DNA from: Thozetella sp. PMI_491
Taxonomy: Eukaryota; Ascomycota; Sordariomycetes; Chaetosphaeriales; Chaetosphaeriaceae
DNA: 64,000 nt
Reading direction: 5' to 3'
Assembly (NCBI GenBank): GCA_021432635.1
Contig: MU270126.1
Location: 62,001 to 126,000, forward strand
Shown here piece after piece: positions 1 to 64,000 of this stretch; within the stretch, counting starts at the first letter, position 1, and every line of letters starts with the position of its first letter. Made by a program: the position numbers and the translations under genes. The notes below the pieces were generated by a model. The model was not told the DNA's origin. It was given only the letters and a program-made list of their open reading frames with translations, and searched no databases.

Positions 1-1234
1 AAATGGAAGGAGCCGGCTCGGAAGGGAAAGCGACGACGATCTGCTCGTTCTGCGACGAAGGAGGGGATTACCCCTCAGGTTTTAGAGGGGAGGTTTGGTA
101 GGTGGTTGGTGGTTGACTTGGGTTACGTCAATCGTACGGTCGGGGCGCAAGGCGCGGAGTAAGGAAGCGGTGGTCGCAGGTAGCGTTGTCGAAGTAAAAT
201 TACTGGAATGGTAAATTTTGTGGTGAGTAGAGGTGCTTGGCGTTATCATCTTTGTGTTGACGAGAAGTGAAAGGGGGTGATGTGCGCAAGAGGAGACTAC
301 GAAGGAGTCTTTGGACCTGAAGTCGACAGTCACAAGGCGCCTCCCCCCGCGACCAACTGTGGTCTCCGATGGGCCTCCACAAGGCTGCCCTGATTGCTTG
401 CCGCCTTTTGCCTTTCTTTGCTGTGGCTATGACCCGTGCGCAGTTCTTGATTGGCCAGCGGGATGACCCACTAGAACCCTCGGCCGCTTTGCTTTAACCA
501 CGACCCAGACTTCACAATGCTCATTTGCAGGCTTCAGTCCTGCGATACGGGGGAAGGGGCTCGGATGCATCTCTATTGCAGACCTACAAGGGCATGGCAA
601 AGCCAAGATGGAGACCAAATAACCTCATAAATTACTCGGGCTCTCACCAGTTATAGTCATAGATTTTAGCAAATCAAGACGAAGACCCCACCACCTTTCA
701 TAGAAAAACAACAGCAATAACAAGAATGAAGGCACTCCAGCACAAAGACCTTCTCTCTGAAGAGGTCTGAGCTGCGTTCGGTGTGGCAACATGCAAACCT
801 GCCTTACCTAATTACAATGGCATAGGCTCAAGGAACGGGGGGGTAAGCACCAACCGCCCCGGTGGCACGTGCGCACAAGACCCCACCATTTGGCAGCCTG
901 TTATGGCTTCTCGTGGAGGCAGGAAAGCTCCGAAGCTCACTCCAAAGCTCATCGATTACAAACGTCCGGCAAGGCTTGGAAAGTATCTTCCCCGAATCTC
1001 TTGCAACCGGCACTGCGGCCACGAAATCTCGGGCAGGTTTGTAGCCCTTTTCCAACACTACCCTCTCATCATTCTCACCGCGGAGGCTCAACTCATTAGC
1101 CTCGTCATCCACCGAGCCCCGAGCCCCGCATCTTCTTACCTTCGACTCACCTTCCGAATCGATCCCGGCCGCGGTCGACCCCATACACGACCTCTGAACC
1201 TCTTGCGTAACGACTCAACCCACACAGGGCTGTC
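1..1234. other. Left-edge intergenic region and RBX1 upstream/leader
   Basis: No coding region can be supported here. The first ~100 bases are purine-rich on the + strand, so the - strand is CT-rich, like the leaders of other genes in this window. This is compatible with a leftward gene starting outside the window, but that is inference. The only open frames are short and lack family features. The last ~150 bases before the RBX1 ATG are pyrimidine-rich and probably form its leader. Confidence 0.4.
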
Positions 1235-2122
<888 letters not shown>

Positions 2123-2560
2123 TCACCTGATCGCCTTCTCGTCGATGATCAAGTTGGCTGGTGCGACGGCCTGGGCTCCTCCAACGGGTAACCATTTCAG
2201 GGGGTGCTGATTGAAAAACGGCCATGCGGGGACCACGACAAGGAAAACGAGAGCGGTGCCGCCGAGGCCGATATATACGGCAAGTTTGATGTCCTGGGTG
2301 AAGTATCCAACGAGGAATGCCATAGCCTGGAGACCTGGTCAGTATGCACGTGGCCTCAAGGCGATCTCGTTTGGAGCCATGACGAGAATACGTACTCCAA
2401 CGACGGACAAGGCCACATTGGCGATTGTCTCTACCAGTTTCTGGCCCTCGAAGTCCTACGATCCTATGTTAGCAGCTGCTGTGGCGGCGCGAGGCGGGAT
2501 GCAACTGACAATCTGGCCCTCGGCGAGGTCCCGAACCTGGTCCAAGAGCTGATCTGCCAT
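2123..2560 (-). CDS. spc1: Signal peptidase complex subunit SPC1
   Basis: Three exons on the minus strand: 2560-2510, 2455-2396 and 2326-2123, encoding 104 residues. SPC1 (SPCS1/SPC12) is a small non-catalytic subunit of the ER signal peptidase complex. The predicted protein starts MADQLLDQVRDLAEGQIDFE and continues with a first membrane segment (about residues 27-46, ending AMAFLVGYF). A short turn (TQDIK) follows, then a second membrane segment rich in Gly, Leu and Val, then the family sequence WPFFNQHPLKWLP. The two-helix hairpin with both ends cytosolic is the family layout. Donors are GTCAGT and GTACGT and acceptors TAG and CAG. Phase is preserved and the joined protein matches the family. 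The tail after LPVG (about 18 residues) is not typical and may vary among fungi. Confidence 0.93.
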
Positions 2561-4434
2561 GATGCTGTAGTTTACACTAGCACGAAAGACTTGAGAATCA
2601 CCTGGACTGCAGTTTGTTGGCCCAGTATTGGCGCAAGAGTCTGTGGGGGTGGAAGCTGGCCAGCAAAGCGCTTGGGATGTTATAGCTGCGAGCACGAAAC
2701 AATTGAACGCAGGCGATTCCTAAGACTTGACCAGCTCCAACGTGGCCTCCACCCCAGGTTGGTTCTCCACAAAAGCTCTCTCGGCTACTAGCGAATAGCA
2801 GGTGCGAGCGCCCACAGGCGGTCGCCCCTCCACCACCCCCTTGTCGCGCAGACCAGTGCGGCACTTGTTGGGGTGAGCCAGGGGGAGGGGCAGCTCAGCT
2901 CATGAGGGACTATTGGGAACATCTTGCTCTCTTGAGAGAGAGAGAGAGAGAGAGAGAGAGGAGGAGGAGGAGGAGCAGAAGAAGAAGGAGGAAGCGGCCG
3001 GCACCCAAATCTAGCGGCCCGCCGCCATGATTACGCCTTGGGTGACTTTTTCTGCGGCCGGACGTCCTGGTCGACAAGCCAGTTCCATCGCTACGCTGTT
3101 TGATGCCTTCAAAGGCCCCCAGTGGATGATAGATGGTATATAGATGGATTGTAGAGCCCCGCAACCCCGGTTTGTTTGCAAAGCTGATGTTTATATTGCT
3201 GTCCCTCGGATACGAGCGCGACGCCTCGATAGCGTGAGCCCGTGTCTCGATCTGTTCGCCGCCAGTGACTGATACACACGGCGCCTCGCTAGGGAGATGA
3301 CCACTGGTGCTCGTGGCGGCTCTAGGCCCCGACTTGGAGGGAGGGAACGACCTTCCCCGGGAGCCCTCCAAGAAAAAGCTTGCAGTTCACGGCCCACTTA
3401 CCCGGTCTCCTCCCCCCGAGCGCCATTTTTTTAACAAGTCTCGATCCCGTTCTCGGGCAAGGTGGGAAAAAAATCCTTTCTCGACAGCCCGTCTTGTTCC
3501 ATTGCAGACTCTATGATTCTGTCTTCTCCCCATTGCTAAAAAAAAATCTTTTTAAGAATCGCCCCTCCCCTTGCCTCTTTCAATCTCATCACACACATCA
3601 TCTCGTAGTGTTTTTCCTGGCACACCTCCCATCGGTTTTTTTTTCCCTGCATGTGAGAAAGGACCAGACCAAATGATCCCTGGTATAAAAACGTCATAAC
3701 ACCCCCAAAGAAAATCCTCGACCGAACCCCATCAGCCCTCCACACAAACTTCCCCTCCAGTAAACCTTTCGACAGCTTTCGCCGCCTTTGGACTAGACAA
3801 CCAGCCTGCTGCTAGTCACCAATCTACCTCAAGGTAGCGCCTAGCAACCTAGAATTTACATTCACGCTCTTGTCGCTTAGAACCAGGACATCCATCATCC
3901 CAATCCCTTCCGTTGTTGCGCATCCTTCCCACCCCCACGATCACGACGGCGCTGCCCCAGTGAGACACCCTCGGTACAGATTCAAGTCAACAAGCTGGCC
4001 GACCTCAACCTTCTTCCGACTCTCCGCCGTTCGCTCCTCGGCCCAGCCCTCTGGGTCTACAGCGGAGTGGACTCTAAGCCCCCCTAATTGGCCTCTATTG
4101 TCATCGTCCCAAAACATTCTGACCGCCCCCAACGAAGAACTCCCCCTTGGAAAACTGCGATTTGCCGACCCGCTGAACGGACGGCGTCGTTTCTGGTCCT
4201 AATAGCTACACCACGCGATCCTCGCTGCGGACGGCTGCTGGCCGTTCGCTGCCTCCCGCTGGTGTCTCTGACAACCCTTTCGACTTCAATATGCGACCTT
4301 GAACCAGCTTTTTCTCGATCCCTCCCTTAGGGCCTGCCCGATACAGTTCCGCTTCCTCCGGCTCACTCACTCGAGCGCCAATCTCGCGTCGACGCCTACA
4401 CGAATCTCTCCGAGGCATCTGAAACTCAGTAACG
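2561..4434. other. Divergent intergenic region between SPC1 and the CorA transporter
   Basis: About 1.9 kb without a supported gene. A GA/GGA microsatellite lies at 2934-2992. From about 3740 to 4434 the + strand is rich in C, T and CCCTCC-type tracts, which resembles a long CT-rich leader of the transporter gene. Short open frames inside it are not conserved-looking. Confidence 0.5.
2934..2992. repeat. (GA)n/(GGA)n microsatellite
   Basis: A perfect GA run of about 27 bases (2934-2960) passes directly into five GAG units (2961-2975) and then imperfect GAA/GGA units. It lies about 375-430 bases upstream of SPC1, where it reads as a CT-rich tract on the coding strand. Confidence 0.9.
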
Positions 4435-6444
4435 ATGTCTGACCACGAGGAAGCCTCCGGCCACTCCGGTGGCAACTCAGGCTACAGTACCCCGGTGCCG
4501 GAGCTCGATGACCACCGTCATCACCATACTTCCTCTGTCGTGCGATCTGACCATCCTGACCGTCCCCGCCGGGGCACTTTCGACTCGCTCTACGGAGCGC
4601 GCCAGGCCAGGGCGGTCAGTCCTAGCGACCTCCACCGGACGATCCGGGTCCGTGACTTTGAGGAGGCTGTCGTGGACGAGGATGGTGAGATGTCGCCGAC
4701 GGTCGACCGCCGCAGCAGGCGCCCTACAGTGGAATCGAACCGCTCGATTTCGCCGCCCAACTCGGTCAAGGCTTTCGCAGAAGCGCGCCGCCAGGAGCGT
4801 GGCATGTCTTTCTCTGATCCGAAGGACCGCAAGCCGGAGACGGAGCCAGAGTTCGAGCAGCTCCACCGGACTGCGTCCAACGGCAGCCGTCATAGCCGCC
4901 ACACCTATCTGAGTCGGCCCCGTACCGTGGCCGATGAAACTGCCAGCCTTGCAACGAACAAGTCGGCTGAGGAAGACGTCTGTTTCCCGCTCCAGGACGA
5001 GCAAACCGGCGGTAAGCTCTATATTGACTTCGACTATCTGGAGAACTTTATCAGGGCCGAGAAGGAAGCTAGTGTCGAAGATGAGAATCGGAAGGCGCGC
5101 GGGCCATCGTCAGCTGGCAAGTCGTTCCCTGACTTGCGGCCTGGGTCTGCCGTTTCCGGTGCTCAGGCAGTCACTGTTGATGGCGATATCTTGGATCTTC
5201 CATCCGAGGCAGACGCGAGCCAGGAGAAGCAGGGCAGCATTCAGGAAGTAACGCGGCCTACCGTCCAAGCCGCTGTTGACCCAAGCCGAATCAGCTTCTT
5301 CTCGTCGGCATGGGAGTCTACTATACACTCTGCCGACCTGGAAGGCCTGATGATGCCAGGCGAGGACATTCGGGGTTTGTTCACGTTCCCCAAGGGAGAG
5401 ACGGATGGCGTTTGGTGGCTGAACATGAACAATCCGTCTGAGGAGGAGGCTCGCGCTCTCTGCCGGGCTTTTGGTGTCCACCCTCTGACGATCGAGGATA
5501 TCACCGCACAGGAATCTCGGGAGAAGATCGAGCTATTCCCGTCCTACTACTTCGCCTGCTTCAGGTCTTATACGGTGGAGAAGGACGCTGAGACAGGCGA
5601 GAAAGAGTTCGTGCCCTTCAACATCTACGTGGTCGTGTTCCGTGAGGGCACCCTAAGCTTCAGCTACGCCAACAACGCGCATGCAGCTCGGGTGCGCAAG
5701 AGGATCACGGCCCTGAAGGACTACGTCTCTTTGAGCAGTGACTGGATTTGCTATGCTTTAATGTAAGCGGTCCTCGGAACCCCCCCTTTTCTCCTTTTCT
5801 CCCTTTCCTCAGCGAAGGCTACCCCCCCAAACAGAGCAATCTTGCTAACAGAGGACAGTGATGACATCGTCGACAGTTTCGCTCCAGCGATTTCAGAACT
5901 TGAGCAAGAGACGGACCAGATTGAAGATGACGTGTTCGTGGCACGGACCGACGACATGGCTCACTTCTTGCGCAAGATTGGCAACGCTCGCAAGAACGTC
6001 ATGGGTCTGATGCGTCTTCTGGGTGGCAAGGCGGACGTGCTGAAGGGCTTTACCAAACGCTGCAATGAGAATTATAAGGTAACTCCGCGCATGGACATTG
6101 GCCTGTACCTTGGTGACATTCAAGACCACGTCGTCACCATGATGACCAACCTCGGGCACTTCGAGAAGATGCTGTCGCGCGCTCACAGCAACTACCTCGC
6201 CCAAATCTCCATCGACGGTATCATCCAGGGTACCAGCACGAACCGTGTTCTTAGCAAGATCACCCTGCTAGCCTCCATCATCGTTCCGCTGAACGTGGTC
6301 ACCGGTCTGTTCGGCATGAACGTCCGGGTGCCCTGGCAGAGCGACCACGAGGAGTCACTCTATGCGTTCTGGGGAATTCTCGGCTCTCTTTTCCTGTTTG
6401 TCATTCTCATCTCCTTCCTCGCCCGCCGCGCGCGGTTGATCTAA
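4435..6444 (+). CDS. CorA-family (Alr-type) magnesium transporter
   Basis: Two exons, 4435-5762 and 5859-6444, encoding 637 residues. CorA/Mrs2/Alr proteins are pentameric Mg2+ channels. The N-terminal ~270 residues are acidic, Ser/Arg-rich and probably disordered, as in yeast Alr1/Alr2/Mnr2. The cytosolic domain begins near ISFFSSAWESTIHSADLEGL and includes GVWWLNMNNP and FGVHPLTIEDITAQESREKI, both hallmarks of the fungal branch. Two membrane helices close the protein. The first ends in the selectivity motif GMN (residues 595-597, in LFGMNVRVPWQ) and the second is about residues 611-631, followed by basic RRARLI. The intron (GTAAGC to CAG) splits an Ile codon. Plasma membrane (Alr1-like) versus vacuole (Mnr2-like) cannot be settled from sequence alone. 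Confidence 0.95.
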
Positions 6445-7069
6445 AGGCGGGTATTGCCAGCGTCTGAGGCAATAATTGCTCGATGCTTTGAGACGGAGAA
6501 GGATTTCGAGCTCCCATTCACTGCCTGGCACTCCAGATTCGCATGCAACATGGCTTAGACATAGACTTCCTTAGAATTTAACTCGTGTACTGCGCATGAC
6601 CGCTTTGTGAGCTCCTGTCATCTCAATCCCGGTGGGGGGGAAGGCTCGGCTGGAATTTGTTACACTCCCATCACGGAGGAACGTGTGATAGGGAAGTATT
6701 AAACAGTCCGTATTTGTGCTATATTATTGGTGAAGAAGGAAACCCAAAGGAAGCGCGGCAATCGGTGCAACTTCTTGCGGAAAGAGATGGAGGTACCTAT
6801 GTTCTGTCGTGCCCTTCACACCGAAAGCTTTGTGGATTCTCTATTGGCCCGTTCACCTTGATAGCGATTAGAAAAGCTATTCAAGCAGTGGGGCGCCTTG
6901 GTCAGCTCGCAAACCTACAAACATCATCGCAACTCATAATTGAACAACTACGTCTACCCACCGGCACGCACTCCGACCAGCTGCTTCCAACGGGAAGAGA
7001 GCAGTGTAATTGACAAATCATCCCTATCAGAAAGACACACCGCCACTCTAGGTGACGGCAATAGCAGAC
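6445..7069. other. Intergenic between CorA transporter and TIM8
   Basis: 625 bases holding the 3' end of the transporter transcript and the promoter of TIM8. An open frame at 6657-7013 has no ATG at its head and no recognisable family feature. Nothing else stands out. Confidence 0.4.
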
Positions 7070-7507
7070 ATGGACCAGTCCGCCCAATTGCAGCAGGCCG
7101 ATCTCGACCGGCTTAATGACAAAGACAGGACCGAACTGCGCCAGTTCTTGGCCAACAATGAGCAGCGCGCGCGGATACAGTCCCGTACGTGTTCCCCATC
7201 CCGTACTCCTCTCTATTCTGCCCCGATTCGCCTTCGCATCTTGCTCAATGCGCGCGGAAAGCCTCTCGAGCGCGGGCGACTGTGCACGCCACCCTTAGGC
7301 CTATAGAACAGCACAGCTGACCTTTTTTTTTCCGTCGCAGAAAGCCATGTATTGACCGACATCTGCTGGAAAAAGTGCGTCACTGGAGGCATTAAGGGAT
7401 CCTCGCTGGACAAGAGCGAGCAGGGCTGCTTGGCCAACTGCGTCGATCGATTCTTCGACGTCAATCTCCTCACGATGAAGCACCTCGCGAATATGCGCCA
7501 GTCATAA
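7070..7507 (+). CDS. tim8: Small TIM chaperone TIM8
   Basis: Two exons, 7070-7184 and 7341-7507, encoding 93 residues. TIM8 pairs with TIM13 in the mitochondrial intermembrane space and escorts hydrophobic precursors to the TIM22/SAM machineries. The twin CX3C motif is complete: C47-C51 in CWKKC and C68-C72 in CLANC, which form the two internal disulfides. The sequence around it (LTDICWKKC, then [16 protein letters not shown]) separates TIM8 from TIM9, 10 and 13. The 156-base intron (GTACGT to CAG) lies just before the first CX3C and splits a Gln codon. No targeting presequence is present, as expected for an IMS protein imported by Mia40. The length is normal. Confidence 0.96.
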
Positions 7508-7922
7508 GTCATAAGAAATGAGCGGCCTCAATATCTGCAATGTACTTGTACTAGATCTACCACAAGAGGGCAGCGGGAATTGTACTCTTTTGCAATCGGT
7601 ATGGCGATATCTCAGGTGGCACAGCATATATGTACGAATATCTGGCGCGATGGCATAAATAGTATGTGACGAGCTACTCGTACCCGGAAGCCTCTCTAGG
7701 ACGGATAGATCATTCATACGGTATGACAATGCAATGGCACTCCCTCACGACAACAAGTACTCATGAATAACAGTGTGGGAAGGGTGGGATGTTCAATTCT
7801 TTTCATTGCCCCCCAGTCATAAACCGGACCCTAACGGTATCAGACGCCGAAAATGCAGCCCTTTTGTTCCCTTCCAAGAAACAACCCAGCCAACCCATCG
7901 TACCACCATACAATGTGGTAGC
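7508..7922. other. Intergenic, convergent 3' ends of TIM8 and L25
   Basis: 415 bases between converging genes. AT content is a little higher than nearby. I see no gene, repeat or RNA. Confidence 0.4.
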
Positions 7923-8762
7923 TTAGACAAGCGCAAGCTTGGTAGCAGCGATGTCGAGGGCATCAACATCGGCAGTCAAGCGGCAGTAAGCCTTCTTCTT
8001 GCCATCGGGGCTGAAACAAGCCATGTTAGTATTCAGGCGCGTGGGGCGACAGAGGAGCTGCAAGAAGGCTTCCATACCGGATGAGAGTGTTGATCTTGAC
8101 GGTGTCAATGTCGTACAGCTTCTTCAGAGCCTGCTTGATCTGGGCCTTGTTGGCCTTGACATCGACGATGAAAACAAGAGTGTTCTGCTCCTCGATCTTC
8201 TTCATGGCCGACTCGGTGTTGAGCGGGTGGACGATGATCTTGTGCTCATCGAGACGGACGGGGTGCGGCACCGACTTGCGGGGGTACTTGGGGCTCCGGC
8301 TGAGCTGGAGGGTCTTGGGGAGGTGGAAGGTGGTCGAGGTCCTCTTCTTGGTCTTGGTGTGCGAGTGGTTCTGTATAGGTTGTCAGTCGTGGGTCAAGTC
8401 GCCCAGAGCGCGTGGCACCAGAACCACTGGGGAGCATCGTCACTTACGCCCTTGAGAGCAGCCTTCGCAGCCTCCTTCGCCTTGGCCGAGCCGGCCTTGC
8501 CACCTACTCACGACAATGATCAGCTTACGCTTCTGAAAACTCGGGTTCAGAAACTCGCAACGCTCTGCTGCAGCTGGATTTGCGCCATAGCCCCGCGACG
8601 AGGCAGGCGCATGGAACCGGGAGCACCATATCGAATGAACCCAAAAGTCATCGAGAAATGTGCGCTTCGCGGGTAAGAACCAGAGGCCGGGCAGACAACG
8701 TCGAAATGGAAAATCCCATGGTGAACGCGGTGTTATGTACCTTTCTTTGCGGGGGGAGCCAT
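7923..8762 (-). CDS. rpl25: 60S ribosomal protein uL23 (L25/RPL23A)
   Basis: Four exons on the minus strand: 8762-8741, 8503-8448, 8370-8078 and 8010-7923, encoding 152 residues. uL23 binds domain III of 25S rRNA beside the exit tunnel and docks SRP and the nascent-polypeptide-associated complex. The N-terminus is Lys/Ala-rich ([20 protein letters not shown]). It is followed by [12 protein letters not shown] and the globular domain, including [55 protein letters not shown] and [12 protein letters not shown]. All four junctions keep phase. A tiny first exon (22 nt) followed by a 237-nt intron is common in ribosomal protein genes. It lies head to head with BMT2, 456 bases apart, with a telobox-like TTAGGGTTTT in between. 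Confidence 0.97.
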
Positions 8763-9218
8763 TGCTTCGGTTGGTTGCTGAATTCGTTCGTCGACAAGAA
8801 CAATTCAGGGTCGTGGTGGAAAGTTGGGCGGATGTTCGAAGAATTTCAGGATTCCTGAACTTGTGGTGACCGAGAAATTCTTAGGGTTTTCGCGCACGGA
8901 CCATCTTACAAAAATCAACTGGGGCTTGCCGCAACCGCCCCCACCTGGCACCAGCTGGGAACGCGAAGCTTTGTCATTCGACATCCCAAGTAGACCTCAC
9001 CTCATTTACATCTCTCATAACTCACTCACACTTGTTTGGCCTCGATATTGCCCGAGGCCTTCCTGCCCTGCTCTCGGGTAACTACAGACAGGATTCGCCT
9101 TTGAGCTTCGTACGCTTCGGGACTCTTTCGGACCCAGTGTTATGTTTTATCACCGCCACGGCCAAGTCCCATAGACGAGGTCAGGTCGGCATGTAATGCC
9201 GCTCGCTTTTTCATCGAA
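8763..9218. promoter_or_regulatory. Shared divergent promoter region of L25 and BMT2
   Basis: 456 bases separate the two start codons. The region contains TTAGGGTTTT at 8881-8890, 119 bases upstream of the L25 ATG, and CT-rich stretches on both strands near the genes. Two ribosome-biogenesis genes driven from one short spacer suggests co-regulation, which is inference. Confidence 0.6.
8881..8890 (-). promoter_or_regulatory. Telobox-like motif (AAAACCCTAA) upstream of L25
   Basis: TTAGGGTTTT on + reads AAAACCCTAA on the L25 coding strand. Motifs of this type are bound by Tbf1-like factors in ribosomal protein promoters of many ascomycetes. A single copy is seen here, at a plausible distance from the ATG. 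Binding is not shown. Confidence 0.5.
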
Positions 9219-10082
9219 ATGGGTACTAAGAAGCAAAAGAGCCTGGCAAGTTTGGCGGCTAGCCGCCCACCCACAGCCAGGAAACCGAAGTCAATCTCAC
9301 GAAAGGCAACCAAGGCTCTCATCAACACGCACCATCTTCTAGAGAAACGGAGAGAGCAGGCCACGGCCAAAGGGGATAGAACGGAAGCGGCCAGGGTAGA
9401 CGCCGAAATTTCCGCCCTCGGTGGGCTCGAGAGGTACCAGCAGGCCAGTTTACAAGGCCAAAGAGATGACCGCGGGGGAGATTCCTCCAGAGTTTTGTTG
9501 CAATGGCTAGAACCCTGCTTGCAGGGCGAGAAAGGTGCAGCGGCGAGGCCGCTACGGATGCTAGAAGTTGGCGCACTCAGCACGCAGAACGCCTGCTCTA
9601 AGAGCGGCTACTTTGACATCATACGGATCGACCTAAACAGTCAAGGAGAGGGAATCATCCAGCAAGACTTTATGGAACGACCGCTGCCTCGAGACCACGA
9701 CGAACGGTTCGACATTATCAGCCTGTCACTGGTGCTGAACTTTGTCCCTGATCCTCGACAACGGGGGGAGATGCTCCGTCGAACACTTGACTTTCTCCAT
9801 CTGCCCAAACATCTTCCACAGCACCTGAAAGGATACTTCCCAAGCCTCTTCCTAGTGTTGCCTGCTCCTTGCATCTCCAACTCAAGGTACCTTGATGAGG
9901 AGCGTCTGGAGGCAATGATGTTATCCTTCGGATACTCGAAGGTGGCCTCAAAAGCAACTCAGAGACTCGTATACTACCTCTGGAAACGTGATTCAGCCTC
10001 TTCATCCGCCGCCATGCCCTTCGCGAAAAATATCATCCGCACCGGCTCGTCTAGGAACAACTTTGCCATTGTCATAAAATGA
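9219..10082 (+). CDS. bmt2: 25S rRNA adenine-N1 methyltransferase BMT2
   Basis: Single exon, 287 residues. BMT2 installs m1A in domain IV of 25S rRNA (A2142 in yeast) in the nucleolus. The N-terminus is basic (MGTKKQKSLASLAASRPPTA...RKATKALINTHHLLEKR). The Rossmann-like methyltransferase core starts with RPLRMLEVGALSTQNACS (SAM loop). It continues with FDIIRIDLNSQ (acidic residue after beta 2), IIQQDFMERPLP and FDIISLSLVLNFVPDPRQRGEML, the diagnostic BMT2 stretch. It ends with a Leu-rich catalytic-fold tail and KNIIRTGSSRNNFAIVI. The length and lack of introns are typical. The ATG at 9219 is preceded by no in-frame alternative that extends the basic region. It shares a promoter region with L25. 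Confidence 0.93.
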   Translation: MGTKKQKSLASLAASRPPTARKPKSISRKATKALINTHHLLEKRREQATAKGDRTEAARVDAEISALGGLERYQQASLQGQRDDRGGDSSRVLLQWLEPCLQGEKGAAARPLRMLEVGALSTQNACSKSGYFDIIRIDLNSQGEGIIQQDFMERPLPRDHDERFDIISLSLVLNFVPDPRQRGEMLRRTLDFLHLPKHLPQHLKGYFPSLFLVLPAPCISNSRYLDEERLEAMMLSFGYSKVASKATQRLVYYLWKRDSASSSAAMPFAKNIIRTGSSRNNFAIVIK

Positions 10083-11005
10083 CGGCATGTCTAAGTTGAT
10101 AAATCCACATCATACTACCTGGGGAACTACGCCGGGCGTAAACCCGCTGTCTCCTTTCTAGGCACTCCCAACACGGTGCAGTAAGGGTCAAGGAGGCTAG
10201 GAAAGCCCTACCTTGCGTTGTAGGGCATCTGGAGGACGAGCAGGCCGCGGTAACCGCCAAGTCTCCGGCATAGAAGATGTGGATAGCTTCGTTGTCTGCA
10301 GCGCGGCATTCCGAACACGAACGCCAAGCGGAGACAACACGGGTGGCTGGGGGTCGCACTTGAGTTATGACGAAACGGCCGAACGGACTACGGAATATCG
10401 GGAGGCTTCTGGATCCCGCCAGCTCTTTTTTCGTTGTTTGGGTAGGACATTGGGCATAAAGTTGCATTGTACGAGCTACGATGCCGCCGGCGACTAGTGC
10501 GTTGGTCTTTCACCAAGCAGTACTTAGTTTCGGATGCGCTAGAACATGTCCCCGGGCTCACCGGCGAGCTTCGGACTTTGGTCCGCAGATGCTGTCACAG
10601 AAACGCACCGAGCGGCGATGCCCAAGGGGCGTCGTTGTTCCCCGTGTATCGCACAGCTCCAGTTGCATAAGCCTAGAAACTACCTGGAGACTCATAGCCT
10701 CACTCCTTTGGTGAACGCACCGGACCTTACCATAGCTGAGCTTCTAGCCAGTACGTTGGCTAGATAACATGCTATAGGTGCCAATGCGTCAGGGGTTTTG
10801 ACTCGACTAGGCCCAATAACACTACCACGTATTCGCCTCTCAACACTTTTTCGCATGAAGCTTGTGTCTAGATCGAAAAACCCGCCTGGAGACCAACGCG
10901 TTACAATGACCGTGCGAGAGATACTTTAAAAAAACTGGTGGCTCTAGCGCCATGCTGGCAACGTACCCACGCGCTATCATGCCTACAGAGCACTAGTGGT
11001 GCTGA
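10083..11005. other. Intergenic, convergent 3' ends of BMT2 and the dehydrogenase gene
   Basis: 923 bases. The open frames present are short, overlap each other and carry no recognisable domain. I looked for tRNA A/B boxes and 5S-like sequence and found none. Confidence 0.4.
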
Positions 11006-12732
11006 TCACAGTCTGTTCTTCCCAGTCAGGCCAGTCAACCCAGCCACCGGGTTCGTCAACCTCTCGCTCAGGCGCCAAAGCTGTTCGGCCTTGGTTCTGT
11101 CGGCGGCGAACCAGGCTGGGCGCGCGATCTGGCAGTCGACCAAGTACACGCCGTTAGCTCCTGGAGGCAAGCCTAGTATGTTAGTCAAGGGTCTGGATGC
11201 CAACGGCGTGGCTTGGAGGGAAGCGGGCGTGCGTCAAACCCCGCAAAGCTGCTACCACATACCGGAGAGGGCTGGGTCGAAGGCGGCTACCAACAGCGTC
11301 GCACAGCCCTGATCAGGCGACTTCCAGAAGTCGGAGGGTGCATCATCTAGCATCTTCTTCAAACCCGGGGCGATATCCCTATCCAGGTTTGTGCGGATGT
11401 CTATTTGGGGGAAACCCGATGCGTCAGCAGACCACTTTGGCCCCTACCACCGCTGCGGGCTCCTCTCCCGCTCGGGCAAGAGCTCTCTTAGCTCGGTGGC
11501 CCGCCTATGGAGTAGATCGATCCCATCAGCTGAGGAGGTTGGACTTACTACCAGGGTCCAGGGCAAAGCTGTCAATGCCGTGGTGCAATAGCCGCTCCTT
11601 CAAGCCTACAGTGAACAGCACATTGGCGCACTTACTCATGCAGTACACCAGCACGCTCGGGAACCCGTCCGTAGTCTCGAGGACCGAACTAGGGAGACCC
11701 CGGCGCGGGCGCTCGTCCGCAGGGAGGTCGGCGGCACTCGCATCACGGTCGAAATTGTAGTCGGAAAAACGCATGGGCGAGATGCGGTGGCCCTCGCTCG
11801 AGACGTTGACGATGCGCGTCGCCGGCTCTCCGCCCCTTCGCGCCGCAGCCGCAGCTCGCAAGAGTGGTAGCAGCTCATGCACTAGCAGGAAGTGCCCGAC
11901 ATGATTCGTCGCAAACGTCAGCTCGATGCCCTCTGGCGACAGCTGGCGTCGCTGCACGTTGACGCCCGCCGAGTTGAGAAGCACATCGATGCGTGTGGTC
12001 AGCAGGGCTATCGCCCGCGCGGCCTCCCGGACCGAGTCCTGCGAGGCGAGGTCCAGCACGACGGTTCGGACCAGTGTCCTCCCAGCATTGTGCTGCTCCC
12101 ACCCGTCCACAGTCGCAGTCTGTGCCGTGCGCTGCGAACGACTCGTCGCGCTTCGAGGGTGTGCGGGGGCGGCAGGTCCGTCCGGGGATGCTGCGGCGTT
12201 GCTGCTGCCGCTGCCTCGCTCGGCTTGGGCGTCGGCAGTTTGCTGAACGCGCCGAGCGACCTCGTCCAGCTTAGATGCCGTCCGCGACGCGAGGATCAGC
12301 AGCGCTGGGCGGGCGCCACGGACGAGGGCCAGGGCAGCGGCTTCCCCTATTGAGTTTGGGGAAGTCCCCGTAATGAGGACTGGATTGGCCGGCGGGTGAT
12401 CAGATGATGGCAATTTTTGGAGACGGACACGCCGGGGGAGGCGGGAGGAGGAACTATAGAGCCAAACCGCATAGCGTCGCCCCCCAAATATGCGAGCTCG
12501 TCACTTGCTCATCTCGCGAAGGAGGGGTTGCAAAGGGATTCCCCTGTCCATTTTGGGGAGGGGATTGGCAGATGGAATCGACTAGAACGGTTCGATCCCA
12601 GGGGTTGACGCGGGGAGAGAAGCGGCCGATAGGAGATGCGAGTCGCTTACCATGCTTCCCCCGGATTTGATCGCGATACGTCTCGGCCACCTCCGTCCCC
12701 GTCGTCGACTTGCCAAACGTCGAGGGCGGCAT
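11006..12732 (-). CDS. Short-chain dehydrogenase/reductase (retinol-dehydrogenase-like)
   Basis: Four exons on the minus strand: 12732-12651, 12379-11549, 11400-11263 and 11160-11006, encoding 401 residues. SDR enzymes use NAD(P)(H) to oxidise or reduce alcohols and ketones; the substrate here is unknown. The 27-residue first exon (MPPSTFGKSTTGTEVAETYR) joins to KHVLITGTSPNSIGEAAAL, giving the nucleotide-binding loop TGTSPNSIG (31-39). Further hallmarks are VLDLASQDSVREA, DVLLNSAGV (NAG motif), TNHVGHFLL, the Ser of VNVSSEG and the YCMSK catalytic Tyr-Lys pair. After DPGNIRTNL the C-terminus runs to LTGLTGKNRL. A low-complexity insert with Ala, Ser and Arg follows the second strand. The first intron is long (271 nt). 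An in-frame TTG near 12413 is not the start, because splicing supplies the upstream ATG. Confidence 0.85.
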
Positions 12733-13104
12733 GCTTTAACGCACCTCGTTGAAAACGTGGGCGAGTGTAGAGTTAACTTTCCTTGACTCAAGGCTGAAGA
12801 GAGGACGAAGTAAGATGAGCCTCGGCATCTCGGTCACGGAGGGCGGCGCAGGCGCTCTAGGGCCCCCGCAAAGTGGAAGGGGGTCACGTGGGCAACTATT
12901 GGGTGGCTTCCCCATGCCCAAAGCCGCTCAAAGCGCTTGCAGGCATCGAAGACATGATACAACATAGGTCACTCGATCCTTACAGTCGATGATCTCCAAC
13001 TCTTCATTCGTTCGTCCTGGACACGGACTGCTAGCGTCTGGGAACGGATGTAGCTTATGGCTGGGGATCCAGGTAACGGGCTGCCAAATCAGGCTTGGAC
13101 CCAG
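12733..13104. other. Spacer between UTR4 and the dehydrogenase gene
   Basis: 372 bases between two minus-strand genes. It must hold the UTR4 3' end and the dehydrogenase promoter. No other signal was recognised. Confidence 0.4.
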
Positions 13105-14159
13105 TCATATTTCATCGAAACTCTGTATGACTTTATGCTCCTTCCGAGCTTCGTCAGAGAGATCTGCGTTGCCCGGCCGCTCGACAATATAGCTCTGCAT
13201 GCCGGCCTGCTTCGCAGCTTCCACCTCTTTGACGTTGTCGCTCAGGAAGAGCCACTCCTCGGCGGGATAGCGCTTGTACTTGGACAGGATCTTCTCGTAA
13301 CTAGACGCTTCCATTTTGGGGCCTGCGTTGACCGTGTCAAAAAAGTCAGTAATCAGCGGGATCAGGTCGGCCGGTTGGCCGTTGGTGTGCTTGAAGAGCA
13401 GCTTCTGCGCTGGGACGGAGCCCGACGAGTAAATGATGATCCGCACTCTGTCCTTCTTCCACGCATCAAACTTGGGCGCGACGTCCGGGAACAAGGGCGC
13501 CTTGAGCTGGCCAGTCTGGTAGCCCCTCTGCCACAGGTAGCCCTGGAGGCTCTTGAGATAGGAGATCTTGACATCACGACTCATGAGGTCCTTGACATGG
13601 TCCGAGACAGCCTCCTGAGAGCCTGAATGCTCCGGGGGGAAGGCATCCTTGTACTGCGCAAACTGCGGACTGTCCCACTTGGTCTTCAAGGTCTCAGGGA
13701 GGGCCTCTAGGGCATACGGGAACTGAGCGAAAATGAAAACATCAGCAGGCCGGTCTCTCCATGGCGATCGACGATGAGGGTCACCAGAGAAACGCAGCGA
13801 TCGACAGCCTCAATCAACTCCCGTCTCCTTCCCTTCAGAGATAGATTGCGCTTCTCTCAAGGGTGACATAGGCCTGCAGGAGAGCCAGTCTCGATGGGTT
13901 GTTAGGGAGACGAGAAGGAGGGACGACAAGAGCTATGAGTGGCGGGCTGCGTCACTCCCAAGAAATACGCTTGGTCGCCCCCAAAAAGAGATCTGCCTTA
14001 CCAAAACGTCCTTGACAAACGAGATAGGGCAGACGGTGCCCTCTGGTAGGAGAGCGCATATTAGCCAGTATTCCGGGCTAATGCAAGCCGAAAGATTGGC
14101 AGTGAAGTTTGGGTTGGAACCCTACCAATGTCCAGGAGCACGACCGAGACTGGCGCCAT
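13105..14159 (-). CDS. utr4: Enolase-phosphatase E1 (methionine salvage)
   Basis: Three exons on the minus strand: 14159-14126, 14042-14002 and 13722-13105, encoding 230 residues. The enzyme is a bifunctional HAD-family protein that enolises and then dephosphorylates 2,3-diketo-5-methylthiopentyl-1-phosphate in the methionine salvage cycle. HAD motif I is VVLLDIEGTVCP, with D10 as nucleophile and E12 replacing the usual second Asp, which is characteristic of this family. Motif II is IIIYSSGSVPAQKLLF, motif III the Lys of GPKMEASSYEKI, and motif IV FLSDNVKEVEAAKQAGM. The two short first exons rebuild MAPVSVVLLDIEGTVCPISF exactly across introns of 83 and 279 nt. The length matches yeast Utr4 (227). 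The dehydrogenase gene follows on the same strand, with no evidence for a functional link. Confidence 0.95.
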
Positions 14160-14942
14160 TGGAGAGGTCGAATCGGCGATGAAGCCTGCCTCAGTCCTTG
14201 TGTTCCCTGCAGCAAGAGGCGGTGATGATGCCACGGGGCCCGACCCGGAAGCCCTGATGGACGACGCGAGTATTTTTTTTTCTTTCTAACGGCGTCCAAG
14301 GCGCGGGATGGACCGACGCGACCCGGGTCTGACAGGCTGTCCCGGCCGAAAGGGGGAAGGACGCGACAGCTTCGGCCCTGTAGGGGGGGGGGGTCGGAGG
14401 TTCGCAAAAGACGTGCACCAGAAGGCGGTGAGCAGCTTGTCGATGCGAACGTACCAGGTGGTTGGCTTAATGGCCCGAGATAAGGAGTGCCTAATAGGCC
14501 GAAAACAGCTTTTCTAGGTGGAAACCTTCCGAGTGTTGCTTCCTTTGAGGAGAGAAAAATTTTTTTTTTCCCTTTTTCTCGCCAGGCTGAATCGCGATTC
14601 TCACTGCAGCTGCATGGCCTAGGGATGGCATATGTGTCTGGGGAAATAGGCCCGTGGCGTGCGCGCTGGGTACGGGTTCCCGCGAAATTGGGAGGTTGTA
14701 GAAAGGCGGTCAAGACGAAACTATCGCCAAATCGAGGGCTGAACACTCTCGATAATCTGCACACCAGCGCACGGGAGTGGAGGACTATGCAGGAGTGGTG
14801 GGTTGCTGTGGAGCAGAAAGAGCCGATGCAGCCAACCTTACCAGCCCACCGCCCCCGTCTATACCTGCTAGCGCCGGCTCATATCGACTTCGTCTATCGG
14901 CCGGAGGGCACAGAAGGGTTCTCAACATCGCGAGCACGACAA

Positions 14943-14959
14943 GGGGGGGGGGGGGGGGG
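14943..14959 (+). repeat. Poly-G tract (17 bases)
   Basis: Uninterrupted run of 17 G. Similar runs of 11-12 G lie at 14383-14393 and 17871-17882, and 11 C at 15596-15606. Their true length is uncertain because homopolymers are error-prone. Confidence 0.8.
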
Positions 14960-17900
14960 TTGAAGGGGACATGAGAAAAAAAGTTCCGGGCCTCAACCCC
15001 GGGCGGCCGAATGCATCCAGACCGACACTTCCGAGTCCGCGAAATTCCGGACCTTGCAAGCCTCGCCAGCAAGGACGGACAGGACACCGAGAAGGATAAA
15101 AAAAGAGATGGGAGAAACTGGGACCGAGCCTCCCGGCTCCCAAAGACATTGTTGCCGGTGGGGGGCGGGAGGGAGGGAGGGTTGTTAGGATGCTGCCATG
15201 TTGCTGTTGCTGGCCTCGTATGTAACCTACCTTGCTTCTTGCTACTGCAAGAGAGGGAGCTAAAAAGGGCTTGCGCATGCAGCGGTAAAAACTGGGTGCT
15301 TCATGCACCCGAGACAGCAGCGTACGGAGTAGAGCCCACCAGCAGCGTCGCCCGCCCGCCCACCACAACTACCACAACGTGCAGGAGGAGGGTATTGGGC
15401 ACGGTGGTGGCGACGACGGCGACAATCGTGTTGTGAGAGTGTGGTGGCGGTTTCACCGGCCGACCGACCGACCGAAGGGAGAAGCGAGTAAACAACGACC
15501 CGCACGCTCCGGCGGTGCCGACCAAGCCGGCGACCACAGCATTCCGGCCTCCACGCTGTCGCACGCCTCTGCAATTTTCAGGGTCTCGCCTGCAACCCCC
15601 CCCCCCTCCCCCTCTTTCCTTCTGTCCCTCCTCAGGCCCGGCCCAATGATCAGGCTTTCCCAGGTCAACAGGGTTTTGGAGCGCGGGAACCGGCCTGGCA
15701 ACCAGTTCCTGCGAGCCTGCCAAAAGTCAAAACCGGTCGCTTGGTGGCGAACCAGCGCCCGCAATTGCCGGATCTTCGTACTTTTGAGACGAGCTTGGTG
15801 AGCTGGCTTTCCAAATGCATCATCCCCCGCTTGGCGCCAACATTATGAGACTTGGGCGGGGGGCTTGTCAGCCGAACTGGAAACAGCCTCTACTCTGTTC
15901 CGGGCGGGCCCAAGACTTTTCATACCTTCGTCCGATGTGTCGCAGTGTCAACTAGACTACCCCAGCCCCTCAGGCCCTTTGGCCACGCAAAGCGAAGCCC
16001 GAGACTACGTGTATACTCGGTAGCCCCTCTCCCCCTTCACACTCCTGGAGCTACCCGAGAGGCGGCCCCGGGTGGAGGGTGAGATGCGCATCATTCGACG
16101 GGTCTGACGATCTCGTTAATGAATGAAGGGACCCGCATGGCATAAACGAAGGGACCCTCCTGATGCCCACCTATCTCTGCCCGCTTCGATATGAACAGGG
16201 CCACATTATCTGCAAGACGAGCGTCATTGGGCCGTCCCAGAGAACTGAAAACGGCTGCAAGCACACAAACATTTCGAAACCCGGCATTGGCCCCGGCGAT
16301 TTGGCATACTATGTAGCTATGTAGGGGGTGGCTCGCCCAGGCTGCGTGCGAGACTGGCAGGAGCGGCTTGGATGATGGACGAGGGCGTTTCCCGGCAATG
16401 CCGCATCGAGACATTGCCACCACCGCTTGCACCTCGTCGCGCTGCTGGACACGTCCAGTCTCGAAACCTCGCGTGCACTCGCCTGGCGGGCGGAGGCATG
16501 GGAGCCTCAGGCCAAAGTGCATCCTCCGGGGTACTGTGGTACCCAAAGTACCGTATGTATGTACAAAGTAATTAATTGCAGTGCACCGTGCAAGGTTGGA
16601 GGAGAGGAGTTACGTTGGTCTTGTAAAATACAAATGGAGCAAGTGAATCAGACGCACATGCATACGCACACGCACACGAACTCTCCCGAACTTACGCATA
16701 CGGGCTTGCAAGCTTCGGCTCTGGCATGCAGGCTTCTTTACCTCGCTGTCTCCGTACCCAGACTTGTACTGTACATGCTTCCGTACATGCGTTCTGGACT
16801 GGGGGACTGGTCTCAGCCCTCCGTCCCTCGCGGGCAGGGCACCGCCCCTTGCATCTCTCCCGGCACCCCGATAACGGCTTTCGGGGGGTCACACGGCCAT
16901 GCATCGGCAGAAATGGATCGATCAGCTGGTGACATGGGGCAATGGCATCATTGTCTCAACAACCGGGGTGGGCTGTTTCGTCGAAAGCCGCTGTACACAT
17001 AGCATATTAGTCTCGCCTCAGGAAAACACGAGGCGACCTGCGGGAGCATGTTTCTCTCGCCGGGACAGCATATGCTGCGGTAATTGCGGGCGCTTGGGGC
17101 CGCTCGGGACGCTCGAGCTCGAAGCTGGGCACTGGGCACTGACTGGCGTGTGTGTTCGACAGCCACTGGAGCTCGCGCTGGGGCTCTTGGTCCCAACTTG
17201 GCAGCTTGCTTCGAGTCCGGGGTCCCGTTTCTTTTGTTAGTAACCGCCTCGCTGGCCATGGCCTGCCCGCTAGCGAATGCCACCTGTCTCATCCAATCAT
17301 TCGCCTTGGGATCGTCCTTCAATAGCACGGAGATTTTGTGGGGTACAAACGGGACGTGTGTCGCCAGTGGATTGCGCCAACTCCCGGCCTCCTCCGGGGG
17401 ATCGACCAGAATGCTCGATCAAATCTCGACTATTCCGTGCAATACACTTTAACCGCCAGAAGGGCAGGAGGGGCGTCTTTCTCAATTGCTACCCCCCCCA
17501 TCCAACCCTGGCCTACCGATAGGCAGAGGCAGAGCTGACCTCATCCCACGGCCCAGGCTGTCAATGCACCACAGCCTGAGCTCCATGGATCACAGATGCT
17601 CGTGGGATGGAGCTGTGCTGTCGTGGCAGCTCCTGGCGTCTCTCTCTACTCGCGACCAGCGCCGCGCCCGTCGCGTCCCAGCCCGTTATCTATTTTAGCG
17701 GCTTGCCCCAGAAAAAGGCCCCAGTCGAATGCAGGCCGCCGACGAACGAGGAACACGAGACAGCGAGATGGCTGCTGCAGGTTGAAGGGAGGTGCATGTG
17801 GAACCCGGCCAATGGGCTTATGGTGGGAAGCTAGGTGAAACAGAGCGCCAGCCAGGCCTGGACGGCTTTTGGGGGGGGGGGGTGGCCCCTCAGGTTTACA

Positions 17901-20382
17901 GGCTGGCGGGCGAGCGGGCATGAATGCGTCGAATCCCTCGAAGCTCGAGGGAGCTCTCTGTTTGGCCGCTCGCGGTGGTCCTTGCGAGCACTGGAGTACC
18001 GCCCCGGGTCGGCTATCAAGAGCTCTCGGCTCGGCGCCCCTCGACTGCTTTTGGGCCCCGAAGGAGAAAGTCCACCGTGTGGGCAGCATCGTGAGTGGAC
18101 GACGGCGGGAGGTTGCACACGCGCTTGGCTGGCTCCTTCTCAGTGCTTGGTATCGATAATAGCTAGCGTGTGGATGGGCCAGTCAAGCCAGTGTTGTGTA
18201 GCAGTAAGTGTGTGTGGGGCACAGTTCGCACCAGTGCAGCACGAGTCCATGAGGTCCCTGGAACCTTGACGGAGCAAGAGAGTGCCTATCAACGTGTCCG
18301 GCGTTCACGCGTCTAGGCGATACCTGGGGCCGCTATCGAGGCATAACGAGGTACACGTCGTCTGAGGGAACAGGCCTGCAATGGTACCCAATCCCGGAGT
18401 CCCTGACCGTCTGGGGGACCGCCGAGAGGTACACGAATGGGCGCCTGGGACAAGTAACTAGCGGTGTAGCTCCCAACCTTGCCTCGATCTGCCAATTGGT
18501 ACACCGTGCTGCAGCATGGATCCTTCAGACCGGTGTTATTCACGCGACTGTGCAAGGCCGAAGGCCAGTTGCTAGTCTCATTTTCCTTCTATCTCTTGAA
18601 CGGGTCCCCCCCTTGCCCGCTCCATATTGCGCAGAAATATTGGCCTTCTCGCCAGCTCGCCTTTCGGGCAGGGTCGTGGAAAGGACAGCTTGTGCAATTG
18701 ATCGGGGAGCGAGATGAGAGCGTGGGCCAGTGGCCACCGATGACGGAAAGTTGGAGTCACACGCCACTTCGGAAGTTGGAAGTGGTACGTTCAGTGCCCT
18801 GCCTGCTCCGAACCCCCCCTCTATCCAAGGTCAGTGCTCTGAGGCTGCAAGGCATCCAAGGCAGACAGAGATAGAGCAAAAATATGGGGGAAACGGAGCC
18901 AGCGTAGTTGAGAGACAGCTGGGGGACACGAGCGCCTGTTCCTACGGCTGAATTGGCACAATTGTTTCCCCTCGAGACACACCGCCCTGGTTCACTCCTG
19001 CGTTTTGCTGCTTGCCGGGGGTGGGATTACGTAGAGGTACCATCCGTACAGAGGTACTTCGTCCGTGTGCGGGTACGCAGGGGTACCTCAAGTTGTCACC
19101 GCTGTTTGCGGGGCAGGCCAGGTATTGTCGACTCGCGATGGCGTGGCGCGCACCAAGGAAATTATGCCATTCGTTCGTCATTCTCCTGCGTTGCAGCGCT
19201 ATGCGGCGGCCCCAGGACAGTGCCCATCGCGCCAGACAAAACAGTGCGTCCGCACCCGGCGCCCAGGCCTGCACACAGTGCCGTCCCCACTGCTCAGGCC
19301 CTCGGGGCCTTTCCCTTCTCCCTCCCTCACTCCTTCCTTCCCCCCTGCCCTCCCTGGTGCGTGCAGCGCCAGCGAGCCTCGAGCCCGACGGTGGACCCCG
19401 GTTCGAGCCAACCGTCCGTTTCCTTCTCTGCCATTCTGGTGCCCTCTTTCGCTGATGACGGACGGTCCCCACACCCCCCTAGCGGCTGGGCTAGTCCCTA
19501 TTCGACCACGCCTTCTCCAGTCTGGACTGCCAGGTCGCTCAGCCCACACACTGGTCCGTTGTCTGGCGTCCTGCTGACGATCGCTTCCTGCCTGAGGTTC
19601 TGACCTTCCACACCCCCCCCCCTTCCAGGGCCAAGTGGTTCTGTCGACTTCTACCCTCTACCCGCATCTTCCAGCCTGCAGCCCACCTCGCTCTCATCAA
19701 ACCTTCCCCCCAACCAAACCCACCACCTCTTACAACTCTTGCTCCACACCTACCTACCTCTCTCCTTCCCTCCCACCGCCTTTCCCTCTTTATCGACTCG
19801 CTTCTTCCCACTCTCTCGCACCACCACCACCACCCTTTCTTCTCTCCCGTTAATCCTAATCCGTCTCCTTCACCTCTCTCTTCATCTACTTCTCTTGACC
19901 GCCAGACGACCCTGTTCCCAGGGGAGAGAAGTGCCTCCAAGCTTTGTTGTCCTTGTGGGAAATTGACTGGCCACGAGCTGGGTGCAACGACTCCGACCGT
20001 CCCGCCCGCCTCCGTCCTTATCTTAGCCAGTCCCACCCACCTACCTCTCTTTGTCCCTCGACACAGCTGGGTTTGCCCGCAACGACCAACAGGCTCCGAC
20101 GAACCTCTTTGATCGTCTTTGGCTCTTCTCTCCGTCCTCGGCACCATCAACTGAACAAATCCCGCCGGCACACTCTCACGCACCTGATATACGCCGACTT
20201 CCCCCTTCCCGGCCTTCGCCCACCACGCCTCTCCCGCACCGCCCACTTGCTCCGTGCACTACCGTGCTCACGACTACGCACGCCTAGAGCTTTGTGAATC
20301 ACACTCACGAGTCCACCGAACAAGGGGGTTGAAGAGTCATTCTCTTCGCCTACCTGTTCTACAAAGACCCTCACACACCCGC

Positions 20383-20917
20383 ATGGTCTCGACGTCGATC
20401 TACCAGGTGCTGCAATAAAGGCGATTCGTCCCGGACTTGCTTACCACACACCTGGTCCCCGCCCACTTGAACGACGTAACAGGGTCTCCCCCGTTTGACG
20501 AGACCCTCTCCGGCTCGCTGGCTCTGTTTACATCACGACCTGCCCGCCGTCCTCGCGACTCTAGCTGCCTAGCTGCCGCTTACCACCTGTCCCGCCTCTC
20601 GTGACCGTTCCCCGGACACGAACCCTCAAGGTCCCCTCTCTCCTCGCTGTCGACAAGGTTGCCCTGTGTGCTCCCTTGTCTTCACCTTAAGGTCTTCCAA
20701 CCTTACCTGTTCGAAACGTGCACTTGCACGTAAACCCAGAGAACCCACGCTCTTTCAGCTTTGATATCGCCTCGATGTCCTTATAACGACTCTTTCCTTG
20801 TACCTCTGTTCTGGACCGCCGTGTCCGACCACTTTCACGACTCTTTACCGGAAGCCTCTTTTTTTTTCATTTGTTGGACCAAGCCGAAAATACCCACCGA
20901 TGAGACTCAGACCGTGA
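20383..20917 (+). promoter_or_regulatory. Three short upstream ORFs in the presumed kinase leader
   Basis: ATG-initiated frames of 11 codons (20383-20418), 3 codons (20775-20786) and 5 codons (20900-20917) precede the kinase start at 21266. They are only relevant if transcription starts upstream of them, which the CT-rich sequence suggests but does not prove. Confidence 0.35.
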
Positions 20918-21265
20918 ACGATTTGGAGTTACTTGTTTTCTTTTGCTACCTTCGCCCGCCTGTACATCCTTGCCGCTCTCCCACTGGATCCTCCCCACCG
21001 CCTGCCCCGATACCACGGTCCCCCCCGGAGCAACCTGCACCATCACCACCACGCCAACTCGATCCCGTCTCCCACTCAACCTTCACTTGCTACGCTGTAC
21101 ACAATTCGACGAGCAGTCGGCTCTGCCTGACCCAGGCTGCTTCATCGCCATAAACCGGTTCAGGAGATCAGGGGTTAGCTCTCCCTGCAGTGTACCATCA
21201 ACCACCACCAGATACCCACATATACCTAATTCTCTCTCCCCCGTCTTCCCTTCTCCTCGAACGAT

Positions 21266-23278
21266 ATGGAATGCCTCCGACACAACTTCACTATCGGTAT
21301 CGTCCTGGGTGGGCGATATGAGACCATCTCTCCTCTCAACCATGGCTCCTTTGGTATGGTCTTCATGGCCAGGGACATCAAGACGGGTAAGACTGTTGCC
21401 ATCAAGTGCCTGACCAAGCGGGCGGCTGCCAACGATGCGGGCTTCGACCTGGCAATTGACGACAAGTCCGAGGAGCTTGTGCTCCACCGCCGCCTGGCTC
21501 ACCACCCTAACGTGGTCAACCTGCTCGACTCGTTTGAAACGGATGCCCATGTCTACCTGGTCCTGGAATTCTGCGAGCAGGGCGATCTCTACGAGGCTAT
21601 CCGGATGGGTCATGGTCCTCTCGAGACCGAGCATGTCCGCCGCTTCATGCTCGAACTCGTCGACGCCGTGGCTTACATGCACTCGAAGGGCGTCTACCAC
21701 CGCGACATCAAGCCCGAGAACGTCTTTCTTTCCCAGTCTGGCTCCATGAAGCTGGGTGACTTCGGATTGGCCACCACCGAGCACTGGACTTTCGAGACCG
21801 CGGTCGGTAGTGATCGATACATGTCCCCAGAGCAATACGACTCGGACGGCGCCGGATACTCGCCCGCTCAGGCCGACATTTGGGCCATCGGCATCTGCCT
21901 GCTCAACATTCTCTTCGCCCGCAATCCCTTCAACACTCCGAGCGAGGATGACAAGTTCTTCCTGGACTTTTCCCGTGACAAGCAGTCTCTCTTCGACGTC
22001 TTTCCGTCCATGTCCCAGGACACCTACGAGGTCATCGTGCAGTGCATGAACCTGGACCCCAACAAGCGTTCGCTTGTGGGCGCCCGCCGTGCCCTCCAGC
22101 GCGTCGTCTCGTTCACCACCTCGGACGAGTCACTCGATGATTTCTGCTCTGCAGACGCCGTCGTGGTTGCTAGCACTAACCGTGAGCCCCTTCGCACGCC
22201 TTCGATCCAGAGTCCCCACGTGGACAACGGTGCCTTCCCCTGGGCCCAGGCTCTACAGGCCAGCACTCTCAGCGCCATCCCTGATGAGGAAGCATGGAGC
22301 GAGGACCTCTTCTCGAAGTCGGTCACGACTGCCGATTGGATGTCGGCTGACGCCCAGACGCCGTCCATGTCCTCGGTTCTAGACGCCAACTTCGCCTCAT
22401 CGATGCAGTCGCTAAACATTGGCCAGCTGCGCATCCCGGCCAAGAACCCGGCCAAGATCTCGCCCATGGCTGGCTCTCTGCCCATCAGCATGACCAAGCC
22501 TCGGCTGCAGTCAGCCATGTCCATGGTGTTCGGCCGCAAGGAGACAGTGTCGAAGAGTTGGAGCGACATGTGGGACGAAGACGTCGAGGAGCAGGAGCAC
22601 ACTCGCCAGCTCGAGGCGCTCAAGGAGATGAACTCTCGCACTTGGAGCCACGACAGCACTGCCGCCGTGGACAAGACCAGTGACGACACCCCGCGGGCCG
22701 GTCTCTCGCCTGCCACCAAGTCGGCGACCATGAGCACTGAGCAGGATATCCCTTCGATCGACTCGACCCTTGCGGCTGGGAACATCGACGAGGATCTCGG
22801 CGCTGATGGCTTCTTCTTCCAGGAGGCTTTGCCCCTGCAGGAGCTGCCCCAGCCCGCTGCTCGTTACTCGCCACCTCCGAAGCGGAGCAATGTCGACAAG
22901 TGGGCTGCGCTTGGCGAGCGTCGCCGAGCCTACACCGGAACGTCGTCGGCCAAGGCTACTGGAGTGACGATCAAGGCTTTGTCTTCGTCTTCCGGCAACC
23001 GGTTTGACCTGATGGGCCTATTTGACACTTCCCCCCCAAAGAACACCTCTTACTCCTTTTTCAATTTCAATCAGACTCCACCCAATCAACCTTCCACCAT
23101 CGCCCCCAACAACAAATGGAATCACACCACACCCGTCAAAGAGCGCGCAAAGGAGTGCCCTCGTAGCAAGGGCCGCGATCGAGATTGGAACTGGAACTTC
23201 GACTGGCGCAAGGAGAAGCGCCATGCTTTTGGCACCGACGTCGAGTGGGTTGGTGGCTGGCAGGAGGCCCACTCCTAG
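21266..23278 (+). CDS. Ran1/Ksp1-like serine/threonine protein kinase
   Basis: Single exon, 670 residues. The kinase domain fills about residues 15-290. It has a glycine loop LNHGSFGMV (24-32), VAIK with K47, HRDIKPEN (145-152), DFG (165-167) and SPE (187-189), so it should be active. Its N-terminus, the loop insert with AANDAGF, and the ADIWAIGICLLNILFARNPF stretch match the fungal Ran1/Pat1-Ksp1-Sks1 group, members of which tie nutrients to meiosis, filamentation or autophagy. The C-terminal ~380 residues are Ser/Pro/Thr-rich and largely disordered. They contain acidic stretches with Trp (KSWSDMWDEDVEEQEH) and end in an Arg/Trp-rich tail (DRDWNWNFDWRKEKRH, VEWVGGWQEAHS). The start at 21266 gives the complete glycine loop and follows a CT-rich leader. 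Assignment to one yeast orthologue is not safe. Confidence 0.88.
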   Translation: MECLRHNFTIGIVLGGRYETISPLNHGSFGMVFMARDIKTGKTVAIKCLTKRAAANDAGFDLAIDDKSEELVLHRRLAHHPNVVNLLDSFETDAHVYLVLEFCEQGDLYEAIRMGHGPLETEHVRRFMLELVDAVAYMHSKGVYHRDIKPENVFLSQSGSMKLGDFGLATTEHWTFETAVGSDRYMSPEQYDSDGAGYSPAQADIWAIGICLLNILFARNPFNTPSEDDKFFLDFSRDKQSLFDVFPSMSQDTYEVIVQCMNLDPNKRSLVGARRALQRVVSFTTSDESLDDFCSADAVVVASTNREPLRTPSIQSPHVDNGAFPWAQALQASTLSAIPDEEAWSEDLFSKSVTTADWMSADAQTPSMSSVLDANFASSMQSLNIGQLRIPAKNPAKISPMAGSLPISMTKPRLQSAMSMVFGRKETVSKSWSDMWDEDVEEQEHTRQLEALKEMNSRTWSHDSTAAVDKTSDDTPRAGLSPATKSATMSTEQDIPSIDSTLAAGNIDEDLGADGFFFQEALPLQELPQPAARYSPPPKRSNVDKWAALGERRRAYTGTSSAKATGVTIKALSSSSGNRFDLMGLFDTSPPKNTSYSFFNFNQTPPNQPSTIAPNNKWNHTTPVKERAKECPRSKGRDRDWNWNFDWRKEKRHAFGTDVEWVGGWQEAHS

Positions 23279-26200
23279 AGAGGAGCTGGGATTCTCTGCA
23301 CGCCTAGTCACCAATTGTAGTTGGGCCATCATATCTCTCCATCTGTGAACGATACTGTCGAGTTTGGAATTTTCTGCTGCTGACCCTTTTGCTGTTGGAC
23401 TCTCTCTCTTCTCTTTTTATTTTCCTGTCTTTGTTCAAGCCTTGCGGAACTAGGGATTCTTGTCAAGATTATCATTTCTGTCTGCCGTCGACAGCGTCGC
23501 AGTTTTAGACAGGGGCGACGGAAGAGGAGGCGTCTTCATTGCACGATAAACGAAAAAACTGGATGATCCAAGTGGCCGGGGGTTCAGGTGTCACGGTCTT
23601 GGGTGGTTCTTTTTCTCTATGGTTTGGATGGGGGAGTACCATCTTGTTCTGCTTCAGCTTCCGTCCAGGCGGGGCTGCAAACCAAAATTGCGGTTGGAAA
23701 AGGAGAGGGTCAAAGGGTCAGCACAGCAGCAGCACATTCTTCCTACTCGCAGTTGGTCGAGACATGATCTTGCTCAACTCGCTTTCTGCGTATTAGATAT
23801 CTCCAGAATAGTCACAATACCAGAATTACCCACTAGGAAAACTTCCTTGGTCCTCTTTCCACTCTTGTCCCGATCGTGATAGGTGAGACGATGAGTAATA
23901 AGCAGACACAGCACTTCCAGTCTGGGGTAATAATGAGCTAATTTATCAGTCCCTTCAGAAGGCTTTCGTGGGATATTGCCCAGTCCTGCCTTCGGGAGCC
24001 TCGATGTAGCAAAGAACAACACCCATTCGTAGCACAGAGACGCAGGCTACATATCATGTACTGGACAAGGTACAGGACTACTTAGTTTTGTGAAGCCAGA
24101 GTTTTGTGACCTCTGCCCCTTATTCATTCTACAATTTCCTCATCGTATTGAACGCCAGTGACGGTGCCACATCCCCGGGAGCCATGGCGTAGCTAGAAGG
24201 AAGGCGCCCAGGCGCCGGTCTGTTGTCGATGCTGAGTCTGGTCCCCTCCCCCGGGGCCGCAGAGGTTTGTGCCACAATGTCTATCAGTGAGCGACCTGGT
24301 TGGACAAGTGCACCTGAGCAAAGTCTGACAAGGTATGAAGGGGGGCTCTAGGCGATATGTGAATGGCACATCACGCAACTATCGGCAAGACCTCCCCGTG
24401 GCCACCGGTCAAGGTGTCCGCTAGATGGAGCAGCACTTCTGCGGCCGGTGAGGGGGTGAGGTCATGGGGGCAAGAGCAGAGCCCTGCATGTCTCACTCCG
24501 CAAAGTATGTGCGAGGGGTGAGGTGGGGGGTAGGTAACACGAGAACGAACGCGAAAGCTGGAGTGACACGACCAGTAACGCCCCGGTTGCTTCCGCGCCT
24601 CTCCGGCGTGCCGACTCCGGACTCCGGGGAAGTGTAGGGAGGAACGGGATATTCGGATAGCTGCGTAAAGGGAGGGGTGGTGGAGGAAGGAAGCCAACGA
24701 CGGTGGATTCGAGTTCTCGTTTGCCCAAGTACTCTTCGGACCGCGTAATGTGGAGATATGCGAGGGTAACGGATAGGGTGGATGATCAGCTTTCTCGCGG
24801 CAGTGGGACTGATCTCTCCTCTCTCTTGCATAGGTAGGAGGACAGCTCTCGGCGCGGTTCTAGACGGCTGCGTCGCCAAGCAAAAGGGTGACTAGGCCGT
24901 TGGTTCTCAAGGCCTATAGCAGCCTGTGGGGTGCACTTTGCACTGTGCACATTCACATTGTCCATGCTTTGATCTGGAAGACTGCGGCGGAACAAGCGGG
25001 AAACGTATGTTTTGAGACGCCGCATCATCCGATGGCAGGTAGGCGATGGGGACTTTAGCATGATCATCCTGAGGATGCACGCTCAGACCCGGGGACGGCA
25101 AATAAATAGGGGCAGCATTGGCACCGGGGTTTGGTCAACTTGGTAGCTCGCTTTTCCCGGTAGATCAGGGTAACCGGGAACCATTAATGAATGATGGATA
25201 ACCATTTTCTAGGCCCCGTAGGGCGAAATGCGGCCTTGTTGACTTTTGCCCCTGAACAGCTCGTCGGAGTGCAGCAATGGCAATGTGCACCCACCCAGCC
25301 GCCACCAAAAGACTATAGACGCGACGTGTCCAAGATAGCAAAAGCACAGCGGATGCAAGAATAAGGAGGCCTTAGGTACCGATTGGAAGCAAACTGCCTT
25401 CCAGGCCCAGCTTGGTGAGCTGGATTTTTGGTTCCCCGCCAATGCTCCCCCGAGACTGCCGGTATGTTTGCTAGATACGTGCTAGATACGGGGCAAGCCA
25501 CGTCTCGCTCCTGCGAATCTGCCGAGCATGGGGTTGCTGAGGCAGTTTCGTTGGCTACAGGCCATCTCGATCCAGAGGGCGATGCGAGGCCTGACTGGCC
25601 AATGACGTCCAGGCTAGATGCATGCAGGCCGCAGTGGGTAGTTGGTGGATGGGGTTGCATTTCTGTCCTTGAGAGGCTGCATGATATCAGCTTGCGCTGC
25701 TCACATGAGCCGATTGGATTCGTCTCCAAGCTTCAGCTCGGCCGCCACCATCGACCGTTTCTGCAAGTCATGGGAGCGCCAGAATGGAACAGAGCCCCTC
25801 TTGAGATGGTGACTTGCAGAATTTTTTATTTTTATTTAATTTTTTCCCCTCCTTCTCCCCCGGCCAAGTGCACGCACAGAAGAGAAAATAAAAAATTCGC
25901 GTTCTCGGCCCGTTTCTCACCTCGACTATTGACCCAGGGCCGATGAGCACGGGCTCTCGGGCTCGCCTAGGGGTGGAAAGGAGGGGGGGCCACTGGGGCC
26001 GGGACCGGGCTTGTGTAAGTGATAAACCTCCCCCGCTGTACGTAGGCCATTGCCCAATCAGCACTGGCGATAAGTTGATCCTTTATCGCCCTTCCCCATC
26101 TAGCCATCTTTAGGAGTGACTCTTGGGAAAGCGCACTGCTCTCTGGAGGAAATCAGTAGTCCTCTATCGAGGGAAGTATGTAGGCTCGATATCGAAATGG

Positions 26201-26794
26201 GGTAGATTGGCTCCCCACCTGCCCCCTCCAGGGATGGATTTGGCCGTGCAGCCCCCCTCCCGATCCAGGCTTGCCAGGCCCCTCTCTAAGCATGGTTCCA
26301 GGCGAGGGAGCCCCCATGACGATAGATGATGTATTGCATCTTCGTCCATCGACACCGCCAAGCTTCAGCAAGCATGGACGGCATCAGCGCTGGGGATGTG
26401 CCTTAGCCCGCTGGCGACCTCTTCGTAGCCAATTTTGGCCGCGGCCTGCGCATTTTGGACATTCTTCGCCTTCCCGGGTCCGCTCTGCACCGACGTCCAT
26501 GGTCCGAGATAAGCCTGATCCGACCCGTCCTTGCTCGCAACCAAGCCCGTCGCCATCTCCACTCTAGCTAGTGGAGCCGACCTGGGGGTGCCGGCCAAAC
26601 CACCACCGCCCTAGGGACCTTAGGCCGACGCGACGCGGCTTGCAAACAGCGAGAGGAGGGCCCACCAACGGAAGAGAGAAGCAGGTCACCCCTCCAGGCG
26701 AGAGCGAGAGCGACAAATAAAGGGGAGAGAAAGAGAGTAAGAAGGCCGGCAACGATACCCACGTCTCCCACGCCCCGACATACAGAGCCACGCG
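23279..26794. other. Intergenic between the kinase and AVT1
   Basis: 3.5 kb with no supported gene. The first ~500 bases are presumably the kinase 3' untranslated region. A perfect 14-bp AT-rich inverted repeat lies at 25819-25832 and 25885-25898. The last ~150 bases lead into AVT1. Confidence 0.45.
25819..25898. repeat. AT-rich inverted repeat, 14-bp perfect arms
   Basis: Left arm gaattttttatttt (25819-25832) and right arm aaaataaaaaattc (25885-25898) are exact reverse complements around a 52-base CT-rich and GC-rich centre. They could form a stem-loop or cruciform. No gene adjoins either arm. Confidence 0.8.
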
Positions 26795-29263
26795 ATGGCC
26801 TCTGGAAACCCTTCCAACCCCGCAACATGGGACGAGTACGAAGGCTCCTCGCCGCGGAGGTCGGGCAGTGACGCCTCCATGGCCAATCGTAACGTCCAAT
26901 GGGACGAGGAGCCCGTCATCGACCGAACGCCCGACGAGCGTCTCGACGACGAAGAATGGCCGCGACTCAGGCGCAGGAGGCAAGTCAAGCGATGTGTATT
27001 TCCAGGGCGCTGCTCCGCCCAGTCTCCCCTCCCGCTCGCGCTGACAGGTGTGCCTTCCCCTCAGGTCCTCTCTCACCACCCGTCTCACGGCCCTCACCGA
27101 TGTGGGCGGCGTCAACAGCATCCGGTCCTTCACCCGCAGCTGGCAGCGAGCGGCAGGCTTCGCCGAGGTCATTCCCCAGCGCCCCTCCATCATCTTCGCC
27201 CCAGACCAGGTGCCCACCACGTTACATCCTCCCGAGGCGATCCAGTATGGCCGTAGCGACGTCGAGGCGGCCCCCAGCACCTCCCTCCTGCGCCAGCATC
27301 TCGAGGCCTCGAGGCTGAGCCAGGCGGGTGAGTCGGCCCTTCGCGACGACACCCAAGCTCCCCAGCCAGGGGCAAGCCACCACCCCCATTCGCCGACCCG
27401 CCGTGCGAGCGGCGACTACCGGGAGCGCGAGGCCAAGGCCCTCGAGAACGAGCTGTCGCCGCTGTTCCGCGTTGGGAGCGCCGGTACGACCTCTGGGTCC
27501 ATCTTCGCCATCCCGCCGCACCTCGCGACACCGCCCATCATGGGGAGCTATGGCTCGCTGGCGAGCCGCGACTACGGTACCCTGCGGTCCGAGATGGGCG
27601 TCCCGCCGCCTTCCATGGAGGAGGCGGCGGTGCTATGGCGGCAAGAGCAAGAGGCAGCCGGCACGATCCCGGACATCGAGGTCGAGCCGATCCTGGTGCG
27701 CGAGGTCGAGCAGGACGGCAAGGTGGTGCTGATGGTGGAGGGCCAGTCGACACTCCCGCAAACCATTTTCAACTCGATCAACGTCCTGATCGGCGTCGGC
27801 CTGCTCAGCCTCCCCATGGGCATCAAGTATGCCGGCTGGCTGGTCGGCATGATTTCCTTGTTCTTGTGTGCCGCTGTAACTGCCTACACGGCCAAGCTGC
27901 TCGCACGGTGCATGGACCTGGACGCCAGCCTGACCACCTTCTCAGACGTTGCCTACATCTCGTTCGGCCGCAACGCCCGCGTGGCTACGAGCGTGCTCTT
28001 CACCCTGGAGCTGATGGCCGCTTGCGTGGCCCTCATAGTGCTGTTCGCCGATTCGCTCGACCTGATCCTCCCGGGCTTGTTGACCGTCACGCAGTGGAAA
28101 ATGGTCTGCTCTGCCATCATGGTGCCACTAAACTTCCTTCCACTACGGCTCCTCAGCTTCACTAGCATCATCGGTATCGTCTGCTGCTTCAGCAGTAAGC
28201 TCACCCCTGACTGTTCTCCCCTATCCATCGTACACAGATAGCTGATGTTCGGCGTCCGGCCTAGTTGTCACGATTCTGCTCATTGATGGATTCATCAAAC
28301 CCACCTCCCCAGGATCCCTCATCGAGCCGGCCCAGACATACCTTTTCCCTGCCAACTGGCTGACTTTGCCACTGTCCTTCGGACTTCTCATGTCCCCCTG
28401 GTAAGGCCCCCTAGTGAATCCGAGAGGTCGAGGATGATAGAGCTAATATTGGCACGCAGGGGAGGCCACAGCGTGTTTCCGAACGTAAGAAGCCGCCTGC
28501 TCAGACCAAGTCTGACCAGACAGATGCTAAATCATTTCGTAGATCTACCGAGACATGCGGCACCCCCACAAATATACCCGAGCCTTGAAAGTCACCTTTT
28601 CGTTCACGGTACGGCTGAACAGCGCTTCGCAGGCGTATGGGATATGTCGCTAACCCCTAGACAGTATCTCCTGGACACCGTGACGGCTGTTGCTGGCCTC
28701 CTCATGTTTGGCGACGAAGTCCGGGATGAGATCACCTCCAACATCCTGGAATCGACGGGCTACCCCCGGGCACTCACGGCCTTGATGTGCATTTTCATTG
28801 CCATCATCCCACTGACCAAGATCCCCCTAAACGCACGGCCCATCATCAGTACCGCGGAGGTCCTATTGGGGCTCCACTACCCGGTTGTCTCGGATGATGC
28901 CGCTGCTGTCCGACGGACGGCGTACTGGCGCGGGTCCCTGAGGATCCTAGTCCGCGTCTTGACTATCCTCAGCTTCCTCATCATCTCCATCCTCTTCCCC
29001 GCCTTCGACAGCATCATGGCGTTCATGGGAAGTGCGCTCTGCTATACGATTTGTGTGACGTGAGTACCTCTCCTGGACCATGGCATCTCGGGCACGTAAC
29101 ACTGACACACACCAGCCTACCGATATCGTTTTACTTGAAACTGTTCGGCGACGAGATTGCCCCGCGTGAGAAGTTTGGCCAGTATACGTTGTTGACATTG
29201 TCTATCATCATTTCTACGGTGGGTACGATATGGTCCTTCCTACCAAAGAGCCTTATAGTTTAG
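26795..29263 (+). CDS. avt1: Vacuolar amino-acid transporter, AVT1-type (AAAP family)
   Basis: Seven exons: 26795-26979, 27065-28194, 28265-28400, 28460-28484, 28543-28608, 28665-29059 and 29116-29263, encoding 694 residues. AAAP carriers such as yeast Avt1 move neutral amino acids across the vacuolar membrane using the proton gradient. The first ~310 residues are hydrophilic and cytosolic. The membrane part opens with STLPQTIFNSINVLIGVGLLSLP, the AAAP signature, and contains about eleven hydrophobic segments. Conserved stretches include PWGGHSVFPNIYRDMRHPHKY and KVTFSFTYLLD. All phases close. Exon 4 is only 25 nt. Intron 1 uses a GC donor (AG|GCAAGT) with a good branch site (GCTGAC) and CAG acceptor; the other donors are GT. 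The start has a purine at -3 (GCGATGG). Confidence 0.93.
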
Positions 29264-30799
29264 GCATAACAGGTTGTGGTGGAGAGCGATCAGAGTGCAT
29301 TGGTTTGGTGGCATGGCATCTGCATTGCATGGCGACTTGGCTACATAATCAAGAGAGTAGTTGCTACGCAATAATGAACCCGAGATCTTCCGGTCGAGCC
29401 ACTTAGCTTCGCTTGGCGTTTGTCTGCTGCCTCTATCTCCTGGCTGCCCCAATTATTATAACGAGCAGTTGAATGTTTGTGTCAGTAGGTTAGCGCCGGC
29501 TTCTTTCGGATACGCCTGGCCTCCGCGTTAGTGACCATGCACATCACTTCATAGAAACCACCTTGATAATGGCGGAGAAGGAGTGATCGCGCCATAGAAA
29601 AACAACTGTTTGCTTCGTGCAGGTCGGGGCCTCGTTGGGAGTTGGAATAGCAAAGCCCTCGGTGGCTGGGATCTGCTATCCAGAGGCTTCGGCTGAGAAG
29701 GGAATGTTAGATATTGAGCTAGCCGATGACGCGGAGAGGTGCCCGAACTTTGGGTATGGCCGTGTGGCAAAAGGTTCTCGGTGAAGGAGTCAGAGTGGAA
29801 TACATTAGATAGGAGATTCTCTAGAAATAGCTACCCTAGCATTACCTAGAAGGCCATATAGATGACAAATGAGTTGAGCACGGCCAACAACGCATCCGGG
29901 TGTAGTATTGGGCAAAGGAGAACGTCGACCGGAAGCACGAGCAAGAACTTCAGCCACACGGGAGGGGGAGATAGGCTCCTTCTATTGGAGACGCCGTGCG
30001 CTGAGGCACGGCTACGAAAACATGGACTTCTCGCGCGAGACGAAGCCCGGCACCCCGAATCCAAGACAGCCATAGTCAGATGTAATCTACCACTGGATAT
30101 CCTCTACGGGTTGATTCATGCACGAGGGAAACGCAGGTATGCGTAGGAGGCATCGGTTCTGAACCGTGGCGAACGTACAAGGAGGGACGCCGGTGCCCCC
30201 AAAGGAGAATTGGGAAGACCGTGCTTGGAGAGAGGAAGGTGAAGGATAAAGCATGGAAACAGGAGGGGTGGGATAAGAAGAGAGAGATTGTGTGCGGCGG
30301 CGCCAGAAGACTTGAGGCGCGAAGGCCGGGGGTCCGGTATGTGAGTGGAAGTGTCCACGAGCGATGACAAGGGTCTCCAGCGCGGAACAAGCCCGTGGGA
30401 AGGGGCTCGAGCAGGTTTTTATTATTATTTCCCCTGTGTACAGGCCCGCGAAGCTCTCTCCTACTTCCAACGCATGGTCACAGCTAGCAGCAATGACAGG
30501 TAACATCCGCACATAGGTGGCGATACAAGACGCACTAGATAGGAACCTGCCTCCTCCAGAGTGGCATGCAACTAGCTGTGTAGTCCACTCCGCCCCCTCA
30601 AAGTCTGGCCCGTTGCTAAGCATCCCTCACAGCGGTGAGATAACCACGTGGCCACTGCATACCAAGACTCCTTCGTCCCGCCACTCCAGTCTCCAACATG
30701 TGGTCGAACAGATGTGCTCAACATGCTGGAGAAGTGAGTGGCTGAGCTTCACCGTCCGGGTAAGCAGCGCTTCGCTGGGCAAACCCCGCGGAAGGGCCT

Positions 30800-32648
30800 C
30801 TTGGCGCGCAATATAACTAGATTCACCACGTCCAGTTGCTAAGACCCTGGAGTCATCAATACGGCTTGCACCATGTCGTTGTATAGTCGCCCCGGACGAA
30901 GCGGTGGAAAAAGGGGTTGAGCCGGGCGCGATCCTCTAGAGTCCCCAGCACGAGTCCTTGCTCTCTCCCTTGGCCCCTTGGCATCCGACCTATTTGGGAT
31001 CGGACTCTCTCTACAAACATATGTTGCCAGAGACTCACCCCAAGTCTATGGGCGACACCCAGCAACGCCCGGCGTACGCACCGATCTTGCCAAGAATTCC
31101 GCTCTTGGACGGTCTTGGTATGAGCGGACTAAAGGAGGCGCAACGCCGGGCCAAGGAATCGGGAGTCTTGGTACTCCAAGCCAAGACGGAAAGCCAAGAT
31201 ACTGAGCCACTCGTCAACGAGGGGGTGACCGGTAAATGGGAAACGCTCAGAGATTCGAGAAGGTTTGAGTCGAGGCTACAGGAATTCACCGGGGCTTAGA
31301 CGTCGACCCCTTCCGCGCAGTCCGTGGCGATGATGACGAGCAGCCTATCATCGTCCACTTCGGTGAATCTTCACGCCTGGGCTCGCCTGCTGAACCATGG
31401 GTGCACACCTGTCCCCAAGAGCTTGGTTGCAGGACGGCCTCGGTGTACTGGCCGGTTCTGGCTGCTCCCCGACTCAAGGGATGGCCGCCTTCGGGCATGC
31501 CATGACTCCAGCCATAGGGAGAGAAGATTAACCAAGTCACATGGTTCGCCTCCGACAATTCGCTCGACATTGCCGGGCGAATGAACAAAGCGCTTGGAGC
31601 TTGGCTTGGGCCGTCATTCTTCGCCGCTGCACTATACTCCTCCGTAGTAAATCACGCCAGAAAGGGGAGAAGGGGGGGGAGGGAGGATGGGGGCTGTGTT
31701 CAGCCCGAGATGATGGTATAGACTATTGACAACAGCAGGCAGGAAGGGGGTTGCCAAGCTGCTTGGCGGCGGAAGATGAGGTCTTGGCTTGGGCGGAAAG
31801 CTTGGCCATCCCTCTTGGATAATAACCGCGGGCCCCGGGCCCTCATCCACGAACGGAGGAGCTGGTTAGAGACTGCGGCAAATTTGCATCGGATGGCATT
31901 ACTTTTTCTTCGACCCAAGACTGGTGTTCTTGCTGCGATATCGCTTAGCAAAGAAAAAAAAAAAAAAAAGGGAAAAAAAAGCACAGGCAATTGCGACCAG
32001 GCACCAGGGGACAGGCGCGGAGGGCCAGCATGAAGTCCTCGCTACGGAAGGCGAGAAGAGCCGACTGCGCATGCGCGTCAGATGGGTGGGCAAAGGCCGA
32101 CCCAGAGGGATGACAGTGAGGAGGAGTGGGCAACTCCTCGCAATGCCAAGGCTTGGCATTGTCTTGGCATTGTCTTGGCATTCATGTACCCAAGTTAGAA
32201 GGCCCCTCTCCTCCAACGCGGGGGCTGCCGCGGAAACCGAGTCGCTACCATCAAGCGCTACTTTGGTCGGACCACGGTGTTTGACGGTGGCCAATGGCGA
32301 CGACCTTCGCCCGAGCCCCCGACTGCCAAGAGACTTTGCCAAGACTTTCCGCCAGCTATCGCCAAGAGCGCGAGGCCCGTAATAAAGACATAATGGCTCG
32401 CTGCCTCCCTGAGGCACGCAGTCCTTTTCCTCTTCATACTTTGTGCCAAACGTTCTTTCGTACTTCGATCCGTTGGCTCCCCAAACACTCATCTTTCGAT
32501 CCTTGGGAGCGCAGAAAGACCCATCCAGGTCGAACCCGGCGCCTCAGACATCTTTAGTGGGTCTGATTAAACCCTTCTGGGAAATTTGCCAGCCAGGTCA
32601 CGTGATCCACGCTGCTGCCTTTCTTACCCCCCTCATTTTCCTGCCAAG
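30800..32648. promoter_or_regulatory. Array of PacC consensus sites (GCCARG) upstream of pacC
   Basis: Hexamers GCCAAG or CTTGGC begin at 30800, 30969, 30977, 31089, 31150, 31180, 31193, 31600, 31753, 31762, 31783, 31801, 32145, 32152, 32163, 32174, 32325, 32338, 32361 and 32643. One GCCAGG begins at 32592. That is 21 sites in 1.85 kb, where about two are expected by chance. GCCARG is the established target of PacC/Rim101. The next gene is pacC itself, so direct autoregulation is the natural reading, which is inference. Confidence 0.75.
32142..32182. repeat. Inverted pair plus 11-bp tandem copies of the PacC core site
   Basis: A 9-bp inverted repeat AATGCCAAG/CTTGGCATT (arms 32142-32150 and 32152-32160) has a one-base spacer. 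The right arm begins three tandem copies of an 11-bp unit CTTGGCATTGT (32152, 32163, 32174; the last is partial). The unit is close to one helical turn, so sites face the same side of DNA. Confidence 0.9.
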
Positions 32649-32716
32649 ACAGCCTCTTCCCCTTGTCGCTTAAACTCCGCAAAAATATCGGCTGCCGGCA
32701 AAACAGAGCACCGAGA

Positions 32717-32730
32717 CCCCCCCCCCCCCC
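32717..32730 (+). repeat. Poly-C tract in the pacC leader
   Basis: Fourteen C in a row ending 29 bases before the pacC ATG. It would lie in the 5' untranslated region. Exact length is uncertain. Confidence 0.8.
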
Positions 32731-32759
32731 ACCAAACCAAGCAAAGACAGACCTGCAAC

Positions 32760-34699
32760 ATGTCTGCCCCTCAGGACTCTGCAGTGCCGTCTTCGGGTTC
32801 GAGCTCCAACTCGAACACCAACACGCCCGCCCCTTCGACCGCCGCCACTACCACCAGTGCATCCTCGGCGGGCGGTGCTGATGAGAGCCTCTCGTGCCGG
32901 TGGAAGGACTGCACTGAGCACTTCGAGTCGGCCGAGCGCCTCTATGTGGGTGTTTCCGTTCTCCCATTTTTCCTCCCAAACATGCGGGATGCTGACTCGC
33001 GCTTCTAGGACCACATCTGCGACAAGCATGTCGGGCGCAAGAGCACCAACAACCTCAACCTGACTTGCATGTGGAACTCATGCCGGACCACCACGGTCAA
33101 GCGCGACCACATCACGTCGCACATCCGCGTCCACGTGCCGCTCAAGCCGCACAAGTGTGACTTCTGCGGCAAGTCGTTCAAGCGGCCTCAGGATCTCAAG
33201 AAGCATGTCAAGACCCATGCCGATGACTCCATCCTCACCAACCGTGGGGGACCTGACCCCAACGGCGCCGGACTGAACTCGGCTTTCCGGGCCCACGCCC
33301 CCAAAGGTACGTTGCCTCCTCCCTCCACTTGCCCCGGATCTCAGCCGGTCCGAGTGCGGCGCCACGCGGCTATCGCCCATTTCTTGCTGCCTTTTTTTTG
33401 CTATTTTTTCTATTATTTTTCCTTATTCTAATAACTTTTCCAGCTCCGGCAAGCTACTATGATCACAATGGTCACATGCGTACTAACTCGGCCGCCTACG
33501 GTCAGCCACCGCAGAATGGCGGAAGCTACTATAGCCACCACCCGGCTCAGCCGGCCTACCAGCCCATGTACCACTATCAGCAGCAGCCTATGACCGGTGG
33601 ACGTGGTGACTTCCTCGCCCACCAAGCTGCCAGCTCGTTCGAGAGCCGGGGCAAGCGTCCCCTGGACGAGCCGCTGAACGACTTCTTTGGCGCCCTCAAG
33701 CGCCGCCAGATCGATACCTCCAACTACTCCTCGGTTGGCCGCTCCCTCATGCCCATCCACTCTACATCCCTCGGCATCCAGGCGGCGGGCGGCGGCATGG
33801 CCACCGAGTACATGGCTCCCGCCCACCCCCCGGCTCTGAGCGTCGGTGGTGGCGCCTCCCACGGCCACGGCCCCTTGACCCAGCACTACTACCTGCCTCC
33901 CATGCCCAACCTGCGCACCAAGGAGGACCTCCGCGACATTGACCACATCTTGCAGCAAATGCAGGCTACCGTCTACGAGAACACAGGCTCGCCTGAAAGC
34001 ACCCACTACTCTGGGGTAGACATGCGCCACCAGTCGCCTGCTTATGCGACCCGGCCCAGCATTGATCCCTATGCTGTCTCGGCCGCTCAGGTTGCGTCGC
34101 CTCTGACCTCGGTGTCGTCGACCCACTCCACCGGCACTCCAGCTGTCACCCCGCCGTCTAGCACCATGTCGTACACCTCGGGACACTCGCCAAGCGCCTC
34201 CTCTGCCGGCATGTCGCCTTCCTCACGCCACAGCTCCACCTCGGTCGCTTACCCGAACCTGCCGGCTGTCGCCCACCCGCAGTCCAACCTCTCGGGCCTC
34301 GGCACCAGCTTCACCAGCACTGAGCGGCGCCTCTCTGGCGGTGTTCTGCAGAGCGCAAACGCGTCGGCTCGCGCCCGCGAGGCCTCGGAGGGCGCCACGA
34401 CCCCCAGGGCAAGCGACTCTCTCTCGGCCGTCAGCTCCCCGTCTGGCGAGTCCGACAACAGTGAGCCGCCGGAGACCTATGACAACTGGATCCACAACAT
34501 GCGCCTGCTGGAGACCCTGCGCAAGGCGATTCGCGAGCGCCTGGAGAACCACGATTATGACGACGCTGAGGCGGACGAGAGCCGCATCGACCCCATGGTG
34601 CTCGACTCCGACAACACTCGTGCGCCGCCCCAGCAGTCGGCCTCCGAGGCCCCCCGGGCAGAGAGGCCTCTCTACCCGGCCCTGCCCAATTGGTCGTGA
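32760..34699 (+). CDS. pacC: pH-response transcription factor PacC/Rim101
   Basis: Three exons, 32760-32945, 33009-33306 and 33444-34699, encoding 579 residues. PacC is the zinc-finger regulator activated by proteolysis at alkaline pH; it induces alkaline genes and represses acidic ones through GCCARG sites. Three C2H2 fingers are intact: C46-C51-H64-H69, C82-C87-H100-H104 and C112-C115-H128-H132. The finger core ([35 protein letters not shown]) matches the family almost residue for residue. The first intron falls between L-Y and D-H of finger 1 and the second follows the fingers. A Tyr/His/Gln-rich segment follows, then [32 protein letters not shown], typical of PacC, a Ser/Thr/Pro-rich region and a conserved C-terminal part ([22 protein letters not shown]). 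The upstream array of PacC sites suggests autoregulation. Confidence 0.97.
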
Positions 34700-35281
34700 A
34701 CGGCTAGAGCGATGATATCTGATGATGGATGGTTGTGGTCACGAGATACCTATTTCGCATGAGATGCCTTAGTGGGCTTTGGAGGGGTTGATGGGCGTTA
34801 GGGGCCTCGCCGCGATCATGTTCGGGCGATCAAGGGCAAGGCGTTGTGCGGTCTTCTCTGATGATGCCGAGAGACTCGGCTATTGCTTTATTTTATCTAT
34901 ATTCCCTCAGCTCTTTTTTTTCTCCTATGTCCTTTTCAATGACTTTTATGGAACATAGCTGGACGCATTTCGATGCTGTAAAAGGGGTTGGAGGCTGGCA
35001 GTGGCACATGAAAATCTCCCTAGCAATTGGCATTTTCGCTTATCATCTCCGTATTACCGAGTCTTGCGAGGTCGGACAGTATATCTCCTCAGACTGCACC
35101 TCTCTTCTCTGTATATGAATGAAAAGGAGACTTGCACATGTCTTACTAGCATCTAGCACTATGCTACACAAAGTAAACCCGCACGCCGGTGACACCATTA
35201 CCGATTAACTGCGCACTTCAAGAGCTAACATTGTTTATGCCCGCAGGCACTGAGGGACAATTTCAAGCCGTTGCCCGTCGA
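34700..35281. other. Intergenic, convergent 3' ends of pacC and the APH-like gene
   Basis: 582 bases. The pacC 3' untranslated region is expected here. Nothing else was recognised. Confidence 0.4.
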
Positions 35282-36565
35282 TCATGCCCTTCCTGCGACC
35301 TGCCCCGGAATCCTCAGATGTAATAAGTACGACCAGGTGCGCTTCACGAGGTCGCTGGCGCTCAGGCGTCGTACCGGGTGTTGTTGCACCGCTCGATGAA
35401 GCGCTACCTCGCTGTCGCCAGTCCTTTCCTCTTCTGCTACGGCCGGCGGTGCGTCAACCCCTCTGAGGAACAGGTCTAGTTTCTGTATTTCCTCGTCGTC
35501 TCTTCCCTCCTGAACCACTCGGTCGAGCCGTCCGTCGTCGAACGCGATGCCGTGCCACAAGAGGATGCCCAGGTCCCGCGCGGCCTGCACGGCGGTGCGA
35601 AACCGGCCGTCCGTCCGCAGCTCCGGTATCGCATCCTCGAGCTCCCGCCAGATTGCCTCGCGCAGTCTACTGGCGTCGTCGAAGAAGGCAAATTGGCTGC
35701 CCGGTGGCGGGTATGGGCCCTCGCCGTTCCACGGCGCCACCGTCTGGCCTAGAAGCTCCTCGGCGCCGTACAAACCCACGCCGAACGGCAAGTATTCCGC
35801 CTCGGCCCAGTCCAACAGACCGGTCAGCTGGAGCCCATCGCCTGCGGGCAAGACCATGATGTTGGAAGGCACTACATCCCCGTGCGTGAGGACCCAAGGA
35901 AGGCCCTCGACTTGGCCTAGGTCTTCCAGAACACGAGAGGTGTAGGGATGGAAGCGGGCGGGGAGTTGCCGCTGCATCATCTCGACGCGCCAACGCAGGG
36001 AGCTGCCCACTTTGCCCCTGAGGGAAGGAAGTTCCGAATCGTCGGCGGCTCGTCGAGAGTGCCAGCTGCGCGCTAGGAGCTTGGCATAAGCCCGTATCAA
36101 TGTTATCCTCTCGCCTGAGGTACTGTCCCCTTGGGGGACGTGGGCGCGCGCTCTTCTATGGTCCGCAAGCGAGACGCCGGGGATCCGGGCCATGGAATAG
36201 ACCAACATGGACCGAGCGGGCCCGGCGTCTTCACTTCGGCCGTCGACTGTGTCACCGTAGTCTAGGGTTCCTATGCATTGCGTCTTCGGCGCTAGGTCTC
36301 CATAGACGCCCGTCACCCTCTGGGCGAGGCGGATATCGAGCTGGTGGGCGGGCGGGCGGAACTGTACGATAGTATCATGCCCGACGCAGAAGGTGAGCGA
36401 GCAGTAACCCTGAGATGGCGACTTGCGGATCTCGTCAGCCGGGTACCTCTCTTTGAGGAAGCCCCAGCATCGTGCGCCAGTGGCCGGGGGGATGCCGTGG
36501 CGGGCGAAGAAGGCATCAGCAACGATCAGTGGGGAAGCGTCTGCCAGCCCATTATCGGAGGCCAT
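35282..36565 (-). CDS. Aminoglycoside-phosphotransferase-fold (APH) kinase-like protein
   Basis: Single exon on the minus strand, 427 residues. APH-fold enzymes phosphorylate small molecules; the fungal members form large families of mostly unknown substrate. The catalytic loop is complete: LTHGDVVPSNIMV carries H228, D230 and N235. The metal-binding motif is GLLDWAEAEYLPFG with D252. The N-lobe (about residues 45-130) contains the strand TIVQFR and the hinge-like MLVYSMARIPGVSL, where MxxIPG is frequent in fungal APH proteins. It is intronless in a neighbourhood of spliced genes, though this is common for the family. The ATG at 36565 is the first in frame. The C-terminal ~60 residues are rich in Arg and charged residues and may be disordered. 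It should not be read as an antibiotic-resistance gene. Confidence 0.85.
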   Translation of the reverse strand: MASDNGLADASPLIVADAFFARHGIPPATGARCWGFLKERYPADEIRKSPSQGYCSLTFCVGHDTIVQFRPPAHQLDIRLAQRVTGVYGDLAPKTQCIGTLDYGDTVDGRSEDAGPARSMLVYSMARIPGVSLADHRRARAHVPQGDSTSGERITLIRAYAKLLARSWHSRRAADDSELPSLRGKVGSSLRWRVEMMQRQLPARFHPYTSRVLEDLGQVEGLPWVLTHGDVVPSNIMVLPAGDGLQLTGLLDWAEAEYLPFGVGLYGAEELLGQTVAPWNGEGPYPPPGSQFAFFDDASRLREAIWRELEDAIPELRTDGRFRTAVQAARDLGILLWHGIAFDDGRLDRVVQEGRDDEEIQKLDLFLRGVDAPPAVAEEERTGDSEVALHRAVQQHPVRRLSASDLVKRTWSYLLHLRIPGQVAGRA

Positions 36566-38932
36566 GGTTGGGGTCGCTTACACGCCCGGATAGGCTTTAC
36601 AGGCCGACGACGCGCATCACGGCCGCGATAGACCTCACGAGATCATGTGTTCCGTGCAGAAGGAACGCCGAATGTGTGCGAGGGAGACCTAGTAGAAACG
36701 CTCATGAATTGGCTTGGAACCAAGCTTCCGACGGCTGGCCTGGTGTGGGAGACATCCCGCGCGGGCGTGCCAGCAGAAAGCGGAGTGCAGCCATCAGCAG
36801 GCGGAGAGGGCGGTAATGTACAATACGCTCGAGGATGTCCGCCTCTGCCTGACCTGTCACCCCCCGCGAACCAGAACCCCCACCGCGCCCACGCGCAGTT
36901 GGAGAAGCCGGGGTAAGCCACCTTGTCTCGCCTCCGCCAGCGCTGCAGGCGAGTTGAGGGGTTCTGCGGAGAAGCTCCATCCCTTGCAAGTTTCTCGCAT
37001 GTGATGTGCTGCCAGAGGTATCCGATCCGATAGTAGAGAATAGATGGTAACCCAAGGGAGGTCGCAGACGCAGTCACTTACGAAGTAAGAAAGCGGAGCG
37101 GGCTGGCGTCGGCGCAGCAAGAAGCCAAAAGAAGCAATTGCCCCAAACTAAGTTACCAGGACAAAACAATCTCCTGGGCCCGGCAACGAACGGGCATCTC
37201 AAAATAATAATCGAAGGTGGCGTTTCTTGGGAAGAGACGTCAGGTCAACTGTCCTCTTCATTCGGACCTGATTCAGAAAGTGGCGCTCGCCCCCGTGATG
37301 CCCTCCCTCCTAAGCCGGCCGCCAGAGGGGTTTGATGTCCAGGTCGCCTAGAGGAGGGCCGTTGCTTCGGACGTGGGACAACCATTCGCCCTAGCCGAGA
37401 CAAAAGGGTCTGAGTTGCTTTTTCTTACAATTTTTGCCTCCCCCAAGGCTGGAAAAAAAGGGGCGGGAAGGAGAATCGAGACGAGGGCAAGAGCCGAGGA
37501 GCCGTTCTTGTCCCTGCTGAGCGTTCCTCTTGTGGACCCTTCTCTCTTGTCAGCCGTGTACAAAGAAGTGCCTGCCAAATATAACAAGTCACGAAAGGAG
37601 AAGGAATGCACCAGGGAAGGATTAGGTAAATTTTATTTCTTTTCGCGTACGCGGCGCCGCCCCCATGACATTACGATGCAGAGAAGAGCTGAGAATGTAG
37701 TCAGCAAAAGGAGATGGCGAAGGCAGTGGCAGAGCTCCAAGATGTGTGCTCCCTCGCCCAATCAGGTCAACCACATACCACCTGATGACCTGAATGGCCC
37801 TCCTCACTGAAGTCGATAGGATCCCGATCTGCGCTTCCCCGGACCCGCCGGTCCGCATTGGATGTCTTTCTAACAGCTAGCCCCTGAGGCGGCTCACTGT
37901 CTCGCATCCGTCCCGCCAACTGGCCAGCGACGCCTTGTGGCCCTGCGCGTCTGACAGCTCTTTTCCAGCCTTGTGAGGGTGTCTTGGCTGTGCACTCCAC
38001 GGACGAGGGGGAGGAGGGGAGGAGGACATTAACGAATCGAGCCTTGTGCAACCGGCCGGGGAGACAGAGAGACACAGTCACAAACTGCATGCCCCGACGA
38101 GTCTGTACAGGATGGATTGACCTCTTTGTGGAACACCAACTGCACCGGCAGATGACTTGTTCTCGTGTGCTTGCCCTATACGTGGTGTCCCTAGCTGAAC
38201 GGCCTTTGTTCCTCGGTGGAACATGCATCGCGCCTTGGGAGCACAGCGACAACTTCTAAGATGAGGGCGCCGAGAGGCACTGCTTTGTTTCTTCGCTTCA
38301 ATATTGGCGAGAAACTCTTCCTTCCTGATGGCGGACCCAATAGGGCGCGGCATCATACCCGCCTGGTCCCGGCAGGAGCGGACGAGAGGGTGTGGACGTC
38401 TGACAGCAGCCGCGCTTCTGCGCCTGGAGCCCTTACCCCGGGGTGGCCAGAGAGGCTTGAACATGGCTGGCGCCTTGCTCAACATAGCATGCCATGTGTC
38501 CCCTGTCCCCAGCACTGACGTAGTCGCAAAGTATCGCGAAGGGGCCTCTTTCCTCTCCCATTCTGTGTCACACGGCATGTGCCTCGCTCAGTCCCGGGCC
38601 GCCTCGTTTCTCGTTTCTCTTCCCCTGAACAAGGTAGTCTTCCCTCGACAGACCGCCTAGGAGCTAAATCCCGAGGCGTTGGCCTGTAAGCTGAGATGTC
38701 TAGGCACTTCCTTCTCGGGTTATGCAAGACCACAGCTCGGCCTTCCTTGGGTATAACTGCATGAATGCCGCTTTCCCCAGACCCCGAAATACACCTCTCC
38801 CTTCTCCCCTTAACCTCATTGTCGGTGGGCTGTCTTGTGCATGCCACCACTCACCTCATCTCAGTCTCTTACCTACCTACATACCTGCCTGTTTCTCTTG
38901 TCCTGAGTTGACCGCCCTAACTACTCGTCACC
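36566..38932. other. Divergent intergenic region between the APH-like and DUF2235 genes
   Basis: 2.4 kb without a supported gene. A TATAA element lies at 38752-38756, about 180 bases upstream of the DUF2235 ATG. CT-rich and CCTAC-rich sequence covers the last ~150 bases. No repeats of note. Confidence 0.45.
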
Positions 38933-41072
38933 ATGGTCACCCAGGCTTCCGTGCCGTCGCCTCCTAACAAGAAGAGACTGGTTGTATGCTGTGATGGGAC
39001 GTGGATGAACTCGTAGGAAGCCCCACGTCTTGTCGTCCTGTACCTACTGCCTCTCTCTGACCAAGACACAGGGATACCGGCTACGAGAGGCCTACCCTAT
39101 TCCACCCTGTCGGCAAGGTCCAGACGCCGTCGAACGTGACGCGGATTGCGAGATCCCTTCGTCGACAGTGCAGCGATGGTACCGTGCAGATCATTGAGTA
39201 CCAGTCGGGCGTAGGGAGTGGGGGTTCACTCACCGATGTCTTGACCGGCGGTGCTTTCGGCCGAGGAGTAGCGGAGGTGAGCGAACAATGATGTCTTGAG
39301 AGCCTCATCGTGCTGACGTCCTGGGCGCCAGAACATAAGAGTGGCATATTCTTTTTTGTGTGCGAACTATGTCGATGGGGATGAGATCGTTCTCATTGGC
39401 TTCTCGCGAGGTGCATTCACGGCCCGGTCCGTCGCCGGTATGATCGGAGACCTTGGCCTTCTGACCCGCGATGGTATGGAGTTCTTCTATCCCATCTTCA
39501 AGGACATGGAGAACTGGAGGACCGAGAACTACAAAGACCCGTTCCCGGGGGTCCCATTCGACAACAAGCCTCGAGGGGAGAACGCGGAGGCTACTTACAG
39601 GCAGATGCTCGTCGACGTAGGACCTCCTTCCGAGTCATGCGTGCTTCTGTATGCGGATGCTGACGAAACACAGCGCGGCCTAACCAGAGTCTGCCAAAAC
39701 GGCGGAAAGGGCCCATTGATAAAAGTCAAGGCGGTAGGCGTCTGGGACACGGTGGGCAGCTTGGGAATCCCCAATGTCTCCTGGCTTGCGCAGCTCGGGA
39801 TCCATCGAGGAACCAAGGAATTCCGCTTCTACGACACGAACTTGTCTGACCGGATTGAATATGCCTTCCAGGCCCTTGCGCTTGACGAGCATCGTCCGCC
39901 CTTCAGCCCCACTGTATGGGAGAGGACCGACGCGAACAAGAACACCACCGAGCTGAGGCAGGTTTGGTTCCCTGGAAACCATGGGAACATTGGCGGTGGA
40001 TGGCCCGATGCTGGCATTGCCAACATGTCTCTTGCGTGTGAGTCTACGGCCTCGTGTGTTACTACTACGCTACACGGCATGCAGCGCGAGGAGGAGCCTT
40101 GCTGACAGGACGTTAGGGATGATGGATCAGCTTGCATCCGTGGGAGTCGAGTTTGATGAAGCAACCATCCACCGCATCTTCAGCCGGCTGGAGCGCTACT
40201 ACCGCGACACATCCATCAACAATTCCGCCGTGACGCATCCCAATGCGACCACCACAGACCCGGATAGCGCCGAAGAGGTTCTTGCGAGGGTGGCTGCTGG
40301 GGCCGATGCGCATCCCAAACCGAAGCTCGGATGGTTCGCTCGCTTCCGTCCTGTCTCCCGGCACTGGGCGATAGAGCCCATCTATGAGATGAACGTGCCT
40401 GTGCGGCCGTGGGGACTGGGGGCGCTCCTGAAGGCCGGCGGCCTCGTCAATAGCCTCTCAGGGCATAACCTGAGGAGCCCCAACATGTATCGCCGGACGG
40501 ACCCAAAGACGGGTTGGCTCACCACGGCCTTTCTCCAAGACACCAACGAGCGCATGCATAGCAGTGTCCGCGTGCGCTTCGCCCTCGAAGGCCTGGGCCT
40601 AGACGACAAAGCCAAGTGGGACGCACCTGCACTGTGCGGCCGCTGGCGTCTGGCTCGGTCCAACAAGGACTTCTACGACCCAATCCCCTCCAGCATCACC
40701 ACCTGGGAGCCACAAACAGAGGCAGATCTCGCAGCTGTCACGCAGTCGCCCGCAAACACGGCGGATGACGCGAACCGGGTTGGCGAGAACGCGGCCGACG
40801 GTTCGGGGTGGGCAGAATCCGGTGCTGCTGCAATTGTCAACCAGAAGATATCGCTGGTGATAGAAACAACCGAAGAGCAGCGGCCCCTGAAGTCACTCGA
40901 AGGTAAGGAAACCCGTTGGGTGTGGGAATACTGTGGCCCTGAGCACAAGGCGCCGCCACAGCGTCTGATCGTCGAGGAGCCACTGGGGCCGTACGAGAGG
41001 CAGCTGCTACGTTTGGCAGGCGGCACGCCTAACGTGTATGATTTTGCAGAAGAAAAAGAGGTCGTGTTCTAA
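38933..41072 (+). CDS. DUF2235 alpha/beta-hydrolase (Tle1-like phospholipase fold)
   Basis: Four exons: 38933-39012, 39072-39276, 39332-40037 and 40117-41072, encoding 648 residues. DUF2235 is an alpha/beta-hydrolase family that also includes bacterial type VI effector phospholipases of the Tle1 group; fungal members are of unknown role. Motifs in order: LVVCCDGTWMNS (residues 16-27), YQSGVGSGG, IVLIGFSRGAFTARSVAGMI with nucleophile S120, AVGVWDTVGSLGIP (acid residue), and QVWFPGNHGNIGGGWPD (catalytic His). This set is the full family signature. The C-terminal half, including RRTDPKTGWLTTAFLQDTNERMHSSV, is found in fungal homologues. Donors are GTAGGA, GTGAGC and GTGAGT, and phases close at every junction. 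No signal peptide or membrane segment is evident, so a cytosolic enzyme is likely. Confidence 0.92.
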
Positions 41073-42094
41073 AGATACGAAGGTGGAAAAGATGGGTTCT
41101 GGATCGAGACATTCCGTGGACTGTGCGTGGGCGAAGTTTTTCGAGCTGAAACTGCCTCGTGGTTGGAGGGGGGCCGCACCTGCTGTTGCGTATCCGTTAT
41201 AAAATAGGGTTTGCGTTTCTCTAATACATAATGATCTGTCTGCTCGACTGACCAGGCCCCTTTCGACTGGGCTTATATAGCACAGCATCTTGAAACCACC
41301 GCTACCGTTTCGCAGATGGAATCGCGATTTCCAGCCACTGTTTAGGCACTGCTCCGTCGAGGGAAGTTGCCTGTGATCAATGCTCGAGGTTAAAGCTACT
41401 ACTATCTTGGGGGTAGGCACCTAGCCTGTACAGGAGCTCCACCGCTCCCGTGAGTCGGTACCACGGACCGAGCCGTGTTTTTGATAAAGTCCCCGCAGAG
41501 CGCATACAGGAATGTTTGGGCTAACCGGTTCTCAGGGTCACTACGGGCGGTCGTATCAAACAGCCGGCGAGAGCATCGCTGTGAAGACGAGATCGCAAGG
41601 CGCCCGAACTAGACCGAGGATCGAGGGACGACAGGCAGACAAGGGTGGGTATCATTCATTTAACCATGCCGTTAGATTAAACACCCAGTATCTGACAAAA
41701 GGCCATCTTTGCAAGATTGATCGAGATAGACAAGCAATAAGGTATGCGTAGGAAGGAGGAATTGGAGATACCAAAATAATACGGTGGGCCGACTGGCGAG
41801 CCCATAAATAGCGCTGTGCCATCATCGGTCCTTTCAAACTGGCTGCTGCTGACCAGCTCGCGCAGACCACGGCTCATAGATGTTGGCAGTGACGACATAG
41901 ACGGAGTTCACGGGTAGGAGGTCTTAGTTTGCCTGTAGCAACAAAAATGGTAGCTGGGCAGACAATGCCAAGTTCTCACCACCCTTCGATGCGCTCGCGG
42001 GGAGACGTTTGGAACGAACAGGCCCTGCTTGTGACCAACTATCAACACTCGACGGGCAGTGTGCTAGGCCTCTCTTGTCCGGCTGTACGTCGCT
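41073..42094. other. Intergenic, convergent 3' ends of DUF2235 and MIOS genes
   Basis: 1.0 kb between converging genes. I found no gene, RNA gene or repeat. Confidence 0.4.
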
Positions 42095-45000
42095 CTAATG
42101 ATAGTTCAGCTCGGGATTTGCTCGGAAATTACACCTGCAACGGCACTCGGGTACGGGGCACTCCTGATGCCGCGCGAACCACTGCCGCGCATGATCCAGG
42201 TGCAAGACATGCTCGCACTTCAGGCAGAAGGTGGGGAATCTTGCCGCCAACCTGACTTCGGCGTCCGAGGAGTGCTCCGGTTTGTCGCTACGCGGCATGC
42301 CCACGACCTCGAGGCACACGACACATCTCGGTAAGTGGCGCTTGCAGTTGGGACAGCTCACCCCAGTGCCGACCATCTTCTCGGTAAATGGGTTGCTCTG
42401 GGGCTCTGCCCCGCGCCCAACGACTGGGCCGGGAAGAGGGGAGGTTGCGCCGTTGGCGGCACTCGAGCCGCTGGCGGTGCCGATGCTGCTTGGATTACTA
42501 CCGGCAATGGCAGGAAAGGGAAAACTGGCGGGGTTGGAGGACGTCTGATACTGTTGAAGCGAGGTCTCAGCATCGCAGTATACACAGCGGAGCGCAATCT
42601 GCCGCGCCGGGGGGCGTAGAGTTGGCCGGCCATGGTGTTTACTGCGCCTCGTGGACTCTACGTCAAACTTTGCGCGGAGGAAGAAGGCGTGATGTCGCTG
42701 TAGATAGGCGCGGTAGGCACTGCGGAACGCGGTGGTGCGGAAGTCATCGATGAACCTCGGTGCGCAAATCGACAGAAGCAGCGTCGCCGTCTGGACGTCG
42801 TTGAACTTTTGCACGTATCTCGCCAATATATCAACGAGAGGGTCGGTGATGCCCGTCAATACAATGCCTTCGATGTCACCAGTTTTCGCAGCAGCAGTGA
42901 CTTCTTCTTCTAGCCAAACCGTCAAAGCATCGTCGGTGAAGGTGCGCACCGCAACGAAGACGCGATCACGCAGCGGTAGTGAACGTTGGTTCGTGATGGT
43001 GGCCCAATCCCCAGTCGCTATAAGGGAGGAGATGGCCCGGAGGTAAGGGTCTGTCTTGGAAGCTACTCGAACATCGAAGTCCAGACTCTCCTTGGATTCA
43101 TCACGTCTGCCGATGAGCTGAAGCGCGAGGGACACGAACAGCAAGCCGGGATGCTCAGTGCTCGCGTTCTTCAGTATCTGAACCGCCTCGCCTGTCTCAC
43201 CCTTGAACAGCGCGTGGGCAGCAGATCTGGTATACCACGACGAGTCTCTCTTTAAGCTCGAAACGGAAGACCGGCTCTCCTCGAACTCGTGGCTTTCTGA
43301 CCGGGCCCAGTTGCACATGTCAAGACAGAGCTGCCGGTGGTGTGGCCATTTCGTCTCCACCCCATCAAATTTGGGAATGCCGAGCTTTTTGCAGATTCCG
43401 GCTAGGCAGTGCTCCCAGCCGTTCCTGTCCGGTATGGCGCTTCCATCCGATAGTCGTTGCAGCGGTTTGCTCCCTACCAATAGGTGAGTACAAAAATCTC
43501 AAACGTTGTGAGACACACCTACCGAGATTGTTCGTCCACACAGTGTAAACACCCATATAACTTAGGTCTAGGGGATGGGACATTACGCCGCCTTCCATCG
43601 CAGCTTCCTCGGCGCCTGGTCCAGTATCAGCAAACCATATCTTCGGGTTGAACTCGATATTCTTACCGGCCACCCAGGCCCAGACATCGCGAAGCCAAGG
43701 GTCATCGGCTACGATCTCCTGGTTTAGAGTGTAGTCAAAGAGGTACCTTTCCTTAGCGCGAAGAAGCATGATGTGGTCCAGTATTCCTTGGACTTTGTTA
43801 GACGAGCTGCCGATTTGGAACGTGTTAGAGAGTAGCTTCTCGTGGCTTTCTCGTTGCGACGGGGGCTCCTCTGCTTGAAGAGTCGCGAGCTCCTGGTCGG
43901 TTGAGGGCAGCGTTTCATAATGCCGCCTTAATGCTATCAGCTTTTCCGCTACCGACTTGGCCTCTGACACTGTCTTTGGTAGACTCTCGTCTTGCATGCT
44001 ACCATTTAAGTGCATCATATGGAACATGTCCAGCGAGTTTTCAACCAGAGAGGCTACATCAAGCTTGCCAGGTCCAAATAGAGATAGGTCGGAGAGCGCC
44101 TCTTCGGTGCGGAGCGGGCCGAGGAGGCTGACCGACTGGGATAGCTCTAACTCGATCGGTTCGTGATAGCCGCTTCCTTCTACAAACGTGTTGGTCAAAC
44201 GGTGAGCGCAGAAATATGGGTGTATCGGCATACCTTCCAGTCCACGGTAAGGAGACTGCCAGGGGATCAACTTGAAGGGATACTCCGAGGTAAATGAAGG
44301 CTTTTCAAGCACTTCAAACGCGCCGTTGGCACGGAGAACCAACAGCCTCGGCTTCAAAGCGGCGGATGGCATAGTGACCCAGTCGAATGATACGACCTTG
44401 TCATTTCGCCGCATCGAATCGACAAAGCGGGGATCGGCCTCGTATCCCCTTCTGACTTCGAGGAGCTCTGGGCTACCGTCGAGCTGGAGCTCGGGTTCCG
44501 TGTACTCGCGTTTCGTGGACAGAATTTTGAGCTGGCCGGCTCGTGACAGAACGGCAAGCATTCCCGGGTGGCTTCTGTTGAAACGCATTTGTCGGATAAA
44601 GGAGTTCTTCGTATCGACCATGGTGGGATCCAGTTCGGTCTCCAAGGCGCCGTGCAGCTTGAGCGCCCCGCCCCAGGTCAGCTCTTCTTGGTCAACCGCG
44701 TTCAAATATGAAGTAGAAGCTAAGTCGCGTTGGGTCGCGCGGCGGTCCCATATCCTGATTGCGGGCTGGTCCAGCGCCGACGAGGCAAAATAGTTCTGGT
44801 CCGCGTAGTCGATGGCCAGGTTGTTGCAGCACTTTGTCTGAAAGTGGAAGGAAGGGCCATGGCCATGGTCTAGATGGATGCGTTAGAGACTACCATGGGA
44901 TGTCTGTACAGCGGATGAGCGTTGTATAGCTGTACCTCTCAGATCATGGATGCGCAGTCCCTGGCCCTTGATGCCCGCTACCAGCACATTGGGGTTATCT

Positions 45001-45515
45001 TCAAAGAACCGGACGCTAGATACGGACACACTTGGTTCGAGTCGGTTGGTCGGCTCGTTAAATGGGGCGGTGCTGGTTGGAAAACCCTTGACGGAGGAAT
45101 CCATGCTTGATAGACGGTTCACATCCCAGATGTACAAACAGTTATCGCTCCGCACTCTGTCGAGACCCACGGCCAACTTGCCCTCGGTGCTAAAGGCCAC
45201 AGCCTGACAAGTCCGAAGCATTTTAAGACCGAGCTCCAGATAGGCATTCGAGTTGTCATCGATCCTTAGCAGGTTGACGATACCGTTCGTGGTGCCCACA
45301 GCCAGGAGGCTGGGGTTCGAGGGGGACCAGTCATAGGTCGTGAGCGGTGGGAAGTCATCGTGTTTTGCCAACTTCTTGGCATCAAAACGACCCCGCTGCG
45401 CATGCCCTGTTGGTTCGTAGAGCTGGACAACCCGGTGCTGGAGGTTGATGTGTATGAAAGAGTGATGAGAAGCGTTGGGGGACCATTTGACCAGCCCGGG
45501 CTCCGGGCGATCCAT
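42095..45515 (-). CDS. sea4: GATOR2/SEA complex subunit MIOS (SEA4)
   Basis: Three exons on the minus strand: 45515-44936, 44869-43523 and 43473-42095, encoding 1101 residues. MIOS/SEA4 is a scaffold of GATOR2 (SEACAT), which activates TORC1 at the vacuole in response to amino acids. The N-terminal ~400 residues form a WD40 propeller starting at GLVKWSPNASHHSFIHIN. An alpha-solenoid follows, with VYTVWTNNLGSKPLQRLSDGS crossing the second junction. The C-terminus carries the zinc module: ALRCVYCD, then CPNCKRHLPRCVVCLEVVG, CLKCEHVLHLDHARQWFARH and CPVPECRCRC, a RING-like arrangement diagnostic for MIOS. Splice sites are GTACAG/TAG and GTAGGT/TAG with phases closing. An in-frame stop precedes the ATG. 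A TATAAAAA sits only about 12 bases before the ATG and is probably leader, not a TATA box. Confidence 0.93.
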
Positions 45516-47061
45516 CTTGGGATTTTTATAGGCTCTGTGGTCTTAATATATGGAAGAGGCCCTGGTACTGCTACTAGAGTATGAACTGGAGGCGGTAAGG
45601 AGCTGCTCTGCGCGACTGATGGTCCAGGGAGGAGGCGGGTCAAGATGGTCACAATTCAAGAGACAAGACCGCCATTGGGTGCCATCTCTGGCTAGAGTCG
45701 ATACGTGAGAAGCGCAATCCTTGAAATGAGGCGCAACAGCGTAATTTCTGGGTCCCAAGGGATAGCGACCTTTAAAGAGCGCCGGGAAGTTATTATGGTC
45801 GACTTCAGACTGCGGACCTAGTTTCGCACCGAACCAGGAATGCGTGAGCTTCTGGAGAAGCTGGAGCTTGGGTAGGGCCGTCGCGATAGAGAACCCTAAC
45901 CCTTGCTTCTCTCAGTGGGTCGGTATTATTGCCCCTCATGAACCACTGACGTTACCTCAATCGGGTGGGCGCTCGCTCTTGGGTACGTGGGGCCACATCC
46001 CTCGCCAACTTAGTCCCTTGGTTGCTTGGCTGTATAAGGAGACGCGAATACTCCGTAGCCGCAAGCCAGAGGCATGGTGTCATCTATTCACTCCCAGGCT
46101 CTTCAGACATAGGCCAAAAGAACACAAATATCATAATGTCGCCGCGGCCGACTTCGTGAGGCAATAGCTTCTTTACTCGTACGTCGTAGGGAACCTGCAT
46201 TTGGCCATCGCAATTGGTATACCGGCCTCGTCGGATCCGGAAAGAGCAGGCGGTCTTGCCCTGTTCAGTGCCGATCGAGAGACGCCTCAATCCAGATATC
46301 TCTTAGCCACAGCGGCCATGGGAGAGCCAACGAGATGCTTGCCCCTTTCTTGTACGAACTGGGTTTCTGGGGTCTCGGCCATGGCTCCTGCCATCCAGTA
46401 CTCTGCATCGAGATAAAGCAGCGAGAGTGCGGCCTGATGGTAGGCCTCACGCACAGGTGGGCGCCCAAGGCCGGATTTCTCACGCCGTTGGCCGGCTCTC
46501 TCCTTATTTCACTTCTTTCTTGCAGGCATCAGCCCCGCATGCCGTCACGCTGCCGGGAAGGTTGCCTCGGGTGCCTTCCGCCGCTGTAGTTTGTCTCAGT
46601 TTATCGTCCTCCAGCCCAACCCCAGTCAACTTCCACACCCGCTCTCCGTCCAAGCCCACAGCAACTCTCTCTACACATGTACCATACCTTTGTCTGTGCA
46701 ACCAGCCCTCAGGGTAGATCCATCTTCACAAGACCGAGGCACGACCGCTCTCGAGTCCACTTCAACGGAGTGACCGACTTGTCCCTCGCAGGGGTGTATC
46801 TACTCGAGATCACCTATCGCTTCGCTCGCTCCACAAACCTAGAGGTTCAACACCCCAAGACCACTGCACTCGGTCACACCGCATAACACCCGAGCCTTGC
46901 CTCTCGTGGCACCTCCCCGTCCATCCCGCCGCCGACTAGCACCTTTTGTACCTTTCCATTACTTCACCTTCGAAGATCCCCAGGAGGCCAACACGCACTC
47001 CCATTTCCGCCTACTTTTTCGATCTCCATCTCATCCGCAGGCAGCATCTCAGTCGCCTCAC
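45516..47061. other. Divergent region between MIOS and the dsRBD protein
   Basis: 1.5 kb. AACCCTAACCCTTG lies at 45892-45905. From about 46570 onward the + strand is CT-rich and pyrimidine-tracted, the likely leader of the dsRBD gene. The reading frame of that gene is open back to 46897 but has no ATG before 47062. Confidence 0.5.
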
Positions 47062-48414
47062 ATGTCGAAGAAGAAGAGAAAGCAGCCTTACCAAGAAGGC
47101 GGGGTCCACACTGAGACAAACAACAAACGTCAGAAGACGGCTCACACCTCGTCATCCAGGAATATGCATGACTTCACTGACTTGAAGGCCTGGATCGCGT
47201 ATCAGGAAGAGTACCAAATGAAGACCGCGCAGCCTGCACAGCTGACTAGTAGGCAACTCAAAGCCTTGGCCGTCCTCAAGCTGCCTCCAAAGCCGCCCAA
47301 TGAGTTTGGGAATGACGACACGGACTGGGTAGGCTTTTTGCACCGTGAGTATCATCGTTGTGTTCGGTCTTTGCGTTGTACATTATATGGTCAACTGGCT
47401 AACAGCCTGACAACAGGATACAGGCAGACAAATATGCGCCTGGGCGTAACCATCAGTTTTATCGACGAGCTTTCCTCGGATGGTTCTGGCAATTGGCTCT
47501 CCACCTGCCTCTTCGCGCAGAAGGAGGAGCCCCAGCTGGCGCAGTTTCCCAACTCTGATTTCGGCTACGTGCCTTTACATTTTCAGGGCACCCATGGTCA
47601 ACCCGCATTTCCTCGAAAGAAAGACGCACGGAAATATGCGGCCAAATGCTGCCTCGAGTGGCTAGCCTCAGAACGCCGTCTACCCTTTGAGAACCTCGCA
47701 GAGGTGTTCAAAAAGCAGCAGCGAAGCCCACCCTCTCCGCAGCTGGTCTTAGGGCAGAACCAGGGCGTCGGCATCTTTCCTTCCGGGACAAATGGGCATG
47801 CGCTGCCATCTAACCCGGGCACGAGTATTGGCCAGCCACAGTCCCATAACCCAGCGATGGTGATGAACAAGGGCGTTGCCTCCTCTAGCGACCCTCCAGA
47901 CATCATCCATGGCAACAGCGTTCCAGCCACGCAACGTGTGATTGAAATGTGTCGACGTCTCAAGATATCAGCCCCTCGGTACCTACTCGTGGCAAACGAG
48001 GAAGGAGGTAACCTGTGGAGTGGGTTCCCCGACTTTGGACCCGAAAGCGAGGTCCCTGACCAAGTCGGCGTCGTCGGTGACATTTTAGGAAAGAAGAACG
48101 CCAAGGAAAGGATTGCTGAGGAAGTGCTCAAGTATCTTCTTATGGTCGAAGCGGACAGGGAAGAACACCTCGCTCGTATCAAGAACGAGTCGGGGTTGGA
48201 GCCGACACCAATAGGCCCAGGAGCGGCAAGCCGGGCAATGCTAAACCCAGGTCTTGGGAGCAGAGTTGCTCTAAGGACTGATGTGACACACGATGATCTA
48301 GTCGGCAATCCATGGGCCGCTGCACCTCCGTATAGCCCAAACGGGCTAATTAGCGAGTCGGGTTTCAGTCCAGAAGCCCAGCCGTGCGTTGCCCCCCCAA
48401 CTAGGCATCTATAG
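47062..48414 (+). CDS. Protein with two dsRNA-binding-like domains, role unknown
   Basis: Two exons, 47062-47344 and 47417-48414, encoding 426 residues to an in-frame TAG. The N-terminus is basic (MSKKKRKQPYQEGG, NNKRQK), resembling a nuclear signal. FTDLKAWIAYQEEYQ and QLTSRQLKALAVLKLPPKPP come before a first dsRBD-like unit (about 88-177), which opens with WVGFLHRYRQ and ends with the Lys/Ala helix FPRKKDARKYAAKCCLEWL. A second unit (about 270-335) has IEMCRRLKISAPRYLLV, LWSGFPDFG and the helix GKKNAKERIAEEVLKYL. Both carry the alpha1-beta-alpha2 order and basic alpha2 start of the fold. I cannot name an orthologue. The 72-nt intron (GTGAGT to CAG) is a multiple of three and lacks a stop. 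The frame continues for 142 codons past the TAG. Confidence 0.8.
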   Translation: MSKKKRKQPYQEGGVHTETNNKRQKTAHTSSSRNMHDFTDLKAWIAYQEEYQMKTAQPAQLTSRQLKALAVLKLPPKPPNEFGNDDTDWVGFLHREYHRCVRSLRCTLYGQLANSLTTGYRQTNMRLGVTISFIDELSSDGSGNWLSTCLFAQKEEPQLAQFPNSDFGYVPLHFQGTHGQPAFPRKKDARKYAAKCCLEWLASERRLPFENLAEVFKKQQRSPPSPQLVLGQNQGVGIFPSGTNGHALPSNPGTSIGQPQSHNPAMVMNKGVASSSDPPDIIHGNSVPATQRVIEMCRRLKISAPRYLLVANEEGGNLWSGFPDFGPESEVPDQVGVVGDILGKKNAKERIAEEVLKYLLMVEADREEHLARIKNESGLEPTPIGPGAASRAMLNPGLGSRVALRTDVTHDDLVGNPWAAAPPYSPNGLISESGFSPEAQPCVAPPTRHL

Positions 48415-48843
48415 GAGGTGGCCGTTGGAGGCTCAACGACGGTACATAACCCGAACCGCGCTTCTGTGGCAAGATCTCTAGAAGAGGGCGAGATAGATGA
48501 GAGGGAATTCGACAAGACTGGTCCCTCCCATTTCCCAAGAACACTCTTACAATCTACTGCTGCGGGGCAGCCACCGCCGAACAGGGCCGAGTCGGTGGTG
48601 GTACCACCACCTTTAAAGAGTATCCCAGAAGATCTTGCAGCGCAGATATCCTACGCTCTTGTCGAGATCAGCCATCAACTCGGTATAAACGGAGAGCAGG
48701 TTCACAGCATCAGCAACAGTCACCAGACGGTACCGCCCAGGACGGACGTGCAGTTGACCGAAGATGTTGAGGACTATCACATTAGCGCGATGACGGTGGG
48801 TATAGCATTATTCGAGATGGTAAGAAGACACATGAGTACTTAG
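48415..48843 (+). other. 142-codon in-frame extension beyond the TAG of the dsRBD gene
   Basis: The same reading frame stays open for 142 codons after the TAG at 48412-48414 and ends at 48843. It looks like protein: an acidic SLEEGEIDEREF, a Pro-rich middle, then IPEDLAAQISYALVEISHQL, LTEDVEDYH and TVGIALFEMVRRHMS. It has no ATG near its head. I tested introns that could remove the TAG: no donor and acceptor with matching phase and good signals were found. Confidence 0.5.
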
Positions 48844-49059
48844 GGCATTGCCACGACATGGAACGCAGCAGATAATTGCAAAGACATGATATACCTATCT
48901 TCTGGGGCTGCGCTCTCGCTTTCAATAGTAGTAGATGGCTTGCCTAGTTCTCTGGCGAGATGAATATTCTCCACCCCTGAAATCAGTTCCACCTGCCATT
49001 GTCTCATCAATTTGGTGATAAAGAGTGTTGCGGAAGTGAGGTCCGTGATAGCCACCAAG

Positions 49060-50214
49060 CTAGGCTTGTGGCCTTTCTCGTTCCTGATTACTGCCTCCTC
49101 GTCTCCCCCCCCGGCTGACACGTTCTTTACCCCTTGGAATCTGCATTTTGATGCCCTTAGGTAGATCCGCCACCTTTTCACCATCCTTCCATAGTACACC
49201 CACGACGTCCGGCCTTCGTCCAACTACCTCCCTGAAATATTTGACTGGTACAAGGCCACCCTCGCCTCCCTCTGTCAGCACCACGCCGTTCTGGCTCATC
49301 CACCACTTGAGCCCGCCTTCGTCTATGCTCCGCGCTACATCAACGTACACCAAGAGCTCAGCATCCGCCCGCATTCCGCTGATGACGCCGGTTCCGGCCC
49401 CGGGTAGGCCGGTGCTGCAATGCACGTGGCTGCGTCCCATGGGTCGGAGTCCGCCCGACTCCACAATGGTAGGCCAGAAGGCGAAGTAGGTCCCGTGAAC
49501 GACGACGGGGGGGACGGCTGCCGAACCGGGTGGGAGCTCGCCACCGTCGGCGCTGGGCAGCGCCAGCGGCGTGAGGTGGTCGTTGCTCTCCAGCTTGATG
49601 CTGTGGCCCTGATTGGCGCGGATGAGCCAGTCGGCCGGGTCGGTCGAGGCCAGGGCATCACCCGCCTCGAAGCCGGCGTCGGGGTGCGGCTTGAGGGTGA
49701 AACGCTGCTTGTCACTGTCCCGTACAGCGGACTGGATCTCGCTGAAAGATGGGGCTAAGGAACGGAGAGGCCCCCATTGGAGCTGGGTCTATGTTAGCGG
49801 CTCGGAACAGTTAAAATGCACCCGGCAGTGAGTATCCCCATCTCAGGAAGAATCACTTACCACACGATCCAGTGGGGCGTAACCCTCCCTGTCGAGCTTG
49901 ATGCCGGCGTTCTCGGCCTGGTGTCGTAGCAGCCGCGATAGTGCATGAGAGAGCTCGCGGTCTCTTCCACCGCGGCCGCCACTGCGTCCCCCGCGGCCAC
50001 CTCTGCCCCTGCCACCACTGTTGACCTTACCCTGGAGAGAGGCCTGATTCTCGAAACGCTCTGCAATGTCGTCTTCCATACCGTATACAGAGTGTGGCCC
50101 GGAGGCTGAGGTCCGCTGTGACGAATATCTGGTGCTGATTCTTCGTGAGGCAGCTGATTGTAAGATGAATACTTGCGCCCTAGCGGATGTGGCTGCGAAC
50201 CGAGCGCTGCGCAT
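49060..50214 (-). CDS. tpt1: tRNA 2'-phosphotransferase TPT1 (KptA)
   Basis: Two exons on the minus strand, 50214-49861 and 49788-49060, encoding 360 residues. TPT1 uses NAD+ to remove the 2'-phosphate left at the splice junction by fungal tRNA ligase. The family core starts at ELSHALSRLLRHQAENAGIKLDREGYAPLDRV (conserved Arg-His). It continues with RFTLKP, IRANQGHSIKL, VVVHGTYFAFWPTIVESGGLRPMGRSHVHCS, MRADAELLVYVDV and NGVVLTEG, a complete catalytic set. Before it lies an RGG-type stretch (GGRGRGGRGGRSGGRGGRD). The first ATG (50214) adds 45 residues with seven Arg and no acidic residue, like a mitochondrial presequence. The second ATG (50079, MEDDIAERF) gives a 315-residue form. The intron is 72 nt (GTAAGT to TAG). 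The C-terminus is basic and Gly/Arg-rich. Confidence 0.95.
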
Positions 50215-51410
50215 ATGATTTTCGCGATGCTAGGCGTTGTCAATAAGGTCCAACGAAATAGGAAGGCTCGACGTTGGCTGGCAGCGTGGTGGTGACGATA
50301 ACTTTGGTCAAGGGGATAGTTGGCAAGGCAAGTATGGTAAGGGATGACTATAATTTCATGCAACTAGGTAGCTAGGGCAAGGAAGGCAAGGTGTGTAGCC
50401 AAATGTGATGGCGCAGGCTCAATCACTTCAACGGACGGCGTGACTCAGTCTAGGCTGCACAAGTTACACCAACGTGCTATAATTTAGAGCATTTTACACT
50501 GAAAAACGAGAAACCCTAACCCTTGGAATAGGCTCAGCTGAACTATGTAGCGAGTTCCTGGCTCGCCCTAACCCCTGAGCGAGAAAACAAACGGCTGCTG
50601 GGCACGATGTTCCGTCCATTTTTGCGGTTCCCTGGCCCCATCCCGCCAGTTGGCGCACCCCAGTACACATAAACACCCCGACCCTCGCAGAGATAAGAAG
50701 CCATCACGCAGTTTGGGCCAAGTAGAAACTACAACCACAAGAGTTCGGAAGCCCGTGGAGGCCAGAAAGGCCAGCTTGTTTTGATCCACTATCATACAAA
50801 TACATTCGACATTCAACGGGCCTGGTGCGAATAACCCCAGAGCCGCACTCGAAAGCCTGCAGTTCCTAGTCTTACAATCCTCTGTCCTGTGACTCACAGA
50901 CTTAATACCACGAAGGGCTTGATGCAAGAACAAACTTCCCCCAAATGCCCCTCCCCCATGCCCTCTCCCGCCTAAAATTTGGGCTTCCACCGTCCCAGAT
51001 GCCACCATGTAGGAGTGTGACTAGGACAGCAACTGGGAGAAGGCTCTTGTGTCTGGAAATACCTCTGATGCCTCCTCCTTTTCCAGTTGCGATGTGGCAA
51101 ATACAAAAATCCCTAGGCAGTTCATCGTGGCGAAAGTAAGTGAAAAATGCCTGCGTTGGTTGGTCGTCGGTCATGCTCCGGGCTTGATTGAGAAGTCGTA
51201 AATTCGATCATGAAGGCGACAAGAAACGAAGCAGTCATGTGATGCCCATGCCGCATCGTTCCCCTTTCCTAGCCATGCAAAGAACAAGCAAGTATAAAGG
51301 CAAAAAAAAAAAAACCCCGGTGCATGGATGGAAGGATGTGTATGGTCTAGTGGCGGTCATTTCGTGAAAACATGGCTGACTGGTAGGGGTCATCGGACAT
51401 CATGTTCTCG
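50215..51410. other. Intergenic between TPT1 and the disordered protein gene
   Basis: 1.2 kb. AAACCCTAACCCTT lies at 50511-50524 and CCCTAACCCCT at 50566-50576, both telomere-unit-like and upstream of TPT1. An A12 run lies near 51303-51314. The region must hold the TPT1 promoter and the 3' end of the next minus-strand gene. Confidence 0.45.
50511..50576 (-). promoter_or_regulatory. Telobox-like motifs upstream of TPT1
   Basis: AAACCCTAACCCTT (50511-50524) and CCCTAACCCCT (50566-50576) sit about 300-360 bases upstream of the TPT1 ATG. AACCCTAACCCTTG occurs also at 45892-45905 upstream of MIOS. Such motifs are candidate Tbf1/Myb-type binding sites. No function is shown. Confidence 0.4.
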
Positions 51411-54400
51411 TCATCGATAGGATGCGGACTGCGTCGGTGGGGAAGACAGGCCAGGAATGGCGCTCTCGCGACGCCGGGTGAGGCTGCTGGTCCGATTAAG
51501 TATTGCGGCTTGGCTGAGAGAGAGCTGACGCTGGCCCCTGTCCTCAGCGAGCTTCTCGACCACGCTGCTGGTGTCTCGTTCTGGCGTTGCCCGCTCAAGA
51601 TACCGTCGAGTGTCAAGAGCGGAAGGCGTTGCCGGGGCGATGAGCCGCGAGTTTAGTGACGAAGGCACCAGGCGACGGCGGGGAAGGGCGACGGCGCTCG
51701 ACGAATTCGGGTCCAGTGGTGACGAATGGCCTTGCGGGATCTCGCGGGAAGGCCGGATGCCATTCACATCGGTCGTGGCCCTCGACGGTACGCGGTACCG
51801 TGGATCCTCGTCATCATCGCCATTTGTGTTTTTTCGGCTACGGAGGAGGAACGAGGTCTTGCGACCTTCGCGCGCGTCCTCGGGCTCTTCTGTCCCAGCT
51901 CTCCGAGTTCGCAGGAGCGAAGATTTCCTGCCAGTTTGTGTCTCCTCCGGTTCCTCAGTACCCGCCCGGCGAGTACGGGAGATGAGCAGCGAAGACTTGC
52001 GCCCAACATTTGTGGCGTCCGCCGAGGCCGGTGCCGCCAAAGCGTAGCGGGGGCTTGGGAGGGCCGCTGTGTTCATCATGGAGAAGCGCCTCTGCTCAAG
52101 GGTTGTGGGGGTCCTGGGGCTGGTGTTCGCCCTCACTAGAGCTTGCTCAGGCAAAGCGCTCCCCCGCCTTTGTGCAGCGAGATTTGGGAATCGTGTAGCG
52201 ACAGGACTAGTTGCCAGCTCCTTCTGCGGCGTGGGGGGGGCGGATTGCTGCGCCTTTGGCTGCACAGGCTGCGAAGGCTGCACAGGCTGCGCAGTCTCCT
52301 CGGCCAACGCGAGACATAGCTCCGTCAGGCTTCGGCAGATGCTCTCCGCCTTTCTGCGGAGTTGCCGGTCCGTCACGCTGCCTCCAACTCCGATGGTGCT
52401 TGCTCCGCTGGAAATTGGCCCAGGCTGTCCGGCCGCGCCCATCATAGACGACAAGGCCAAGGCGTCATTGGCGGCAGACTCGATAGCACTAAATGCTTCA
52501 GCGCCAATAATGCTTTTCGTTTTAGAGAGCGCTGAGAGCAATATCAGCTGAGAATCGCGGTGTGATGAGGTAGTACTGCTGGCATCCGCTGGAGTAGCGT
52601 TGTTGCTGTTGTTGTTATTGTTATTGTTGTTGCCAGACGTGCGCTTGGGTGACGCCGACATAGTGGTAGCATTGGTTGTCGCAGTCGGAGGACGGTCGTC
52701 TGATACCCGGGACATCGCTGCTGCTGATGATGCTGGGGCTTTACCTGTCAGCTCTAGCCGATGAATCCTTGACTTCAAGTCGTCTAACTCGTCCCAAACC
52801 GTCGATGGGGCTGCAGTCGATGCAGAGGACTCGGTGCCTTCAATCCCATGGGTCGTCTCTCCGGCATGATGTGCCTCGTGCCGGGGAGTATCGGCTGCCT
52901 TGGGCACCAGAGGCGAAGAGTTGTAAGTACGGCCCTGAGCGTAGGCAAGGTTCGTATTTCGGTACTGGGAGGACCGTGGGGGCAATACACCAGAGTTGCT
53001 ATCCGTTAAAGAGCCTCTCCTGCGAGAATATGCCGAAAGGCCCTGCAGGGCATCCTCCTGGAAGGAAATCTGTCGAGGGGTGATGGGCGATGGCCTCAGT
53101 GGCGACCTCACTGACGGGTTCTCCGCGCTGGGCAGCGCCGGCCGCGTCCTGTCTCTTGAAATCGCCTTGTAGTTTAGCTCCCTCGTCAACTGCTGCGGGG
53201 ATTGCTCGCCAGCGGCGCCACGAGTTCTTGACGTCTCGCGCTGGTCAGAGAGGCGCCGTGAAACCTGGGGTGGGGAGGTGGTCTGAGACGGTGGCACCGC
53301 AACCGAGAGGGGTCGCCGGTGCGAAGCCCGGGCGATTCGTGACTGTGGTAGGGAGTCAGTTGCCATTGGGCAGCGGCCAGACAATGCAGGCAAGTATCGG
53401 ATACGCGTAACGACAGGAGAGAAGGACAGGAGCTACGCAAAGAGCCACGGCTGGGCTTAAGCGGGTATCCGAGACAGAGTCTTCGGGTTGCGCGGGTTCT
53501 GTTGAAAGCAATATCCCCTAGGGTCGCGCGGTCGGACGCAGCTGCCCATGGTGGCCAGAGGTTTCTTCAGAGCACCGACACCTATTTGCGACGCTTGGAG
53601 CACAGGCATTTTGGGGGCTCGCACTAGCGGTCTCGCGAAACACCAGGGCGGATTTGCACTCAGGCTACTTACAGTAGTGCTTTGGACTTCCGTCATCCCG
53701 TTATCCGCGTGGTCGCGACGCGTCGGGTCTTCGTGCGCTATTCTCATGAACAAGTCGGCAGTGTTGTCGTGATCGGGGGTGGCATCCGCCGAGTCCGGAG
53801 GCGTCATGTGCGAGTAGTCGTCCTCCCCTCGGCCTTCCAAGGCCCTCAAGGTGCGGTCTCGCACATTCGGATCGGTGATGTCCTCGCCGTACGACGAGTC
53901 GTCAGAGACGCGTCGGGCATGCATGTCCAGGCCCAGACTCTTGCGCGATCCCGAGGAACGAAATGACCGGATCGGCGGGATGACGGCGCGGTTTCCTGAG
54001 ATATTCGCGAGGCTCGCGGGTTTGAAGGATACGGGCGGGCGCGATTTTCTCTTCTCATCGGACTTGCCCGACTCGATTGACTTGGGTAGCAACAACTCCC
54101 TCTGTCCTTGCGCCCACTCCTTTGTCGAAATGTCGGCTTCCTGCGCCTCCTGTGCGGTGTCTATCGCCTGCAGACGTCGCGAGTTGAGAGATGGCGGAGG
54201 GCGGCTCGTGTCGCTGCCTGCTGCCCGACGATGCTGGATTTTCGTAGGTGGACTCGTGGGGGGAGACGACTGTGACGCAGTCGCGTCCGCCCTGGCGGTG
54301 ACGGCTGCAGTTGGGGAATCTGGTAAGGATACGGGTCGCCTGGGCGTGATCGCGTCCAAGGGAGCCGGGATCGTCGGTGGTTGGAATGTCGCTGCACGGT

Positions 54401-54908
54401 TCCGGCTCGGGCTCGATTGCGGCGATTTTCGCTCGCAGGATTTCGCTTCGTCGGGTTCGACTCGATTTTCGGCCGGGCTGTTGTTCTTGTGGATGCTGTT
54501 TTGCTGTGATGCATGGATGCGCTGGCTGCGTTTATGCAGGTCTGGACGGCTGCTGTCCACCTGATTCTCGGGCCCGGTGGGTGTGGTGCCAGAAGGTGCG
54601 GGATTGGGGGGGGACACGGGCGAGGGTGGGATATGTTGCAATAGGGAGGGGTTTACCAATCCGTCCTTCTTGCTCATTCGATCCGCAAAGCGGAAGGCGG
54701 GCAATTTGGACGAGTTATGGCTCTGTCGGTGGGCGTGCAGCACAATGTTTTCATTGCTCCTTGCGGGGATATCGTTGTTATTGGAGGAGGAAAGGCCGGG
54801 TTTGCTGTCTTTGTCTCGAGGATTGTAAGACGCTGATGCAGGAGGCGATGAGGTGCGGCCCGCTTCTGCGAAACCCGGCGTGGGCATTTTTGGCGCTTCC
54901 CTGTCCAT
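51411..54908 (-). CDS. Large disordered protein conserved in Pezizomycotina, role unknown
   Basis: Two exons on the minus strand, 54908-53673 and 53342-51411, encoding 1055 residues. I recognise a fungal family often deposited under an LPXTG-type name, probably because of the stretch HRLELTGKAP; this is from memory and the name is likely misleading. The first ~440 residues are Ser/Pro/Arg-rich. The best-ordered part is VWDELDDLKSRIHRLELTGK, a short coiled-coil-like helix. It is followed by an Asn run, DSQLILLSALSKTKSIIGAEAFSAIESAANDALALSSMMG and VTDRQLRRKAESICRSLTELCLALAEE, two further helical segments. The C-terminal third is basic with repeated RTRRAGTEEPE units. The start is the ATG at 54908; the TTG further out is not a start. 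The intron is long (330 nt). No membrane segment or catalytic motif was seen. Confidence 0.75.
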
Positions 54909-57475
54909 GCTCCTTCCTAGCCCTTGGACAGGCTGAAAGTCCAAGGTTTTCGGCTCCCGACCACGGCACGAACTCCTTCCCCGAGCCCGTCTCCAATGGC
55001 TTGGATTGGGTTCGTGGGGAACGGCGCCGTGTGTTTTACGTAGACCGCGCTGCCGGGCCCACCGGTTTGTTGAATTTTAGAGTTGCGGCCCAATCACCCG
55101 GAACATAGCTGGGCGGCGGAGGAGCTCGATACCGAGACAGCTTGGCTCTTGCGTCGACAACATGTAATCCGCAGCCCGCGCGATGTCTTGGTTTCAGCAG
55201 GAGAGGCGCGAGAAGTTAGTCAGGGTCGAAGCAGCTTCGGAAGGCTGGGCGGTCGAGAGGGCGAGAACGACGGCGAGATACGCAGGAAAGGGCGGCAGGG
55301 CGAAGGTTGGGGTTCAGGAATGATTAGAGAGGATTATTAGAGTATTAGGTTTGGGCGGCGAGTGGCGCGAGGGAGAAAGATAACAGGCGTGAAGAGGACA
55401 AGAAGGTCGTCGGTGCCCTCCCTACACAGCGATCAAAGGGAAAATGCACGTCGAAAAGATGGGGAGAGGAATGGGGAAGGTGCGAGGGAAGTGAAGGGAA
55501 AATGGCGACCCAAGGTCGTGCAGGGAGACCGAAGCTACGGAGGAGAGTCGACCAGAAGAATTATCGAGACCCTGGGATGAGAATCGATCAAATATCAAAG
55601 CGGGTTAGCTACAGTCGTAGCTGCACGACTAGGTATGCTTCGAACAGGGGACAGGGCGAATTGCACCCTCGCAGCGGGAAGTGATCACTGGCGAGGGAGC
55701 ATCCAAAGTCACTCCAAGGTCCCAACCACGGCCCATGTCACGACGGGATTTCGTCAATTCGTCCCCTCTCACTAAATATCTCTTGCAGGGATCCCGCCCG
55801 CACTAAACCAGCCGAACCACAGCTGGAAAACGCTGTCACTGTCAGTGCTGCAGCCGGCCACCAAAGCATATCATCTGGGGTCCTTGGCCATCCTCCGGGC
55901 AAGCCAGCCTGCGCAGCACGGAGCTGAGCCATGTATGTACAGTACTTTGACGATACAACAAAGCCCTGACCCCCTCTTTCTTTCTTTTTTTGCTCAACAG
56001 CCACGCGGGGAGGGGAGGGGGTCTGGGATGCGGCACCGTCGTCACACGGGAGCGGCGAAGAATCGGCGCTCGGGTGCAGCGGTCGGTCACAGGAGAAACG
56101 ACAAGAGACCGGGGGCCTCGCACCTGGCGGTCCTTCTGCGAGCCACGTAACGCCGCGTCTCCCTGCTCGCTCGTGTCTTTTGTCCACTTTTCTCGCACCA
56201 AGATGCCCACTGGTTGCCGTGTCTCGACTTCCTAGATCGACTGAGGAAATGAAAGGAATACTCGGGAGAGCTTGGACTCCGACGAGTCCATGTTGTGGGC
56301 AGTTCTCTTCCCGAATGGGTTCCTGCCCGCAGGCGTGAGTGGCCCTCGACAGGGTTCACCGACCTGCAAGCGGGAGGCTGGAAAGGGGGGAAGGCCAGTG
56401 GCGTGACAGGGATGGAGCTCTCCATTCGATATCGGTGGGCCCACCGCCGACATCAAAATGGGAACGAGCAATACTGGACGGCGACCTTGGGACAACGGAC
56501 GCGCCGTCGCGCGAGGTTCTTTGGATCGGCCTAGGATGGCGCAAGTTTTCTGCACGGATTGGGTTTTTGGTTTGGCGACACCAGTGTTGCACATCTCCCG
56601 TTGCTTCTAGAGGATCGCCATCCCAAGACCGCCAACCAGGAAGAGGAAGAATACACCAACTAGTTCCCACCCCGGAAAATTGGCCCGCCTCTACAATCCA
56701 TCCCCTGTCTGTTTGTTAGCTTGGTACGAGACAAAGGCCAGCCAGATCTGAGAGCTTGAGCGCCAGAAACGGCCCTATTAGGCCCGCTGTTCGCCCTGTA
56801 AACCCTCCGCATCTTTCCATATGGGTTATGATGGTAAATATGAGACAGTGGCTTTTGAATTCCCACGCTAACAAACCAGCAGGGGCCGTATTGTAGTCGC
56901 CTTGGTGGTTTAGAAGAAAGCAAAATGGGCGCCTCAAACATGTCGATCCCTAAGCCACCTCCAATATCAAAGCGTTTTTAAGACTCGCCGATGCTACACG
57001 TCTCACTGCCACTACCGTGGATCCCGCTGAAGAACTTTGCGATCTGAACCAGAAAAGAAGAAGATTTTTTTTCTTCTGCTCACCTTCTGGAAATTGCTAA
57101 TGCCAAGACGACACACCATGGGACGCAGAACCAAATCATGCTGATTGATGGTGATGCTCGGGAGCTTGCGGCACGACACATGCCAAACGCACAGGCAGAG
57201 GACCGGCTAACTAAGCACTAACTTTGGACCACAGCTGCAGCATTCCAGGGGTACATTAGAGATTCCTCTAGCCATCAACTACCATGCTGCCTGTAGTGGC
57301 CCCCAAGCTCCGTTGGTGCCGGTCAAGTCCCTCTGACATCCTCCGTGTGCTCGAGTCCAAGTCCCTACCACCCACCCTTAGGCCCTGGAAGAAAGAAGAC
57401 GTACGTAGCGCCGCTGCTGGAGCATGCAGCAGGACATCCACCTCGTCCGAAGGAAGTACGCGCTCGTTAAAGTGC

Positions 57476-57514
57476 TCTTTAAAGTGGTTCTTTAAAGCGG
57501 TTCTTTAAAGTGGT
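57476..57514. repeat. Three 13-bp tandem units with TTTAAAG core
   Basis: Units TCTTTAAAGTGGT, TCTTTAAAGCGGT and TCTTTAAAGTGGT follow one another without a gap. A degenerate copy (GTTAAAGTG) lies just upstream near 57466. Confidence 0.9.
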
Positions 57515-60044
57515 AGGCGTACGCTAAGTGAGAATGAAATGTCCGGCAAAACGCCAGGGCGCCAACGACTTCAGTTTTTTAGTTTTTTAGGACGCCATAG
57601 CCTAGGCCCACGAATGTGTTTCGGCAACCTCCAGATCTGGCGATAGAAACGTAGAATCGCCCTAGCGAGGCGCATCAGTGGGGAGAGAGGCCTTATCGCC
57701 ATGGACGGCCCTAGGTGTGTGGGATATAGGAGGGAGCATCGACTCTTGCTATACAGGGTTGGACGCCTGATGCTGCGATCCTAGTGACGAACCCCAACGA
57801 ATTCTGTGCAGACCAAATTGTCTAAGCCAACACAAGGAAGGCAGTTGGGCCGGTCCTGCAGCCACCGAGGTGAAGTCACGGTCGTACCGTCTTCCACTCG
57901 AAGCTAGAGGCGCGAAAGAGGGCCGTTTAGGAGAGGTTGGGGATATGCCCTAGCCACTCCAAGTACAAGCGCCGAAGCGCAGGACATGCCCTCTCGACGA
58001 TGGGTGCTAGGGAGGCCCCTCGAATATACTTTGCATGCACCTAGTAGAGGGACCATGTCCACACCGGGAGAAGCGCGATCGGTGATGATACCTCGCCGCT
58101 TAGAGCCCTGTACTTGCTTTAGGTGCTCCGCTCTAGTACCCTGCATATCCCAAACAGCCAAAGCAAGAGCCCGCGAATGGGGGGGATCTTGACATGCAGT
58201 TTCGATGCAACGGGCATTCAGGCGAGCACATGTTTCCAGGATTGTTGCAGGCGCACGGTCGTGCGACAGAGGAGGGCAAGAAGTATGCTTGCTTCTGCGC
58301 CTGCTTGCCCCTCACCTAAATTCACGTTGTCATATTGGGGGCAACGTTTATGCCGACGACAAAATGGATAGGAGGTTGGTGTGGGTCGGAAGAGGGGGCG
58401 GGGCAGTCGCGGCATGTCGACCCGGTGGTCGGCCTAGGTTGAGTGAATCTCGGAGCAGCGCCGGTCAGTCAGCTTGAATTTCCATTTCCTTTGCCTACCC
58501 GAGGGAGTCAAGACACTCTTTGCCGTGCCCGCAAGGCTCGCTGTTGTTCAACATGACGGCAAAATCGCTTATAGAGATATACTTACCCAGGCCATTCCCA
58601 TGACTAGGGAGTCGGGGATGGGTTAACCCGGTCAAAACCGCGGGCGACCCCGAGCCGGGATCCTCTTCTTGACAGCACCTTGGCTTAACGTCAGGCCCAT
58701 ATAGAGTATTAAGTAGAAACGAGGCCACAGAGCAGACTTTCCCGGGTCTTCCTTCCTCTCCGCCACGGGTTTCACGTTTGCGACTACGGCTAGATGAGTG
58801 CACTGTACCTCCGACAACGATCTGATCTGTCAGGCTGGCGACTGAGCGACGATGGGCAAGGGAACAAGCGAGCTAGCTAGTAGGCTAACGGATCAGATCA
58901 CTCTGCGACCTCTATATGATTCATGACGGCGGGGAAGTGTTCAAGAGATTGCCTGCAGCCAGAAGATTCTTGCCAGAGGCAACCCTGCCGTGTCGTAGAC
59001 AGGCTTCAGACGAAGATGCCTTGGTGGGCAACCCGGCGGGGAACGGGTTTCGGCGCGGCAGGCTCGGGGTCGAGATATGACGCTCCGGACATAGGTTAGA
59101 AGCCAAGGCCAGGACCCAAGACCCGAGGCCTACCTCTGTGTTTTGGCGTGAGTGTCACTCAGAGTGCAAGACCAGGCCTGGCATGTTCGCGAGAGATTGA
59201 GGTTGATGCGCCGTATGTATTTGCATTTATAGAGACGGGCAGTGGAGCGGAGCATTCATGGAGACGCCTCATTCATAGATATGCGGAGCGGAGGCAGCCT
59301 CCGCACCACTTTCTAGGTGTGAATGAAAGTCCACGTATACTACAACGTACGGGCTGGCACCACAGCGGTGCGGCTCTGCGGGTTAGGTGACGTGTTTCTC
59401 CACGAGTCCACGCGACATCGTCATCTCCCAGGCCTACCTCTTTTGAGCCTCAAGGATCCAGGGTGTTGGTTTGGCGGTCGCGTTGCTGGGTTAGGCCCCG
59501 TCCGAGGGCCAGTCAAGCCAGTGTTGCCATGGCGGTGTAGGATGAGCACAGGGCGAATAGCGGCTCGCGTCCAATCTGTCGCCCCCCTCTGCTCCTCTCG
59601 TCTATTACCTTACCCCTCAACCCCTGCACAGGCCAGTTCGGGGCTCCACCAAGCCATTGTTTCAGATCTAGCATGGAGGGGCACAGATTTGAGCGATTGC
59701 CCACTCGATTTCGCCCAGCTCCTTGAAGATCACGGGAAAGATCTGCCTTCACACTGTTTCCACCCGCCCAGTTTAGGCCCCATGATACAGTAAACAACAG
59801 GGCCGTCGCACTTGGCGTCATCTCGTCTTTTCTGTCGTGGTGTCACTGCCATCAAGTGTTTACACTTCTGAAACGAGCGAGGCGAGCTTGTTGCCTGGAG
59901 ACGGAGCCGAGAGCGAGGGAAGCGATCCCCGGGGCTGGACATTATCCCTCGCCACCGTCCAGCCTGACCGGAGACCGACCCGACCGTGAGGCTTTGTTGG
60001 GGAGGAGGGAAGAGAAGGAGAAAGGGGAGCCGGGGGGAAGCGGT

Positions 60045-60130
60045 GGTTAGGACCAGCAATAGGTAGGACCAGCAATAGGTAGGACCAGCAATAGGTAGGA
60101 CCAGCAATAGGTAGGACCAGCAATAGGTAG
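60045..60130. repeat. 16-bp minisatellite, five copies
   Basis: Unit AGGTAGGACCAGCAAT is repeated at 60061, 60077, 60093 and 60109. An imperfect copy comes first (60045) and a 6-base partial copy last. The period is not a multiple of three, so it is not a coding repeat. Confidence 0.95.
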
Positions 60131-62344
60131 ACAAACAGTTCGTCCGTCGGTTGAGGCGGCCGCCCGCAAGGCCCGCAGCTAATTTGGCGGGCGGCTCTGC
60201 TTCTGACTGGGCAGCTCTCGGCGCGCATACATCACCCGGCGGCTAAGAGTTGTTTCGCAATTCAATGAATTGAGCGCCGAGAGCGCACTGCGTCGGCAGG
60301 CGCAGCGGGGGTCTTGCCTGCCTCCCCGCCCAGCCTAGCGTTCCTGATTTGCTGAAGAAGGGTGAAAGCGCAAGCACACATTGTCCCAACACACGCGCCG
60401 ACCGCTGGAAGGATTCCTTCGGGAAACCGCCTGGAAGCCACGAGCTTGCGCTCCTGCAGGCCGAATGCAGCCTGTCCGAAGGCCGCCGATGCGTCGTGAG
60501 TCGTAGCTGGCCGCAAGGAGCCAACGCCGCAGTGAAAAATAGCAAGCACCCGGAAGGGGGTGAAAGGGAGGGGGGTGGGGGGACTGACACTTCGACTCAA
60601 GGGACAAGGGACGAGTCAAACAGCAAGAAACAAAGCCCATTGACAGCACGTCCACTTTGGGGGCCCGACGCGCTCGAGCGCCTGAGATCATTGCCTGAGA
60701 TCATTATTATTCCCTCTTGTGGGCAGTATGGCTCTCTGCGAGAGGGCGCAGAAGGAGATGGAGAGAGTGGAGGTAAGAGAGGCCAGGACAAGGGGAAGGA
60801 GAGACTGCCCTCGTAGGGCAATTATGCCCATCGCTATAGGCGTCTAAACTGGAGAGCCAGCTGGCATCATCATCACGAACTGGCCAATTTCGGCGCTGGG
60901 AACCTCGCCCATGCAAGTGACAGAGCAGCACGAGCCATGGAACGAGGAAGCCGCGATGCTTGTGGGCCCCACCCCGGCTTGGGAGAAATTGAATGAGTGG
61001 CCCGCCTCCCAGAGGACGACCAGATCCCGACCGACATGCAACCCTGGCCAATCAAACGCGCGCCTATTAATAGCAGGCATGTCTGAGGTTTTCTTGGTCG
61101 AGCTAGCCGCCGTCGGCCAGTGATGTGGGATTTTTGGTCTCGAGGCTTGCGCTGATTGGACGCAGCGTCCCACCTCTCGACCACCCAGAGGCACCCTGGA
61201 GGAGGTGGTGGAGCGGGGGGCCCAGACTGGGACAACCCCCGTCGACGGAGCAGGTGCTCGAAGGGGCCCGGGGGGTCCCCCCTCCCCATTGCCCCAATCC
61301 TTAGTGCCTGTTGCTATTCTTCGCTACGCTGCGCGAGCGCTGTGTGAGGGTGTCTGCTGCGCTACTCGTCCAGCCTGTCCCGCCCCTGCAAACTGCACTG
61401 GCAATCGGCGCCAGCGCCAACCCCAGCGCCTCTCGTCACCCAATTCGACCACAATCCTTGCCTGCACTCGATCGTTCCGAATCCTAGACCCCGACTCTTC
61501 CTCCCCCAGTCCGCTGCCTCCATCCAATTCCCGTCCTGCATCTTTTCACATATTCCACTTCTCGGTTCTGTGTTTTCCTCTTCCTCCCCCCTTCCGCCCC
61601 AATCCCTTCCCTTTCCCTTGCGAAACATACTCCGAACCGAGTCTGCAGGACCGTTGCAGAAAGGACACGCCCAGACTTGCGCGTGAACGAGAGAACGAGC
61701 GAGAAGCGCTGTCGACAGAGCGCCTGTCTTGTGGTGCGACACCGACGCCTAAGACAACAGCCGCTCAGACAAACAAAGGGCGTCTTGCACTCACGGTCTA
61801 CGGGGTCGACATTACTTTTTTTTAATCGACTCTCGCGTTTGCATTCTCTCAACCTTCCAACACGCACAATACAGTTTCGACCATGTATTGTTGACAATTA
61901 CTTCTATGACTTGCTCGCGCCTCCTCGATTTCCTCTTCAACCTCTAGACCCTCGATTCTCTAAGGTGCTGCCTACCCGACGCATGCTCGTCACGATCATC
62001 CTCTCGCACCAATCCGGCATTTCACCTTGCCATATTCGCGGAGAGCATTCGCCCCCGGTCGCCTCAGATTCTCACGCGAATCTACACTGCGAATCTCGGC
62101 GACGAATCGAGCGCCAGCTTGGTCTGGCAATCTAGAAAGCCTCGAACCGGCACAGCAGCGCTGTCCCGTTCTGCCGCCGATCGCACGTCGTGCAAGGTCC
62201 CTTCTTGACCCGGACTTGCCACAAACTCTCCTTCTTGATTTAAATAGTCGCGCCTTCGACTCAATCCTGCCGAGTGCCTACGCAACGGCAAACATTGGGC
62301 AGCCCAGCGGGAGAAAAATAGAGGTGGGAGGTTTGTACTGAAAC

Positions 62345-64000
62345 ATGCCGTCTGCTGCGGCTCGTCGCATTTACGAGGACCAAATACCCTCACTCATGTC
62401 AGTTTTCGATATGGATCCGGAAATGATGGCAGACCGAGGCTTCGTTACAGTCGATCCCAAAATAATGGAGGTTCAGGCCCCCAAACTTCCAACGGATTCA
62501 CAGCCTCAGTTGAGGCCAAGCACTCTGCCGTCAGATGCCACAGCCCACAAGCACAATGACAGCACCTCCACCCAAACGACAGAATCCGCAGAGTCATCAC
62601 CAACGACCACCGTCTCCTGTACCGACTCTTCATCTCTCTCCGACCCTTCGCCGTCGTCGTCCCCCGACTCGCCTGTTAACCTGCTCCCGCTCTCGTCGTT
62701 CGGGGCCACCTCGTTCGGTGGCCTCTCAGGGTTGACCAGTCTAACCGTTTCTGACGCGACCCCTCCCGAACGACCGATGACTTCCCCTGCGACAAGGAGA
62801 GCCAAAAACATGAAGGGCCTCTCGATCCAGCCTCCTTTCAACTCGCTGTCCAACACCCTCGTCTCGGAGCCTGCCTCACCGTCATTCATCAAACCCGTAA
62901 TACCCTCGATGAAGAGGAAGCCGAGCCAGCTGAGCCTCAAGACGAACTCGTCGGACTTGATCACCAGGACGACACTCGAGATCCCTCAGTCGCCCTCAAT
63001 GCCACCGATACTCCAGCGTCGCGCCTTGAAGCACTCGACGTCGTCCCCCCACATGCTGTCGGCCTTGAAGTCGGCCACCTTCGGCCCTACCGGAGGCATG
63101 ACAATCCCCACGGTGTTGGAACGGAACGAATCCGGGTTGTCCGAGTTTTTGCGCCCGTCTAAACCCGCCTCACAATTTGGATCAACCATTATTATGGAGG
63201 AGGACTCACCAATCAAGGCGCAAGTTGCCAACCGTGCCGCCTACGATTTTGAACCGTACCACGAAGTAGAGAACAATGAAGATCAAAAGTCCCCGGGATA
63301 CCCGGATGGGCCCATCGCCATCTACGGGGACAACGTGTTCCTCTACCTGGAGCCTACCGCCGAGGAAGCGTCGCGATTCGACATAGTCATCAATGTAGCA
63401 CACGAGGTCAAGAATCCCTTTGAGAGCTTAGCCAAGAACCAACAAGAACAAGCCCCTCAGGGGAAGCCGGCCGACGAGTCGCCTATACCAGACACGGCGG
63501 TCACGACGGCCAGCTTCGCAACTGCCTTCGAATTTCAGCCCAGCGAAGACTCGGCGGAAACACCGACTACACCCAAGCCAATGCTCTTTAAGGAGCCTGA
63601 GTACATCCACATGCCTTGGGAACATAACACTGACATTGTGCCTGATCTCATGATGCTCTGCGAGACGATCGAGAGGAAGACGAAGGAGGGCAAGAAAGTG
63701 CTCGTCCATTGCCAGCAGGGCGCGAGCCGTTCAGCCAGCCTGATCATTGCGTACGGCATGTACCAGAACCCCGAACTGAGCGTCAATGACGCATATTACG
63801 CAGCCCAGGCGAAGAGCAAGTGGATCAGCCCCAACATGAGGCTGATGTACTGCCTGCAAGATTTTCAGAAGGAGGTGTCCAAGAAGAAGCTCGGGTCAGG
63901 CTCGATCTTCTTGAAGCCGCGCCCAGGCAAAAGCCCGACGAAGCACCGCATGACTTTGTCGGCTGATAATATTGACGTGTCACCCAAGGAGCCCCTGACA
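62345..64000 (+). CDS. msg5: MSG5-like dual-specificity MAP kinase phosphatase (3' end beyond window)
   Basis: Open from the ATG at 62345 to the window edge, 552 codons without a stop, so the C-terminus is missing. MSG5-type phosphatases dephosphorylate cell-wall-integrity and mating MAP kinases. The first ~310 residues are Ser/Thr/Pro-rich and disordered, with a conserved-looking start (MPSAAARRIYEDQIPSLMSV). The catalytic domain begins near GPIAIYGDNVFLYLEPTAEEASRFDIVINVAHEV. It is interrupted by a Gln/Glu-rich insert of about 60 residues and resumes at YIHMPWEHNTDIVPDL, where D430 is a candidate general acid. The active site is VHCQQGASRSASLIIAY with C456 and R462. KWISPNMRLMYCLQDF closes the fold. 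No intron is visible in this part. It has a long CT-rich upstream region. Confidence 0.92.
   Translation, partial: MPSAAARRIYEDQIPSLMSVFDMDPEMMADRGFVTVDPKIMEVQAPKLPTDSQPQLRPSTLPSDATAHKHNDSTSTQTTESAESSPTTTVSCTDSSSLSDPSPSSSPDSPVNLLPLSSFGATSFGGLSGLTSLTVSDATPPERPMTSPATRRAKNMKGLSIQPPFNSLSNTLVSEPASPSFIKPVIPSMKRKPSQLSLKTNSSDLITRTTLEIPQSPSMPPILQRRALKHSTSSPHMLSALKSATFGPTGGMTIPTVLERNESGLSEFLRPSKPASQFGSTIIMEEDSPIKAQVANRAAYDFEPYHEVENNEDQKSPGYPDGPIAIYGDNVFLYLEPTAEEASRFDIVINVAHEVKNPFESLAKNQQEQAPQGKPADESPIPDTAVTTASFATAFEFQPSEDSAETPTTPKPMLFKEPEYIHMPWEHNTDIVPDLMMLCETIERKTKEGKKVLVHCQQGASRSASLIIAYGMYQNPELSVNDAYYAAQAKSKWISPNMRLMYCLQDFQKEVSKKKLGSGSIFLKPRPGKSPTKHRMTLSADNIDVSPKEPLT

Follow-up and report, generated by a model that had tools for sequence, protein, structure and literature searches.

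The DNA upstream of the pacC gene of Thozetella sp. PMI_491 raises the question of why one short word, the GCCAAG form of the PacC target GCCARG, is repeated there so many times, and whether the repetition reflects control of the gene by its own product. Within the window, that is the whole 64-kb stretch of DNA that was analysed, a pattern search of 30800..32648 finds 21 GCCARG (20 GCCAAG, counting both strands, and one GCCAGG at 32592), with start positions spanning 30800-32643 and a last base at 32648. These counts are identical to those of the preliminary description, which also placed the cluster correctly, upstream of pacC. The DNA there is intergenic and 5' of an intact pacC-like gene. 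The cluster is a confirmed and strong sequence feature. Judged from the sequence and from what is reported of other fungi, the stretch is probably the regulatory region of pacC, carrying a homotypic cluster of PacC sites by which PacC would directly regulate its own gene.

The gene was modelled by eye as three exons that splice to a product of 579 residues without an internal stop, and three C2H2 fingers were recognised in the product, again by eye only. Its exon 2 matches zf-C2H2 (PF00096, E 4.6e-7, 30.4 bits against a cut-off of 25.2), and a PDB search gave, among the best 60 of 159 matches, other zinc-finger proteins. The name PacC rests on signature sequence, the finger resemblance being strong, and is presumably correct for this gene. 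Two YPxL motifs, YPNL at 431 and YPAL at 572, lie in the C-terminal half and we take these to be the PalA-binding motifs of PacC. YPx(L/I) is named as a PacC motif in the excerpted text of a study of Aspergillus nidulans (PMC4832277). pacC is single-copy, and a second pacC in the genome was rejected because the other nine genome matches to the finger exon are all at most 43% identical, over zinc fingers. The closest coding sequence on the upstream side belongs to a gene resembling amino-acid transporters (Aa_trans, E 1.4e-16, ORF 28434-29063), the last exon of which apparently reaches about 29372 as judged by eye. About 3.4 kb separates this gene from pacC, with a single further GCCAAG (29412) in the upstream 1.4 kb of that interval. 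A hidden gene in the interval was also rejected: of the six ORFs that lie wholly inside it and reach 100 aa, four were tested against Pfam and gave no credible match (best E 0.055, under the cut-off), and no Rfam family reached its gathering score there.

Table 1. Coordinates, in the window, of the pacC gene and of the GCCARG sites upstream of it.
Feature	Position	Strand	Details
Homotypic GCCAAG cluster	30800..32648	both	20 GCCAAG + 1 GCCAGG; -1960 to -117 from the pacC ATG
Sub-cluster 1	30969..30982	-	two CTTGGC, 8 bases apart
Sub-cluster 2	31089..31198	+	four GCCAAG: 31089, 31150, 31180, 31193
Lone site outside sub-cluster 3	31600	-	
Sub-cluster 3	31753..31806	both	one GCCAAG + three CTTGGC: 31753, 31762, 31783, 31801
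Sub-cluster 4 (core)	32141..32182	both	sites 32145, 32152, 32163, 32174
Sub-cluster 5	32325..32366	+	three GCCAAG: 32325, 32338, 32361
Promoter-proximal sites	32592..32648	+	GCCAGG 32592; GCCAAG 32643 (-117)
pacC (PacC/Rim101-type three-finger C2H2 transcription factor)	32760..34699	+	proposed exons 32760-32945, 33009-33306, 33444-34699; 579 aa

How far the cluster departs from chance depends on the background chosen. The assembly (72,315,471 bases or 72.3 Mb, in 157 contigs and partly N) contains 68,499 GCCAAG, so that 1.75 would be expected per 1,849 bases against the 20 found upstream of pacC. The preliminary figure of roughly two expected hence holds for GCCAAG and falls short for GCCARG, for which the rest of the window (98 in 62,151 bases) predicts about three. 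The Poisson probability of exactly 20 GCCAAG in 1,849 bases, 5e-15, is a naive figure since close groups of the word are over-represented in this genome. The reversed word is an unfair control, being about 2.6 times rarer (26,788 against 68,499), and therefore the expected count was taken from the real GCCAAG rate. The whole window is at background for GCCARG (119 against 111.6, sd 10.0, in 100 shuffles), while within 30800..32648 GCCAAG is the top-ranking hexamer and 20 of the window's 68 copies fall there. Neither of two Markov models reached the 21 GCCARG found: a 4th-order model built from the rest of the window gave a mean of 3.4 and a largest value of 13 in 2,000 simulations, and a 2nd-order model built from the stretch itself a mean of 6.3 and a largest value of 16.

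Comparison with other parts of the genome shows the scale at which the cluster stands out. The background sample was made up of twenty 10-kb stretches taken from fixed positions along contigs C1-C5, C7 and C9. About 182.5 kb of it is readable, one stretch (L023, C1:1600001-1610000) being 10,000 N and another (L021, C1:600001-610000) containing 7,056 N, with a few shorter N runs besides. It holds 194 GCCAAG and its best 1,849-base stretch has 7. Loci chosen for close pairs or triples of GCCAAG, together with two competitor places, reach at most 10 per 1,849 bases (L007, and the mutually overlapping L041-L043), and so the density upstream of pacC, at 20, is above that of every other sequence compared at the 1.85-kb scale. 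The "extreme clustering" of the preliminary description stands at the scale of 1-2 kb only, as at 100, 250 and 500 bases other arrays match or exceed pacC: best counts of GCCAAG in 100 bases are 7 at L051, 6 at each of L041 and L050 and 4 at pacC, in 250 bases 8 at L051 against 7 at pacC, and in 500 bases 8 at both.

Close groups of GCCAAG are in fact a feature of the genome at large, and any argument from a single compact array is therefore weakened. Taking a triple as three GCCAAG with gaps of 0-30 bases, random placement would give about 14.8 of each kind (computed for the same-strand kind, the same formula serving for the mixed ones), yet there are 204 same-strand triples genome-wide, and the complete lists for two mixed kinds have 40 (forward-reverse-reverse) and 42 (reverse-forward-forward) entries. 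These two mixed kinds, to which the mixed-triple comparison was confined, make 82 matches at 70 places, and among those 70 places the pacC upstream region alone has two non-overlapping mixed triples within 2 kb. The nearest competitors, on contigs C27 and C50, each have triples with one site in common. In the triple and density tests run, multiple sub-clusters extending across nearly 2 kb are thus seen upstream of pacC only.

The groups found elsewhere are of several sorts. Among the same-strand triples listed, the first 100 of the 204, a number resemble, by eye, coding repeats of GCC-AAG (Ala-Lys), and some groups sit in DNA without a long reading frame. At L041 (C1:2500059-2500108, 1501-1550 of the locus) five GCCAAG lie on one strand at an exact 11-base pitch where the longest stop-free stretch is 118 codons; this array is compact, unlike the spread cluster at pacC. 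L051 (C19:907401-909300) has eight same-strand GCCAAG in about 170 bases (916-1083), seven of them within 100. Look-alike triples at C1:1741589, C5:97530 and C14:424003 share the form GCCAAG-5-GCCAAG-4-GCCAAG with similar gap letters, another at C8:1203864 has gaps of 3 and 3, and the four are possibly copies of one small element. At C12:43261-43376 a 17-base tandem unit, GCCAAGAGAAGCGAGAT, recurs several times and the array ends with an inverted site.

Returning to pacC, the sites show bunching, with 30 bases or fewer in 11 of the 19 gaps against 4.9 under uniform placement (P = 0.0004), and neighbour distances inside the sub-clusters, which mostly have 2-4 sites each, are 7-61 bases. Reading by eye, the core consists of a 21-base perfect palindrome, CAATGCCAAGGCTTGGCATTG, at 32141-32161 with its two sites one base apart, and then two more TCTTGGCATT units at an 11-base pitch. 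Because an 11-base unit has been duplicated locally in tandem in part of the core, the copies there do not count as independent, and one could suppose that the entire cluster was built up neutrally, through local duplication and slippage in intergenic DNA free of constraint, and that few of its sites are functional. The tandem copies in the core speak for this, as do the compact tandem arrays of GCCAAG elsewhere in the genome and one of the six inverted pairs found in a repeat search (at least 14 bases), a 15-base repeat at 87% joining the core (32161-32175) to the site at 32338 (32331-32345). However, outside the core the four bases either side vary between sites, the two direct-repeat families that the same search found in the interval contain no sites, and neutral duplication would not favour one hexamer in both orientations over 1.85 kb. 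We consider this origin for the cluster unlikely.

The choice of word was looked at against a background of 242,649 bases, made up of the window outside 30800-34699 and the 20 fixed stretches, coding DNA included. GCCAAG is 10.9-fold above this background in 30800..32648 and GCCAGG is at 0.67-fold. Eighteen single-base neighbours of GCCAAG were examined in all, and 12 of the 15 changed at positions 2-6 are at 0.9-fold or lower, with GCTAAG (2 against 0.53), GCAAAG (3 against 1.23) and GCGAAG (2 against 1.38) slightly raised on small counts. With the enrichment confined to one word and most near-words not raised, a composition effect is not the cause. The first-base variants are all raised (CCCAAG 7 against 1.30, ACCAAG 4 against 1.36, TCCAAG 4 against 1.36), as weak or decayed sites would be. 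A flank preference exists and is weak: T precedes GCCAAG at 10 of 20 cluster sites against 57 of 194 in the sample (Fisher P 0.076), A follows at 9 of 20 against 42 of 194 (P 0.028) and both occur at 5 of 20 against 13 of 194 (P 0.017), all uncorrected, and for the 48 GCCAAG in the rest of the window the numbers are 5, 9 and 2.

GCCAGG fits GCCARG, the consensus for A. nidulans PacC, and its lack of enrichment might suggest that another factor reading GCCAAG, and not PacC, uses the cluster. The genes beside other GCCAAG groups give no sign of a role in pH response either (four such loci supplied five ORFs, one with a HET-domain match and four without a Pfam match). Set against this, the Neurospora crassa PAC-3 motif BGCCVAGV, as given in the excerpted report (PMC4996508), admits GCCAAG and excludes GCCAGG, in line with the pattern of words upstream of pacC, although the other BGCCVAGV forms are not raised there (GCCCAG 1, GCCGAG 0). 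Further, the part drawn upon of a study of the N. crassa gsn promoter reports binding of PACC to a GCCAAG/CTTGGC site there, in vitro (gel shift) as well as in vivo (ChIP-PCR) (PMC3432076). In Fusarium graminearum comparisons, again cited from an excerpt, a conserved promoter motif is GCCARG and is likened to the PacC site (PMC2853525). It would also be a coincidence that the densest 1.85-kb spread among the sequences compared should lie at pacC, and a factor other than PacC seems to us quite improbable.

The preliminary description had offered a second function, a decoy array that soaks up PacC and buffers its free level. High site density and a spread of sites to almost 2 kb from the ATG, beyond what a core promoter needs, are what a decoy could show, but the proposal does not survive the numbers: 20 of 68,499 GCCAAG genome-wide is 0.03%, too few to deplete a factor that has access to the remaining copies, unless the majority of these are closed, and a decoy requires neither a position upstream of pacC nor bunching. 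Titration was therefore rejected and is, we feel, very improbable. Carry-over by a transposable element, or a low-complexity effect, is scarcely credible, no point in its favour having been found in what is a large (72 Mb) and partly N genome, with the GC content of 30800..32648 (57%) inside the range of its surroundings, the near-words changed at positions 2-6 mostly not raised, and a transposon or repeat origin rejected for want of a second copy, the only genome match of the stretch being itself in a search that skips simple repeats and very common words.

Direct regulation of pacC by PacC is then the reading to be set beside what is described for other fungi, from which the binding of PacC to GCCAAG and to its own promoter is taken. 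The statement in the preliminary description that pacC autoregulation occurs elsewhere is well founded, there being own-promoter binding in N. crassa (PMC4996508) and genetic autoregulation in A. nidulans (PMC4832277), as far as the excerpts of these papers go. The N. crassa pac-3 promoter is reported to have "many PAC-3 motifs", PAC-3 occupied the tested part of it by ChIP-PCR at alkaline pH only, and the authors suggest activation of pac-3 at alkaline pH (PMC4996508, in the text excerpted). The two promoters are alike in having many PacC-type words before the PacC gene itself and differ in that occupancy was demonstrated by ChIP-PCR there and is predicted from the sites here. In A. nidulans pacC is said to be repressed by full-length PacC72 with PacX, alkaline expression coming about by derepression, the evidence for autoregulation being genetic (PMC4832277, from the portion cited), and a later paper, likewise excerpted, adds SltA as a positive input (PMC11011638). 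Expression of pacC there depends on PacC, as is predicted here from sites; the difference is that repression there uses PacC72 and PacX, and form and co-factor are not readable from the sequence here. Nor are the strength of any feedback or even its sign, and the "unusually strong feedback circuit" proposed for this locus was not borne out. In the excerpts seen of two further papers, the Aspergillus niger pacC promoter carries a PacC motif (PMC2718513), and YlRim101 of Yarrowia lipolytica is described as stimulating transcription of its own gene, with GCCARG present 3 to 7 times upstream of the Rim101 targets (PMC8265631). The open-licence literature, in the parts consulted, gave no numeric count of PacC sites at the pacC gene of another species.

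The cluster can also be placed in a wider class. Homotypic binding-site clusters are best known from animal enhancers, and the pacC cluster resembles them in repeating a single site many times along 1-2 kb of regulatory DNA, and differs in lying upstream of a fungal regulator gene. As a kind of promoter it is already known, from pac-3 of N. crassa; what is new is its extent and its modular layout, five or six sub-clusters over 1.85 kb.

If PacC does act directly on its own promoter via many sites, their arrangement in sub-clusters could make occupancy follow the level of nuclear PacC steeply, provided that binding is cooperative, and transcription of pacC would then switch when alkaline pH leads to processing or import of PacC. 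For the direction of such a switch we slightly favour the suggestion made for N. crassa, activation under alkaline conditions, over the A. nidulans pattern of repression at acid pH. The case for self-regulation draws locally on the sites, their one-word specificity, their location and an intact single-copy pacC, all observed; a group of GCCAAG is by itself not proof of PacC, given that close groups are commoner than random genome-wide. ENA-type ATPase genes are classical PacC targets, and three over the cut-off were located, on contigs C10, C58 and C70. No GCCAAG triple was found upstream of the one on C10 in the two mixed lists or among the same-strand matches listed, and none near those on C58 and C70 in the two mixed lists. 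Dense clusters are accordingly not a general mark of PacC targets in this genome as far as these lists go, a mild point against treating density as the sign of a PacC target and one to be weighed against the self-regulatory reading.

A bolder proposal, and one we regard as doubtful, is that some twenty identical PacC words in a modular arrangement might form a cooperative, possibly two-state pacC switch with a memory of past ambient pH. The sub-clusters (an inverted pair one base apart, direct repeats at an 11-base pitch, all-forward triples) might then be read differently by full-length and processed PacC to yield both acid repression and alkaline activation. In print, pacC autoregulation has one sign in A. 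nidulans and the other in N. crassa. With about twenty repeats of one word, laid out in several distinct ways, this promoter is well suited as a natural test of how the forms of PacC read their own gene. It also provides a worked case of a fungal homotypic cluster which, among the sequences compared, is outstanding in its genome at the scale of 1-2 kb.
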